A stretch of DNA of 54,266 bases. It comes from a bacterium (GTDB lineage Bacteria; Patescibacteriota; Minisyncoccia; Phycocordibacterales; UBA2100). Location of the stretch: NCBI GenBank assembly GCA_030674455.1, contig JAUSGQ010000017.1, positions 1 through 54,266 of the forward strand, given 5' to 3'. The notes below the pieces were generated by a model. That model saw nothing but the letters and a program-made list of their open reading frames with translations. It was not told the DNA's origin and searched no databases. The number at the start of each line of letters is the position of its first letter. The stretch's first letter is position 1. Of this stretch, positions 1-54,266 are shown in pieces. The position numbers and the translations under genes were made by a program.

Positions 1-693
1 CCGAGACATTGTGATACCAAAGCCATAGTCCTTCTTTTGATTTGATATCCGGTGTGCGAGACATGCATACCTATTGTATTGCATCTGCGGCCATTCATCC
101 CTGCGCACAAGCGCAGGGAGTTCTGGCCGGAAGTCTTTAAAGCGCCTCTTGAGATGCCAGTCGCCTTCTAGTTCTTCCACAATCATGTAAAGAACATCCT
201 TGCCCACCCTAAAATCGGCTTTCAAAAAAGCAATCAAATCCTCGCAGTCATATGGATATGCCCATACGCTGTCTTGAAGGCGCACAAATCCGATTGCATT
301 TAGCGTCCGGCGGATTTTGTCCCGCAATCCTTTGCGATACTCTGGAATGTCGAAAATCAGTACGCGCCATTTTCCGTCCCATCTCTTTGGCCGGGCAAGC
401 TTGAATTCACGGACTTCAAGATGGCGCATGACAGCTTTTCCTTTCTGAGTGAGCCGCAAGAATTTGCCTTCGCGTTTCAATAAGCCTTGGCGCACGAGCC
501 TGTCGCGGGCTCGGTTAATGATTTCCTTTTGTCGGCCAGTCGGCAACATTCCGAGCTTGGCCATAGCACCCAGGACGTTGGGCGCCACCATGGCAATTCC
601 AAGAATCCCGGCGAGAGCAACCGCGCCAAGAACGTATGCTCTGATATTTTTCCTCTTCGTCTTACGCTTCCCTGATTCCTCTAAAACTCCCAT
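1..693 (-). CDS. PaaX-like / Cas2-fold regulator-like protein with N-terminal TM segment and winged-helix region (partial, runs off window edge)
   Basis: Manual minus-strand translation from ATG at 693: MGVLEESGKRKTKRKNIRAYVLGAVALAGILGIAMVAPNVLGAMAKLG...RLTQKGKAVMRHLE...KWRVLIFDIPEYRKGLRDKIRRTLNAIGFVRLQDSVWAYPYDCEDLIAFLKADF. This is the Cas2-like domain typical of CPR PaaX-like proteins. Missing from the ORF track because it is open at the edge. Confidence 0.75.
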   Translation of the reverse strand, partial: MGVLEESGKRKTKRKNIRAYVLGAVALAGILGIAMVAPNVLGAMAKLGMLPTGRQKEIINRARDRLVRQGLLKREGKFLRLTQKGKAVMRHLEVREFKLARPKRWDGKWRVLIFDIPEYRKGLRDKIRRTLNAIGFVRLQDSVWAYPYDCEDLIAFLKADFRVGKDVLYMIVEELEGDWHLKRRFKDFRPELPALVRRDEWPQMQYNRYACLAHRISNQKKDYGFGITMSR

Positions 694-735
694 ACACTAA
701 GTATACGCTATAGCGTAAGCTTAGTGTATGGGGGT
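690..735. promoter_or_regulatory. Nested palindrome overlapping the start codon of the PaaX-like gene; candidate operator
   Basis: CCCATACACTAAG-ta-TACGCTATAGCGTA-ag-CTTAGTGTATGGG: 13-bp perfect outer arms around a perfect 14-bp inner palindrome. Confidence 0.45.
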
Positions 736-923
736 TTCTTGATGAATTATGACTTATCGGAGGAACGATTATCAATTCATAATGTAAGACTTTTGTAGAG
801 GCGATTACCAATTCATTAACGTAAAAAAGCAAAGTTGGAACTGCTTTATTTTGATGCGATAAAGACACACGCTTACAACCCTCAAACAATTGAGTCTGAG
901 GGTTGTAGCGGCTGGTTTAACTC

Positions 924-3900
924 TTAATACAGCTCGTTCAACTTAGCTCTCGTTTTTGTGCCGACAAAGCCGGTGGAGTCAATTCCGTACTTCTCTTGGA
1001 ATCTTTTAACCCCGTAATACGTTTGCATGTGGAATCCGCCGGTTACTTCTCCGATGTACACCCCTTCTTTCGCGAGTGCAGTCTGCAATGCCTTGATGTC
1101 TGCCGTGTATTGCGAATTTACTTGAAGGTCATTGTTCCATGTGTAGATAAACGCATCCTCTCCTAGAGGGAAAGCGCCAGCGGCGCTCGCCGTCTGGTTT
1201 GTTCTGTTATTCATCGCAGAAGTTCCTGCGGTTGTAACCGTTCGAACATTGCCATAAGTTGTCCCAGCCGGATTCTGAGCGACGGCGCAGTAATAATAAG
1301 TGGTGGAAGGAGCGAGTCCAGGGACAGACTGCGAATACGTTACCGCCCAAGTTTCCCTGCCGAAAGACACGGCACCACCGCTTGTTGGGAAGCGATATCC
1401 AAACGATTCGCAGGAACCTTGAGCCACGTCACCTTGGAACCATCCCGTGCCGGTACCGCCATTTGGATTTGCGGAACCTTTCAAGGTAACGGATGTGGAG
1501 GTAACATTTGATCCCTGAAGTGTGGTGACCGTTGGTGGAGTAATGACTGAAATCGTCACGCTTCTCGATGTAGCCGTGCTTCCCGCATTCGTACAGCTCA
1601 TGGTGTAGGTGGTGGATGTAGTCAAATCTGACGTTCCCCAACCAGTACGGTCTAGCGGGGTCACATTGCCAGCAGCATATATTGTCCCGTTGTATGTTCC
1701 CGTTGATGATAGGCTACAAGTCGATGTGGTCGGAGATACGTGCCAGTCCAAAGTAGTTGACTGCTCAGAAATTACCGATGATGCCGCCGAAGTAAGGGTA
1801 ACTGTGGGAGGCGTGGCATCGGCAACCGTGAAAGTCTTCTCGTTTGAGGTCTGGCCGGTGCTAGAGTTCCTGACGGAGTATGTCCAGTTGCCTGCGACCG
1901 AGAAAGCTCCCGGCGAGAACGTCAACGTTGTCGCGGTACGTGTGATGGATGCGGCGGAAATAGTGCCGCTCGTTCCAATCGGACTATGCCAGTCGATTAC
2001 GGCTCCCGAGGGGAAGTCGGATCCGTTGATGGTAAAGGTTACCGAGCTGCCTACTGCGATGCTACTGGGAGTAACTGAATCGATTCTCGGGGCGGCGGTA
2101 GTTGCCGCGGCGGCAACCGTGAAAGTCTTCTCGTTTGAGGTCTGGCCGGTGCTGGGGTTCCTGACGGAGTATGTCCAGTTGCCTGCGACCGAGAAAGCTC
2201 CCAGTGCGAATGTTAATGTTGTCGCGGTACGGGTGATGGATGCGGCGGGAATAGTGCCGGCTAGTCCCGAGCCAGCGGGACCATGCCAGTCGATAACAGC
2301 TCCCGAGGGAAAGTCGGTGCCGCTAATGGTAAAGGTTAAGGTCGCTGAACCGCCTACTGCGATGTTGGAAGGAGTCACTGAGTTGATTATGGGGGCGGGG
2401 GCGGGGGTGGTTGCCGCGGCGCTAACCGTGAAAATCTTCTCGTTCGAGGTCTGGCCGGTGCTGGGGTTCCTGACGGAGTATGTCCAGTTGCCTGCGACCG
2501 AGAAAGCTCCCGGTGAGAATGTCAACGTTGTCGCGGTACGGGTGATGGATGCGGCGGAAATAGTGCCGCTCGTTCCAATCGGACTGTGCCAGTCGATTAC
2601 AGCTCCAGAGGGGAAATCGGTGCCGCTAATGGTAAAGGTTACCGAGCTGCCGACTGCGATGTTGGAAGGAGTAACTGAATTGATTACGGGAGCCACGGTT
2701 GTAGTTACCGCAGGTGCGACCGTAAAGGTTTTCTCGTTTGAAGTCTGGCCGTTGCTAGGATTTCTAACGGAGTAGGTCCATGCGCCTGCGGGCGAGAAAG
2801 TGCCTGGTGAGAATACTAACGATGTTCCGTAATTGGTTATGGATGAGGCGGGAATAGTACCGCTCGTTCCAGATGGACTATGCCAGTCAATTACGGCGTT
2901 CGATGGAAAGTTGGTGCCGTTCAAAGTGAAAGACACATTGCTACCTACGGCTACGCTGGCAGGATTGACTGAATTGATTACGGGGGCGAGAGTTGTTGCC
3001 GCGGGAGCAGGCGCGACCGTAAAGGTTTTCTCGTTTGAAGTCTGGCCGGTGCTTGGGTTCCTGACGGAGTAGGCGTAGTCGCCTGCGATTCCGAATGTGC
3101 CTGGTGCGAACGTCAATGATGTCGAGGTACGGGTGATAGATGCTGCAGGAATAGTTCCGCTCCATCCTCCTGGACCATGCCAGTCAATTACAGCCCCCGA
3201 CGGGAAGTTGGTGCCGTTCAAAGTGAAAGACACATTGCTACCTACGGCTACGCTGGCAGAATTGACTGAATTGATGACGGGAGCCACGGTTGTGGTTACC
3301 GCAGGCGCGACCGTAAAGGTCTTCTCGTTTGAAGTCTGGCCGGTGCTTGGGTTCCTGACGGAGTAGGTCCAGTTGCCTGCGACCGAGAAAGCGCCCAGGA
3401 CGAACGTCAGCGATGTCGAGGTACGGGTGATGGATGCGGCGGGAATAGTGCCGGCTAGTCCCGAGCCAGCGGGACCATGCCAGTCGATAACGGCGTTCGA
3501 TGGGAAGCCAGTGCCGCTAATGGTAAAGGTTAAGGTTGCTGAACCGCCTGCTGCGATGTTGGAAGGAGTCACTGAATTGATTACGGGGGCGGCGGTAGTC
3601 GTATTTGTCTGCGGCGCGACTGCCACATCCACGTATTTGTACGTAGTGCCGGCGGAGTTTGTGCATTGTATTCCATACCTGGTATTGACGCGGAGAGGAG
3701 AAGGATCAGTCCATGGCGATGAGGCCGGCCTAGAGAGCGGTATAGTTTCGTATCCTGTCGCACCGCCAAGACCATTTCCCGCGGCGTAGCATGTGGGGGC
3801 TGATGCGCCAGTTGCCGGCGTTACGTTCCAATAGAACGACGCGGTTCCTCCAAACGCGATAGGCGTCTGCGAGTAGTTCATCGGGGAATCAGTGCTGTTG

Positions 3901-6900
3901 CCGTTGACGGTGATGATGGGGGGGACGGAAGTATTGGTACTCGCCTGTATTTTAGGAACCATGCAACCCAAGGTCGCGGGGGTAGAGTTGGCGCCGGAGC
4001 ATGTCCATACATATGCGGGATTGCCGTTATTGACAGTGGCGTTTGTTACCGATGATATCGAGCTTGTTGTGTTGCCCGGCAAGCAGAGGCCGTGTGAGGG
4101 AGGGGTCGCGGTGGGAAGATTGGTTGCGGAACCACAGCCGGTGGCGATTACCGATGTAGTATTGGTTTGCGTCTTGGGAGCCATACAGCCCAAAGTCAAA
4201 GGTGTCGAGTTAACGCCGGAGCATGTCCATGTGTACGCAGGATAGCCAGAATTAACGGTGGAGTTTGTTACCGATGATACCGAACCCGCTGTGTTGCCCG
4301 AAGCGCAGAGAGTACTGACTGCAGGGGTAACCGCAGAGGAAATACCGCTTGCGGAGCCGCACGCAGTGGCAGAAGTCACGGTATTCGCCTGCGGCTGGAC
4401 TGTAACGTTCACATACTTGTATGTGGTGCCTCCGGAGTTGGTGCATCGCATTCCATACGTTGTGTTGGTGTAGAGAGGAGAAGTAGTCCAGTTGCCACTC
4501 AAAGCAGTGGTTTCATACCCTGCCGTGCCGCCAAGACCTACTCCGGCCGCGTAGCAAGTTGTGCCTGTAGTCGGCGACACGCTCCAGTTGAACGTGGCGG
4601 TTCCTCCAAACGCTATAGGCGTCTGTGAGTAGCTCATCGTGGAATCAGCATTGTTGTTGTTGACGGTGATGACGGTGGTGGCGCTGGCTGTGGCTCCGCT
4701 ACCAATCGAACCAATAGTTTGCACAAGGCCCCCTGAAGGCAGACCCATTACACCGAAGCCGTTCGTCCAATCGTTTGTTCCAGCAGAAGACGTTGTCAGG
4801 GTATTTGGAGACCAGACAAAATTGCCAGCCACATTAGATGCAGTTCTCATGCCATCGTATGTCGCATCACCGAGCAGGATGGTAGTTATTGACTGATTAG
4901 AACTCGTGACAATGCCTCCTACGGAACCACGAAGCTCGAAGTAGCGGGTCCCCCCTGCAGGGATTTCAACTGGGGCTGTCGGATTTGAGGCGGCAATAGT
5001 AATCTCAATCCTGCCACTGTGAGTTGTCCCCACTGTGTTGCCGATAAGACCGCTAGCTCCTTGACCGGAAATCGGAATTGAATAGCCAGAATCCGCGTAA
5101 GCATATAGACCAAGGCCGGCAAGCGTCAAGCCAGATGACATCGAGACATTGAATGCGAAGTGATTAATGCCCACGTCCCCTGCGTCGTTAGCCGTAACTG
5201 AGAAACGCATCAGCTTTCCAGCTGAAATACTCCCGGCACCACCTTGGATAGGGGCCTGTGCGACCATCGGATATGAATTGAAGATGCGCACACCAGCGAC
5301 AGCTGTATTGCCGTTTGCAGTAATTGTTGAGCCGGTGGTAATACCATAGCCGGTCGCGCTCAAGAAATTTACCTTGATAACATTGCCTGACGTACCGGGT
5401 TGCGAAGTACCGATATCGGCTATATCGCCTTTTACAGTTATGGCTTCGTCCCTATCTTTGGTCAGAGATAACGGGTTAAAGAGTGTTGATGTGGTCGTCG
5501 TATCGTTGCCGATAAATGTCGCCCTGCCACGCAGAACGTTAGATGAATCATACAGGTACACCGTACTTAAATCGGACGGGTTCCCGTTCGCTAGACTAAG
5601 TCTTATTGTCTGTAGCGCAACATCTTCGCCGCTTGCGCGGAATCTATAGATACCCAACACCACGCCCGTGGAGCCACCCGCGGCAATTTTGTATGAAGGG
5701 GAAGAGGAATCGGTCGCAACACTCAACGAACCCGAACCAAAAGAAGAAGTCGCGCTCGCCTGCTCGCCGACGTCAATGACAACATATCTGGTCGTGATGC
5801 CACCGGAAGAATTGGCGCATTGAATACCGTACGTAGTGTCGGTGTAGAGCGCCGGCGTAGTCCATGTGCCGCTTAGGGGCGTGCTTTCATATCCAGTCCT
5901 TCCTCCTAGTCCAGTTCCGGCCGCTAAGCAAGTAATGCCCGACGTACCGCCTCCGGAGTTACTGACGCCCCAGCCGATGTTGGCCTTCTTTCCAAACCCC
6001 ACTCTGACCGGCGTAGAACTAACCAAATAAGGCGTGTTGCTAGTATTGGCATCGACGGGGTCAACAGTGATGCTGATGCCCGGTCCGCCGGATGTGCTTG
6101 CCTGCGTCTGAACATAGAGATACAAGTACTTGTACGTTGTGCCTAAAGAATTTGTGCATCGGATACCGTATGTCGTGTTGGTGTAGAGAGACGGCGTAGT
6201 CCATGTGCCATTGGTAGTCCGCCCCGCACCCGTAGCATCCGCGGTACCAGAGCCAAGGTCGCCCCAAACGCCGGTGCCTGCGGCTTCGCAAGTGGTGCCA
6301 GCGGGATTTGTAACATTCCATCCGACGTTAACTGTCCTGCCGTAATCCACCATATATCTCGTGCCGTCATTGAATGAACCGTTTAAAGTCAGGCTAATGA
6401 CGGGCGCGGCCGCTTGGGTCGACGCAGAAGTTATCGAGAAATAATCGTCGCTACTATCACAACTCCTCTCTGAGCACACTTGAATCTTGTATAAACTGCC
6501 ATTTTCCCGAATCCAATCAACGGGCAAATTAAGAGTAACTGATTGCCTGCTAGCTGAAGTACCAATTATCTCTGAATTATTAAAGTATCCAATTAGACCG
6601 TAGCCGCCGTTACTGCCGTTGTTAAGACTAATGTACGTTCCCTGTCCGTTTTCAGGCCTGAAAACGACGGTCAACGGACCAGTACCGAGAACTTCCCGGC
6701 CATTCGGTGAAATCACGGTGACGGTAGGCGAGCTTACGCCATTCGCCTCGTAATGAAGTTTGACAATATTACTGTTTCCAGTTACTGAATTCAAAATTTG
6801 CACGTTGTAATAGCCCGAGGTCGTGATTCTGAAATCCGACATATTGAAGGTAACGTAATCTCCCTCGACAGACGGGACTGGGAGATAGACTGATGTCCTT

Positions 6901-8324
6901 CCACCAATGCTTACCGTGACTCTTTGTAGAAGAGACGGCGTGCTAAATCTGGTTCCCGTTATTCTTGCATTACCCGCATTGTCTACTTCTGCGCTTACAA
7001 TGTAAGGCGATAGTTCACCGACGATAGTGCATGTATTAGCAACGCTAGAATTACCGCATCCCGTGATTGCGATACCATTAATTATTTGATTGGCGTCCAC
7101 GGTTACTCCTGTGACTGACGACGGTTGAACTGCTTGATAACTATAATTACCGGTAGAAATGGGGTTGCTCAAGTCTGGATACCAAAACTCTTGCAACGAT
7201 AACGTGTAACTTCCAGCGAGAAGTTCCCCCGTCGGGGCAGTACCTGTAATCCTAAACGTTGCCGATGTGTTCGCAGGAATTCTGTTATCGCGGCCCACGG
7301 TAGAACTCACGGCGCTGAATCTCATTGAATTGGATTGGGAAATCCCATGACCGTTTCTATAGAAGTGCATCATATACGCTATATTGCCTGCATCTATCGG
7401 CATGTTGCCTGTGGTAACTTTCACGGTCGCTTCGGCCTGAATAGCGGCTTCATCGCCTGACTCGTCAGGCTGGAGAGACAATGTCGGCGTACTGACGAAC
7501 TCAATTGTCGGTACGGAAGCTGGGTTGATTGGAGTGGCAGGTTCGGACGGACGCGGCCCTACCACTGTCAGCGTGCTAGAGGTAAGAACCGCGCCGGAAG
7601 AAGAGTTGGCGCGCACGATTACTTGATAGGCGCCAGCCGGAAGGCCCGAGGCGAAATATACAGACCATGTTCGGTCCTGTTCTACTGTGGCGTTTGCGCT
7701 GGCGAAATTATTCCCGACAGAGACATACAGAACGCTCCCCGCTGGCGATGCACTGCCCGAGATTGAGAACGGCTCATCAGCTGCTGCATAGAGATAGCCC
7801 GTGATAGTCGCTGTGGAAGGAGTCGCTGACCCGCAGGTCAGAGCTCTGATCTTTCCGCGCGTTATCGGTCCGGTTACGCCCTCCGGGGCAATACGATTGT
7901 CCTCCTGAAATTCCTGAAGCATATCCCTCGTATTTGCATCAAAAGTTCCTGAAACTCTCGTGGAATATCCTCGGCCACTAAGGAACTTCTGGAGGAGAGT
8001 TACATCGCCGTTTGTGTCTGCATCGGTAAGTGCGGGCTTTCGTAGATAGAGGTAACTTGATATTGATACGCAGGACACTGCAGCATATGTGTTTGATGGC
8101 GTGGGAGTATTTTGTGTGGAACCCCCTGATCCGCCTCCTGATGCCGTTTCCTGCCCCAAACAGTGACGCGCCCCCTCGTAATCTCCCTGACCCATTTTAG
8201 CGATCATACAGTCCAGCTGTGCCCGCAAGGCCGCAATCTGCGCATCCGCGGTCTGCGCAGAAGCTAACAATGGAGTAATCAAAAGAGCAAAACCCAAACC
8301 GCCGAAAGCGAGTTTCCTAAGCAT
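924..8324 (-). CDS. Giant secreted surface protein (2466 aa): signal peptide, peptidoglycan-binding-like domains at both ends, six tandem IPT/TIG-like repeats, Cys-containing Ig-like repeats
   Basis: N-term MLRKLAFGGLGFALLITPLLASAQ; PG_binding_1-like LLQKFLSGRGYSTRVSGTFDANTRDMLQEFQ near the N-term and IKALQTALAKEGVYIGEVTGGFHMQTYYGVKRFQEKYGI at the C-term; internal APVINSVTPSNIAVG...FTV repeats. Confidence 0.9.
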   Translation of the reverse strand: MLRKLAFGGLGFALLITPLLASAQTADAQIAALRAQLDCMIAKMGQGDYEGARHCLGQETASGGGSGGSTQNTPTPSNTYAAVSCVSISSYLYLRKPALTDADTNGDVTLLQKFLSGRGYSTRVSGTFDANTRDMLQEFQEDNRIAPEGVTGPITRGKIRALTCGSATPSTATITGYLYAAADEPFSISGSASPAGSVLYVSVGNNFASANATVEQDRTWSVYFASGLPAGAYQVIVRANSSSGAVLTSSTLTVVGPRPSEPATPINPASVPTIEFVSTPTLSLQPDESGDEAAIQAEATVKVTTGNMPIDAGNIAYMMHFYRNGHGISQSNSMRFSAVSSTVGRDNRIPANTSATFRITGTAPTGELLAGSYTLSLQEFWYPDLSNPISTGNYSYQAVQPSSVTGVTVDANQIINGIAITGCGNSSVANTCTIVGELSPYIVSAEVDNAGNARITGTRFSTPSLLQRVTVSIGGRTSVYLPVPSVEGDYVTFNMSDFRITTSGYYNVQILNSVTGNSNIVKLHYEANGVSSPTVTVISPNGREVLGTGPLTVVFRPENGQGTYISLNNGSNGGYGLIGYFNNSEIIGTSASRQSVTLNLPVDWIRENGSLYKIQVCSERSCDSSDDYFSITSASTQAAAPVISLTLNGSFNDGTRYMVDYGRTVNVGWNVTNPAGTTCEAAGTGVWGDLGSGTADATGAGRTTNGTWTTPSLYTNTTYGIRCTNSLGTTYKYLYLYVQTQASTSGGPGISITVDPVDANTSNTPYLVSSTPVRVGFGKKANIGWGVSNSGGGTSGITCLAAGTGLGGRTGYESTPLSGTWTTPALYTDTTYGIQCANSSGGITTRYVVIDVGEQASATSSFGSGSLSVATDSSSPSYKIAAGGSTGVVLGIYRFRASGEDVALQTIRLSLANGNPSDLSTVYLYDSSNVLRGRATFIGNDTTTTSTLFNPLSLTKDRDEAITVKGDIADIGTSQPGTSGNVIKVNFLSATGYGITTGSTITANGNTAVAGVRIFNSYPMVAQAPIQGGAGSISAGKLMRFSVTANDAGDVGINHFAFNVSMSSGLTLAGLGLYAYADSGYSIPISGQGASGLIGNTVGTTHSGRIEITIAASNPTAPVEIPAGGTRYFELRGSVGGIVTSSNQSITTILLGDATYDGMRTASNVAGNFVWSPNTLTTSSAGTNDWTNGFGVMGLPSGGLVQTIGSIGSGATASATTVITVNNNNADSTMSYSQTPIAFGGTATFNWSVSPTTGTTCYAAGVGLGGTAGYETTALSGNWTTSPLYTNTTYGMRCTNSGGTTYKYVNVTVQPQANTVTSATACGSASGISSAVTPAVSTLCASGNTAGSVSSVTNSTVNSGYPAYTWTCSGVNSTPLTLGCMAPKTQTNTTSVIATGCGSATNLPTATPPSHGLCLPGNTTSSISSVTNATVNNGNPAYVWTCSGANSTPATLGCMVPKIQASTNTSVPPIITVNGNSTDSPMNYSQTPIAFGGTASFYWNVTPATGASAPTCYAAGNGLGGATGYETIPLSRPASSPWTDPSPLRVNTRYGIQCTNSAGTTYKYVDVAVAPQTNTTTAAPVINSVTPSNIAAGGSATLTFTISGTGFPSNAVIDWHGPAGSGLAGTIPAASITRTSTSLTFVLGAFSVAGNWTYSVRNPSTGQTSNEKTFTVAPAVTTTVAPVINSVNSASVAVGSNVSFTLNGTNFPSGAVIDWHGPGGWSGTIPAASITRTSTSLTFAPGTFGIAGDYAYSVRNPSTGQTSNEKTFTVAPAPAATTLAPVINSVNPASVAVGSNVSFTLNGTNFPSNAVIDWHSPSGTSGTIPASSITNYGTSLVFSPGTFSPAGAWTYSVRNPSNGQTSNEKTFTVAPAVTTTVAPVINSVTPSNIAVGSSVTFTISGTDFPSGAVIDWHSPIGTSGTISAASITRTATTLTFSPGAFSVAGNWTYSVRNPSTGQTSNEKIFTVSAAATTPAPAPIINSVTPSNIAVGGSATLTFTISGTDFPSGAVIDWHGPAGSGLAGTIPAASITRTATTLTFALGAFSVAGNWTYSVRNPSTGQTSNEKTFTVAAAATTAAPRIDSVTPSSIAVGSSVTFTINGSDFPSGAVIDWHSPIGTSGTISAASITRTATTLTFSPGAFSVAGNWTYSVRNSSTGQTSNEKTFTVADATPPTVTLTSAASSVISEQSTTLDWHVSPTTSTCSLSSTGTYNGTIYAAGNVTPLDRTGWGTSDLTTSTTYTMSCTNAGSTATSRSVTISVITPPTVTTLQGSNVTSTSVTLKGSANPNGGTGTGWFQGDVAQGSCESFGYRFPTSGGAVSFGRETWAVTYSQSVPGLAPSTTYYYCAVAQNPAGTTYGNVRTVTTAGTSAMNNRTNQTASAAGAFPLGEDAFIYTWNNDLQVNSQYTADIKALQTALAKEGVYIGEVTGGFHMQTYYGVKRFQEKYGIDSTGFVGTKTRAKLNELY
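1800..3600 (-). repeat. Six tandem ~290-310 bp coding repeats (IPT/TIG-like) inside the giant surface protein
   Basis: 'gtraaagtcttctcgttygargtctggccggtgct...acggagta' recurs near 1829, 2120, 2428, 2720, 3018 and 3310. Confidence 0.9.
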
Positions 8325-8462
8325 AGAAAAGCATTATTTTGTAAGCGTAATAATCACTAAATGGTGGCACATTTTAGCGCTTTGTCCAGAGGGATTTTTT
8401 GCATTTTGGGGATAACGAAAGAGAGGTTATAGGGAATAGGTTTTAGGTTATAGGAAATACGC

Positions 8463-8493
8463 GGTCACTTGGAGGTTTCACCTCCAAGTGACC
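8463..8493. repeat. Perfect hairpin GGTCACTTGGAGGT-ttc-ACCTCCAAGTGACC
   Basis: 14-bp perfect arms, intergenic. Confidence 0.8.
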
Positions 8494-8507
8494 TCTATTC
8501 GGATTCC

Positions 8508-8524
8508 TGGCAGTCTGACTGCCA
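8508..8524. repeat. GTCTGAC-core palindrome (singlet)
   Basis: TGGCAGTCTGACTGCCA. Confidence 0.8.
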
Positions 8525-8548
8525 CAATTCCTGCCACAATTCCGAACG

Positions 8549-8824
8549 TTATCCGAATAGCCGCTTTAGGCGACGATAAACCTCATCGTCTCCGCGCTTG
8601 TCTATGAGCGGTATTTTCAGAACATTGCCTTTTACGAAATAAATAATGCGGTAGTTTCCAGAACGAAGTCGACGAAGCGGTGCGTATCCTTCTAGGATTT
8701 TTGATTGTGGTGGGAAGGGGCGATTGGCGAGAGAAAATACTTTGGTGCCTATCTGTCGCCGATGCTTTGTCGGAACGGATTCCAAAAAATCTTTCGCTTC
8801 CGGCCAAATATCAATTCTTAGCAT
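8549..8824 (-). CDS. RelE/ParE-family toxin
   Basis: MLRIDIWPEAKDFLESVPTKHRRQIGTKVFSL...LEGYAPLRRLRSGNYRIIYFVKGNVLKIPLIDKRGDDEVYRRL; RelE-like fold signature; overlaps the antitoxin stop. Confidence 0.85.
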   Translation of the reverse strand: MLRIDIWPEAKDFLESVPTKHRRQIGTKVFSLANRPFPPQSKILEGYAPLRRLRSGNYRIIYFVKGNVLKIPLIDKRGDDEVYRRLKRLFG

Positions 8825-9071
8825 TGAGAATCTTGCGCAAGAAAGCCTCACTTGCCTTAACTCCAAGAGATTTGCCGCGCTTCATTGCATCCATCGCGCG
8901 CATGCCGAGATAAAAATCCTCGATTGTCTCCATGTCGGCGGGCGAAATCACGAATGCGACGCGGCGGCCGCGGCGATTGATTGCGACGGGATGCCTTTGC
9001 GCGGCATCAATAAGCTTCCCAAAGCTGTTCTTCGCTTCGCTCGCTTCAAATGTAACTGTTTCTATACCCAT
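8811..9071 (-). CDS. Phd/YefM-family antitoxin
   Basis: MGIETVTFEASEAKNSFGKLIDAAQRHPVAINRRGRRVAFVISPADME; ORF opens at 9089 but an internal ATG at 9071 is the more likely start. Confidence 0.85.
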   Translation of the reverse strand: MGIETVTFEASEAKNSFGKLIDAAQRHPVAINRRGRRVAFVISPADMETIEDFYLGMRAMDAMKRGKSLGVKASEAFLRKILNAKN

Positions 9072-9288
9072 GTGTCCATAATAGCCCAATTGGCCAATTC
9101 GTCAAGAAGCGATTTTTGCCGATTCTGTGGCTAACGGAAAACTAGGTGTTAGGGACTAGGTGCTAGGTTTTAGAAGATAGCAAATTCGGCTTGTAGCCGG
9201 TAGCAAATTCTGGAGTATTCAAGGTGCGACCTTGGGGATTTTAAAGGTCGCACCTTGGACACATTCTCTTTTCGTGTGCTATTTTGAT

Positions 9289-10095
9289 ATGACAATGGTG
9301 AAAAAGATTTTTCTCTTCCTCGTTTATGGTTTTGCCGTATTCGGCATTCTTCTCACACTTATTTTCTTCGCCGTAAAATTCGGTTTGACCAACGAAGGCG
9401 GCATCGTGGATAAACAACGTAATACTTTCCTCGCGCCGGATTCCGTAGTCGAGCCTTCGTGGACCAGAGGAGATGAATGGGCGGTACTCAAAGAAGCGAT
9501 TATACGCGACCAAGAGCCGCTCAATCGCGCAGCAGAGTCAGCAAATATATCTGCGCGCCTTATCGTTGCGCAGTTAGTGGTGGAGCAGTTGCGCCTTTTT
9601 CACTCCAACCGCGAACTATTTAAGACAGTTTTTGCGCCTCTCAAAGTTCTCGGAAATCAATCGCAATTTTCGTGGGGCGTGATGGGAATCAAGCAGGAGA
9701 CGGCGCGAAATATTGAAAACAACCTCAAGGATAAAAGCTCGCCGTTCTATCTTGGCCCCGCGTTTGAGCATCTTCTTGATTTTACGACTGCCGACCCCGA
9801 CCAGGAGCGATTCGCGCGGCTGACCGATGAAAATGACCGCTACTATTCTTACCTATATGCTTCGCTGTATATGAAAGAATTATTGAGGCAGTGGCAAAAT
9901 GCCGGTTTCGATATTTCAAACAGACCGGAAATTATGAGTACGCTTTACAATATCGGTTTTGAAAATTCGCACCCCAAACCGGACCCGCAATCTGGCGGCT
10001 CGGAGATAACTATCGGAGAAAAGACATACAGCTTCGGCGCATTAGCCGCCGAGTTTTACAACTCGCAGGAACTAAGACAACATTTTCCAAACTAA
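9289..10095 (+). CDS. Membrane-anchored protein, possibly lysozyme/transglycosylase-like (uncertain)
   Basis: N-terminal TM (MVKKIFLFLVYGFAVFGILLTLIFFAV); helical region ...ARLIVAQLVVEQLRLFHS...SQFSWGVMGIKQETARNIENNL. Confidence 0.5.
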   Translation: MTMVKKIFLFLVYGFAVFGILLTLIFFAVKFGLTNEGGIVDKQRNTFLAPDSVVEPSWTRGDEWAVLKEAIIRDQEPLNRAAESANISARLIVAQLVVEQLRLFHSNRELFKTVFAPLKVLGNQSQFSWGVMGIKQETARNIENNLKDKSSPFYLGPAFEHLLDFTTADPDQERFARLTDENDRYYSYLYASLYMKELLRQWQNAGFDISNRPEIMSTLYNIGFENSHPKPDPQSGGSEITIGEKTYSFGALAAEFYNSQELRQHFPN

Positions 10096-10105
10096 CAATG
10101 GGGCC

Positions 10106-10132
10106 AATTCTGGCAGTCTGACTGCCAGAATT
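10106..10132. repeat. GTCTGAC-core palindrome (singlet, extended arms)
   Basis: AATTCTGGCAGTC-T-GACTGCCAGAATT, 27 bp perfect. Confidence 0.85.
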
Positions 10133-10279
10133 AAACATGATTGAAAAGTGAAGGGAGAAATTTGTAAAAAAATCGCCGACTCACCCTTTGGCTGGATGGT
10201 CGGCAATTGTGGTATGGGACTCAAGGAGTCCCGAGGTAGAAGAACGAAAAACATTTTTGTGTACCGTCTTTGCGCGGCT

Positions 10280-10885
10280 TTATCTGGTGGTCGGCACTTC
10301 CGTGCCTACGCCAGGATTACTACTTCCATAGACGCTCGGCTTCCACCCGGCAACGTTGGAGTGAAGGGTGTCTAGCTTTCCCCATTCCACGGACTGACCG
10401 TACATGCTGCCCCAGGCGGCGTCAACGTTTAGAGTTGCCAAACAAGTACAGGTCACACGCGTTTCCTGCCCCTCGACAAACGGCTGGTTGAAGATCAAAG
10501 TGATGTAGACCCTCCTCACCCACTCGTTCGTCCTCGCAACCCAAACGAAGTCGTTCGGGTGGAACCAGGCTTCAACTGTTCCAACGCCATTAACGTGGCC
10601 GCGGTAAAACTGCGACCCTCCCTCGAACAGCTCTCCGCTGTCCACGGAGAACTGGAAGGACTCGTTATTCAAAGGACCGGAATTCCTGTCAGCTCCCGAG
10701 TGACCTGCGAGAAAGTAATCGATATTCCAGATTCCAAAGAGAGGTGACCAAACCCCAGCAGCGGGTAGGGGTATAGGTTGAGGTGGCTGCGGCGGCGTTT
10801 GAGCGAACGCCGGGAGGGTGAACAGCAGTGCAGCGAGAATCGCTAGGACAAATCTTTGAATCGTTTTCATGGTTACTCCAATCAT
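10280..10885 (-). CDS. Secreted hypothetical protein
   Basis: Signal peptide MKTIQRFVLAILAALLFTLPAFAQTPPQPPQPIPLP; no recognised domain. Confidence 0.6.
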   Translation of the reverse strand: MIGVTMKTIQRFVLAILAALLFTLPAFAQTPPQPPQPIPLPAAGVWSPLFGIWNIDYFLAGHSGADRNSGPLNNESFQFSVDSGELFEGGSQFYRGHVNGVGTVEAWFHPNDFVWVARTNEWVRRVYITLIFNQPFVEGQETRVTCTCLATLNVDAAWGSMYGQSVEWGKLDTLHSNVAGWKPSVYGSSNPGVGTEVPTTR

Positions 10886-10968
10886 ATGTGAAAGAAAACC
10901 GCCCAGGAAACTGGCGGCGCTACTTTACAACTGTTGTATAGCAACTTCAACTTACATTATATACCATT

Positions 10969-13139
<2,171 letters not shown>

Positions 13140-13144
<5 letters not shown>

Positions 13145-13712
13145 AGTGCAATTCTACCGAGCGTTGAAGTACTCTCGAACTTGTATTTATAGATTCGCAA
13201 CCTGTATTGTAGCCATCGGCATGAATTACAGTGCGAATGTTCTGCAAGTCGTCGCACTCGGGGTCGCATTTCCTTACTTTGACCTGCGCGCATCTGCCTG
13301 CCACCGGTTCGAATTTGAAGGCAATCGTGTAATCAGCCGGGTCGCTCGGCGGCCGGCCGGTAAGCCCGGAAAATGGCTGTTCAGCACATTGCGGCACCAC
13401 GCCTTCCGGTGCCGTTACGGCGAAATAACCCGATCTAACATCCCAGTAAAGAGCGCATTCCGCGCCGGTGTCGGCGGCGTAAAACGCGAATTGCGATTCG
13501 CGCCCTATTGAAGAAAGATTCACCTGTTTTCTTGCAATTTCGAATATCGAAACTCCGAGAGCTAGAACGACTGATGATATAAGTGCGGCGAGGAGGAGGG
13601 TGAAACCGCGGGAGCCAGCGTTTAGCGAATAGCGTTTAGCGAATAGTTTATGCGTCTCTGGATTGAGTGCTTCTATACGCTTGACGCTATACGCTTGACG
13701 CTTGTATTTCAT
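13140..13712 (-). CDS. PilX-like minor pilin with repeat-derived leader
   Basis: MKYKRQAYSVKRIEALNPETHKLFAKRYSLNAGSRG|FTLLLAALISSVVLALGVSIFEIA; internal ATG preferred to the ORF start at 13802. Confidence 0.7.
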
Positions 13713-13714
13713 AT

Positions 13715-14500
13715 TTATCTTTCGGCGCTGCCGTCGTTTACCCATCGGTAAAGATTGTCTGATATCGTGAACGAGCGGGTCCTGAAACTTCCTGTTTGCC
13801 AAGAAACCGTTACGGTAAGCTTGATTTCATCACTTGGTGTTTCGGCTACTGGCACGAAAGTCGCACGAACGGTGCGGGTAAATTGCGTGGGGGTCCAATT
13901 AGAACCGTATCCGTACAATCCATCAGAGCTTTTTCTAAGGACAGGACAGCCATTGTCGCATGCGTCTGAGTCCATATCGTCATCATTAGTCGTATCAACA
14001 ATAAAATCAGTATTTTTAGGAATATCCTCCAGAAGGTCTGTTTGTCTGCCATCTGTCAGGATGCCAAGTGCATTTTTAAGAACATTGTTGTCTCTCGCGT
14101 GCCGAATTGACTCAATCGCTTCCTGCGCAAGATGAAAAGCCGTTATTTGGTCGCGCGCATAGTATGAGCTTGAAAGACTCTGCGTCGTGAGAGACATTGG
14201 TGCCACGATTGCAATGGTAAGAAGCGAGATAGCGACCAGGGTCTCCACGAGAGTAAAGCCAGCATGCAGGTTATAGGTTTTAGGTTCTAGGTTATAGATT
14301 CTAGGTTCTAGGTTATAGGTTCTGGGTTTAAGGTTGTAGGTTATAGGTTGTAGGTTATAGGAAGGTGCGGAACACTTCGGTCTTTCCTCTGAAACCTGAC
14401 ACCTAGTACCTGGTACCTGTTTTGCTGGCACCTGTAACCTGGCACCTGGCACCTGCTTGCCTGACACCTGACACCTGACACCTGTAACCTTTTTATTCAT
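13715..14500 (-). CDS. PilV-like minor pilin with ~80-aa repeat-derived leader
   Basis: ...YNLKPRTYNLEPRIYNLEPKTYNLHAG|FTLVETLVAISLLTIAIVAPMSLTTQSL. Confidence 0.8.
   Translation of the reverse strand: MNKKVTGVRCQVSGKQVPGARLQVPAKQVPGTRCQVSEERPKCSAPSYNLQPITYNLKPRTYNLEPRIYNLEPKTYNLHAGFTLVETLVAISLLTIAIVAPMSLTTQSLSSSYYARDQITAFHLAQEAIESIRHARDNNVLKNALGILTDGRQTDLLEDIPKNTDFIVDTTNDDDMDSDACDNGCPVLRKSSDGLYGYGSNWTPTQFTRTVRATFVPVAETPSDEIKLTVTVSWQTGSFRTRSFTISDNLYRWVNDGSAER
14265..14490. repeat. Two-part phrase repeat: (AGGTTATAGGTTYTAGG)n then (ACCTGACACCTG)n
   Basis: Direct reading; lies within the coding region for the pilin leader. Confidence 0.9.
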
Positions 14501-15111
14501 AAATCAAGTACTCTTTGGACGGCTGTCGCCTGAATGTTAAATGTTGTTTTTGTTTTAACGCTCGCCGCACCTGCTACGCCTTCTATTGCAATGACAACCT
14601 TTGGCTGGTCTGTATCGCCTGGCGCACTGCCCACCACATAGAATTTCATTTTCTTTATCTGAATCTCCGGCGACATGAGCGCAACCCTGGTGTTGTCTCC
14701 GTTAATAGACCTGTAAATCGTCTCTTTGACGCTGTCATAAGAATAAAACCACTGGTCTGCGGTTGTGGAGCGGTCACCGTCAAGCGCTTCAAAGGAAAAT
14801 ACTGTTCCACCGGCTATGGCACAGTCATCACTGCCGTCGCCTATAAAAGAGCCTGCCCTGCAATGATAATCGCTTCCCATTCGAATCGAGCGCACCATAC
14901 CATCAAGCGCAATGTTGAGATTGTTCATGACAGACTGCAGTGCTTGCGCTTTGCGATTGGCCCCGGTAAGTGACAAAAGAGCCCCGACTGAAATAAGCAT
15001 CACGACTGCGAAAAGCCCGACGGAGACGATGATTTCCACGAGCGTAAACGCTCGTGAAGTATTCCGTATTCGGTATTCTGTATTCTGTATTCTGTTCTTT
15101 TTATACTGCAT
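14497..15111 (-). CDS. PilW-like minor pilin
   Basis: MQYKKNRIQNTEYRIRNTSRA|FTLVEIIVSVGLFAVVMLISVGALLSLTGA. Confidence 0.8.
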   Translation of the reverse strand: MQYKKNRIQNTEYRIRNTSRAFTLVEIIVSVGLFAVVMLISVGALLSLTGANRKAQALQSVMNNLNIALDGMVRSIRMGSDYHCRAGSFIGDGSDDCAIAGGTVFSFEALDGDRSTTADQWFYSYDSVKETIYRSINGDNTRVALMSPEIQIKKMKFYVVGSAPGDTDQPKVVIAIEGVAGAASVKTKTTFNIQATAVQRVLDL

Positions 15112-15137
15112 ACTGTATACACGATACTGAATACTAT

Positions 15138-15950
15138 TTACTGTACCGCTATCTGCCCAGTGGCTTCCACGACGACGCTTAACAAATCTCCGCGAGGCGA
15201 CGCGAGAATAACGCGCGTGCTGGCTTGTCCTCCCGTGCAGTTTCCATTCGCGTTGAAAGCGCTATCGCCTCCCTTGCTGATGCAGGCATCCGGCTCCGGT
15301 CGCCGAAACAAAATATCGATTTGGTTAGTAAGTTTGTTGGGGTCGCTTATGCAGTCGTAAGAATTCGCAGCCACTTCTTCTCCCGCCGGGAAACAAAGTT
15401 TATAAATGTAGTAGCCTCTACCGATAATGTATGGCGACGGGTCAACATTTTCGGATGCATCGCTGAACAATCCGTCGCCGTTTTTGTCGGCAAAGAGTTC
15501 GTAGTGTGTGTTATCGTTTTCGCTTATTGCAAAATGCATGCCGTATCCGGAAGTGAACGTGTTCGTCTCTCCGAAACCGCGTACAGATATTCCATAGACC
15601 TGCGCCTGCCGAATTGAAAGCGCTATATCGTAGGCGAGGTTTTGCAGAAGTACCGAGCCGCCGTACTTGGAATTGCTCGTAAGCACGACGCCGGTAACAA
15701 CGGTGATAATGGCGACGACCACCAACAGCTCGATGAGAGTGAAGCCGCGATGCAGGTTCCAGGTTCCAGGTTCCAGGTTATAGGATTTAGGTTCTAGGTT
15801 ATAGGTTTTAGGTTTTAGGTTAGAGAATAATACACGATGCGGGAATTTCTCCCCTGGCACCTGACACCTGGAACCTGACACCTTGTTTTTTATTGCCATA
15901 AAAATGGAATTGATATTCCGTACATTAGTGATATCCACTGGAAAAGACAT
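15138..15950 (-). CDS. GspH/PilE-like pilin with repeat-derived leader
   Basis: ...[56 protein letters not shown]. Start uncertain: an internal ATG gives MAIKNKVSGSRCQVPGEK. Confidence 0.8.
   Translation of the reverse strand: MSFPVDITNVRNINSIFMAIKNKVSGSRCQVPGEKFPHRVLFSNLKPKTYNLEPKSYNLEPGTWNLHRGFTLIELLVVVAIITVVTGVVLTSNSKYGGSVLLQNLAYDIALSIRQAQVYGISVRGFGETNTFTSGYGMHFAISENDNTHYELFADKNGDGLFSDASENVDPSPYIIGRGYYIYKLCFPAGEEVAANSYDCISDPNKLTNQIDILFRRPEPDACISKGGDSAFNANGNCTGGQASTRVILASPRGDLLSVVVEATGQIAVQ
15752..15885. repeat. Two-part phrase repeat (AGGTTCC.../...ACCTGACACCTG)
   Basis: Same architecture as 14265-14490. Confidence 0.9.
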
Positions 15951-16705
15951 GCCGCTATCAGAAACGGTCCAAATGGAACTTCGCTCTTCATTGTATATGA
16001 TTTTGTCGCACCAGAATTCGCTATCCCCCTTTTTTTAAGATATTGAGCAATACTCGGCAGAGGTAAAAGTATGAAGACGGAAACTATCGCACCTATGACG
16101 AAGGCAAAGAGTAATGCATATATCCCGTCCATAGGGCCAAGAAGCCAGCCGATGCCGAGAGCAAGTTTTGCATCGCCAAGCCCCATCCATCTGCCCTTCG
16201 ACACAAGCCATAGTGTGAAAAGCGGGAGAGCGGTGAGCGGACCGGCGAGGACACTGAAGGCAGTCTGACTGCTAAAAGCAGTCAGACTGCCTTCAATGAG
16301 AAAAATGGAAATTAGGGCCAGTGCATTAAAGCTCCACACCCATGCGTCCGGAATAATTGTGTGCCGAAGGTCGTAGACAGTTATTGCTATTAGAATCGCG
16401 GAAATGAAGAGTCCAAAGACTGTCGAATGAGGAGCAAGCGGTGCGCCGCCGACAAGCGCAAATGCGGCTCCCATAGATAATTCGACAGCCGGATATTGAA
16501 TGGAAATGCGGCTTCCGCATGCGCGGCAACGCCCGCGAAGGGCGAGCCACGAAATCACAGGAATCAAGTCAAACCAACGGATTTTTTTTCCGCATGACAT
16601 ACAAACGCTCCTTCCGGAAAGAAGGCGCGCGCCTCTACGCAATACGAGAACATTTATGAAACTGCCTACTATGAGCCCAAGAACACCGAACGCAATTGTT
16701 GTCAT
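15890..16705 (-). CDS. pilD: Prepilin peptidase (A24 family)
   Basis: GLIVGSFINVLVLR, CMSCGKKIRWFDLIPVISWLALRGRCRACGSRIS, GLGDAKLALGIGWLLG. Confidence 0.95.
   Translation of the reverse strand: MTTIAFGVLGLIVGSFINVLVLRRGARLLSGRSVCMSCGKKIRWFDLIPVISWLALRGRCRACGSRISIQYPAVELSMGAAFALVGGAPLAPHSTVFGLFISAILIAITVYDLRHTIIPDAWVWSFNALALISIFLIEGSLTAFSSQTAFSVLAGPLTALPLFTLWLVSKGRWMGLGDAKLALGIGWLLGPMDGIYALLFAFVIGAIVSVFILLPLPSIAQYLKKRGIANSGATKSYTMKSEVPFGPFLIAACLFQWISLMYGISIPFLWQ
16255..16295. repeat. GTCTGAC-core palindrome doublet, in frame inside pilD
   Basis: TGAAGGCAGTCTGACTGC-taaaa-GCAGTCAGACTGCCTTCA. Confidence 0.9.
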
Positions 16706-16719
16706 GATGCACCATTATC

Positions 16720-16764
16720 GCACCCAGCACCTTTGTTTCAACAAGAAACAAAGGTGCTGGGTGC
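16720..16764. repeat. CCCAGCACCTTT hairpin, 20-bp perfect arms
   Basis: GCACCCAGCACCTTTGTTTC-aacaa-GAAACAAAGGTGCTGGGTGC. Confidence 0.9.
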
Positions 16765-16781
16765 TTCTACTATTTTTGATA

Positions 16782-17264
16782 TTATGGCTTGACGTCGTAT
16801 ACGGGGTCAGTGCCGACAAAGTTGTCATTGCTGCCCGTGCATTTAGTTCCGCTTGAATCCGCATCAGCATCAGTGTCGAACACGCTGTTACTTCCCACTT
16901 CCAACGTCGCGCCGAGATGATAATTGGTACAGGTTCCCGACTGACCTTGTAAAGCGGCATACTTGTAGCAGCTTGCTTCGGTGCCGAGGGTACACGTGCC
17001 GGTCACACTCGGGTCATCGGGTATCACTGATATGTAGCCGGCAAGGTTAGCTGTGGAAATTGCCGCGGGATAGCTCCCCGTGGAATCGTAGTACAGTTCC
17101 AAGGCAAGCTGCAACTGCTTTACATCGGAGATACGGCGCGCATCGCGGCCTTTCGCGCGCGCTGTGTTAAGCGAAGACAGAACTACCGACGATAAGATGC
17201 CGATAATCGCAATGACTACCAAAAGCTCGATGAGCGTAAAACCTTTTTGTCTCGTTTTAAGCAT
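16782..17264 (-). CDS. Type IV pilin
   Basis: [59 protein letters not shown]. Confidence 0.9.
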   Translation of the reverse strand: MLKTRQKGFTLIELLVVIAIIGILSSVVLSSLNTARAKGRDARRISDVKQLQLALELYYDSTGSYPAAISTANLAGYISVIPDDPSVTGTCTLGTEASCYKYAALQGQSGTCTNYHLGATLEVGSNSVFDTDADADSSGTKCTGSNDNFVGTDPVYDVKP

Positions 17265-17272
17265 AGACACGG

Positions 17273-17737
17273 TTATGGGCAATTGCCGGCAACAATTGCG
17301 TAACTGGTCTCATCTCCAACATGAATTGCTCCTGCAGACAAAGTGCCGATACCGTTCTCCAACCATGCGCATACTCGCCAATCTCTTGCCGTAGGAGGCG
17401 AGTTAGATCCAGTGCGAGCGCTTACACGGTAGCATTGATTGGTTGCAGAAGGAACTGATGAACACGCCGATGTGCCGGAGGGATCAACGAATGTTCCTAT
17501 TGCTGGAGTACTGCAATTAGTTAATGGTCCTGCAGCTCCACCACATGAGAATTGTGCATTCTCTGCTAGCGACGCAACGACATTTACTATCTGCTTTAGG
17601 TCTGAAAGACGCCTTGCGTCGCGCGCTTTTGAGCGCGCGCTACCCAGGGACGACAGAACGACTGTTGAAAGAATTCCGATAATGGCTATAACCACCAAGA
17701 GTTCGATGAGTGTAAAACCCCTGGCACGCTTTTTCAT
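17273..17737 (-). CDS. Type IV pilin
   Basis: [49 protein letters not shown]. Confidence 0.9.
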
Positions 17738-17763
17738 AGTCTTACAAGTTTACAAATTTGTTA

Positions 17764-18216
17764 TCAGTCGGTGTCGGCAGCTGTGGTGCAGCTGTTCTCA
17801 GTACAGGTTACTTTCTGGTCATCGCCATCGCTTTCAGCAACGAGGGAATAGGATACTCCAGTGACCTGCAAAGAAGTTTCACCGCCACAGTCACCCGTGC
17901 CTTGAGTACCAGTAGTACCGTTGCAGTAAATCCAACCCGATGGAAGCGCAGGATATAGCGTGGTTGAGCCGGAACACACCGCTCCACCACCGGCGTTATT
18001 TGTTTCGCTAGGGGGCAAAGTAATAGCTATGCCGTCGTTTAAACACATCGATAATCCGGCTTTGAGGTTGCCGAGCGTCGTCTGTGCGGCTGCAGTTCTC
18101 CCTTTCGCGCGCGCAGAACTTAGAGATGTAAGAACCACCGCCGAAAGAATGCCGATAATGGCGATTACCACCAATAGCTCGATAAGCGTAAAACCTCTTT
18201 TAAAAGATGAACTCAT
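17764..18216 (-). CDS. Type IV pilin
   Basis: [39 protein letters not shown]. Confidence 0.9.
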   Translation of the reverse strand: MSSSFKRGFTLIELLVVIAIIGILSAVVLTSLSSARAKGRTAAAQTTLGNLKAGLSMCLNDGIAITLPPSETNNAGGGAVCSGSTTLYPALPSGWIYCNGTTGTQGTGDCGGETSLQVTGVSYSLVAESDGDDQKVTCTENSCTTAADTD

Positions 18217-18362
18217 AATAAAGTTATTAATAACTGATAAATAATAGTCACCACTCTCGTGGAATTGTATACCCAATACTGAATAATGGGGTTTTCACCT
18301 GGGGATAACCCCGCTCGGACAGAGTTTGTCATGTCATATCCGCCACGCAGTGTCGGGGACAA

Positions 18363-18400
18363 CACAAACCCCATCCGCCAGTTGGCGGACGGGGTTTGTG
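18363..18400. repeat. Long hairpin with TCCGCC/GGCGGA core
   Basis: CACAAACCCCaTCCGCC-agtt-GGCGGAcGGGGTTTGTG. Confidence 0.8.
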
Positions 18401-18419
18401 CGGCTAATTTCCGCAGAAA

Positions 18420-18884
18420 TTATAGCGCCGTTACCTTCGTACAAGAATTTTCCGTGCACTGCACTAACTGCTTGTCGGCAGAAGAGTACGAGGAAAGACG
18501 GAATGATGTTCCGGTCGTCTGGATCGAGGCCGCGTTAATTTCACTGTTGTTGCAGACCGAAGCGGAACCGGCTCCAGCGGCTACCGTTCCATCGCAATAG
18601 ATCCAGCCCGTAGGAAGCGCAGAATATGTAGCGCTGGAACCCGTGCAAATTGCCGCTCCCCCGCCGTTATTGGTCGCAGTAGGAACCGCAACCTCCAGAG
18701 AGTCCCCGAGGCATATTACCGCCCCAGACTGAACGCTCTTCATGGTACTTTGCGCTGCGGCAACTCGCGCTTTTACCCTCGCGCTGCTTAGCGAAGTCAA
18801 AACAACTGCTGAAAGAATACCGATGATGGCGATTACCACCAAAAGTTCGATAAGCGTAAAACCTCTTTTATTCATTTTATTCAT
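18420..18884 (-). CDS. Type IV pilin
   Basis: [45 protein letters not shown]. Confidence 0.9.
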
Positions 18885-19142
18885 ATTAATTATGTTAATA
18901 ATGCTATCTAATAATGTCGAACCGAAATTTAATTATCGCAGTTCTGTATTCCATATCCGGAATTACACTGTTAACTTGCACCATACCCGTTAAAAGCGTA
19001 CCAGCGCCGACCTCGAGGTACGTGCATATGGTGAAGTCGCTTAGCGCCTTCCACCATTGTATACTTCATATTGCAATTTCAATGATGAGGGTGTGGACAA
19101 CGAGGGCGCTCGTAGAATGACGCAGAAAAAGTGCGTGATGCA

Positions 19143-19365
19143 TCCAAGGTTTAACCTTGGGGATTTTTAAGGTTTAACCTTGGAAAGGTCTCGCACATGG
19201 AATTTCTTGACGCAGGCAAGGAGTCACCTCCTGCGGGGCATGAGGAGACACCTTGAAAAATACCCAAGGTCTCGACTTAATGCAAGTTTCGGCCCCGTTC
19301 CGAGGAGACACCTTGCACATGCCAAGGAGTCACCTCGGAAACAAGAGACCTTGGGTATTTCAATG
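19143..19365. repeat. Dense cluster of nested inverted repeats
   Basis: CCAAGGTTTAACCTTGGggatttttAAGGTTTAACCTTGG; CAAGGAGTCACCTCC...GAGGAGACACCTTG; CCGAGGAGACACCTTGcacatgCCAAGGAGTCACCTCGG; enclosed by AATACCCAAGGTCTC...GAGACCTTGGGTATT. Confidence 0.85.
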
Positions 19366-20577
19366 CTAGAATCCGGACGCGATATTGTATATAGGCAGGA
19401 GAACCGCGGAAAGGAGCACGCCGACGCCGAGCGCGAGCATCACTATCATGAGCGGCTCGATAAGACCGACCAGCGTATCTATTGAATTGTTGACTTCCCT
19501 GCGGTAAAACTTCGCCATCGTATCAAGAATGCTTCCCATATTTCCCGTTTCTTCGCCGATTTTTATCATTGCGACGACAATTCCGGGAATTTCTTTGTGC
19601 TTCCGGAATGCTTCCGATACCGGCAATCCTCCTTTCACATCGGCCGAGACTGACTTAAGAACGTTTTCGTAAACCGGGTCGCCCACCACCGTTCCCGTTA
19701 TCTCAATGCCGCGCAAAATCTGGATACCGCTCTTTAGCATAGTGGAAAGGTTGTCGGCAAGACGCGAGAGGAAGAGTTTTTGATAAACATTTCCGAGATA
19801 TGGTACCTTCATCCGAGCTTTTGAGAGCGCCACGCGCCCCGCATCTGTACGCGAATAGCGGACGACAAATATAGCCAGAAAAACAAGAAGAATTATTAAG
19901 AGCAAAATATATTTTGAAACAAATTCGCTCATCGCGATAACTATTTTCGTGTAGATGGGGATGTTTTGCCCGACATCGGCAAGCATTTTCGACAAATTCG
20001 GAATGACAAGAGTCATCATAAGTATCATCACTATGATGAATGTGGACATGACGAACGCGGGATAGATGAGCGCGTTGCGCGCCTTTTGGGTGATTTCATA
20101 ATTCCTGTCGAGGTAATCGGCAAGGAATGCGAACGTCTCATCAAGTTTCCCCGATTCCTCTCCCGCGCGGACCATGTTGACGTAAAACGGCGTGAATACA
20201 TCGCCATGATGCGAAAGCGCGGTGGAAATGGAGCTTCCGCTCTGTATATCATTCGCTATCGCATTCAACTTCTCCGCGAGCTTGGGAGTGCGCGCTTCGG
20301 ATGCCAAAAGCTGGAATGCGCGAAGTGCAGAAACCTGAGCTTCAAAAAGCGTCGTTATCTGGCGCGACAAAATGACGACATCGCTGTTTTTAACGCGGTC
20401 GAAGAATTCAATGCGCCCTCCAAATTTTGGCGCGGCTTTATCCGCAGACTCAATGTTGGATATGACCAACCCGCGGCGCTGGATGGCAACGATAGCAACG
20501 TCCAAATTTACTGCATCAATCGTGCCGGCCCGCTCGTTGCCCTCGGCATCCATCGCTGTGTAGGAGAAGACGCTCAT
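19366..20577 (-). CDS. pilC: Type IV pilus inner-membrane platform protein PilC
   Basis: MSVFSYTAMDAEGNERAGTIDA...LSRQITTLFEAQVSALRAFQLL...GLIEPLMIVMLALGVGVLLSAVLLPIYNI. Confidence 0.95.
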   Translation of the reverse strand: MSVFSYTAMDAEGNERAGTIDAVNLDVAIVAIQRRGLVISNIESADKAAPKFGGRIEFFDRVKNSDVVILSRQITTLFEAQVSALRAFQLLASEARTPKLAEKLNAIANDIQSGSSISTALSHHGDVFTPFYVNMVRAGEESGKLDETFAFLADYLDRNYEITQKARNALIYPAFVMSTFIIVMILMMTLVIPNLSKMLADVGQNIPIYTKIVIAMSEFVSKYILLLIILLVFLAIFVVRYSRTDAGRVALSKARMKVPYLGNVYQKLFLSRLADNLSTMLKSGIQILRGIEITGTVVGDPVYENVLKSVSADVKGGLPVSEAFRKHKEIPGIVVAMIKIGEETGNMGSILDTMAKFYRREVNNSIDTLVGLIEPLMIVMLALGVGVLLSAVLLPIYNIASGF

Positions 20578-20675
20578 AGGTGATAGGTTCCAGGTTTCAG
20601 GTTCCAGGTCAACAAGTCAGCGCGCAGTTTTAACCCTTCTTCCTGACACCTGACACCTGACACCTGACACCTGTT
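20577..20675. repeat. Two-part phrase repeat between pilT and pilC
   Basis: aggttccaggtttcaggttccagg...cctgacacctgacacctgacacctgacacctg. Confidence 0.9.
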
Positions 20676-21742
20676 CATAATAATTTTTGTAGCATATTCG
20701 GATTGAGAGAATTCTGGTATGCGCTTTCAACGGTGATTTCTCCGCGCGCGACTAATTCGGCAAGCGAGCGGTTCATGTCTATCATTCCCTCTTCGGAACT
20801 GGTCTCTATCACGGTATTCAGTTCATGCGTTCGTTTCTCGCGGATGAGATTAGAAACCGCTTTGTTGTTGATGAGGAGTTCGAATGCCGGCACGAGGCCT
20901 CCGGAAATGCGCGGGATGAGGCGCTGTGAGAAAATGCCAGCCATCGATGAGGCGAGCTGGAGACGGATTTGGTCTTGCTGTGAAGCCGGAAACGTATCAA
21001 TAATACGGTCAATCGTTTGCGCGGCGTTGTTGGTGTGAAGCGTAGAAAATACCAGGTGTCCGGTTTCGGCGGCGGTAACCGCAGCAACCATTGTTTCCGG
21101 CCCCCGCATTTCGCCCACCAGAAGCACATCGATATCTTGACGGAATGCGGACGCGAGCGCGGCGGGAAAATCTTTCGTGTCTATGCGCACTTCGCGCTGT
21201 TCAACGAGCGATAACTTCGGCTCGTAGATATATTCTATCGGGTCTTCGATCGTGACTATATGTTCCATTCTCTCCGTATTGATGAGCTCTATCATTGCGG
21301 CGAGCGTCGTGGTCTTTCCCTGGCCGACGGGGCCGACGACGATGAAGAAGCCCTGGGATTTTCTCGCAAAGGTCGTGAGTATTTCCGGCAGGTGCAGTTC
21401 GGCAATCGTGCTGATTTTTTTCGGAATGAGGCGCAGGGCGATAGAGACCGAACCGCGCTGGTAAAAAGCATTCCCGCGGAATCGGATTCCGTCGGACGTT
21501 TCGTATGCGAAGTCGATTTCCTGGTCTGACAAAAACTTCTTCTGGCGCTCCGCGCTCACCAGCTCCGCCAAAAATCCGAGCGTGTCTTCTTTTGTGAGTA
21601 CGGGCTCTTTGAGCATCGGCGAAAGATTTCCCGCAACGCGGATAGTCGGGTGGACTCCCACGGAAAAATGCGCATCAGATGCTCCCTCGTGTACCAGCAC
21701 GTTGATATACTTTTTTAGAAGAGAGGCGTAATCAGTTGCCAT
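20675..21742 (-). CDS. pilT: Twitching ATPase PilT
   Basis: INVLVHEGASDAHFSVGVHPTIRVAG, Walker A GPVGQGKTTT, LVGEMRGPETM, GHLVFSTLHTNNAAQTIDRIIDTFP. Confidence 0.95.
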   Translation of the reverse strand: MATDYASLLKKYINVLVHEGASDAHFSVGVHPTIRVAGNLSPMLKEPVLTKEDTLGFLAELVSAERQKKFLSDQEIDFAYETSDGIRFRGNAFYQRGSVSIALRLIPKKISTIAELHLPEILTTFARKSQGFFIVVGPVGQGKTTTLAAMIELINTERMEHIVTIEDPIEYIYEPKLSLVEQREVRIDTKDFPAALASAFRQDIDVLLVGEMRGPETMVAAVTAAETGHLVFSTLHTNNAAQTIDRIIDTFPASQQDQIRLQLASSMAGIFSQRLIPRISGGLVPAFELLINNKAVSNLIREKRTHELNTVIETSSEEGMIDMNRSLAELVARGEITVESAYQNSLNPNMLQKLL

Positions 21743-21956
21743 AATTGTATTGTAACGTACTTCTTGAAAAGCAAGAGTGTGGGATTAGGATAAGTTTTTT
21801 AAATCGATAAGTTCCAAATATCAATTTGCAATTTGCAAACAAAATCTCAAAAGCTAAGCTCCAAAAAACGAGCGGAGGTTTGTGTTTTGTGCATTTGGAA
21901 TTTTGTTTGCAAATTGCAAATTGGAGCTTGCAAATTACTTTATTGGGGCTTGCAAA

Positions 21957-22367
21957 TTAGGCTTTCCTCCTTTCGACTTCCTTCTTCACCGCGTCCACAA
22001 CTTCCGAAGGAATCATGCTCGCTTTGATGATAACGCGGTCTGCACCGAGCTCTATCATTTTGGATTTTGTTGCATCGTCGCTTTCGTTTGTGAGAGCGAT
22101 ACGCACCGCGCCCTTTCCGAGATTCTCTTCTCCGAGAGTTTTCAAAAGATAGAATCCGTCATGCTCGGGCATCACCACATCAAAGATTATCGCGTGCGGA
22201 TTGAATCCATCGCGGAGTACTTGCAGCGCATCGTCAACCGACAAACACGCGTGAGGGTTGCATCCGCTCGCGGCAAATTTCATGCAGTACATATCGACCA
22301 GAAACTTGTCATCATCCACTAACAAGATATTCAATTTCTCGTCCTTTGCTTCCATAATCGTAAACAT
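21957..22367 (-). CDS. Response-regulator receiver protein
   Basis: NILLVDDDKFLVDMYCMKF...AIIFDVVMPEHDGFYLLK...ALTNESDD. Confidence 0.9.
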   Translation of the reverse strand: MFTIMEAKDEKLNILLVDDDKFLVDMYCMKFAASGCNPHACLSVDDALQVLRDGFNPHAIIFDVVMPEHDGFYLLKTLGEENLGKGAVRIALTNESDDATKSKMIELGADRVIIKASMIPSEVVDAVKKEVERRKA

Positions 22368-24088
22368 TACACATCGGCTTCTTTCTCTTTGTCCCCCACT
22401 GTTTTAGAAGCGGGCGCTGTCTCCTCTTCATCTCCAGCGAGTAGCATGGAACTCAAACCGTTTACTTCGGAGTAAGGAATTAGTTTGTTGAATGCTTTCA
22501 CCATGGCATCCTCGCGCATCGTGAGCATTCCCTGCCCGCGCGCCGCAGCCCACAGGCGCGACTCGACCGGGTTATCGAGAATGATGCGTTCAAGTTCGCC
22601 GGACATTTCCAAAACTTCGAATACCGCCATTCTGCCGCGCATGCCCGTGGGGCACGTCGGCGTCCGTACGGCTTCATACACTTTGTTCGGAATTTTGAAC
22701 CGGTACTTCTCGGGCAGAGATTCCATTTGCACTTCCATACTTTTTTTATCGCTCGGCGAGAGCGTGGCCTCTTTGCCGCCGTCCTCGCAGAGCGTGCGCA
22801 CGAGCCTTTGCGCCATTGAAAGAACGAGCACCGGCGGAATAAGATACGGTTCCACGCCCATGTCTATAAGACGCTGTATCGTTCCCACCGCGTCGTTCGT
22901 GTGTATTGTCGAGAGCACGAGGTGGCCAGTGAGCGCGGCCTGGAAAGCGAGCTTTGCCGTTTCGGCGTCGCGGATTTCGCCGACCATGATTATGTCGGGG
23001 TCCTGCCGGAGAGTCGTGCGCAAGCCTGTAGCGAAACTATAGCCAATCTCGGGACGCACCTGCGATTGCGTTACGCCCTCCACGAAATATTCTATCGGGT
23101 CTTCAAGCGAGAGGACATTTTTGTGTTCTCTGTCAATCTCGCTAAGCATCGAGTAGAGCGTCGTTGATTTTCCCGAACCAGTAGGGCCTGAAATGAGTAC
23201 AAGCCCGTGCGGCTTTTTTATCGCTCTGCGTATCAGTTCAAGATTGCGCGGCGTGAGGCCGATATGGTCGAGAGCGATAAATCCCTGGTCGCGGTCAAGA
23301 ATACGCAACACCACTTTCTCGCCGTAGTACGAAGGAAACGTGGAGACGCGGAAGTCTATCTGCCGCCCGTCGATGGAAGCGGAGAAACGGCCGTCCTGCG
23401 GTTTTCGCTGTTCGTCCAATCGGATGGAAGCGAGAACTTTGACGCGCGCGACGAGCGAACGCTGCGCTGAGGCCGGCAATATCACGCTCGTGTGCAGCTC
23501 GCCGTCGACTCGGTATCGGACGCGCACTCCCTTGGGGAGAGGCTCTATATGCACATCCGAAGCTTTTCCGTCGATCGCATAACGAAGAATAGTGGAAACA
23601 ATTTTTATAGTGGGTGCGTCTTCTTGTATATTGAGTTGCTCTGTCGAACTTTCATTCCCTTTTATCGACGGGTCTTCGAGGTCAAGAGATGTCGTCTCAT
23701 ATTGATTTTGTGCGGTTCGCGCCTTCTGCTCGCTTTCCAAATCGGAAATCGCACGGTCGACTTCGCCTCCCAATCCGCGGTACATCTTCATCACGCGCCC
23801 GAAATCTTCCTCGGACACCTGAAAAATCTTGAACGGCATTCCCGTATTGCGCGAGATAAAATTAAGCGCATCCACTCCGTTCAAATTATCGGGGTCGACC
23901 ATGCCGACTTCCAGAACTCCGTCTTCTACCGCGAGCGGCACTAGCTTGTAGTGTTCGGCAGATTCTTCGGGAATATGCCGCAAAACGTCGTACGCGACTT
24001 TTTTGTCTCCGAGGGTCCGTAGCGGCGCTTTTGTTTGCGCGTTAGCTGCGGAAATGGAGGCGTTATCCGCTTCTGCTATGTCTATCAT
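22367..24088 (-). CDS. pilB: Type IV pilus assembly ATPase PilB/GspE
   Basis: ASDVHIEPLPKGVRVRYRVDGELH, GPTGSGKSTTLYSMLSEID, SLEDPIEY, GEIRDAETAKLAFQAALTGHLVLSTIHTNDA. Confidence 0.97.
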   Translation of the reverse strand: MIDIAEADNASISAANAQTKAPLRTLGDKKVAYDVLRHIPEESAEHYKLVPLAVEDGVLEVGMVDPDNLNGVDALNFISRNTGMPFKIFQVSEEDFGRVMKMYRGLGGEVDRAISDLESEQKARTAQNQYETTSLDLEDPSIKGNESSTEQLNIQEDAPTIKIVSTILRYAIDGKASDVHIEPLPKGVRVRYRVDGELHTSVILPASAQRSLVARVKVLASIRLDEQRKPQDGRFSASIDGRQIDFRVSTFPSYYGEKVVLRILDRDQGFIALDHIGLTPRNLELIRRAIKKPHGLVLISGPTGSGKSTTLYSMLSEIDREHKNVLSLEDPIEYFVEGVTQSQVRPEIGYSFATGLRTTLRQDPDIIMVGEIRDAETAKLAFQAALTGHLVLSTIHTNDAVGTIQRLIDMGVEPYLIPPVLVLSMAQRLVRTLCEDGGKEATLSPSDKKSMEVQMESLPEKYRFKIPNKVYEAVRTPTCPTGMRGRMAVFEVLEMSGELERIILDNPVESRLWAAARGQGMLTMREDAMVKAFNKLIPYSEVNGLSSMLLAGDEEETAPASKTVGDKEKEADV

Positions 24089-24105
24089 AATAGCCTCCGA
24101 TTATT

Positions 24106-24480
24106 TCAATTCACCGGATTAAAAAGGGAACTCGATTTATCGGCCGTCACGGAAGAAGCCGCACCAGCCCGGACGGAAGCTGAAAGCGGAGCGAACGGGT
24201 CTGCACGTCCCACCGGCTCTTGCGTGATTTCGGTACTGAAATCCTGCAGTCCGCGGAAAACGTTGGAGGAAAATATCGTGCCGGAGAGATCGACCGACCG
24301 CAGTATGAGAAGCGTTTGGACGATGTCTTGGTCTTCGGCGCTCACGGCGCCGGTCGCGCCCTCGGTTCCAAGCACGGTGCTGGAAGAAGAGCTGCCTGAA
24401 AACCCGTACCATATGGCAACGGCGATAATGACGGCCGCAGCCGCCATGACGAGTTTGTTGTTTGAGAAAATATTCATCAT
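24106..24480 (-). CDS. Pilus-locus small membrane protein (PilP-position hypothetical)
   Basis: Single N-terminal TM; lies between PilO-like and pilB. Confidence 0.5.
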   Translation of the reverse strand: MMNIFSNNKLVMAAAAVIIAVAIWYGFSGSSSSSTVLGTEGATGAVSAEDQDIVQTLLILRSVDLSGTIFSSNVFRGLQDFSTEITQEPVGRADPFAPLSASVRAGAASSVTADKSSSLFNPVN

Positions 24481-24503
24481 ATGACTAAAGATGCAGGCAG
24501 CGA

Positions 24504-25115
24504 TTACCGCAGCCAGTACGTTCTAAGAGTAACATCGTACTTGTAGGAATATTCCGCTTGCCGAGAAGCCGTTCCGGCCTTGCCCGAGGCGCTCGCGGTA
24601 CTCGCGCTTTGCGCATCTGGAGAAATCGATAGGGAAACCATGTCGACTATGCGCAAGCTCGACTCAAGACTCTCCATGAATCTGATAAAATTCGAATACG
24701 TGCCGTGCGTGGAAAATTTCAGCGTCAGCGAATCATAATTCTGCTTTCCGGAACCCAGCGAACCTATTACTGTTTTCCCGGCATCCTCGCTCGCCGACCT
24801 GCTGATGACGACATTTTGTACTGCCATTCCGAATGTACCCGCCAAACGGTCAAGGTCGAGGATAAGGCGGACGTTGTCGACATGGTCTGGCAGAAGTTTG
24901 TGAAGCCGCGCCAAGTCTCCCTTGTCGAAAGCGTTGAATTTGGAGAGCAGAGTGTCTTGCAATGTCTTTAGCTCGCCGGCTTTTTGCAGCGCCTGGTTGC
25001 GCTCCTCTATCACCTGCTGGAGTTCCTGCGTCTTGCCGTATGTCGGTTCCGTATACATAAAGAACGCCGCACCCGCGAGCGCAAGACTGACTATGGAAAT
25101 AATAATTTTAATCAT
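24504..25115 (-). CDS. pilO: PilO-like protein
   Basis: N-terminal TM, coiled region ELQQVIEERNQALQKAGELKTLQ, LTLKFSTHGTYSNFIRFMESLESSLRIVDMVSLSI. Confidence 0.75.
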   Translation of the reverse strand: MIKIIISIVSLALAGAAFFMYTEPTYGKTQELQQVIEERNQALQKAGELKTLQDTLLSKFNAFDKGDLARLHKLLPDHVDNVRLILDLDRLAGTFGMAVQNVVISRSASEDAGKTVIGSLGSGKQNYDSLTLKFSTHGTYSNFIRFMESLESSLRIVDMVSLSISPDAQSASTASASGKAGTASRQAEYSYKYDVTLRTYWLR

Positions 25116-25118
25116 GGG

Positions 25119-25781
25119 TTATTGTTGCTGATTCGACGGCTGTGCCGGAGAAGATTGGGGCTGCGAAGGCGCGAGCGTAGGCGCGGCGTTATTTCCTGCC
25201 GCGACCTGCGAATAGCGTATGGATGGCGCATTCACGATACCGGAGAAACTGAAGCGGACGCCGTCGAGCTGCCGGTTGATATTGGAAAAAATGGGACTCG
25301 TAATAATGCCGACTTTGCTGAAATAGTCGGCTTGCAGAGCGATTGAATTCACGCTCTCCGCGATGCCGTCCATTTTTATGGTCATGCCATCTTCGTTTCC
25401 GGTCTCAAAATCAAGAGAGCGGAAAGACACCGTCTTCAAGGTATTCGCTTCCAGCATGTGGAAAAAGACAGAGGGCGCGATGTGACTGCCGAGGATTGTG
25501 TCCGCATCCCGCATCCTGTCATCGAGGCGAGAAAACTCCTCTATAAGCGCGGGGTCAAACTGCGCCTTGGCAATCTTCAGCTGATTGATTTTGCTCGCGC
25601 TGCTTTGATCTAAATATTGCTGATACAGAAAGACACCCGCCGCGAGAACTAGAGAAGCGACAAGAAGGACCACCGATACCAGTACGACAAGGTCGAGAAG
25701 AGAGCCCTCGCGTACGCGCTCAGCACTGGCCGGCTGCGAAACATCATGCGGTATGAAAGAATTTTTTATTCCTGTTTCCAT
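25119..25781 (-). CDS. pilN: PilN-like protein
   Basis: TM after a short cytoplasmic tail; position between pilM and pilO. Confidence 0.65.
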   Translation of the reverse strand: METGIKNSFIPHDVSQPASAERVREGSLLDLVVLVSVVLLVASLVLAAGVFLYQQYLDQSSASKINQLKIAKAQFDPALIEEFSRLDDRMRDADTILGSHIAPSVFFHMLEANTLKTVSFRSLDFETGNEDGMTIKMDGIAESVNSIALQADYFSKVGIITSPIFSNINRQLDGVRFSFSGIVNAPSIRYSQVAAGNNAAPTLAPSQPQSSPAQPSNQQQ

Positions 25782-25825
25782 GTTAGAGATTCTTAGCGAG
25801 TGTAACGAGCTTAGAAGCTCTTACA

Positions 25826-25921
25826 CCCAGCACCTTTAATGATAACTGCTCTGCGTACACAGAGAAGTTTCTTGGAAAATTCTTGATATGAATGGTCATA
25901 TTTTCGTAAAAGGTGCTGGGT
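25826..25921. repeat. CCCAGCACCTTT ... AAAGGTGCTGGG inverted repeat with long loop
   Basis: Same arms as 16720-16764 and 44423-44452. Confidence 0.8.
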
Positions 25922-25947
25922 AAAGCAAAATATATTCCCTTCGGTCG

Positions 25948-27099
25948 TTATTTTGACTTTAGATTCCTGAGCGCAAGACCGACTGCAACCGAAAACCCCG
26001 GGCCAATCTGCTGTAGAACGTCTCTAAGAAACGCGGGCGCCTCCGCATGGGAAAAAGGATTCGCAACTTCCACATCCGCATGCAGAGTCTGCTTGGCGTA
26101 CTCCGAGATGCCGGGGAGCGATGCCCCTCCGCCGGTTAAGAGAACATGCGATACGTTTTTGTTGTATCGCTGTCCGTAGCTTAATAATACTCTGTCAACC
26201 TCGGAAAACACACGAGTGAGTGTTGATAACAATGCTGTCTTGATTTTGTCGTTCTCGTCGGTACTGTATGCGCTTGAAACAACAAGTCCGATTTCCCTTT
26301 TCACACGTTCCGCTTTTTCAAATTCCCAGGTGAGCGAGCGGGCAAGCGTCTCCGTCATGTTCTGGCCGCCCGACGTCAAAAGGTGCGTGAGGCGGACAAC
26401 GCCGCGCTCTACGATATACATCTTCGTCGTGGCGGCTCCGAGGTCAACGACCAAAACGGGAGCCGAGCCATGCCCGAGTGAAGAGCGGGTCGCACTGAAA
26501 ATTTCTATTTCGTAGAAATTGACGGTAAGGCCGGTCGTCTCCGCCACATTCTGGTAATCTCGGAGAATGTCGTTGTGTATGGCGACGAGCAAAATTTCCT
26601 GCATTTTCGCGTGTACCGGTTTTGGCGCTTCAATCTGGTCAAACGCGCTCTCCATCTGTTCTTCATGAGGTATGGCAAACCAGTCAAGAGTAACTTCCGA
26701 AATGGGAAGCGGGATATATTTGCGCGCTTCTATCGGAACCATTCTTTTTAACGAATCTTTGTCCACTTTAGGCATTTCGAGCACCGAAACAAGGCTCGCT
26801 GAAAACGGAATGGAGAGCCCTCCGGTACGACCTGTAACATTCGCTTCGCGCATGAGGTCTGAAAGCGCTTCAGAAATTTTCTCCGGCGTGAGTTTTACGG
26901 CTTTTCCGATTGCGACGCCTCCATACGGCCCCAAGGAAATTTCTCCGTATGTCTCAAGCACCGCTGTCCCGCGCGATGCGCGCAATTGAACGACTTTCGC
27001 GGACGATGCGCCGATGTCTATTCCCAAAATACTTCCATCCGCTTTTCCGCCGAGCGCAGAGCTGAAGAATTTTGAGATATTGCCGAGGGAGAAAGACAT
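25948..27099 (-). CDS. pilM: Type IV pilus assembly protein PilM
   Basis: ILGIDIGASSAKVVQLRAS...VLVVDLGAATTKMYIVERGVVRLTHLLTSGGQNMTETLARSL...VLLTGGGASLPGI. Confidence 0.95.
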   Translation of the reverse strand: MSFSLGNISKFFSSALGGKADGSILGIDIGASSAKVVQLRASRGTAVLETYGEISLGPYGGVAIGKAVKLTPEKISEALSDLMREANVTGRTGGLSIPFSASLVSVLEMPKVDKDSLKRMVPIEARKYIPLPISEVTLDWFAIPHEEQMESAFDQIEAPKPVHAKMQEILLVAIHNDILRDYQNVAETTGLTVNFYEIEIFSATRSSLGHGSAPVLVVDLGAATTKMYIVERGVVRLTHLLTSGGQNMTETLARSLTWEFEKAERVKREIGLVVSSAYSTDENDKIKTALLSTLTRVFSEVDRVLLSYGQRYNKNVSHVLLTGGGASLPGISEYAKQTLHADVEVANPFSHAEAPAFLRDVLQQIGPGFSVAVGLALRNLKSK

Positions 27100-27102
27100 A
27101 AA

Positions 27103-27240
27103 CTAGTTAGTAGTTAGTAGTCTGTAGTTAGTAGTTCGTAGTTTTCCGAGGTGACTCCTTGGCATTTGCAAGGTGTCTCCTCGGAAATTCGCAACTGACC
27201 CCGAGGTGAGTCCTTGGCTTTTAAAGGTCTCTCCTCGGGA
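27103..27240. repeat. AGTTAGTAGT phrase repeats followed by two GAGGTGACTCCTTGG-type hairpins
   Basis: agttagtagttagtagtctgtagttagtagttcgtag; CCGAGGTGACTCCTTGGcatttgCAAGGTGTCTCCTCGG; CCGAGGTGAGTCCTTGGcttttaAAGGTCTCTCCTCGG. Confidence 0.8.
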
Positions 27241-27369
27241 ACCCACTCCGCAAGTGCCTGCAAAAGATGTCATATCTAGTACTATTTTCTACCGACTGTG
27301 CCATGAATTGTATCATGGAAAAACCGCACGCTTGGCGCGTGGATAAAAAGATTGCGTGTGGATTTGTCC

Positions 27370-27855
27370 TCAAATCTCACTTACCATTTTTTTGGCCGCG
27401 TCCTCATTAATCTTAGCTTGATACATTGTTCCCGCCTTTTCAAACGCCTCAAAAAGCGATTTAACGGGAAACTGCTTCAGAAATTCATTCGCTGCAAAAT
27501 CTTTCATCTGTATCCACTGGGCATCCTTCTTATTTCTCTCCCTCTTCTCAATATTAGGACCACGGTCTGTAAATAATATTTTTACATCATTGTCTATGGT
27601 TGCCATTCTGCATTCATTACCCTGAAACGAAATTGAGATTATCCTATTTAGATTCTCGGGAGTTATAGGTATTTTCCTACCAATTGCCTCTCTTCTAAAG
27701 TTCTCGAGTCCTGCATCATTTATTTCCGCACCTGTGGCTTCCGCCAGGGGATTTTCACCTGACACGCCCCTCAGACGCCTGTATCGGTCTTTCAATCCTC
27801 TATTTTTTTCTTCATCTTCCGGCGAAAGATGCGACTTGAGTTCTTCAGAAGCCAT
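27370..27855 (-). CDS. Hypothetical protein
   Basis: 161-aa ORF, no family recognised. Confidence 0.5.
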   Translation of the reverse strand: MASEELKSHLSPEDEEKNRGLKDRYRRLRGVSGENPLAEATGAEINDAGLENFRREAIGRKIPITPENLNRIISISFQGNECRMATIDNDVKILFTDRGPNIEKRERNKKDAQWIQMKDFAANEFLKQFPVKSLFEAFEKAGTMYQAKINEDAAKKMVSEI

Positions 27856-27930
27856 AGGATTAAATTGTTACGGATATGTGCCAAGAATAGCCCCCCCCCG
27901 CATCCTGTCAACGCAGCTAAGTGGATAACA

Positions 27931-27955
27931 AAATTGGACACCCGATGTCCAATTT
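27931..27955. repeat. REP-like palindrome upstream of RAYT
   Basis: AAATTGGACA-cccga-TGTCCAATTT. Confidence 0.9.
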
Positions 27956-27995
27956 CAGTTGGGGTCACTTATTTATCGAGCTTATCCACAGTTCC

Positions 27996-28020
27996 AAATT
28001 GGACACGCCGTGTCCAATTT
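27996..28020. repeat. REP-like palindrome immediately upstream of RAYT
   Basis: AAATTGGACACGCCGTGTCCAATTT. Confidence 0.9.
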
Positions 28021-28035
28021 GATATCGTTTGGTCT

Positions 28036-28683
28036 ATGGAACTGTTTCATCTTCTTAACCGCGGAGTAGAAAAACGAGTGGTTTTTCTTGACGATCATGA
28101 CCGCGCGCGATTTGTCCATGACCTATTCGCATTTAACAGCGAGTCTTTGTCCCTCAATTTTGAACAACCGGAGCGGCAACTGGAACAACGGCGTAGCCAC
28201 GGTCGCCTCGTTGATATCCATGCTTTTTGCTTGATGGGTAATCATTATCACCTGCTTGTATCAGAGTTGGTCGAGCGGGGCATATCGGTCTTTATGCAAA
28301 AACTCAACATGGGCTACGCAAAATATTTTAATGAACGGTACAAGAGAACGGGTGTTTTATGGCAGGGAACATTCAAGAAAATCCATGTGACGAACGATGC
28401 ACACTTCTTATATATTCCGTACTACATCCATCTCAACCCGCTCGATTTCACGATGCCGGAGTGGCGCGATGGAAAAGTCAAAGACGCGGCGCGAGCACTG
28501 GAACTTCTGCATGCGTACCGATGGAGTAGCCATCTGGATTACTTGGGCGAGAAGAATTTCCCGTCGATAATACGGAAAGATTTCCTATCCGACAATCTCG
28601 GAACGCGGAACGACTACGAAAAAGAAATCGCGAACATCATCTGCGACCCATCGCTGGCTGGCCAAAGCTCTCTTATAGAGTAA
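28036..28683 (+). mobile_element. IS200-like Y1 transposase, REP-associated (RAYT) type
   Basis: MELFHLLNRGVEKRVVFLDDHDRARFVHDL...IHAFCLMGNHYHLLVSE (HUH)...FMQKLNMGYAKYFNERYKRTGVLWQGTFK...YIPYYIHLNPL. ORF track opens at 27829 but ATG at 28036 is the natural start. Confidence 0.92.
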
Positions 28684-28696
28684 GTGAATCAGGCCT

Positions 28697-28721
28697 AAAT
28701 TGGACACGACGTGTCCAATTT
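28697..28721. repeat. REP-like palindrome immediately downstream of RAYT
   Basis: AAATTGGACACGACGTGTCCAATTT. Confidence 0.9.
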
Positions 28722-29082
28722 AAATAGCGTCTATCTTTGAGGCTAGGATGAAATCGTTTTCGGAAAGTCCTTTGATAGCGTGTGTTGAAAGTTCCACGAC
28801 TACCTTGCCATACGATATGTGTACGTCGGGATGATGACCTTCCTTTTCGGCAATCGGTGTGATTTTGTTCGCGAAATTCATCGCTTCCGCAAAATCGCTG
28901 AATTTAAATTGTTTGATAATCCATCTCCCGTCTTCGCCTATTGCCCAACCACCGCGCCCGTCCGAAGCCTCGCGCGAAGGAGGGTTAACTTGCTTCAATA
29001 ATTCTCTAACTTGCGGCATCGCGAGCGGCTTCGTGCCCGCTTCGCATGGAACGCAGTGCTTGTCTGTGAGTGCCATGGGCAA
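28720..29082 (-). CDS. 4a-hydroxytetrahydrobiopterin dehydratase (PCD/DCoH)
   Basis: IKQFKFSDFAEAMNFANKITPIAEKEGHHPDVHISYGKVVVELSTHAIKGLSENDFILASKID. Confidence 0.92.
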   Translation of the reverse strand: MPMALTDKHCVPCEAGTKPLAMPQVRELLKQVNPPSREASDGRGGWAIGEDGRWIIKQFKFSDFAEAMNFANKITPIAEKEGHHPDVHISYGKVVVELSTHAIKGLSENDFILASKIDAI

Positions 29083-29112
29083 GATTATAGCACTATACGC
29101 TATAGTGTGGGA

Positions 29113-29772
29113 GTGAAGTTACAAAAGCTTCGTGACATAATATTTTTTGCAATTGATATTGTGCTGCCGCGCAAGGAGAGGACTATTCGAGCCGAACGGA
29201 GAACCATTGAAGAGCTAGGGATAACTCCGCAGACGCATGACGCATGCGGAGTAAAAATAACTACGATTTTGGATTACAAAAATCCCGCCGTGGAGGATTG
29301 CATACGCGCTCTCAAATACGACGGCTCTTCCCGCTCCGCGGAAATTCTTGCGGAAGCGCTCGCGGATTACCTGCGCGAAGAAATTTCACAGGTGAAAAGT
29401 TTCTCTCCTCGAAAGATTTTGCTCGTGCCGATTCCCCTTTTCAAAACGCGCGAGCGCGAACGCGGATTCAATCAGATAGAAATCGTACTGAAGAAATTGC
29501 CTAAAGAATTTCTGGATGGGACGCTTTCGGCCTTTGCCCCGCGAGCGCTCGTGCGCATACGCGAGACAAAGCAACAAACAAAACTTTCGCGCGCGGAAAG
29601 ATTAAAAAATATGACAAAAGCATTCTCTGCGCCGAATACAGAGGCGGTACAAGATAAACACATTTTCCTAATAGACGACGTAACCACCACCGGAGCGACC
29701 TTAGCGGAAGCCGCTCGTCCGCTCCGAAAAACAGGAGCGGAAGTCACCGCGTTAGCCCTTGCGCGGGCATAG
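29113..29772 (+). CDS. ComF-family phosphoribosyltransferase
   Basis: ALKYDGSS...LVPIPLFKTRERERGFNQIEIVLK...IFLIDDVTTTGATLAEAARPLRKTGA; likely GTG start at 29113. Confidence 0.85.
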   Translation: MKLQKLRDIIFFAIDIVLPRKERTIRAERRTIEELGITPQTHDACGVKITTILDYKNPAVEDCIRALKYDGSSRSAEILAEALADYLREEISQVKSFSPRKILLVPIPLFKTRERERGFNQIEIVLKKLPKEFLDGTLSAFAPRALVRIRETKQQTKLSRAERLKNMTKAFSAPNTEAVQDKHIFLIDDVTTTGATLAEAARPLRKTGAEVTALALARA

Positions 29773-29781
29773 TGTGCGTTT

Positions 29782-29800
29782 ACACAAGTCTGACTTGTGT
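29782..29800. repeat. GTCTGAC-core palindrome with different arms
   Basis: ACACAAGTC-T-GACTTGTGT. Confidence 0.8.
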
Positions 29801-29859
29801 GGATTTGTGGAAATTAACTATGGGATAGCCAGGCTGAACCGTCGATTCGATAAGGACAT

Positions 29860-29894
29860 CTTGTCCGGGCGCGAACCTCGGTTCGCGCGACAAG
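29860..29894. repeat. Hairpin CTTGTC..GCGCGAACC-tc-GGTTCGCGC.GACAAG
   Basis: Direct reading. Confidence 0.7.
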
Positions 29895-29957
29895 GGAGGA
29901 ACCGACAGGCGTGGCTCCTCCTTTTTCTTTTCCAAAAATCGCTCAAATCAAAATCTA

Positions 29958-29995
29958 CATCCCAATACTTAGTTTTATAACTAAGTATTGGGATG
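29958..29995. terminator. Perfect hairpin between convergent comF-like and DUF4349-like genes; possible bidirectional terminator
   Basis: CATCCCAATACTTAGTT-ttat-AACTAAGTATTGGGATG. Confidence 0.5.
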
Positions 29996-30029
29996 ATTCG
30001 TCGAAGTTACTTCGTATTGCAAAAGATAT

Positions 30030-31016
30030 TTATACTAAAGCGCTTTTCTGCCGACGGCGCCAAAAGTGCGCCGCTATTGCTAGCGCTACAAAAATTGCCG
30101 GTATCCAATATCCCGGGAGATAGAGCTGTACTATTTCCCAAAGACTTATCCATTGCAAAGAGACTGTGCCGTCCACCGTCGCAACGTTGTCGAGAAGATT
30201 TTGGTCTTGCGTCTTAATTCCGTCAACATTCGCCTGGGCATATTTTATATTGTCGTCGGTGGCACTCAACTGTCCTTTGTACGACGCATTTTCATTCGCG
30301 AGCTGCGCATCGAGTACCGCCTTTTCATCTATGAGTTGGCCGATTGTTATGTCGTAGGGATTATTCGCCCTTCGGGTTGCAATTTCAGTTTCTTTTGCGG
30401 CGATTTGCGCATTAAACGAATTAACAGCGCTCGCGTGAGCCGAGACGAGTTTCTTCCGCGCCGCTTGCAGGTCTGCAAGATTTTTCTCGAACTGTTCTTG
30501 TGTCTGCTCTATATTTTGCTTTTGAGGCAAGAGATTTTGGGATTGTATGTTTATGGAAAGAAACTTCGGATTTACGAAGCTTTCTAGTTCCGTTCGAAAT
30601 TCCTCGAACTTAGATGCCGGTATTACAAAACTCACGGATCCATACTTCGGAGAACTTGATGTTTGGTCGATGCGTCCGGCAAATCCTCTGACTGTCGTTT
30701 CGACTCGGCGCGTGAGTTCTTGGACTTGGCGCGTGCGCATAGTGGCGCGATAGTCCGTCTTCAAAAACTCGCGGGTGTCGGTAGCGGGTACCTGCCCATA
30801 TTGCGGAGACGGATAAGGATAGTACCCTGCCGTTCCACCTCTCGACTCTGATGGCGCTATGGATTGACTCGAATCAGCGACACCATAGTTCCTAAAAATA
30901 TATTGGCTCGGATTTAAAGACATCACGAAAGTTATCAGCGCCAAAGCAATGAAGGCGAGCGTAAGCCATGGAATGCCGCGAGGGCTCGTAGGAAGTTTTG
31001 GGATTTTAATATCCAT
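30030..31016 (-). CDS. DUF4349-like membrane protein
   Basis: N-term TM, RQVQELTRRVETTVRGFAGRIDQTSSSPKYGSVSFVIPASKFEEF..., coiled coil, C-terminal TM YWIPAIFVALAIAAHFWRRR. Confidence 0.75.
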   Translation of the reverse strand: MDIKIPKLPTSPRGIPWLTLAFIALALITFVMSLNPSQYIFRNYGVADSSQSIAPSESRGGTAGYYPYPSPQYGQVPATDTREFLKTDYRATMRTRQVQELTRRVETTVRGFAGRIDQTSSSPKYGSVSFVIPASKFEEFRTELESFVNPKFLSINIQSQNLLPQKQNIEQTQEQFEKNLADLQAARKKLVSAHASAVNSFNAQIAAKETEIATRRANNPYDITIGQLIDEKAVLDAQLANENASYKGQLSATDDNIKYAQANVDGIKTQDQNLLDNVATVDGTVSLQWISLWEIVQLYLPGYWIPAIFVALAIAAHFWRRRQKSALV

Positions 31017-31114
31017 ATCAATAGTTATTAATAATAGTTATTAAATACTACCACGGGTAAAGTAATTCAATTCCATCGCGCCCCGTGGTATGGTGGAGCA
31101 CGAAGACTCAATAA

Positions 31115-31201
31115 GGAGAGGTGGCAGAGCGGTCGAATGCAGCATCCTGCTAAGATGCTGACCGGGAAACTGGTCCGAGGGTTCGAATCCCTCCCTCTCC
31201 G
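31115..31201 (+). tRNA. tRNA-Ser (GCT)
   Basis: GGAGAGG...gcatc-ctGCTaa-gatgc...long variable arm...GGTTCGAATCC...CCTCTCC-G. Confidence 0.95.
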
Positions 31202-31384
31202 CATAACAAAAAACACGCCCGAGAGGGCGATGTTTTTTATGCGGAGAGGAGAAATGTGCCTGCGCACATTTCGTGAGGGATTCGAAGACCGCAGCGATGT
31301 TTGGCCAGTAGGCCAAACCGCGAGGGGCGGCCTGCGACCGAGCGCGCGTCGGCGCGGCGAGAGTTGTAGGCGATTCCCTCCCTC
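31202..31384 (+). other. tRNA-Ser-associated element, copy 1 (terminator-like hairpin + ~144-nt structured conserved block)
   Basis: aaaaaacacGCCCgagaGGGCgatgtttttt then GCGGAGAGGAGAAATGTGCctgcGCACATTTC...TTTGGCCagtaGGCCAAACCGCGAGGGGCGGCC...GGCGATTCCCTCCCTC; close match to 34463-34611. Confidence 0.85.
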
Positions 31385-31420
31385 AAGACGGCAAGAAAAA
31401 TATTCCTGACCGAATCCCTT

Positions 31421-31624
31421 TTACCTCTTACATTCCAAAATATCACCGGGCTGGCACTCCAGTGCTTTGCAAATCGCCCCTAAGGTCGAGAGCCGGATTG
31501 CTTTTGCCTTTCCATTCTTCAATATAGAAATATTTGCCATCGTAATCCCGACTTTTTCGGCGAGCTCGGTGACGCTCATTTTTCTTTTTGCCAACATGAC
31601 GTCGATGTTAATGATGATTGCCAT
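31421..31624 (-). CDS. XRE-family HTH regulator
   Basis: MLAKRKMSVTELAEKVGITMANISILKNGKAKAIRLSTLGAICKALECQPGDIL. Confidence 0.9.
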   Translation of the reverse strand: MAIIINIDVMLAKRKMSVTELAEKVGITMANISILKNGKAKAIRLSTLGAICKALECQPGDILECKR

Positions 31625-31655
31625 GATATTTTATTTATAGTGAGCGTAGTCGAAT

Positions 31656-32174
31656 CTATACCGTTAAGTCGTTCTCGGATTTTATATCCACGGCATTTTG
31701 CAAAATCCGTTCAAACATTGCCGCCGCAGTGGCGACTACGATCGAACCGAAGGTGATGAAGACGCCCATAGCAATCCCGCCTGCCGCATCATCGCTACCA
31801 TGATTCAATATGATGAAAATTTCTTCTACCACAACAAAACCAATGATGGTTAGTGCGCAATATTTTATAATCCGCAGAGCTTTTACTGCCGCTTGCGAAA
31901 ATATCTTATTTTGTCCGGCATATCGGAGCACCTTGAACGCCTGATAGAGTGCTACGAAAAAAGGAATAGACCCTAGGTAGACAAGCGCCAGGAATGGATC
32001 CCAGTAAATACTAAACAGGTCTAAGTTTGCGGCTCTACCCTCGGTCAGAGGGAACCGAATCAAAAGAGCAAGAACGCCGATGCCTAGAGCCACAATGACA
32101 ACCTGAAGAAATATGGTTGAGCTTCTTTTTCCGCCGGAGGCGGATCCGCCTTTGGCGGACATATTCAAATTCAT
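31656..32174 (-). CDS. DUF2975-like membrane protein
   Basis: Four TM segments; adjacent XRE partner is the usual arrangement for this family. Confidence 0.75.
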   Translation of the reverse strand: MNLNMSAKGGSASGGKRSSTIFLQVVIVALGIGVLALLIRFPLTEGRAANLDLFSIYWDPFLALVYLGSIPFFVALYQAFKVLRYAGQNKIFSQAAVKALRIIKYCALTIIGFVVVEEIFIILNHGSDDAAGGIAMGVFITFGSIVVATAAAMFERILQNAVDIKSENDLTV

Positions 32175-32333
32175 GATTTCATCGTAATTTACCGCTTATC
32201 GTTAGTCAATACATATTTATCGTTATTTGCACGCGTTGTAAGGTACGGCCCATAAGACCGTCTAATAAATCAGTGTCCGGCAGTTTATTCGGGTACTGTA
32301 ATTTATTAATTTAATTTTAGTTTTTAAAAAAAC

Positions 32334-33413
32334 ATGAACATACGCACATTCGGCGCTTCGGCGCTTACTCTCGTGTTCGCGCTGGGCTTTGGGGTTGCGA
32401 GCGCCAGCGCTTTATCAGTTTCCTGCTCGGGAACCCCTGCAATTTCCAGCATAACGTGGGTGGCCACCACCACGGACGGCGTCGCTCCCATCGCGCTCTT
32501 GTGGGGCAACGGCAGCACCTCAACCTCACAGACGATTCTCTATTCGCCGGGAACATACGCAATGACAATACAAGCGACTGACGCTTCGTCTACAGTTGCC
32601 ACGAGCACCTGCTCGGCAGTCGTGCAGGCGCCTCCGACAATTACTTCGTTCACAGCGTCACCTGTATCTATCACGAGCGGACAAAGCTCGATTCTCACGT
32701 GGTCTGTGAGCAACGCAAGTTCCACAAGCATTAATAACGGCGTCGGTGTTGTGTCCGGCACATCAACCGTTGTTTCTCCGACTGTTACAACGACATACAC
32801 ACTCTCGGCATTGAGTCCGGCGGGTACCACAACGGCCTCGGCTACAGTGACAGTGAACGCGACCAGCACAGGCGGCTCTTCCACACTTGCGCAACAGATA
32901 CAGGCATTGTTGCAGCAGATACGTGCGCTCCAACAGCAAATAGCCCAACTCATCGCGAACCAATTCGGCTTTGGGACCACGACACCGCCGATTATTCCGC
33001 CCGGCCAGTTCGGTAAGGCAGTTTGCATCTCGCTATCCCGCAATATCGGTGTCGGAGATTCCGGTGACGACGTGAAGAAAATCCAGGAGCTGCTGACAGA
33101 AAACGGATTCGCTACGCCGGCCACCGGATACTTCGGGCCTATGACAGCTCGTTCCATGAAGCACTTCCAGGAACGTAGCGGTATTGCATCATCAACTGCG
33201 TCCAATGGATACGTCGGGCCGCTGACGCGCGGATTCTTTGAGCGCGCATGCGGTAAGGGACTTTCCAAGCACTCAGAAAGCTCCGAGGCCGAATCATCGG
33301 AAGATAAGCGAGAAAATTCGACTTCCAATATACGTTCGGGCAAATCCGACAAAGCCAACACCGGAAACGGAAATAATGGCAAACGTTCCAACGGTTCCCG
33401 CGACGACGACTAA
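32334..33413 (+). CDS. Secreted protein with Ig-like and peptidoglycan-binding domains
   Basis: Signal peptide; NIGVGDSGDDVKKIQELLTENGFATPATGYFGPMTARSMKHFQERSGI. Confidence 0.85.
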   Translation: MNIRTFGASALTLVFALGFGVASASALSVSCSGTPAISSITWVATTTDGVAPIALLWGNGSTSTSQTILYSPGTYAMTIQATDASSTVATSTCSAVVQAPPTITSFTASPVSITSGQSSILTWSVSNASSTSINNGVGVVSGTSTVVSPTVTTTYTLSALSPAGTTTASATVTVNATSTGGSSTLAQQIQALLQQIRALQQQIAQLIANQFGFGTTTPPIIPPGQFGKAVCISLSRNIGVGDSGDDVKKIQELLTENGFATPATGYFGPMTARSMKHFQERSGIASSTASNGYVGPLTRGFFERACGKGLSKHSESSEAESSEDKRENSTSNIRSGKSDKANTGNGNNGKRSNGSRDDD

Positions 33414-33443
33414 CGTAGCGCGCCAACCCGATTAACGTTCACG

Positions 33444-33470
33444 CGCCCTCTTAACAGAGGGCGCGTGTGT
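33444..33470. terminator. Hairpin ACGCGCCCTCT-taac-AGAGGGCGCGT
   Basis: Strong hairpin shortly after the stop of 32334-33413; no long T tract. Confidence 0.5.
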
Positions 33471-33570
33471 TAAGAGTGAACCCGAGCAAACAGCATTTGT
33501 AAGTTACTGCTCCCTAACCCGTCTTAGTACTTAAGGTCAGAATTATCAGTCTTAAAATACATCAAATTAT

Positions 33571-34338
33571 ATGAACCGAATCAGCATCACATTCAGTTCC
33601 TTCGCAATCGCTGCTCTCATGGCAGTTGCACCTTTAGTTGCTTTTGCGGACACAGACGCTTCTAAGGGCGTCGTTATCAGCGCGAGCGGGAACGTCAATG
33701 TAGTCGGTGCAAGCGTAACGGCGGTCTCCAGCACTTCAATAAGTGCCGCAACGGCACTGGGCTCGACAACTATTAATTGGACGGTTAACACTTCCCCATC
33801 GACAAAGATTGAGGCGAACGGAGTAATAAGCACATCCACGAGCGGCATCGTAATCGGCGACAAAATTAACTTCTCGGGTACGCTGTCGAGCTTCGGCTCA
33901 ACAATCACGGTCGCCGCATCTCGAATCCGCGACACGTCTTCTTACCCGAACCTCAACGGCGCGGCAGGGAAAATAACGAGCATCAATGCAACCAGCAGTT
34001 CATTCGTGCTCTCGATAGGCCGGCACAACGTGACGGTGCAGACGAACGCATCAACGGCGATTACTGTGAACGGCGTTTCAACTTCCACGTTCGCGTCGCT
34101 GCAAGTCGGCCAGCAAGTGAAGGTGACGGGAACCTTGAACTCGGGCGGAACGGTCATCATCGCCTCTAATGTCCTCGCGATAACGAGTGGCAATAGCACA
34201 AGAATTGAGGCCAGAGAAAAAGCCGAACAGAAGCGAGAGAAAGCAAAGGAACTTCGAGAGGAGGCAAAACAAGAGCGAGAAACGAAGAATTCTGCAAACT
34301 TCTTTCTCAATCTCTTCTCCAAGCTACGCGTCAATTAA
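33571..34338 (+). CDS. DUF5666-like secreted protein
   Basis: Signal peptide; GKITSINATSSSFVLSIGRHNVTVQTNASTAITVNG...LQVGQQVKVTGTLNSGGTVIIASNV. Confidence 0.75.
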   Translation: MNRISITFSSFAIAALMAVAPLVAFADTDASKGVVISASGNVNVVGASVTAVSSTSISAATALGSTTINWTVNTSPSTKIEANGVISTSTSGIVIGDKINFSGTLSSFGSTITVAASRIRDTSSYPNLNGAAGKITSINATSSSFVLSIGRHNVTVQTNASTAITVNGVSTSTFASLQVGQQVKVTGTLNSGGTVIIASNVLAITSGNSTRIEAREKAEQKREKAKELREEAKQERETKNSANFFLNLFSKLRVN

Positions 34339-34462
34339 GACAACTTAAAACGGATAACCTCCAGCGCCCCGTCTACAGGCGATTGAGTACAATCGGATGC
34401 CAAACCCATCGGTCCTCTCGGGGCGCTGTAGGGTTTTGAATATCGCGCTTAGATAATTACTT

Positions 34463-34611
34463 GCGGACGGGGAGAGATTCGCCTACAACTCTCGCCGCGC
34501 CGTCGCTCGGCTCGGTCGCAGGCCGCCCCTCGCGGTTTGGCCTGCTGGTCAAACATCGCTGCGGTCTTCGAATCCTCACGAAATATGCGTAGGCACATTT
34601 CTCCCCTCCGC
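34463..34611 (-). other. tRNA-Ser-associated element, copy 2
   Basis: Minus strand GCGGAGGGGAGAAATGTGCCTACGCATATTTCGTGAGGATTCGAAGACCGCAGCGATGTTTGACCAGCAGGCCAAACCGCGAGGGGCGGCCTGCGACCGAGC...GGCGAATCTCTCCCCGTCCGC; hairpin tagCGCCgataGGCGcatatttt lies between it and the tRNA. Confidence 0.85.
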
Positions 34612-34649
34612 AAACAAAATATGCGCCTATCGGCGCTATTCTGTAGTTG

Positions 34650-34734
34650 CGGAGGGGGAGAGATTCGAACTCTCGGTGCCTTTCGGCACGGTGGTTTTCG
34701 AAACCACTGCACTAGACCTCTATGCGACCCCTCC
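34650..34734 (-). tRNA. tRNA-Ser (CGA)
   Basis: GGAGGGG...gtggt-ttCGAaa-accac...GAGTTCGAATCTC...CCCCTCC-G. Confidence 0.95.
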
Positions 34735-34984
34735 CCTGGACAGGCCGAGGCCTGTCCGTTTTTGGCCCGAGAGATTTTGTCTCGAACCAAGCACGTTATG
34801 CAAAGCAGAACGCGCTTAAGAACTGACTCCGCAAACAATATCATTTATTTTGCTATTCAGCCAAAATAATACTACTATGACAAAGCTTTTTGGTTTTTCT
34901 AGAAGCTAAAACCTGGAAGCTGTTTCTTAGGCTAAATCATCCCAAGGGATAATCGCCCGAACATTTGCTTTGCAAATGTTTTAG

Positions 34985-35056
34985 GGCCCTATCGTCTAAT
35001 GGTTAGGACGCCGGCTTTTCAAGCCGTTAATCCGAGTTCGATTCTCGGTAGGGTCA
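34985..35056 (+). tRNA. tRNA-Glu (TTC)
   Basis: GGCCCTATCGTCTAATGGTTAGGACGCCGGCttTTCaaGCCGTTAATCCGAGTTCGATTCTCGGTAGGGTCA. Confidence 0.95.
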
Positions 35057-35073
35057 GCGCATAAGTCTGTCAA

Positions 35074-35104
35074 CAAAAAGCACCGCAAGGTGCTTTTTGT
35101 TTTT
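35074..35104 (+). terminator. Rho-independent terminator after tRNA-Glu
   Basis: AAAAAGCACC-gcaa-GGTGCTTTTTGTTTTT. Confidence 0.85.
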
Positions 35105-35286
35105 CGTTGTGTAATGAAGAAAAACACGTTTATATTTTTTGCACTTAATGTTCGCCGATTAATCCCTTCATGAAAAAGGGATTAAAAAATCTTTACTAGA
35201 ATCGCACAAGTTACATTCTCGAATGCTCTTGAGATAATGACGCGCACGGCTCCGCCGTTTTATTTGTAATCATAAACACGCAAGTT

Positions 35287-35958
35287 ATGTATTCATTCAT
35301 CGTACTCACAATCGCGGCAATTCTCGGAATGCCGCTTCCATCTGCCGCAATGCATCAGACAAATATTACGAGTATTAATCGAGAGCCAGTAGTGCTGGCA
35401 CGAACTTCGACGCCTGTTATAAAGCGTCGAACTCGTTTTGCACCCCCGCCTTCGGCAACTACTACCATACCGGCAACTCCGCCTGTCACGGTCATTCCTG
35501 TGCCGCAACCCTTGCCGTCAGCTCCACCAGTTCCGCCGCAGAGCAATGTCGCATCGCAGATTGAGGCTGCGATATTCTCGCTCTCTAATGTTGAGCGACA
35601 GAAAAACGGCCTCGCTCCGCTCGTTGTCGACTCGTCACTCGCGCAAATCGCGCGCACACATTCCGCGGACATGCTCGCCAAGAATTATTTCAGCCATACT
35701 GATCTTTCGGGTTGCGGCCTTTCCTGCCGGTTCGAAACGGCGCATTATTACTACTCAAGCATCGCGGAAAATATTCACTGGATGAGCGGGTACAATCTGG
35801 ACGCATCAGGAAGCGCGCAAAAAATCGTGAACGACTGGATGAATAGCCCAGGCCACCGCGCAAATATCTTGAACGGCACGTTCACGAACACGGGCATCGG
35901 CGTCGCCGTCCTTGGTTCGAAAATATATTCCACGACCGAATTCTCCATTCCGCGATGA
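35287..35958 (+). CDS. CAP/SCP-like secreted protein
   Basis: LSNVERQKNGLAPLVVDSSLAQIARTHSADMLAKNYFSHTD...AENIHW...WMNSPGHRANILNGTFTNTGIGVAV. Confidence 0.93.
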   Translation: MYSFIVLTIAAILGMPLPSAAMHQTNITSINREPVVLARTSTPVIKRRTRFAPPPSATTTIPATPPVTVIPVPQPLPSAPPVPPQSNVASQIEAAIFSLSNVERQKNGLAPLVVDSSLAQIARTHSADMLAKNYFSHTDLSGCGLSCRFETAHYYYSSIAENIHWMSGYNLDASGSAQKIVNDWMNSPGHRANILNGTFTNTGIGVAVLGSKIYSTTEFSIPR

Positions 35959-35999
35959 AAGGTTAGAGCTCAAAGAGCAAGAGTGATATAATTCACCTC

Positions 36000-36311
36000 G
36001 TGATAAAGAACCCTTTCTATCGCGCAGTTCTCGCGGCAGGTTACATTGTAGCAATCTCATTCTTCTTCTTTTTTGGCACTAGGTATCTGCGGGACACTCC
36101 CGATACGATACTAACTCCGATCACGATGCTTTCGCTTTTCGTCCTCTCCGCCTCGATAATGGGCTATTTGTTTCTTGGCGCTCCACTTCAGCTGTATTTG
36201 GACGGAGACAAAAAAGGCGCAGTGGTCGCATTCGCAAAAACGGTTGGATTCTTCAGTGCAATTACGGCGCTTTTTCTCATAGGCCTCTTTGTTTCCTCCT
36301 ATCTCATGTAA
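36000..36311 (+). CDS. Small membrane protein, hypothetical
   Basis: Three predicted TM segments; GTG start. Confidence 0.6.
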   Translation: MIKNPFYRAVLAAGYIVAISFFFFFGTRYLRDTPDTILTPITMLSLFVLSASIMGYLFLGAPLQLYLDGDKKGAVVAFAKTVGFFSAITALFLIGLFVSSYLM

Positions 36312-36320
36312 GTGTTTCGG

Positions 36321-36445
36321 CGACATTCCAATATTCTCTAGGCCGACAGAGTTGATATCGACAGGCCAAGCCACGAAATCTGCTGATTCGGTCCAAGCCA
36401 CGAAATCTCTTGATTCGCCTGTAGACGGAATGTTGGAATGTCGCA
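36321..36445. repeat. Inverted repeat GCGACATTCCAATATTC ... GAATGTTGGAATGTCGC with ~90-nt loop containing a tandem duplication
   Basis: Loop has ccaagccacgaaatctgctgattcg / ccaagccacgaaatctcttgattcg. Confidence 0.85.
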
Positions 36446-36494
36446 TAGCTAGATTGCCCGCTTGACCGCTGGCTGATAAGATGATGAATGCACT

Positions 36495-37439
36495 ATGAAG
36501 CTCCCGAAGGACATACTCACGATTCCGCAATTAAGCCGCCAAAACATTGAGCGGATTGTTTCTGATGCCTTCAGATTCAAGGAATACAAGGGCGCGCCGA
36601 AGGCGCGCGACCAGGTTTTGGAGGGTAAATCAATCGCCCTAATATTCGAGAAGAACTCCCTTCGCACAAGGGTTGCCTTTGAAACGGCGGTTAGCGCGCT
36701 CGGCGGTCACCCCATCTTTCTCTCGGGGGACAATATATTGTATAGGGCGAAGAGCGACACCAGCCGCGAAAGCATCGGCGACATCACGCAGAATCTCGAC
36801 CGGCTCGCGCACGGAATAGCGGCGCGCGTAAACAAGCACAAATCGCTTGTCGATATTACGGGCTATTCCAAGAATCCGGTCATAAATTTGCTGTGCGATG
36901 AGCATCACCCCACGCAAGCGCTCGCCGACTTGATGACGATACAGTGGCACAAAGGAAAGATGACGGGGCTTAAAGTCGCGTTCATTGGAGATGGAAACAA
37001 TGTCGCAACGTCGCTCATGGATATTTGCGCTGTCATGGGAATTGATTTTTCTATCGGCAGTCCCGCCGGCTACGAGATGCCGAAGAAATTCCAGGACATC
37101 GCCAAAGGGATAGCCGCGCAAAGCAACTCGAAACTGGAATTCACGAATGACCCGAAAATAGCGGCTGCAGGTGCCGACGTAGTCTACACCGACACGTTCG
37201 TCTCAATGGGCAATGAAGCGGAGAGCAAGAAACGCGCTGTTGATTTCAAGGCGTATCAAGTCAACGCGGAAATAATGAAGTGTGCCAAGAGCGACGCGAT
37301 ATTTATGCACTGTCTGCCGGCGCACCGCGGAGAGGAAGTCGCCGCCGAAGTTATAGACAGCAAACAATCCGTCGTGTTCGACCAGGCCGAGTGCCGTCTG
37401 CATATTGCAAAATCGCTTCTCTATCTGTTGTACAAGTAA
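36495..37439 (+). CDS. argF: Ornithine carbamoyltransferase
   Basis: FEKNSLRTRVAFETAVSALGG, HPTQALADLMTI, VAFIGDGNNVATSL, DVVYTDTFVSMG, MHCLPAHRGEEV. Confidence 0.93.
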   Translation: MKLPKDILTIPQLSRQNIERIVSDAFRFKEYKGAPKARDQVLEGKSIALIFEKNSLRTRVAFETAVSALGGHPIFLSGDNILYRAKSDTSRESIGDITQNLDRLAHGIAARVNKHKSLVDITGYSKNPVINLLCDEHHPTQALADLMTIQWHKGKMTGLKVAFIGDGNNVATSLMDICAVMGIDFSIGSPAGYEMPKKFQDIAKGIAAQSNSKLEFTNDPKIAAAGADVVYTDTFVSMGNEAESKKRAVDFKAYQVNAEIMKCAKSDAIFMHCLPAHRGEEVAAEVIDSKQSVVFDQAECRLHIAKSLLYLLYK

Positions 37440-37446
37440 CGGATGC

Positions 37447-37492
37447 AATTCTGGCAGTCTGACTGCTCATTAGCAGTCAGACTGCCAGAATT
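37447..37492. repeat. GTCTGAC-core palindrome doublet
   Basis: AATTCTGGCAGTCTGACTGC-tcatta-GCAGTCAGACTGCCAGAATT. Confidence 0.9.
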
Positions 37493-38103
37493 CGTCTCAA
37501 AAAGTATTCGTGAAAGAGCGTAGTAGTCAGCTCCGGATGAAATGCGAGCGCAAGATAGTAGTTTCCTTTTGCCCCGTTAGAAGCGGAGCTTCTAACGGGG
37601 CTCACCTCCTCTTCGCACGCTAAAATTTCATTATTGTATTCAGCGAGGACACGAACATTCTTCCCTACCCTTGTGATTTTCGGCGCTCGGATAAAAATCG
37701 CGTGCATTGCGCCGAGCGACGTTTTGATATCAGCTTCGAACGATTCATTTTGCCGGCCGTAGGCGTTGCGCGCCACTTCGATATCCATAAGTTGGAGCGT
37801 CACTTGGTCTTTCGTTTTATTTTGAGCGTTTTTGGAGAGCATAATTGCTCCCGCGCACGTGCCCAATATATTCGGTATCTTTTTCATCCCCTCAAAGATG
37901 CCTGCACGCTGACAAAGCTTGTAGAATGTCGTGCTTTCGCCGCCGGGCATGATGAGGGCGTCCAAACCTGCTAGGTCTTTTTTCTCACGGACGGAAATTA
38001 CCGCAACATCCTTGTGCAATTTTTTTGCGGCATTTTTCACCGCTTCAATGTGCTCCGAAACATCCCCCTGTAGCGCAAGTACACCTATAGTTAGCATGCT
38101 CAC
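37477..38103 (-). CDS. pdxT: Pyridoxal 5'-phosphate synthase glutaminase subunit
   Basis: IGVLALQGDVSEHIEAV, LIMPGGESTTFYKL, ILGTCAGAIMLS, AFHPELTTT. Confidence 0.95.
   Translation of the reverse strand: MSMLTIGVLALQGDVSEHIEAVKNAAKKLHKDVAVISVREKKDLAGLDALIMPGGESTTFYKLCQRAGIFEGMKKIPNILGTCAGAIMLSKNAQNKTKDQVTLQLMDIEVARNAYGRQNESFEADIKTSLGAMHAIFIRAPKITRVGKNVRVLAEYNNEILACEEEVSPVRSSASNGAKGNYYLALAFHPELTTTLFHEYFLRRILAV
37571..37601. repeat. Perfect palindrome in frame inside pdxT
   Basis: GCCCCGTTAGAAGC-gga-GCTTCTAACGGGGC; encodes SPVRSSASNGAK. Confidence 0.9.
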
Positions 38104-38105
38104 TG

Positions 38106-39014
38106 TTAGATTCCGCGCTCCGCGTATTTAGTCGGAAGGGTTGCGATTTCCAGACCTGCCATCGCATCTCCCAATCCCTTGCTCGCTTCCGCGATTTTTT
38201 TCTTGTCGTTATAATGCGCAACCGCATCTACGATTGCTTTCGCGCGCTTGCCCGGATTGCTGCTCTTGAAAATTCCGGAGCCGACGAAAACGCCGTCAAC
38301 TCCCAACTGCATGCACAAAGCGGCATCGGAGGGCGTCGCGATTCCACCGGCCGCGAAGTTGACCACGGGCAATCTGCCTAATTTTGCTATTTGAATGAGC
38401 AGTTCGGGCGAGACTCTATATTCGACTGCTTTCGCCTTGATTTTTCCTATCTGCTTCTTGCGCAAAAATTCCTTGAGTTCGACAATTCCCTTTTCAACCG
38501 CGTGAATATGCCTCACAGCTTCCACGATGTTGCCGCTTCCGGCTTCGCCCTTCGTTCGTATCATCGCGGCACCTTCGCGCAAGCGGCGCACCGCTTCTCC
38601 GAGATTGCGCGCGCCACAGACGAACGGAATCGTGAACTTTGTTTTATCGATATGAAATTCCTCGTCGGCCGGCGTTAAAACTTCGCTCTCATCTATATAG
38701 TCAACTTCAAGCGCCTCAAGAACTTGGGCCTCAACGAAATGCCCGATTCTGCACTTCGCCATGACCGGAATAGTCACCGCTTTTTGGATGCCGATTATCA
38801 TTTCGGGGTCCGACATTCGCGCGACTCCGCCCTGCACCCGGATGTCGGACGGCACTCGTTCCAATGCCATGACGGCGACGGCTCCCGCGTCTTCCGCGAT
38901 TTTCGCCTGCTGCGCGTTCGTGACATCCATAATGACGCCGCCTTTTAGCATGCGCGCGAGCCCTGCTTTCAGTTCAAAGGTTCCTTTTTTCTGTTTTGAG
39001 TTCTTTTCTTTCAT
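38106..39014 (-). CDS. pdxS: Pyridoxal 5'-phosphate synthase subunit
   Basis: [55 protein letters not shown]...[35 protein letters not shown]. Confidence 0.97.
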
Positions 39015-39069
39015 GAGCCAAAAACAGAATATAACCGCTTGCGGGCAATCTGGCAAGAATCAAGCTGCT

Positions 39070-39426
39070 ATGATTAACTTATCGAAATCATCCCTTATAT
39101 GCTTATTCCCTCCTTCGCATAAAGCTACGGACGGGCACTGCGCGCGAATAAGCATATAAGGAGAAAAGCTTGAGAAATCATTTCAACAAAAGGTTCTTGC
39201 GGTTGTTGCGAAAATCTCTAATGGGGAAACTTTGACTTATAAAGAAGTTGCGAGGCGCGCCGGAAGTGCAAATGCAAGTCGGGCAGTTGGGAATATTCTA
39301 AAGCAAAATTACGACCCAAAAATACCATGCCATCGCGTCATCCGAAGCAGCGGCAAAGCCGGCGGTTACAATCGCGGCGCTCGCGCAAAAATCAAACTGT
39401 TAGGAGCAGAGGGTGTAAAACTGTAA
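39070..39426 (+). pseudogene. 6-O-methylguanine-DNA methyltransferase-like (Ogt/ATL) gene apparently interrupted by a structured repeat
   Basis: Same frame: MINLSKSS-[repeat with in-frame TAA]-GEKLEKSFQQKVLAVVAKISNGETLTYKEVARRAGSANASRAVGNILKQNYDPKIPCHRVIRSSGKAGGYNRG. Only residual start in the intact part is TTG at 39232. Confidence 0.6.
39093..39161. repeat. Structured modular repeat, copy A
   Basis: CCTTATATGCTTATTC-cctccttcgcataaagctacggacgggcactgcgcgc-GAATAAGCATATAAGG. Confidence 0.9.
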
Positions 39427-39546
39427 TTGCCAGGAACAATCAGTCTTTGTGAGCGTAACAAAAACGAGGAAACAAAACGCTGGATTGCTTCGCGGAGTTT
39501 ATCCAGAGTACTCGAAGGACTCGCAATGACGGAAGTTAGATACTAT

Positions 39547-40092
39547 TCAAAACGCTTTGAAATTCGTTCCGGCGATTCCGCCGTTCGACCCTGAGATAAG
39601 GGTTTCTTTGTGCAGGTCAAACTGCCTGTCGCCGTCGTCTACATAGAGCAGCGCTTGGTACGACTCTCCCGCGACAGTGGCCCGCAAAAGAGGCACGTTT
39701 ACATCTTTGTAACTTCCGGCTTCAAATCTTCCTGCACCAAGTACTCGTCCGTCTTTGTCGCGAATGCCGACCCATCCCATCTCTAAAAGCGTAAGCGACG
39801 CGACTTGCACTTGAGACCCTGCCTTCTGATCGTTCACGCTTACAAATTCTCCGCCCACGGCGGAAGAAGTCGCGGGAGATGTCCCGACTTCGCCCGTAGG
39901 CAACGCTTCATCTGAAGTCGTCGCATCAGACTCGGTAATCGCGCCGTTTTCCGTATTTAGCTCGTCAACCAAAACTGCGTTCCGCGCCTGTTTGTAGCCC
40001 AAATCCCACGCAAAGATAAGCAGTGCGATAATCGCCACAATAGCGGTTATTTGATTGCTTCTTTTGTTCATATTGATGTTCATAACGGTCAA
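39547..40092 (-). CDS. Membrane-anchored DUF7282-like protein
   Basis: QKAGSQVQVASLTLLEMGWVGIRDKDGRVLGAGRFEAGSYKDVNVPLLRATVAGESYQALLYVDDGDRQFDLHKE; likely start at the internal Met (MNMNKRSNQ). Confidence 0.65.
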   Translation of the reverse strand: MTVMNINMNKRSNQITAIVAIIALLIFAWDLGYKQARNAVLVDELNTENGAITESDATTSDEALPTGEVGTSPATSSAVGGEFVSVNDQKAGSQVQVASLTLLEMGWVGIRDKDGRVLGAGRFEAGSYKDVNVPLLRATVAGESYQALLYVDDGDRQFDLHKETLISGSNGGIAGTNFKAF

Positions 40093-40146
40093 TGCGATAC
40101 CTAAAGTGTATGCGATGTGCGGGAAGAGTCAAACGTCCGTAAAATC

Positions 40147-40800
40147 TCACATTTCTACGCGAATTGCGTTCCAAATCTCATCAACGGGAATTGCTCCTTC
40201 GCGCAAAATTATCGGTTCCTTCCCGACTAAATCTACTACCGTAGAAGGCTGCTGTTCATTTCTGTGGGCGGGTAGAACCCCGGCATCAATCGCCAGGTCT
40301 ACATCCTTCGTTCTAAGTCCGAACTGTTTCAAAATCGCGCTTAAGGTGCGTTCTGCTTTATGTCCGCTTAGATTTGCGCTCGTAGTCGTGATGGGCTTCC
40401 CGAATTTCTTGGCGAGCGCGAGGCAAAACGGATTGTCAGGAATTCGAAAACCGATTTTTTTCGTTCTCTTCGCGATACCTGTTTTTATTCCCTTTTTCTT
40501 TCCCAGTATCAGCGTAAGAGGCCCCGGCAGAAATTCTTTTGCGAGCATACGCGCCATGTCGGGTATTTCCGCATACTGCTCCATCATTTTCATATCCGCG
40601 ACGATCGTATGAATCGGCTTCCTCTCATCGCGTCCTTTTATTTGATATATCTTGCCGACTGCCTTATCCGAAAGCGCATCCGCCCCGAGCCCATAGAGAG
40701 TGTCGGTGGGGTAAATCACAACGCCTCCCCCACGAACCACCTTCACTGCTTCTTTCACGCATGCATTTAAACCATGCTTTTTTAGGTTCAAGACTTCCAT
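40147..40800 (-). CDS. tsaC: L-threonylcarbamoyladenylate synthase (Sua5/YwlC/YrdC)
   Basis: GGVVIYPTDTLYGLGADALSDKAVGKIYQIKGRDERKP...LPGPLTLIL...ITTTSANLSG. Confidence 0.93.
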   Translation of the reverse strand: MEVLNLKKHGLNACVKEAVKVVRGGGVVIYPTDTLYGLGADALSDKAVGKIYQIKGRDERKPIHTIVADMKMMEQYAEIPDMARMLAKEFLPGPLTLILGKKKGIKTGIAKRTKKIGFRIPDNPFCLALAKKFGKPITTTSANLSGHKAERTLSAILKQFGLRTKDVDLAIDAGVLPAHRNEQQPSTVVDLVGKEPIILREGAIPVDEIWNAIRVEM

Positions 40801-40869
40801 ATTTCAATTATCCACCATTCTTAGGAATTCCACACATAACCGTACCATTGAATGGTATCGTGTACGTTA

Positions 40870-41565
40870 ATGCTCTCTAAATGGCAACATGTAAAGCAGC
40901 GCGCCATAAGTATGCGGCGACACGGCGCATCCGTTCGTGACATTGAAAAGCGGCTGGGCATCCGACGTTCGACATTGAGCTATTGGTTCACAAAAGTGCC
41001 GTTATCAAAACATCATCTTAGACTCCTCAAGAAGCGAGCCGACAAAGCTCTTGTTAAAGCCCGTGTCCAAGCGGTGAAGTGGCACAATGCGAGAAAACGT
41101 GAACGGGTCGCGTTAGCAGAAAACGAAGCTCGACAAAGTTTGTCAAAATTAAATCTGGAGCAAATCGAACTCCTTGAACTCGCACTGGCTATGCTATATC
41201 TCGGAGAAGGTGCGAAAAAGAATAGCCAAACCTCATTGGGTAATTCTAGTCCTGAGATTCTGGCATTTTTTGTGCATGCATTACAAAAGCTCTATGGAGC
41301 AACTGCATCAGACTTCAAATGTTACCTGCACCTTAGGGCTGATCAAAACCAGCGTGAGCTGCGAAGATTTTGGTCGCGAACACTAGGTATACCCGAATCG
41401 AGGTTCGGCAAGACCCTCGTTGATCATCGCACGCAGGGCTCATCTACATATCCAAACTACAAAGGAGTCTGCGCGGTAACCTACTCTCGAGTGGCCGTTA
41501 AGCGTAAATTGTTATATATTGCCGATGTATTCTGCAGCCACGTTGCAGAAAATATGCGCGGTTAG
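40870..41565 (+). CDS. HTH protein with LAGLIDADG-like/WhiA-like C-terminal region; stop codon lies inside tRNA-Val
   Basis: MRRHGASVRDIEKRLGIRRSTLSYWFT...ELALAMLYLGEGAKKNSQTSLGNSSPEILAFFVHALQKLYG...GVCAVTYSRVAVKRKLLYIADVF. Confidence 0.6.
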   Translation: MLSKWQHVKQRAISMRRHGASVRDIEKRLGIRRSTLSYWFTKVPLSKHHLRLLKKRADKALVKARVQAVKWHNARKRERVALAENEARQSLSKLNLEQIELLELALAMLYLGEGAKKNSQTSLGNSSPEILAFFVHALQKLYGATASDFKCYLHLRADQNQRELRRFWSRTLGIPESRFGKTLVDHRTQGSSTYPNYKGVCAVTYSRVAVKRKLLYIADVFCSHVAENMRG

Positions 41566-41627
41566 CTCAGTGGTAGAGCGTCTCGTTGACGTCGAGAAGG
41601 CCGAAGGATCGTTCCCTTCACCGCGCA
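41556..41627 (+). tRNA. tRNA-Val (GAC)
   Basis: GCGCGGTTAGCTCAGTGGTAGAGCGTCTCGttGACgtCGAGAAGGCCGAAGGATCGTTCCCTTCACCGCGCA. Confidence 0.92.
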
Positions 41628-41632
41628 CAAAT

Positions 41633-42367
41633 TCATTGGCCACCCAATCCGGCAACTGTTTTTTGCGCCAATTCGAGACAATGCTCAAGCCGTTCGGTAA
41701 TATCGCTTTCTTTAAGACGGATGACATGCCAACCGTTCTGCTTTAGGAATTTATCTTTGAGCTTGTCTTTTTCTAACTGTACTCCGGAATGCGCTTTGAG
41801 GTTGTCGCATTCAATGGCGATTCGGCCGTTTCGGCAGAAGACCACTAAATCAAGCCGGTACCGCTTGCCGCCTTTAGATATATTAAATTCCTTTTCTGTT
41901 TTGATACCAAGCCGGCGCAATCCCCTCTCAATAATTTGCTCTGTGGGCGCAACGCCGTACAGCTCTAAAATATCGCCCGCTTTGAGCAAAGATTTCAGCG
42001 TCGTAAACCCGAAAGAGACTCGGCGTGGGATGATATTTTTTATTGGGTATGCAAGCTTTTTTACCCACGCCAATTCAATCCTCAAATAATTATCGTTCGC
42101 CCGCGGGTGATGTTTTTCTTTCGGCAGCAAATCAATTCTTTTAGCAGTCTGACTGCTACGTACGCGCGCATAATATTGAACGCGCTTGCCAAATCTTCCA
42201 AACTCTGCCGGCTGATAAAAAGCCAAGTGAGTGAATTTCCGCCTCGGCAGATACGCAACCGGAATTCTGTACCAATGTTCTTTTAATAATATTCGGAGGT
42301 CTCTCTTGTCTTTCAATACGCAGACCAAAACTGTTTTCTTACGTTTGGGTTTTTCAATCTTGCTCAT
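41633..42367 (-). CDS. DUF559/Vsr-like PD-(D/E)XK endonuclease-domain protein
   Basis: RLGIKTEKEFNISKGGKRYRLDLVVFCRNGRIAIECDNLKAHSGVQLEKDKLKDKFLKQNGWHVIRLKESDI. Confidence 0.7.
   Translation of the reverse strand: MSKIEKPKRKKTVLVCVLKDKRDLRILLKEHWYRIPVAYLPRRKFTHLAFYQPAEFGRFGKRVQYYARVRSSQTAKRIDLLPKEKHHPRANDNYLRIELAWVKKLAYPIKNIIPRRVSFGFTTLKSLLKAGDILELYGVAPTEQIIERGLRRLGIKTEKEFNISKGGKRYRLDLVVFCRNGRIAIECDNLKAHSGVQLEKDKLKDKFLKQNGWHVIRLKESDITERLEHCLELAQKTVAGLGGQ
42142..42158. repeat. GTCTGAC-core palindrome (singlet) in frame in the DUF559-like gene
   Basis: TAGCAGTCTGACTGCTA; encodes RSSQTAK. Confidence 0.8.
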
Positions 42368-42479
42368 GTTGATAATCCCAATCTACTAATGATACGAATA
42401 CTGCGAATGGCTACAAATATGCCTATCCCTAATTAGTAGTAATTTGTAGATTGGAATGCATACGTAGATTGGTACATTT

Positions 42480-44351
42480 TTATTTCATCTTTGGCATCGG
42501 CTCTTTTTCTTCGTCATCCCTTCCGGCTTCTTCCTCGGCTTCTATGAGGGTCGCATCAAGTTCTTCCGGCTCGGGCTCTTCCCTGAATCCTCCGGCCTGG
42601 ATTTTCCAAAGTTTTTGATATAGCCCCTTGTCTTCGAGCAGTTGCTGATGCGTTCCTTCGGCGACTATACTTCCTTTTTCCAAAACTATAATCCTGTCCA
42701 TTTTCATTATCGTTGAGAGTCGGTGGGCTATCACAATCACGGTCTTATCTTTCATCAATGTTTCGAGTGCATCTTGAATGAGCGCTTCGGATTCCGAATC
42801 CAAGCTTGATGTCGCCTCATCCAACAAGAGTATCGGCGCGTTTTTGAGGATTGCTCTCGCGATAGCCACGCGCTGGCGCTCTCCGCCCGAGAGCTTGATG
42901 CCACGCTCGCCTACATACGTGCCGTAACCCTGATTCAAATTTGAAATAAATTCGTGGCAATGCGCTTTTTTCGCCGCCTCAATCACCTCTTCATCGGTCG
43001 CGTCGCGCCGGCCATAGCGAATGTTTTCCATAAGCGGACGGTGGAACAAAACGGGTTCTTGCGGGACGAATGCAACCGCCTCGCGCAAGCTGTCCTGCGT
43101 AACTTTCGATATATTCTGCCCATCGATTGCGATACTCCCGCCCTTGATATCAAACATTCGCAGGAGCAGTTTTGTGATGGTGGATTTCCCCGCGCCCGAA
43201 TGTCCCACTAGTCCCACTTTTTCTTTCGATTTAATTTGCAAATTAAGTCCCGAAAGAAGAGGCGCGGAACTGAACGAAAATTGCACATCCTTGAATTCGA
43301 TTTCGCCATTCTTAACCTTTAGCGGCGGAGCGCCCTCTGGGTCGCGCACATCGTGCTTTTGCTCCAAGATGTAGACCATCTCGCTCGAATCGGCAAGTGC
43401 GTCGTAGAAGCGGCGCAATTCGCGGTTGATGCTGACGAGCCGGTCGAACGTCGTCATGAGATACGCCTGTATCAGAACAAAATCTCCGATGGTCAGCATT
43501 CCCTTTCCCCAATAAATAGTAGCGACCCACAGCAGAAGCACCTCAATGGCTATCATGAAAAATCCGATGCCTGACCATATCCAGTTGTCGGCAAGCCACG
43601 AGCGAAGCGTCGCTTTGCGCCATATATTTACAACTCCTTTAAACAAGCCGAGCTCGTGCCGGCTCCCTGAAAAAAGCATTATGGTCGGATGATTTGAGAT
43701 GGCATCGGCTAGCGTGCCAGTGATTCTCGTGTCTGCTTCTGCGCGCGCGGCGCGCACAGGCTGGCGAAGCTTGGCGACGTAGATCTGAAATGCCATAAAA
43801 AGCACCGACCAGACGCCGAGCGCGATACCCAAAATAGGGTTGCGTAGAAATAGAACCGTGACGGCGCCGCAGACGAATAAAAAGGTCGGGAAAAATTGCA
43901 AAGCGATGGCATCGAACATGACCTCGAAAGCGCGCGCGAATTTGCTCACGCGATGCGTGAGAGAACCGGCAAAATTCGATGTGAAGAAATTGTATGAGTG
44001 GCCTATAAGATATTCGAACGCGTTCGAAAATAAATTGGTCATCACGCGCGCCTCAAGATAAATGTTGCTGAAGTCCTGAAGCCGCCGCATCGCCCAGCTC
44101 GCGAGCCAAATGAGCGCAATGATAACGATGATGCCAAAAAGCTGGCTGACCAATGCCGCGCTCGGAGTCTTGGATGCCAGCACGTTAAAAAACTCTTTCA
44201 AATACCACGGAGCGGCAAGGTCTGCCACCTGTAGGCCGACTACTCCGAGAAACACCAGAAAAATGAAGCTCGGGTATCGAATCACGCTCCGGTAATAAGT
44301 GCGCAAAACCTGGCCGGAAGTGGCGTATTTCTTCTTTGGGGCATCGTCCAT
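42480..44351 (-). CDS. ABC transporter, fused permease/ATPase (MsbA/LmrA type)
   Basis: GHSGAGKSTITKLLLRMFD, LSGGERQRVAIARAILKNAPILLLDEATSSLDSESE, VIVIAHRLSTI. Confidence 0.95.
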   Translation of the reverse strand: MDDAPKKKYATSGQVLRTYYRSVIRYPSFIFLVFLGVVGLQVADLAAPWYLKEFFNVLASKTPSAALVSQLFGIIVIIALIWLASWAMRRLQDFSNIYLEARVMTNLFSNAFEYLIGHSYNFFTSNFAGSLTHRVSKFARAFEVMFDAIALQFFPTFLFVCGAVTVLFLRNPILGIALGVWSVLFMAFQIYVAKLRQPVRAARAEADTRITGTLADAISNHPTIMLFSGSRHELGLFKGVVNIWRKATLRSWLADNWIWSGIGFFMIAIEVLLLWVATIYWGKGMLTIGDFVLIQAYLMTTFDRLVSINRELRRFYDALADSSEMVYILEQKHDVRDPEGAPPLKVKNGEIEFKDVQFSFSSAPLLSGLNLQIKSKEKVGLVGHSGAGKSTITKLLLRMFDIKGGSIAIDGQNISKVTQDSLREAVAFVPQEPVLFHRPLMENIRYGRRDATDEEVIEAAKKAHCHEFISNLNQGYGTYVGERGIKLSGGERQRVAIARAILKNAPILLLDEATSSLDSESEALIQDALETLMKDKTVIVIAHRLSTIMKMDRIIVLEKGSIVAEGTHQQLLEDKGLYQKLWKIQAGGFREEPEPEELDATLIEAEEEAGRDDEEKEPMPKMK

Positions 44352-44422
44352 GTTAGATTTTGTTACGAGTAAAACGAGTTACCTGCCCGCCGAAGCTTCG
44401 GCGCAGGCGGGGAAAATCTTAC

Positions 44423-44452
44423 ACCCAGCACCTTTCGCGAAAGGTGCTGGGT
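44423..44452. repeat. CCCAGCACCTTT perfect 30-bp palindrome
   Basis: ACCCAGCACCTTTCGCGAAAGGTGCTGGGT. Confidence 0.9.
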
Positions 44453-44593
44453 AAAGAAATAGTAATTCATTTCATTCATAACGATTTCTTTATCCTAGCG
44501 TACTAAAACCCTTTGGGCTATTTGCTGGCGCACTATCTTTTGTGGTGGTTTTGGGTGTAGGATGCCGACTAGTTCATCAACCAGGAGACCACG

Positions 44594-44776
44594 ATGAGAG
44601 AACGGATGGTGTGGCTCCTGCTGGGTGTGGGAGTCGCGATGTTGGGACTCGACAGATTTATGGTCGAGTTCCTAAAAGAAGAATCGTCGCCGACTGTGTT
44701 AGGCGTCGGCATCGGAATGATTATCTCCGGATTGATCGTACTTTTCCGGAGGATTTCCAAGGGCGAGGATTATTAA
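44594..44776 (+). CDS. Small membrane protein
   Basis: SD-like ccaggagacc upstream; MRERMVWLLLGVGVAMLGLDRFMVEFLK...IGMIISGLIVLFRRI. Confidence 0.55.
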   Translation: MRERMVWLLLGVGVAMLGLDRFMVEFLKEESSPTVLGVGIGMIISGLIVLFRRISKGEDY

Positions 44777-44874
44777 TCGCCCACCGGCTGCTCACTACGC
44801 AGTCGGTACTTTTTTAAGACGCTGGTTCAGATAAAAAGTGGTAATTTATTTTATGCTGTGTACTATCACTACCG

Positions 44875-46185
44875 ATGAGAATATTAGGTATCGAAACTTC
44901 TTGCGATGAATCAGCCGTCTGCTTAATTGATGCAGAAGGCAGTTTTGGCAGCGATTTTCAATTTAAAGTTCTAGGAAATTCTCTTAATTCGCAAATTGCT
45001 ATACACGCGCAATACGGGGGCGTTTTTCCTAATCTCGCAAAACGAGAGCACGCCAAAAACCTCGTTCCACTTCTTGAACAAACACTTAGTGAAGCAGGAA
45101 TGAGTTTAGATACATATACCGATATATCTGCATATGCGGATAAACTCCGGGAAATTCTTGCGCGGGAGCCGGAACTTTATACTCAACTATTAGACTTTTT
45201 TAGTAAAAACACGAAACGCGAACATTCCAACATTCTGCAGAATGTTGGAATGTTGCAAAAGCCGGAAATAGACGCTATTGCCGTTACGGTCGGCCCAGGG
45301 CTTGAACCGGCTTTGTGGGTCGGGATTAATTTCGCTCGGGCGTTATCTCTGGTGTGGAATATCCCCATCGTGGCCGTTAATCATATGGAAGGACACTTCG
45401 TCAGCGCGCTTCTGCGCGATGACGAAGGTTTCAGGTTTCAGGTTTCAGGAAATAGTGAAATCAATACCAAAACCTATAACCTAGAACCTATAACCTATCC
45501 CCTGCTTGCGCTTCTGATTTCCGGAGGACACACGGAATTGGTTCTCTCATCAAAGTTACACGATTATAAAATTCTGGGTGCCACGCGCGATGACGCCGTC
45601 GGCGAAGCGTTCGACAAAGTCGCTCGTCTGCTTGGGCTTCCGTATCCCGGCGGAGCAGAACTTTCTGCCCTCGCAGAAAGAGCGCGAAAGTCCCATGAGA
45701 TGTCATCTCAATCCATTGAGATGACATCTCACTGGATGTTACCTAGACCGATGCTCCACGACAAAACACTGGACTTTTCTTTCGCGGGGCTCAAAACGGC
45801 TGTTTTGCGACTGGTGGAGGCCGAAGGTTCCAGAAGGTCAGACCTTCCTGGAAGGTCTGACCTTCTGGAATTCAGGATGCAGATAGCACGCGAATTTGAA
45901 GATGCCGTTACAGAAGTTCTTGTCGCGAAAACAATGAAAGCCGTGGACGAATACGGTGTGCAAACAGTAGTGGTCGGAGGCGGGGTTTCCGCAAACGGCT
46001 TTATTAAGTCTCGCATCGCTGAAGCTTTGGAAAAAGCGGGCTTGCCTCGCCCGCTCGTTCCATCGCGCGAACTCGCAACAGACAACGCAATTATGATTGC
46101 CCTTGCCGGATACTTTCGAGCAAAAAATCGGGATTTCGTAAATCCCGACATGCTGAAAGCGAATGGAAATCTAAAACTCGCCTAA
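44875..46185 (+). CDS. tsaD: tRNA N6-threonylcarbamoyladenosine transferase with four in-frame repeat insertions
   Basis: ILGIETSCDESAVCLID, AQYGGVFPNLAKREHAKNLVPLLEQ, IDAIAVTVGPGLEPALWVGINFA, NHMEGH, LLISGGHTELVL, DAVGEAFDKVARLLGLPYPGG, VVGGGVSANGFI. Confidence 0.96.
   Translation: MRILGIETSCDESAVCLIDAEGSFGSDFQFKVLGNSLNSQIAIHAQYGGVFPNLAKREHAKNLVPLLEQTLSEAGMSLDTYTDISAYADKLREILAREPELYTQLLDFFSKNTKREHSNILQNVGMLQKPEIDAIAVTVGPGLEPALWVGINFARALSLVWNIPIVAVNHMEGHFVSALLRDDEGFRFQVSGNSEINTKTYNLEPITYPLLALLISGGHTELVLSSKLHDYKILGATRDDAVGEAFDKVARLLGLPYPGGAELSALAERARKSHEMSSQSIEMTSHWMLPRPMLHDKTLDFSFAGLKTAVLRLVEAEGSRRSDLPGRSDLLEFRMQIAREFEDAVTEVLVAKTMKAVDEYGVQTVVVGGGVSANGFIKSRIAEALEKAGLPRPLVPSRELATDNAIMIALAGYFRAKNRDFVNPDMLKANGNLKLA
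45221..45254. repeat. tsaD insertion 1: 34-bp perfect palindrome
   Basis: AACATTCCAACATTC-tgca-GAATGTTGGAATGTT. Confidence 0.95.
45425..45498. repeat. tsaD insertion 2: two-part phrase repeat
   Basis: aggtttcaggtttcaggtttcagg...aaacctataacctagaacctataacctat. Confidence 0.9.
45696..45731. repeat. tsaD insertion 3: REPIN-like doublet
   Basis: TGAGATGTCATCTCA-atccat-TGAGATGACATCTCA. Confidence 0.95.
45828..45870. repeat. tsaD insertion 4: 43-bp perfect hairpin/doublet
   Basis: TTCCAGAAGGTCAGACCTTCC-t-GGAAGGTCTGACCTTCTGGAA. Confidence 0.95.
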
Positions 46186-46227
46186 TACCCGTTTGGCCTT
46201 ACTTTAGCGACGGGTTACTATGTCGAA

Positions 46228-49080
46228 ATGACAGAACCCTCCAAAGCTCCCGAGCCGTTTCTTAAACCCTACAACTCCGCGGAGAATGAGCCGAAAATCC
46301 TTGAACTCTGGGAAAAGAGCGGATTTGCTAATCCAGATGTTTGCATCGAAAAAGGCGTAACAGCGCCGGATGCGGAATCTTATTCCATAGTCCTTCCCCC
46401 TCCCAACGTGACCGGGACGCTTCACATGGGACACGCCGCGATGCTCGCAATTCAGGATATTTTGATTCGATACCACCGGATGCGGGGGGAGAAAACATTG
46501 TGGCTTCCCGGTACCGACCATGCGGCAATCGCCACTCAATCAGTAGTTGAGAAAAATCTGCTCAAGACTGAAAAGAAAAGTCGGCATGATTTAGGACGCG
46601 AAGAATTTCTTAAACGCGTCGAAGAATTCGCGCAGGCGAGCCACGACACCATCGTGGGGCAAGTGCGTGCGATGGGCGCATCCGTTGATTGGACTCGCGA
46701 GGCATACACACTGGATGAGGCGCGCAACGTGGCCGTGCGCACGGCCTTCAAAAATATGTACGATGCCGGTCTTATATATAGAGGCAATCGCATTGTAAAC
46801 TGGGACCCCAAAATGCAAACGACGGTTTCCGACGACGAAATCGAATACGTGGAGCAAAAAGACCCGTTCTACTATTTCAAATACGGCCCGTTCACTATTG
46901 GAACTGTCCGTCCCGAAACTAAATTCGGCGATAAATATATCGTGATGCATCCGGATGATGCTCGGTACAAAGAATACAAACACGGCCAGCAGCTCGAAGT
47001 CGAATGGATAAACGGACCGATACTGGCGACAATAATTAAAGACCAGGCGGCCGACATGTCGTTCGGCTCCGGCGTGATGACGATTACTCCGGCACACTCC
47101 GGCATCGACTTTGAAATTGCGCAAAAGCACAAGCTGGATGTGGAGCAGATAATCAACGAGCGCGGAATACTTCTGCCTATCGCGGGCGAATTCGCCGGCC
47201 AGCATATAAAGAAGGCGCGGCCGATGGTTCTGGAAAAATTGCGTGCAAAAGGGTTGCTCGTGAAAATCGAAGAGGGCTACGTACACAATGTGGCGACCAA
47301 CAGCCGCGGCGGCGAGACACTCGAACCGCAAATAAAGTTGCAATGGTTCGTGGATGTAAATAAGAAATTTACCATTCCGCATTCCGAAATTCCCGGCATC
47401 GCCTCGGGTTCAAAAACATCTCTCAAAGAGATCATGCGGCGTGCGGTGGATTCGGGCGCGATTAAAATCGCGCCAGACCGATTCGAGAAAGTGTATTACA
47501 ACTGGATAGACAACCTGCGCGACTGGTGCATTTCGCGGCAAATTTGGTACGGGCACCGAATCCCCGTTTGGTACTGCCTCAATTGCAAATACGAAGCCGT
47601 CGATGCGGATGTGAAAAGCAAATGGTTCCTCGTCCGGCATGGAGAAACAGAAGGAAATGTAAAAAGAATCACTCAGGGTCATCAAGATACGCCTCTGACA
47701 GAACAAGGAATAGCACAGGCAAGAACCGCCGGAGAACAATTGAAAAATCAGAATATCGAACTCATCATCAGCTCGGATTTGGGAAGATGCAAGCAGACGG
47801 CAGAAATTATCGCGAAAGCAACGGGAGCAGAAGTCGTATTTGATGCCGCATTCAGAGAGCGATTCATGGGAGACGGCGAGGGATTAACATACGAAGAACA
47901 AGAGGAACGCTTCAGTCCGTTTAAAGATTATGACGACAGAACGGAGGGGAATATGGAGACGACCCGCGAATTGGAGGAGAGGGTCTCTGAAGCATTCGCC
48001 AAGCACAAGAAAATTCACGGTCACAAGAATGTGGTCATCGTAAGCCATGGCGGTGCGATTCGCTGGCTTCTCAAACGCATAAAAAATCTCACATTTGACG
48101 AGGCCAGAATAACGAAAGTTGCCGGAAATGCCTCGGTTCAGTCACTTGATGTTCTAAACGCCTGCACAAAATGCGGAAACGATTTATTCGAGCAAGATTC
48201 AGATACCTTGGACACTTGGTTCTCTTCGGGATTGTGGACATTCTCTACACTGGGGTGGCCCTTGGACTACGCTCAGGGTAAACCCAAAACTGGAACTGAC
48301 CTGGCGACATATCACCCGACCGCCGTGCTTGAAACCGGGTACGACATTCTTTTCTTCTGGGTTGCACGCATGATACTGATGACCGGTTTTTGCCTCGGCA
48401 CGGTACCCTTCCGCAACGTCTACTTGCACGGCCTCGTGCGCGACGCGAAAGGGCGCAAGATGTCGAAATCTCTCGGCAATGTAATCGACCCGCTGACCAT
48501 GACGGAGAAATACGGCGCTGATGCCGCGCGTCTCTCACTTATTGTCGGCGCTTCGCCTGGCAATGATGTGAAGCTTTCGGAAGACCGCGTGCGCGGATAT
48601 AAGCATTTTGCGAATAAGGTGTGGAATATATCAAGATTCGTACTCGAATCTTGCGCTGATTTACACACAAAGGCAGATGCAGAAATTGGACACGGCGTGT
48701 CCAATTTGGAGGAAGCGGATAATCAACTAATCGCCGAGACCCAAGAAATAGCGAGCGTGGTTTCCGAACATATAGACAATTTCCGCTTGGACCTAGCCGC
48801 CGATACTATTTATCACTTCGTATGGCACCGCTTCGCGGACGAGATCATTGAGGATTCGAAGACAATTCTGAAGGGCGCAGACGAGGCCGCCGCACTTTCT
48901 AGACGCTATACGCTAAACGCTATCCTTGATACTTCTTTGCGACTCCTCCACCCATTCATGCCATTCGTCACTGAAGCGATTTGGCAGAACCTGCCTGCGC
49001 ATGCTGGCGGGCAGGCAGGCCTTCCACAGAAAGACAGCGAACTCCTGATGGTGGCCAAATGGCCGAGTTACAATAGCTAA
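46228..49080 (+). CDS. valS: Valyl-tRNA synthetase with inserted histidine-phosphatase domain
   Basis: PPPNVTGTLHMGHA, LPGTDHAAIATQ, WYGHRIPVWYCLNC...CTKCGNDLFEQDSDTLDTWFSSGLWTFSTLGWP, GRKMSKSLGNVIDP. Confidence 0.97.
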   Translation: MTEPSKAPEPFLKPYNSAENEPKILELWEKSGFANPDVCIEKGVTAPDAESYSIVLPPPNVTGTLHMGHAAMLAIQDILIRYHRMRGEKTLWLPGTDHAAIATQSVVEKNLLKTEKKSRHDLGREEFLKRVEEFAQASHDTIVGQVRAMGASVDWTREAYTLDEARNVAVRTAFKNMYDAGLIYRGNRIVNWDPKMQTTVSDDEIEYVEQKDPFYYFKYGPFTIGTVRPETKFGDKYIVMHPDDARYKEYKHGQQLEVEWINGPILATIIKDQAADMSFGSGVMTITPAHSGIDFEIAQKHKLDVEQIINERGILLPIAGEFAGQHIKKARPMVLEKLRAKGLLVKIEEGYVHNVATNSRGGETLEPQIKLQWFVDVNKKFTIPHSEIPGIASGSKTSLKEIMRRAVDSGAIKIAPDRFEKVYYNWIDNLRDWCISRQIWYGHRIPVWYCLNCKYEAVDADVKSKWFLVRHGETEGNVKRITQGHQDTPLTEQGIAQARTAGEQLKNQNIELIISSDLGRCKQTAEIIAKATGAEVVFDAAFRERFMGDGEGLTYEEQEERFSPFKDYDDRTEGNMETTRELEERVSEAFAKHKKIHGHKNVVIVSHGGAIRWLLKRIKNLTFDEARITKVAGNASVQSLDVLNACTKCGNDLFEQDSDTLDTWFSSGLWTFSTLGWPLDYAQGKPKTGTDLATYHPTAVLETGYDILFFWVARMILMTGFCLGTVPFRNVYLHGLVRDAKGRKMSKSLGNVIDPLTMTEKYGADAARLSLIVGASPGNDVKLSEDRVRGYKHFANKVWNISRFVLESCADLHTKADAEIGHGVSNLEEADNQLIAETQEIASVVSEHIDNFRLDLAADTIYHFVWHRFADEIIEDSKTILKGADEAAALSRRYTLNAILDTSLRLLHPFMPFVTEAIWQNLPAHAGGQAGLPQKDSELLMVAKWPSYNS
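47611..48160 (+). other. Histidine phosphatase (PGAM-like) domain embedded in ValRS zinc-knuckle region
   Basis: KWFLVRHGETEGNVKRITQGHQDTPLTEQGIAQARTAGEQL...LIISSDLGRCKQTAEIIAKAT...VVIVSHGGAIRWLL. Confidence 0.95.
48683..48707. repeat. RAYT-type REP palindrome in frame inside valS
   Basis: AAATTGGACACGGCGTGTCCAATTT; encodes EIGHGVSNL. Confidence 0.95.
48990..49020. repeat. CCTGCCTGC inverted repeat in frame near 3' end of valS
   Basis: CCTGCCTGCGC-atgctg-GCGGGCAGGCAGG; encodes LPAHAGGQAG. Confidence 0.8.
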
Positions 49081-49788
49081 ATGACGGAATTCACACCTGT
49101 CTTAGCGGCGATAGCAGGCGGGATTTTTCCCGCACTTGCATGGCTTTGGTTTTGGCGAAGAGAAGATTCCGTTCATCCGGAACCGCGCCGACTTATCGCG
49201 CTGGCATTTCTAGCGGGAATGGTTGCAGTCTACGTAGCCGCTAAAACTGAACTGTACGTTTCTAGAATTCTTGTAAACTCGATTTCCGTCACAATATTAA
49301 CGTTTACTGTATGGCCGGCTATCGAGGAAATCGTGAAATTCCTCGCTGCGTACTTTACCGTCTTACGGCGGCGGGAAGACGACGAGCCGATTGACCCCGT
49401 TATATACATGGTCGCTGTGGCGCTCGGTTTCGCAGCTGCGGAAAACACGCTTTTTCTATTGAGTCCGCTTTCGGGAGACACGGTCATTCAAACCGTTCTC
49501 ACCGGAAACCTGCGTACCGTGGGGGCCACGCTTCTCCACGTGCTCTCATCGTCAATTATAGGCGCGGCGTTTGGACTCTCCTTTTACAAATCAAAAATGC
49601 AAAAATTCGCGTATGCAGTCATCGGAGTTATCCTCGCTATCGCTTTGCACGGGTCCTTCAATTACCTCATACTTAACACGCCGGAGGAGAGCCTCTTGCG
49701 CACGTTTGGATATGTGTGGATTGCGCTTATTGCGCTCCTGGCTGTGCTAGAATATATCAAGCGTATCCATCCGCGAATTTTCAAATAA
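49081..49788 (+). CDS. PrsW-family intramembrane protease
   Basis: VWPAIEEIVKFLAAYF, ALGFAAAENTLFLL, LLHVLSSSIIGAAFG, IALHGSFNYLI. Confidence 0.9.
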   Translation: MTEFTPVLAAIAGGIFPALAWLWFWRREDSVHPEPRRLIALAFLAGMVAVYVAAKTELYVSRILVNSISVTILTFTVWPAIEEIVKFLAAYFTVLRRREDDEPIDPVIYMVAVALGFAAAENTLFLLSPLSGDTVIQTVLTGNLRTVGATLLHVLSSSIIGAAFGLSFYKSKMQKFAYAVIGVILAIALHGSFNYLILNTPEESLLRTFGYVWIALIALLAVLEYIKRIHPRIFK

Positions 49789-49825
49789 ATATAAAATTAA
49801 TTTATTAAACTAATTACTAATTAAC

Positions 49826-50314
49826 ATGGCGAAACCTTCATTCTTTGCGCGTTTGACCGGCTCTGCAGGAGAATATGACGATTATTTGGATGATGGCGAC
49901 GCGAAGCAGGCCGTGTTTGAGGGGAGCGGCGGAGAGCGCCACGCGCATATTGATAATAGTGACGAGCAGATGCCCGTGGGCCAAGGCGGCGAGCTCGCTG
50001 TTGATGTTTACCAGACAGCGGATGCTATCGTGGTGAAAGCTCTTATCGCGGGAGTTCAGCCCACATCAATAGATATTTCCCTCACGCGCGAGATGCTCAC
50101 CATCAGCGGTTCGCGCGAGGATGAGCGCGAAGTCGACGAGGAAAATTACTTCCAGCGCGAGCTGTACTGGGGTTCTTTTACCCGCACAATACTTTTGCCG
50201 GAGGAAATTGACGTTGACCTAGCCGAGGCTACCGAGAAGCACGGCATCCTCATGCTGCGCCTGCCGAAAATCAATAAGAAGAAACAGACGAAGCTTAAGG
50301 TGAGAAGCCGTTAA
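49826..50314 (+). CDS. Hsp20/alpha-crystallin family protein
   Basis: ELAVDVYQTADAIVVKALIAGVQPTSIDISLTREMLTISGSREDER...YWGSFTRTILLPEEIDVDLAEATEKHGILMLRLPK. Confidence 0.95.
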   Translation: MAKPSFFARLTGSAGEYDDYLDDGDAKQAVFEGSGGERHAHIDNSDEQMPVGQGGELAVDVYQTADAIVVKALIAGVQPTSIDISLTREMLTISGSREDEREVDEENYFQRELYWGSFTRTILLPEEIDVDLAEATEKHGILMLRLPKINKKKQTKLKVRSR

Positions 50315-50320
50315 AGGTCT

Positions 50321-50364
50321 CCAAGGGAAGTCCTTAAAGAGTCACTCCCAAGGACTCCCCTTGG
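50321..50364. repeat. 44-bp hairpin upstream of DsbA-like gene
   Basis: CCAAGGGAAGTCCTTAAAGAGTCACTCCCAAGGACTCCCCTTGG. Confidence 0.9.
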
Positions 50365-50445
50365 AGACAGTTTTGTTGTCCGAATTGCTACTAGCTACCG
50401 GCTGGCCTGTGCTATACTTTCTCAGTTATAAATAAAATCTTAGTC

Positions 50446-51183
50446 ATGGAAACCATACAAAAACTTGCAGTTCCTATCGCAATTGTTATCGCAGGAGCGC
50501 TCATAGCGGGAGCCGTTTATTTTGCCTCGATTGGCCGCTCGCCGGCAAACGCGAACGCTGGCACGGGGGCCCAAGCAGAGCAGAATTCCGTGAACATTAA
50601 GGATGTAAAGATAGCGGATGAACCGTTTATTGGAGACCTTAATGCGCCGGTCGTGCTCGCCTACTGGTCTGACCATCAGTGCCCCTACTGCAAGGCGGTT
50701 GAAGTCGGAGGAATTCCTCAAATTCCCATAACGCCTGCAATTCCAGAATTGATAAAAAATTACGTTGACACAGGCAAACTGAAAATCGTGTTTAAAGACT
50801 ATCCTTTCCTCGGCCCCGATTCCATGACAGCCGCTCTCTATGAGCACGCCGTGTGGGAGTTGTATCCAGACAAATTTTACGGGTGGAGAAAAGCCATTAT
50901 GACAGCGCAGGATGAAGAAAATGGAGGATTTGGAAATGAGGCAAGCATTCTGGAGCTTATAAATACAATTCCAGGAATGGATAGCAGTAAAGTTAAAGAT
51001 TTGGTCGTGCAAAAAACTGCGTCATATACAGAAAGCATTGAGGCGGACAGGGTGGAAGGCACATCGTTCGGGATTCAAGGCACGCCTGGGTTCATAACTG
51101 GGACTAAACTGATTGCAGGAGCCGCGGGGCCTGAAGCGTTCACAGCGGCGATTGATGAGCAACTCCGACGCTCCGACCAGTAA
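50446..51183 (+). CDS. DsbA-family thioredoxin-fold protein
   Basis: N-term TM; APVVLAYWSDHQCPYCKAVEV...LKIVFKDYPFLGPDS...GTSFGIQGTPGFITGTKLIAGA. Confidence 0.92.
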   Translation: METIQKLAVPIAIVIAGALIAGAVYFASIGRSPANANAGTGAQAEQNSVNIKDVKIADEPFIGDLNAPVVLAYWSDHQCPYCKAVEVGGIPQIPITPAIPELIKNYVDTGKLKIVFKDYPFLGPDSMTAALYEHAVWELYPDKFYGWRKAIMTAQDEENGGFGNEASILELINTIPGMDSSKVKDLVVQKTASYTESIEADRVEGTSFGIQGTPGFITGTKLIAGAAGPEAFTAAIDEQLRRSDQ

Positions 51184-51247
51184 GCCGGAGGTCGGAGCCC
51201 CGACCGGAGCGTCGGGGCTGAAATAGGCATTGGGAAATTGACTGAAT

Positions 51248-51291
51248 CCAAGGGGAGTCCTTGGGAGTGACTCTTTAAGGACTCCCCTTGG
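51248..51291. repeat. 44-bp hairpin downstream of DsbA-like gene (inverted copy of 50321-50364)
   Basis: CCAAGGGGAGTCCTTGGGAGTGACTCTTTAAGGACTCCCCTTGG. Confidence 0.9.
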
Positions 51292-51302
51292 ATGCTAGCT
51301 CC

Positions 51303-52175
51303 CTATTCCAAAAGCCCGAGGCGGTAAATATCAAACGAGTTTTCTCCTTCGAACATGTCGGATGGGTTCGGCAAGTATAAACGCTGACGCGATATTTCGG
51401 CCGTCGCGTCGTTTATAAGCCGATGAAAAACTGCAAAACTCTCTTTGCAATCGGCAAAATCTATGATGTATCTTCGCATCTGCGATGAACCGTCGGCATT
51501 TTTCTTCTTTCTGCATTCATGCACGATGAATCGCCGTACTGGTTTCCCATATTTTTGTTTGACAGTGTAGTAGTTAAAAATCGCCTGCATTATGAAGAGC
51601 GTTTTGTGTGCGCGGTCCTTGCTAAAAGCATCCACAAATTTGTGGTCGACGATATCAACTGCCCGCCTGTCGATTTGCGATCTCACCACTAAATCGGAAA
51701 CGGCTTTGATAGGGAGCGCAAGCCCATCCACTTCCGCGAGCGCGACAACCTCAACACCAAGCACATGGTGCTTGGGCGGGCGCGCAAGATAGTAGCCGAT
51801 TGCTTGCAGGTATTCCTTTTCCATCGCAGAGCGTTTTTTCTTCTGCTCGGCGAAAGACTTTGCTTTCCCGAAATTAATTTCAAAATCCGGAACGGCGCGC
51901 AAATATTCCAGACCGAGCTCGATACTCCCCTCTTTTTTAATTCCCCCGTAAAAGTTTTGGAGTGCGACGTGGCATGAACGACCAATTATTGCGGAGGGAT
52001 TGCTTGGCGTATCGTAAATCTTCAGTACATATCGCTTGTACCAAGCGAGGGGATTCCGCAAAAAAGACATCAGCGACGAATGGCTCCAGTATTTGATGGG
52101 AATTATCCTTAAACCATTCTCCGTCGGGATTTTATTCACCTTTACATGTTTCTTTTGGAAAATCCTTTTCTTCAT
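51303..52175 (-). CDS. PD-(D/E)XK nuclease superfamily protein (RecB/Cas4-like fold)
   Basis: YWSHSSLMSFLRNPLAWYKRYVLKI...IIGRSCHVALQNFY...RRAVDIVDHKFVDAFSKDRAHKTLFIMQAIFNYYTVKQKYGK. Confidence 0.8.
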   Translation of the reverse strand: MKKRIFQKKHVKVNKIPTENGLRIIPIKYWSHSSLMSFLRNPLAWYKRYVLKIYDTPSNPSAIIGRSCHVALQNFYGGIKKEGSIELGLEYLRAVPDFEINFGKAKSFAEQKKKRSAMEKEYLQAIGYYLARPPKHHVLGVEVVALAEVDGLALPIKAVSDLVVRSQIDRRAVDIVDHKFVDAFSKDRAHKTLFIMQAIFNYYTVKQKYGKPVRRFIVHECRKKKNADGSSQMRRYIIDFADCKESFAVFHRLINDATAEISRQRLYLPNPSDMFEGENSFDIYRLGLLE

Positions 52176-52342
52176 TCAGGGAGTATACCTCGTGATTCAA
52201 TGAGCATATATCCGTTTCATTTTCGTTGACCTACCTTAGTGATTCGTGCTTTAATCGCAACGAAGTGCTCTTTGACTTCGGGGGCCGAAGGCTCCAACCG
52301 CCCCACTCGGTCTGTGGGTTATCCGCTGGAGGATAATGAATC

Positions 52343-52696
52343 ATGAAAGACTCGACGAAAAATCTCGCCTATGTCCCGTCATGTCGTTCGCGCGGCTACT
52401 GGACGGAAATGCCACACTCGATGCAACTTGGTTCCACGGTGACAGAATGCGTGGAAGGAAGGAGCATCGTATTGGGGGTGAAGCATGTCAATTTCGACCG
52501 GCCGAGCAAGATCCGAGTTTTATGCATGGAACCTGTCGGCAAGGAGACGCAGGCTCACCTCGTGCTCGGAGACAGTGAGGAGTGGAAGTCTATCATCCTC
52601 GACGGTGGACGTCCGGCAAGTCCCGAGTCAAATAATGCCGAGAAAGCCGTGCGCAATGCAGTGGCGGCATGGCATCTGGGAGGACGTCATGACTAA
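52343..52696 (+). CDS. Small hypothetical protein
   Basis: SD-like gctggagg upstream; overlaps the next ORF start. Confidence 0.5.
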   Translation: MKDSTKNLAYVPSCRSRGYWTEMPHSMQLGSTVTECVEGRSIVLGVKHVNFDRPSKIRVLCMEPVGKETQAHLVLGDSEEWKSIILDGGRPASPESNNAEKAVRNAVAAWHLGGRHD

Positions 52697-52886
52697 GGAA
52701 ATGATAAAATCCCGCGTCGATTGGGCCAGCAAGGCCGAGTTAATCCGGTTCTTGCGGCAAAAACAACGCCAGGGGTTTGAGCCTCGCGACATGCTGTGTA
52801 CTCTGACAAGAGCATTGCGGTCCAGGAACTCTGATTTAATCGCCGCGGTACGGGTGTTTATAAAAGAGTATCTGTTTCCGCGCTAG
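52689..52886 (+). CDS. Small hypothetical protein
   Basis: MTKEMIKSRVDWASKAELIRFLRQKQRQGFEPRDMLCTLTRAL; start overlaps the upstream stop. Confidence 0.5.
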   Translation: MTKEMIKSRVDWASKAELIRFLRQKQRQGFEPRDMLCTLTRALRSRNSDLIAAVRVFIKEYLFPR

Positions 52887-52902
52887 ACGAAAGGAAAATC
52901 CG

Positions 52903-53232
52903 ATGATTCGAAGTGAAGGGCTAAAGACGACCACAGACGCTTTGGAAGCGATCTGCCTACCTGCTTTCTTTGAGGCGCGGGCAGAGTTGGCCGCAAAGCT
53001 TGAGTCCGTCGCCTTGCTGGCGACAGAGGAGGGTAAGGTAATTAGTACCCGCTTCACATCGCTGGTCATAATCGCGAAATGGATTGAATACAGCGAACAA
53101 TCCAATTCAGTGATACTCAAATTGGGCGACGAGCTGATCGGGTCAGGTGTTCTTGACCTCGAGGGGCTCAACGGCATGGCGAAGGATGCCATGCTGGCGA
53201 ACAAGCCGATAAATCTGCTCAATCAAGAGTAA
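52903..53232 (+). CDS. Small hypothetical protein
   Basis: 109-aa ORF in a co-directional cluster, followed by a terminator. Confidence 0.6.
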   Translation: MIRSEGLKTTTDALEAICLPAFFEARAELAAKLESVALLATEEGKVISTRFTSLVIIAKWIEYSEQSNSVILKLGDELIGSGVLDLEGLNGMAKDAMLANKPINLLNQE

Positions 53233-53255
53233 TCAGTTCATTCTTCAACGTAGTC

Positions 53256-53312
53256 ACGACGGCCGGTTCCCCGATAGAAAGGCGGGGTTTACCGGTCGTT
53301 GTTTTTTTATAT
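53256..53312 (+). terminator. Rho-independent terminator after orphan small-ORF cluster
   Basis: CGACGGCCGGT...ACCGGTCGTTGTTTTTTTAT. Confidence 0.75.
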
Positions 53313-53514
53313 ACCCCACCAAACCTAATCTCAATCCCATCCCGCAAACCGGCTTTTTTGCTCCCTTTTAATTTCCTCTGCCTCTCTATTCCGTCTCCCC
53401 AAAATATTCCTATTTTGTGCCATCGCACAAAATAGTAATATCTTTCTAGCAAAATTCCAAGTTGATTTTTATTTGCAAAGTTGTCGCACGAATTTAGACT
53501 TCCCTGATGGAAAC

Positions 53515-53544
53515 TATATGCTTATTCGCGCGAATAAGCATATA
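53515..53544. repeat. Perfect 30-bp palindrome sharing arms with the structured modular repeat
   Basis: TATATGCTTATTCGC-GCGAATAAGCATATA. Confidence 0.9.
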
Positions 53545-53635
53545 AGGATACTGGCAGACGCGCAGAATTCTAACCTCCAGAGTTGATTTTAGATTTATTT
53601 GCAAAGTTTGCGACCTGCTAAAAACCCTATCGTTA

Positions 53636-53706
53636 AAACTACTTTCTTATTCCCTCATTCGCATAAAGCTACTGGCGGGCACGGCGCGCGAATAAGAAAG
53701 TAGTTT
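53636..53706. repeat. Structured modular repeat, copy B
   Basis: AAACTACTTTCTTATTC-cctcattcgcataaagctactggcgggcacggcgcgc-GAATAAGAAAGTAGTTT. Confidence 0.9.
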
Positions 53707-53811
53707 ATATCCACCGATTCTGATTGTAGATTTATTTGCAAATTTGGCGCAAAAGGATATTATCACTAATAGAACCCCGGCATCCCCGCCGGATAAAGAA
53801 GGAGAATCGGT

Positions 53812-54150
53812 ATGGAAAGACTTTCCAGTATCGTGCAAAATATCCTGCGGCTATTTCAGAAAAATAGACTGATGGCAAAGTCTATAGCCCAGGATTTTTG
53901 CATCGACAATGGGAGGCGAGTCCTGCTCGCAGAGAAGTTAGAGCAAGTTTTCTTCCTCTGGGCAATAGAGAGAAAAGCTCTTGATCCCCGAGGGAACAAC
54001 GTCCTGCGATTGCTCGATGTCGTAAAGACTCGCAAATCTTGCCTATCAGCAATTGCCCTGCTTGAGACGGCTGACTTGATGTTCGCGTCTCACGCCATCA
54101 ACGCGACGAGGTTAATCGTTACCGTAAGGTATTGCGAGTGGCAGTCGTAA
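53812..54150 (+). CDS. Small hypothetical protein
   Basis: SD-like agaaggagaa upstream; MERLSSIVQNILRLFQKNRLMAKSIAQDFCIDNGRRVLLAEKLEQVFFLW. Confidence 0.6.
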   Translation: MERLSSIVQNILRLFQKNRLMAKSIAQDFCIDNGRRVLLAEKLEQVFFLWAIERKALDPRGNNVLRLLDVVKTRKSCLSAIALLETADLMFASHAINATRLIVTVRYCEWQS

Positions 54151-54163
54151 ATCCCCAACCAAC

Positions 54164-54200
54164 AGGCCGGCCCCAGGAGGACCGGCCGCTGTTTTTATAC
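54164..54200 (+). terminator. Rho-independent terminator
   Basis: GGCCGGcCCcaggaGGaCCGGCCgctGTTTTTA. Confidence 0.75.
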
Positions 54201-54266
54201 CCCCGCCCAGTCTAGTCCGGAACTCCTTACGGTCATCGAATCCGGTCGGGGCAAACGGCGCCGGTT

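Follow-up and report, generated by a model that had tools for sequence, protein, structure and literature searches.

A gene-free element behind two tRNA-Ser genes represents a structured family that probably inserts in, and replaces, conserved gene 3' ends in two bacterial phyla

The window analysed here is a stretch of 54,266 nucleotides of a patescibacterial contig (JAUSGQ010000017.1, assembly GCA_030674455.1). ARAGORN located tRNA-Ser(GCT) at 31115-31202 on the forward strand and tRNA-Ser(CGA) at 34649-34734 on the reverse strand, and directly behind each of these genes lies a segment of roughly 180 bases without genes. Sequence comparison showed that the two segments are copies of one 183-bp element, the second copy being 89% identical with an E value of 1.4e-55, which excludes chance. 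The original prediction, that the same element stands behind both tRNA-Ser genes, was thus borne out, and every part it had described was found in its place. In both copies the order of parts is A1-A2 (the tRNA end), T, A2', H, A1', G1, G2 and a direct copy of the tRNA end. The parts were delimited from the sequence, with the ARAGORN calls for A2 of both copies and A1 of copy 2, tests of own against other tRNAs for A2' of copy 1, and the covariance model R1, described below, for the core.

In copy 1 (forward strand), A1 (31182..31193) comprises the T-loop and the 3' strand of the T-stem of tRNA-Ser(GCT), tRNA positions 54-65, and A2 (31194..31202) is the 3' strand of the acceptor stem. The left junction would fall inside A1, at C56|G57 (31184|31185), and A2 is read here as a replacement gene end carried by the element, carried and displaced ends being visible at topA. 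The terminator-like hairpin T (31203..31238) lies between A2 and A2' (31239..31249; ATGCGGAGAGG), which repeats the tRNA acceptor end perfectly in inverted orientation. It is followed by H (31251..31272), a perfect hairpin with a CTGC loop (GAAATGTGC-CTGC-GCACATTTC), and by A1' (31275..31286), 12 nt with the sequence GAGGGATTCGAA, complementary to the T-loop and T-stem across the putative left junction and a candidate left guide. The core consists of hairpin G1 (31287..31329; GACC..GCAGCGATG..CCGCGAG), recognised by R1 and by compensatory changes, and hairpin G2 (31330..31371), whose base pairs with the right end (GCCTGC/GTAGGC); R1 matched both at 31287-31371 with E=7e-16. The right junction is placed by inference at C31371|G31372, and behind it stands a partial direct copy of the tRNA 3' end, GATTCCCTCCCTC (31372..31384), the displaced end.

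Copy 2 (reverse strand) has the same plan, with A1 (34658..34669; T-loop and T-stem 3' strand) and A2 (34649..34657; acceptor 3' strand) from tRNA-Ser(CGA), the terminator-like hairpin T at 34614..34648, and A2' at 34603..34613 with the sequence TTGCGGAGGGG, which fits its own tRNA and not that of copy 1. H (34580..34601) has a CTAC loop and one G-U pair (GAAATGTGC-CTAC-GCATATTTC), so that, as predicted, the change in copy 2 keeps the pairing; the further predicted stem TTTGGCC/GGCCAAA is present and broken once in this copy. A1' (34567..34577, GAGGATTCGAA) is complementary to the T-loop and T-stem 3' strand. The core comprises G1 (34524..34566) and G2 with the right end (34481..34523), matched by R1 at 34481-34566 with E=2e-16, and the distal direct copy of the tRNA-Ser(CGA) 3' end (GAATCTCTCCCCGTCCGC, 34463..34480) has one mismatch. 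The original prediction had overlooked A1' in both copies. As A2' precedes H and A1' follows it, H divides a single inverted copy of the complete tRNA 3' end (positions 54-73) in two at the T-stem/acceptor boundary. A kissing loop between H (CTGC) and G1 (AGYA) was also considered and was dropped, since the changes seen in the two copies of the window run opposite ways.

The tRNA-Glu and tRNA-Val genes of the window lack the element, as had been noticed, and a genome-wide search with R1 gave only the two matches on this contig. R1 and its alignment were built from 34 cores. In the genome as a whole it found 15 places at E<=1, 14 of them at E<=0.001. A DNA search matched 28 of 60 relatives, nearly all behind other tRNA kinds and tmRNA, and R1 detected copies in 50 of the 60, with 0 to 28 per genome within one genus; one relative that is 99% complete gave no R1 match. 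Pattern scanning of named genomes revealed further copies across Patescibacteria and in Elusimicrobia. With strict R1 scoring, copies appear in 25 of 287 genomes sampled from across the phylum. All eight Elusimicrobiota genomes searched with R1 had them, a figure that speaks for multiple copies and not for prevalence, these genomes having been picked for carrying the pattern, and none was found by R1 in 18 genomes of other phyla. A pattern scan of IMG/VR returned 19 contigs with chance pattern matches only, and a profile scan found no core copy among them. Element length across the family is about 130-250 bp, and a second core type, GGTRTAC..TGTAA, may belong to the same superfamily.

Among the 198 distinct copies, 150 lie behind a tRNA or tmRNA gene in the same orientation, starting no more than 300 nt from it, with 21 kinds of gene represented, and the remainder include copies at the 3' ends of topA, rpsR and rpsI; loci picked by R1 in distant relatives likewise adjoin tRNAs. 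The original prediction had tied the element to tRNA-Ser and held that equally frequent occurrence away from tRNA-Ser would make this link coincidental. Copies stand behind nearly all tRNA kinds, tmRNA and the three protein genes, so that the serine-specific claim falls and the element itself is left untouched. Two forms can be distinguished. In form I, that of the window, the core lies 50-93 nt behind the tRNA and the junction is in the T-loop; in form II the core lies 42-47 nt behind the tRNA, and a single palindrome reaches 5 nt into the tRNA, with the junction at its last bases. Displaced copies at form I loci begin mostly at tRNA position 56/57, and the usual left junction is C|G or C|A (tRNA C56|G57, topA AC|G).

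The core is a real structure. Pairing in G1 and G2 was kept in 86% of cells against 66.5% in shuffled alignments, both-sided changes were found in 226 cells against 71, and the covariation score was 0.495 against 0.177, a value reached in 0 of 500 shuffles, slid versions of the pairing scoring at most 0.148. The pairs of the right end (columns 46-49/90-93) change jointly: the stretch that precedes hairpin G2, GGTC in most copies, pairs with a right end that is mostly GACC, and the two have undergone compensatory changes from copy to copy. Wobble pairs are more often those of the gene-sense strand (G-T over A-C, 66:32). The loop of H is CTGC in 57 of 124 H hairpins, and a count of GNA triloops in T, taken as a sign of DNA folding, gave no enrichment. 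The strong compensatory changes, the sense-strand G-U bias and the fixed orientation behind genes would all suit a structured RNA acting on the host gene, in tRNA 3' processing, as a decoy or in readthrough control, with the A' segments pairing to the pre-tRNA; a tRNA-linked ncRNA and a decoy were among the options originally offered. Such a role is very improbable, because the same architecture stands behind protein genes, near-complete relatives lack the element, the core does not follow tRNA identity and A' pairing would unfold the tRNA. Rfam, searched at relaxed thresholds, gave tRNA and tmRNA plus chance-level or antisense-tRNA matches only, with no family over the elements.

Both arms mirror the target. 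The upstream inverted copy and the downstream direct copy match their own tRNA far better than other kinds, two opposite controls being flat. In the 61 form I loci, identity of A1' to its own tRNA at positions 60-65 is 0.795, compared with 0.532 for other tRNAs (0 of 5000 permutations), and in 41 of these loci the distal copy agrees with its own tRNA at no fewer than 13 of 16 positions, against 0.8% for other tRNAs. A1' also tracks variants of the T-loop, TTCAA occurring with TTGAA and TCCGA with TCGGA. At 57-58 of 59 loci it pairs with the TTC on the left side of the junction, and it also pairs with bases on the right side; in about 12 of the 59, GA replaces TC beside the junction in A1', contrary to what plain copying predicts. 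Only 23 of the 61 form I loci have kept A2' intact (7 of 8 or better); many copies are old and partial. Where the direct copies differ, the inverted copy sides with the proximal one, 48 to 3. This last result, the continuous palindrome formed by A2-T-A2' and one chimeric copy would fit a local origin, in which the whole unit is immobile and copies arise through template switching at hairpins and through slippage at terminators, with only short REP-like core hairpins spreading.

The topA loci bear most directly on this reading. An element at topA brings with it the final 20 or so codons and the stop, and at several loci a second, displaced topA end follows in frame right after the core end (P-KTIPERCSNK..HNPHK). 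A protein search with the topA end found second fragments in a minority of the relatives; most have a single end, i.e. what would be empty sites. At three loci, carried and displaced ends differ at 10, 5 and 29 first, second and third codon positions (p=1e-5), and this excess of third-position differences means that both ends were coding before they were joined. Local duplication followed by decay would not yield such a pattern, and a purely local origin of the unit is accordingly improbable. The carried topA end would then derive from a different lineage. Among the relatives with an empty site, the closest has a native end that differs from the displaced one at 13 of 57 positions and from the carried one at 18, a comparison of 57 nt only that points toward the displaced end as the probable original. 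The rpsR and rpsI loci follow the topA plan, and restoration of the gene end with a displaced end at the far border was found at topA, rpsR and tRNA loci.

The cores also behave as mobile sequences. Different targets hold cores up to 94% identical, each with arms that match its own target. The nearest core relative lies at the same tRNA kind in 8 cases against 7.3 expected by chance, and vertical inheritance with the tRNA was rejected on this ground; it lies in the same genome in 10 cases against 3.7, a modest excess, the highest of 300 shuffles being 11. Together these observations indicate an integrative element that probably moves horizontally, the relatives compared being diverged.

We therefore favour, with a probability of roughly 0.6, a family of gene-free, non-autonomous integrative mobile elements that insert in conserved gene 3' ends and replace them as a guide-directed folded single strand. 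The structured core, the many targets with matching arms, the carried and displaced ends and the occurrence in two phyla support this reading, and the best fit among the three options originally put forward is that of a mobile element whose attachment sites are tRNA 3' ends. The family is apparently undescribed: we found no description in the open-access literature and none in Rfam, and an earlier one elsewhere is possible. Insertion would take place within the 3' end of a conserved gene, be it topA, rpsR, rpsI, tmRNA or a tRNA (T-loop or acceptor end), the incoming copy supplying a replacement for the rest of the gene, often with a terminator, and leaving the original end behind its right border. 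The gene-sense strand would be transferred as folded single-stranded DNA. A1', 12 nt abutting the foot of hairpin G1, would pair across the left junction and set the left end, a second guide, lying 5' of hairpin G2, would pair with the right end, and a trans-acting enzyme would cleave both, as with the end guides of IS200/IS605. The guide may be reset at a new gene by selection of matching sites or by template-switch correction of the long imperfect palindrome. That this amounts to a natural DNA-guided system, in which a gene-free element acquires a guide to each gene end it enters and hops among essential genes without breaking them, is a further step that we propose tentatively.

As for the enzyme, Y1_Tnp, RVT_1 and Phage_integrase were tried as candidates among the 60 relatives and none tracks copy number. 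Y1 transposase genes are weakly associated with the element (40 of 50 carriers against 4 of 10 other genomes, p=0.017), an association that is not independent evidence either way as the 60 genomes are related. Y1_Tnp is absent from three rich carriers with 10-19 copies, none of 20 Y1 loci was an autonomous copy with the Y1 gene between hairpins, and G1 and G2 were never seen to enclose a gene. The genome of the window itself encodes a Y1 protein. The best-placed competitor is a mini integrative element in which the A1/A1' stem would let a folded single strand serve as a duplex attachment site for a host Xer-type tyrosine recombinase, in the manner of attC of integrons and attP of the CTX phage. 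Tyrosine recombinases occur in 57 of the 60 relatives, and elements that integrate into tRNA genes typically show both a displaced copy starting in the T-loop and restored gene 3' ends. We consider it unlikely: tyrosine recombinases require fixed arm sequences or attC landmarks, whereas the arms here are wholly different between targets, one relative with 6 copies gave no integrase match, and integrase count does not track copies.

If the guide-directed reading is true, widespread gene-free mobile DNA targets essential genes by base pairing and mends the genes that it interrupts, in two phyla, one of them the largely uncultured Patescibacteria. It would bear on how mobile DNA is gained and kept in reduced genomes, explain duplicated topA and tRNA gene ends, provide a natural case of guide resetting, so far only engineered in IS608, and make testable which enzyme moves gene-free elements where matching transposases are missing.

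Among known systems, integron cassettes share with the element a recombination site, attC, that is read as folded single-stranded DNA by structure and not by sequence; the element inserts into genes rather than a platform, and is set apart by visual comparison only, no attC boxes being recognised by eye. Integrative elements and genomic islands in the 3' ends of tRNA, tmRNA and other genes resemble it in the crossover within the T-loop or gene 3' end, the restoration of the interrupted gene, the displaced fragment at the far border and repeated insertion at one site. They have their own integrase gene and a fixed attachment sequence, whereas the element is about 200 bp long, has no integrase or other gene, has dozens of targets per family, contains an internal inverted target copy and has arms that vary by target. 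REPs and REPINs resemble it in being short palindromic non-coding repeats with an internal mismatch, their hairpin being preceded by a GGAG-like tetranucleotide. TnpA-REP cleaves at CT or CA (PMC8266576), and the genomes studied here often contain RAYT-like Y1 genes. REPs are high-copy palindromes of 20-40 bp with a GTAG/GGAG-type tetranucleotide and without target-derived arms or gene-end replacement, unlike the present composite of 130-250 bp with 0-28 copies per genome and target-derived arms. In IS608, of the IS200/IS605 type, the cleavage sites are recognised by guides 5' of each hairpin, the left target stays in the flank, and the target can be changed by changing the guide, extended pairing of 12-17 nt having been engineered (PMC5934647). 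The element differs from this group in having no transposase gene, a Y1 HUH transposase being found neither in cis nor in some rich carriers, and in its long guide to gene 3' ends, its replacement gene end and the extra hairpin H. It would share with IS200/IS605 the two subterminal hairpins with a guide 5' of each hairpin foot that pairs with the putative cleavage site, as seen, from sequence alone, in A1' at the left junction and in the compensating right-end stem, and A1' would be the natural counterpart of the extended pairing engineered in IS608.

A second core, with the motif GGTRTACYG followed by a hairpin carrying a TGTAA loop and unrelated to the first core, was found at six element loci (L006, L008, L019, L026, L098 and L269), inside the same A-T-A2'-H-A1' ... 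A frame of gene end, terminator-like hairpin, inverted copies of the gene end around hairpin H, and displaced direct copy. Since this unrelated core occupies the same frame, and is sometimes adjoined by the first core among these loci, the element family seems to be modular. In the chimeric copy L211, on contig C63 of the window's own genome, A1' and the displaced end correspond to a Leu-like tRNA end, but the copy has no tRNA upstream of it and its first palindrome fits the new flank instead. At L003, tRNA-Ser(GCT) is followed at a distance of about 840 nt by an element that fits tRNA-Ser, and a small ORF lies between the two.

Units of about 190-210 bp are arranged in tandem at L045 and at other pairs of the same Elusimicrobia genome, the terminal unit stopping after hairpin H. 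This pattern suggests that elements inserted repeatedly or that unequal recombination took place. In topA of the window's own genome (L394, C63 about 54250-54860), a core is preceded by a second C-terminal fragment, as though one site had received two elements in succession.

The window also contains, some 2.4 kb upstream of copy 1, an ORF (27763-28683, + strand) that encodes a RAYT-type Y1 (HUH) transposase domain (motif NHYHLL) and is one of 16 Y1 genes in the genome. None of the 20 Y1 loci examined for a flanking element core had one.

Over the tRNA-Ser genes (31150-31201 and 34650-34699), the Rfam plastid psbL-rps4 3'UTR family gave sub-threshold matches in the orientation opposite to that of the tRNAs; these most likely reflect antisense tRNA-Ser sequence inside that family.
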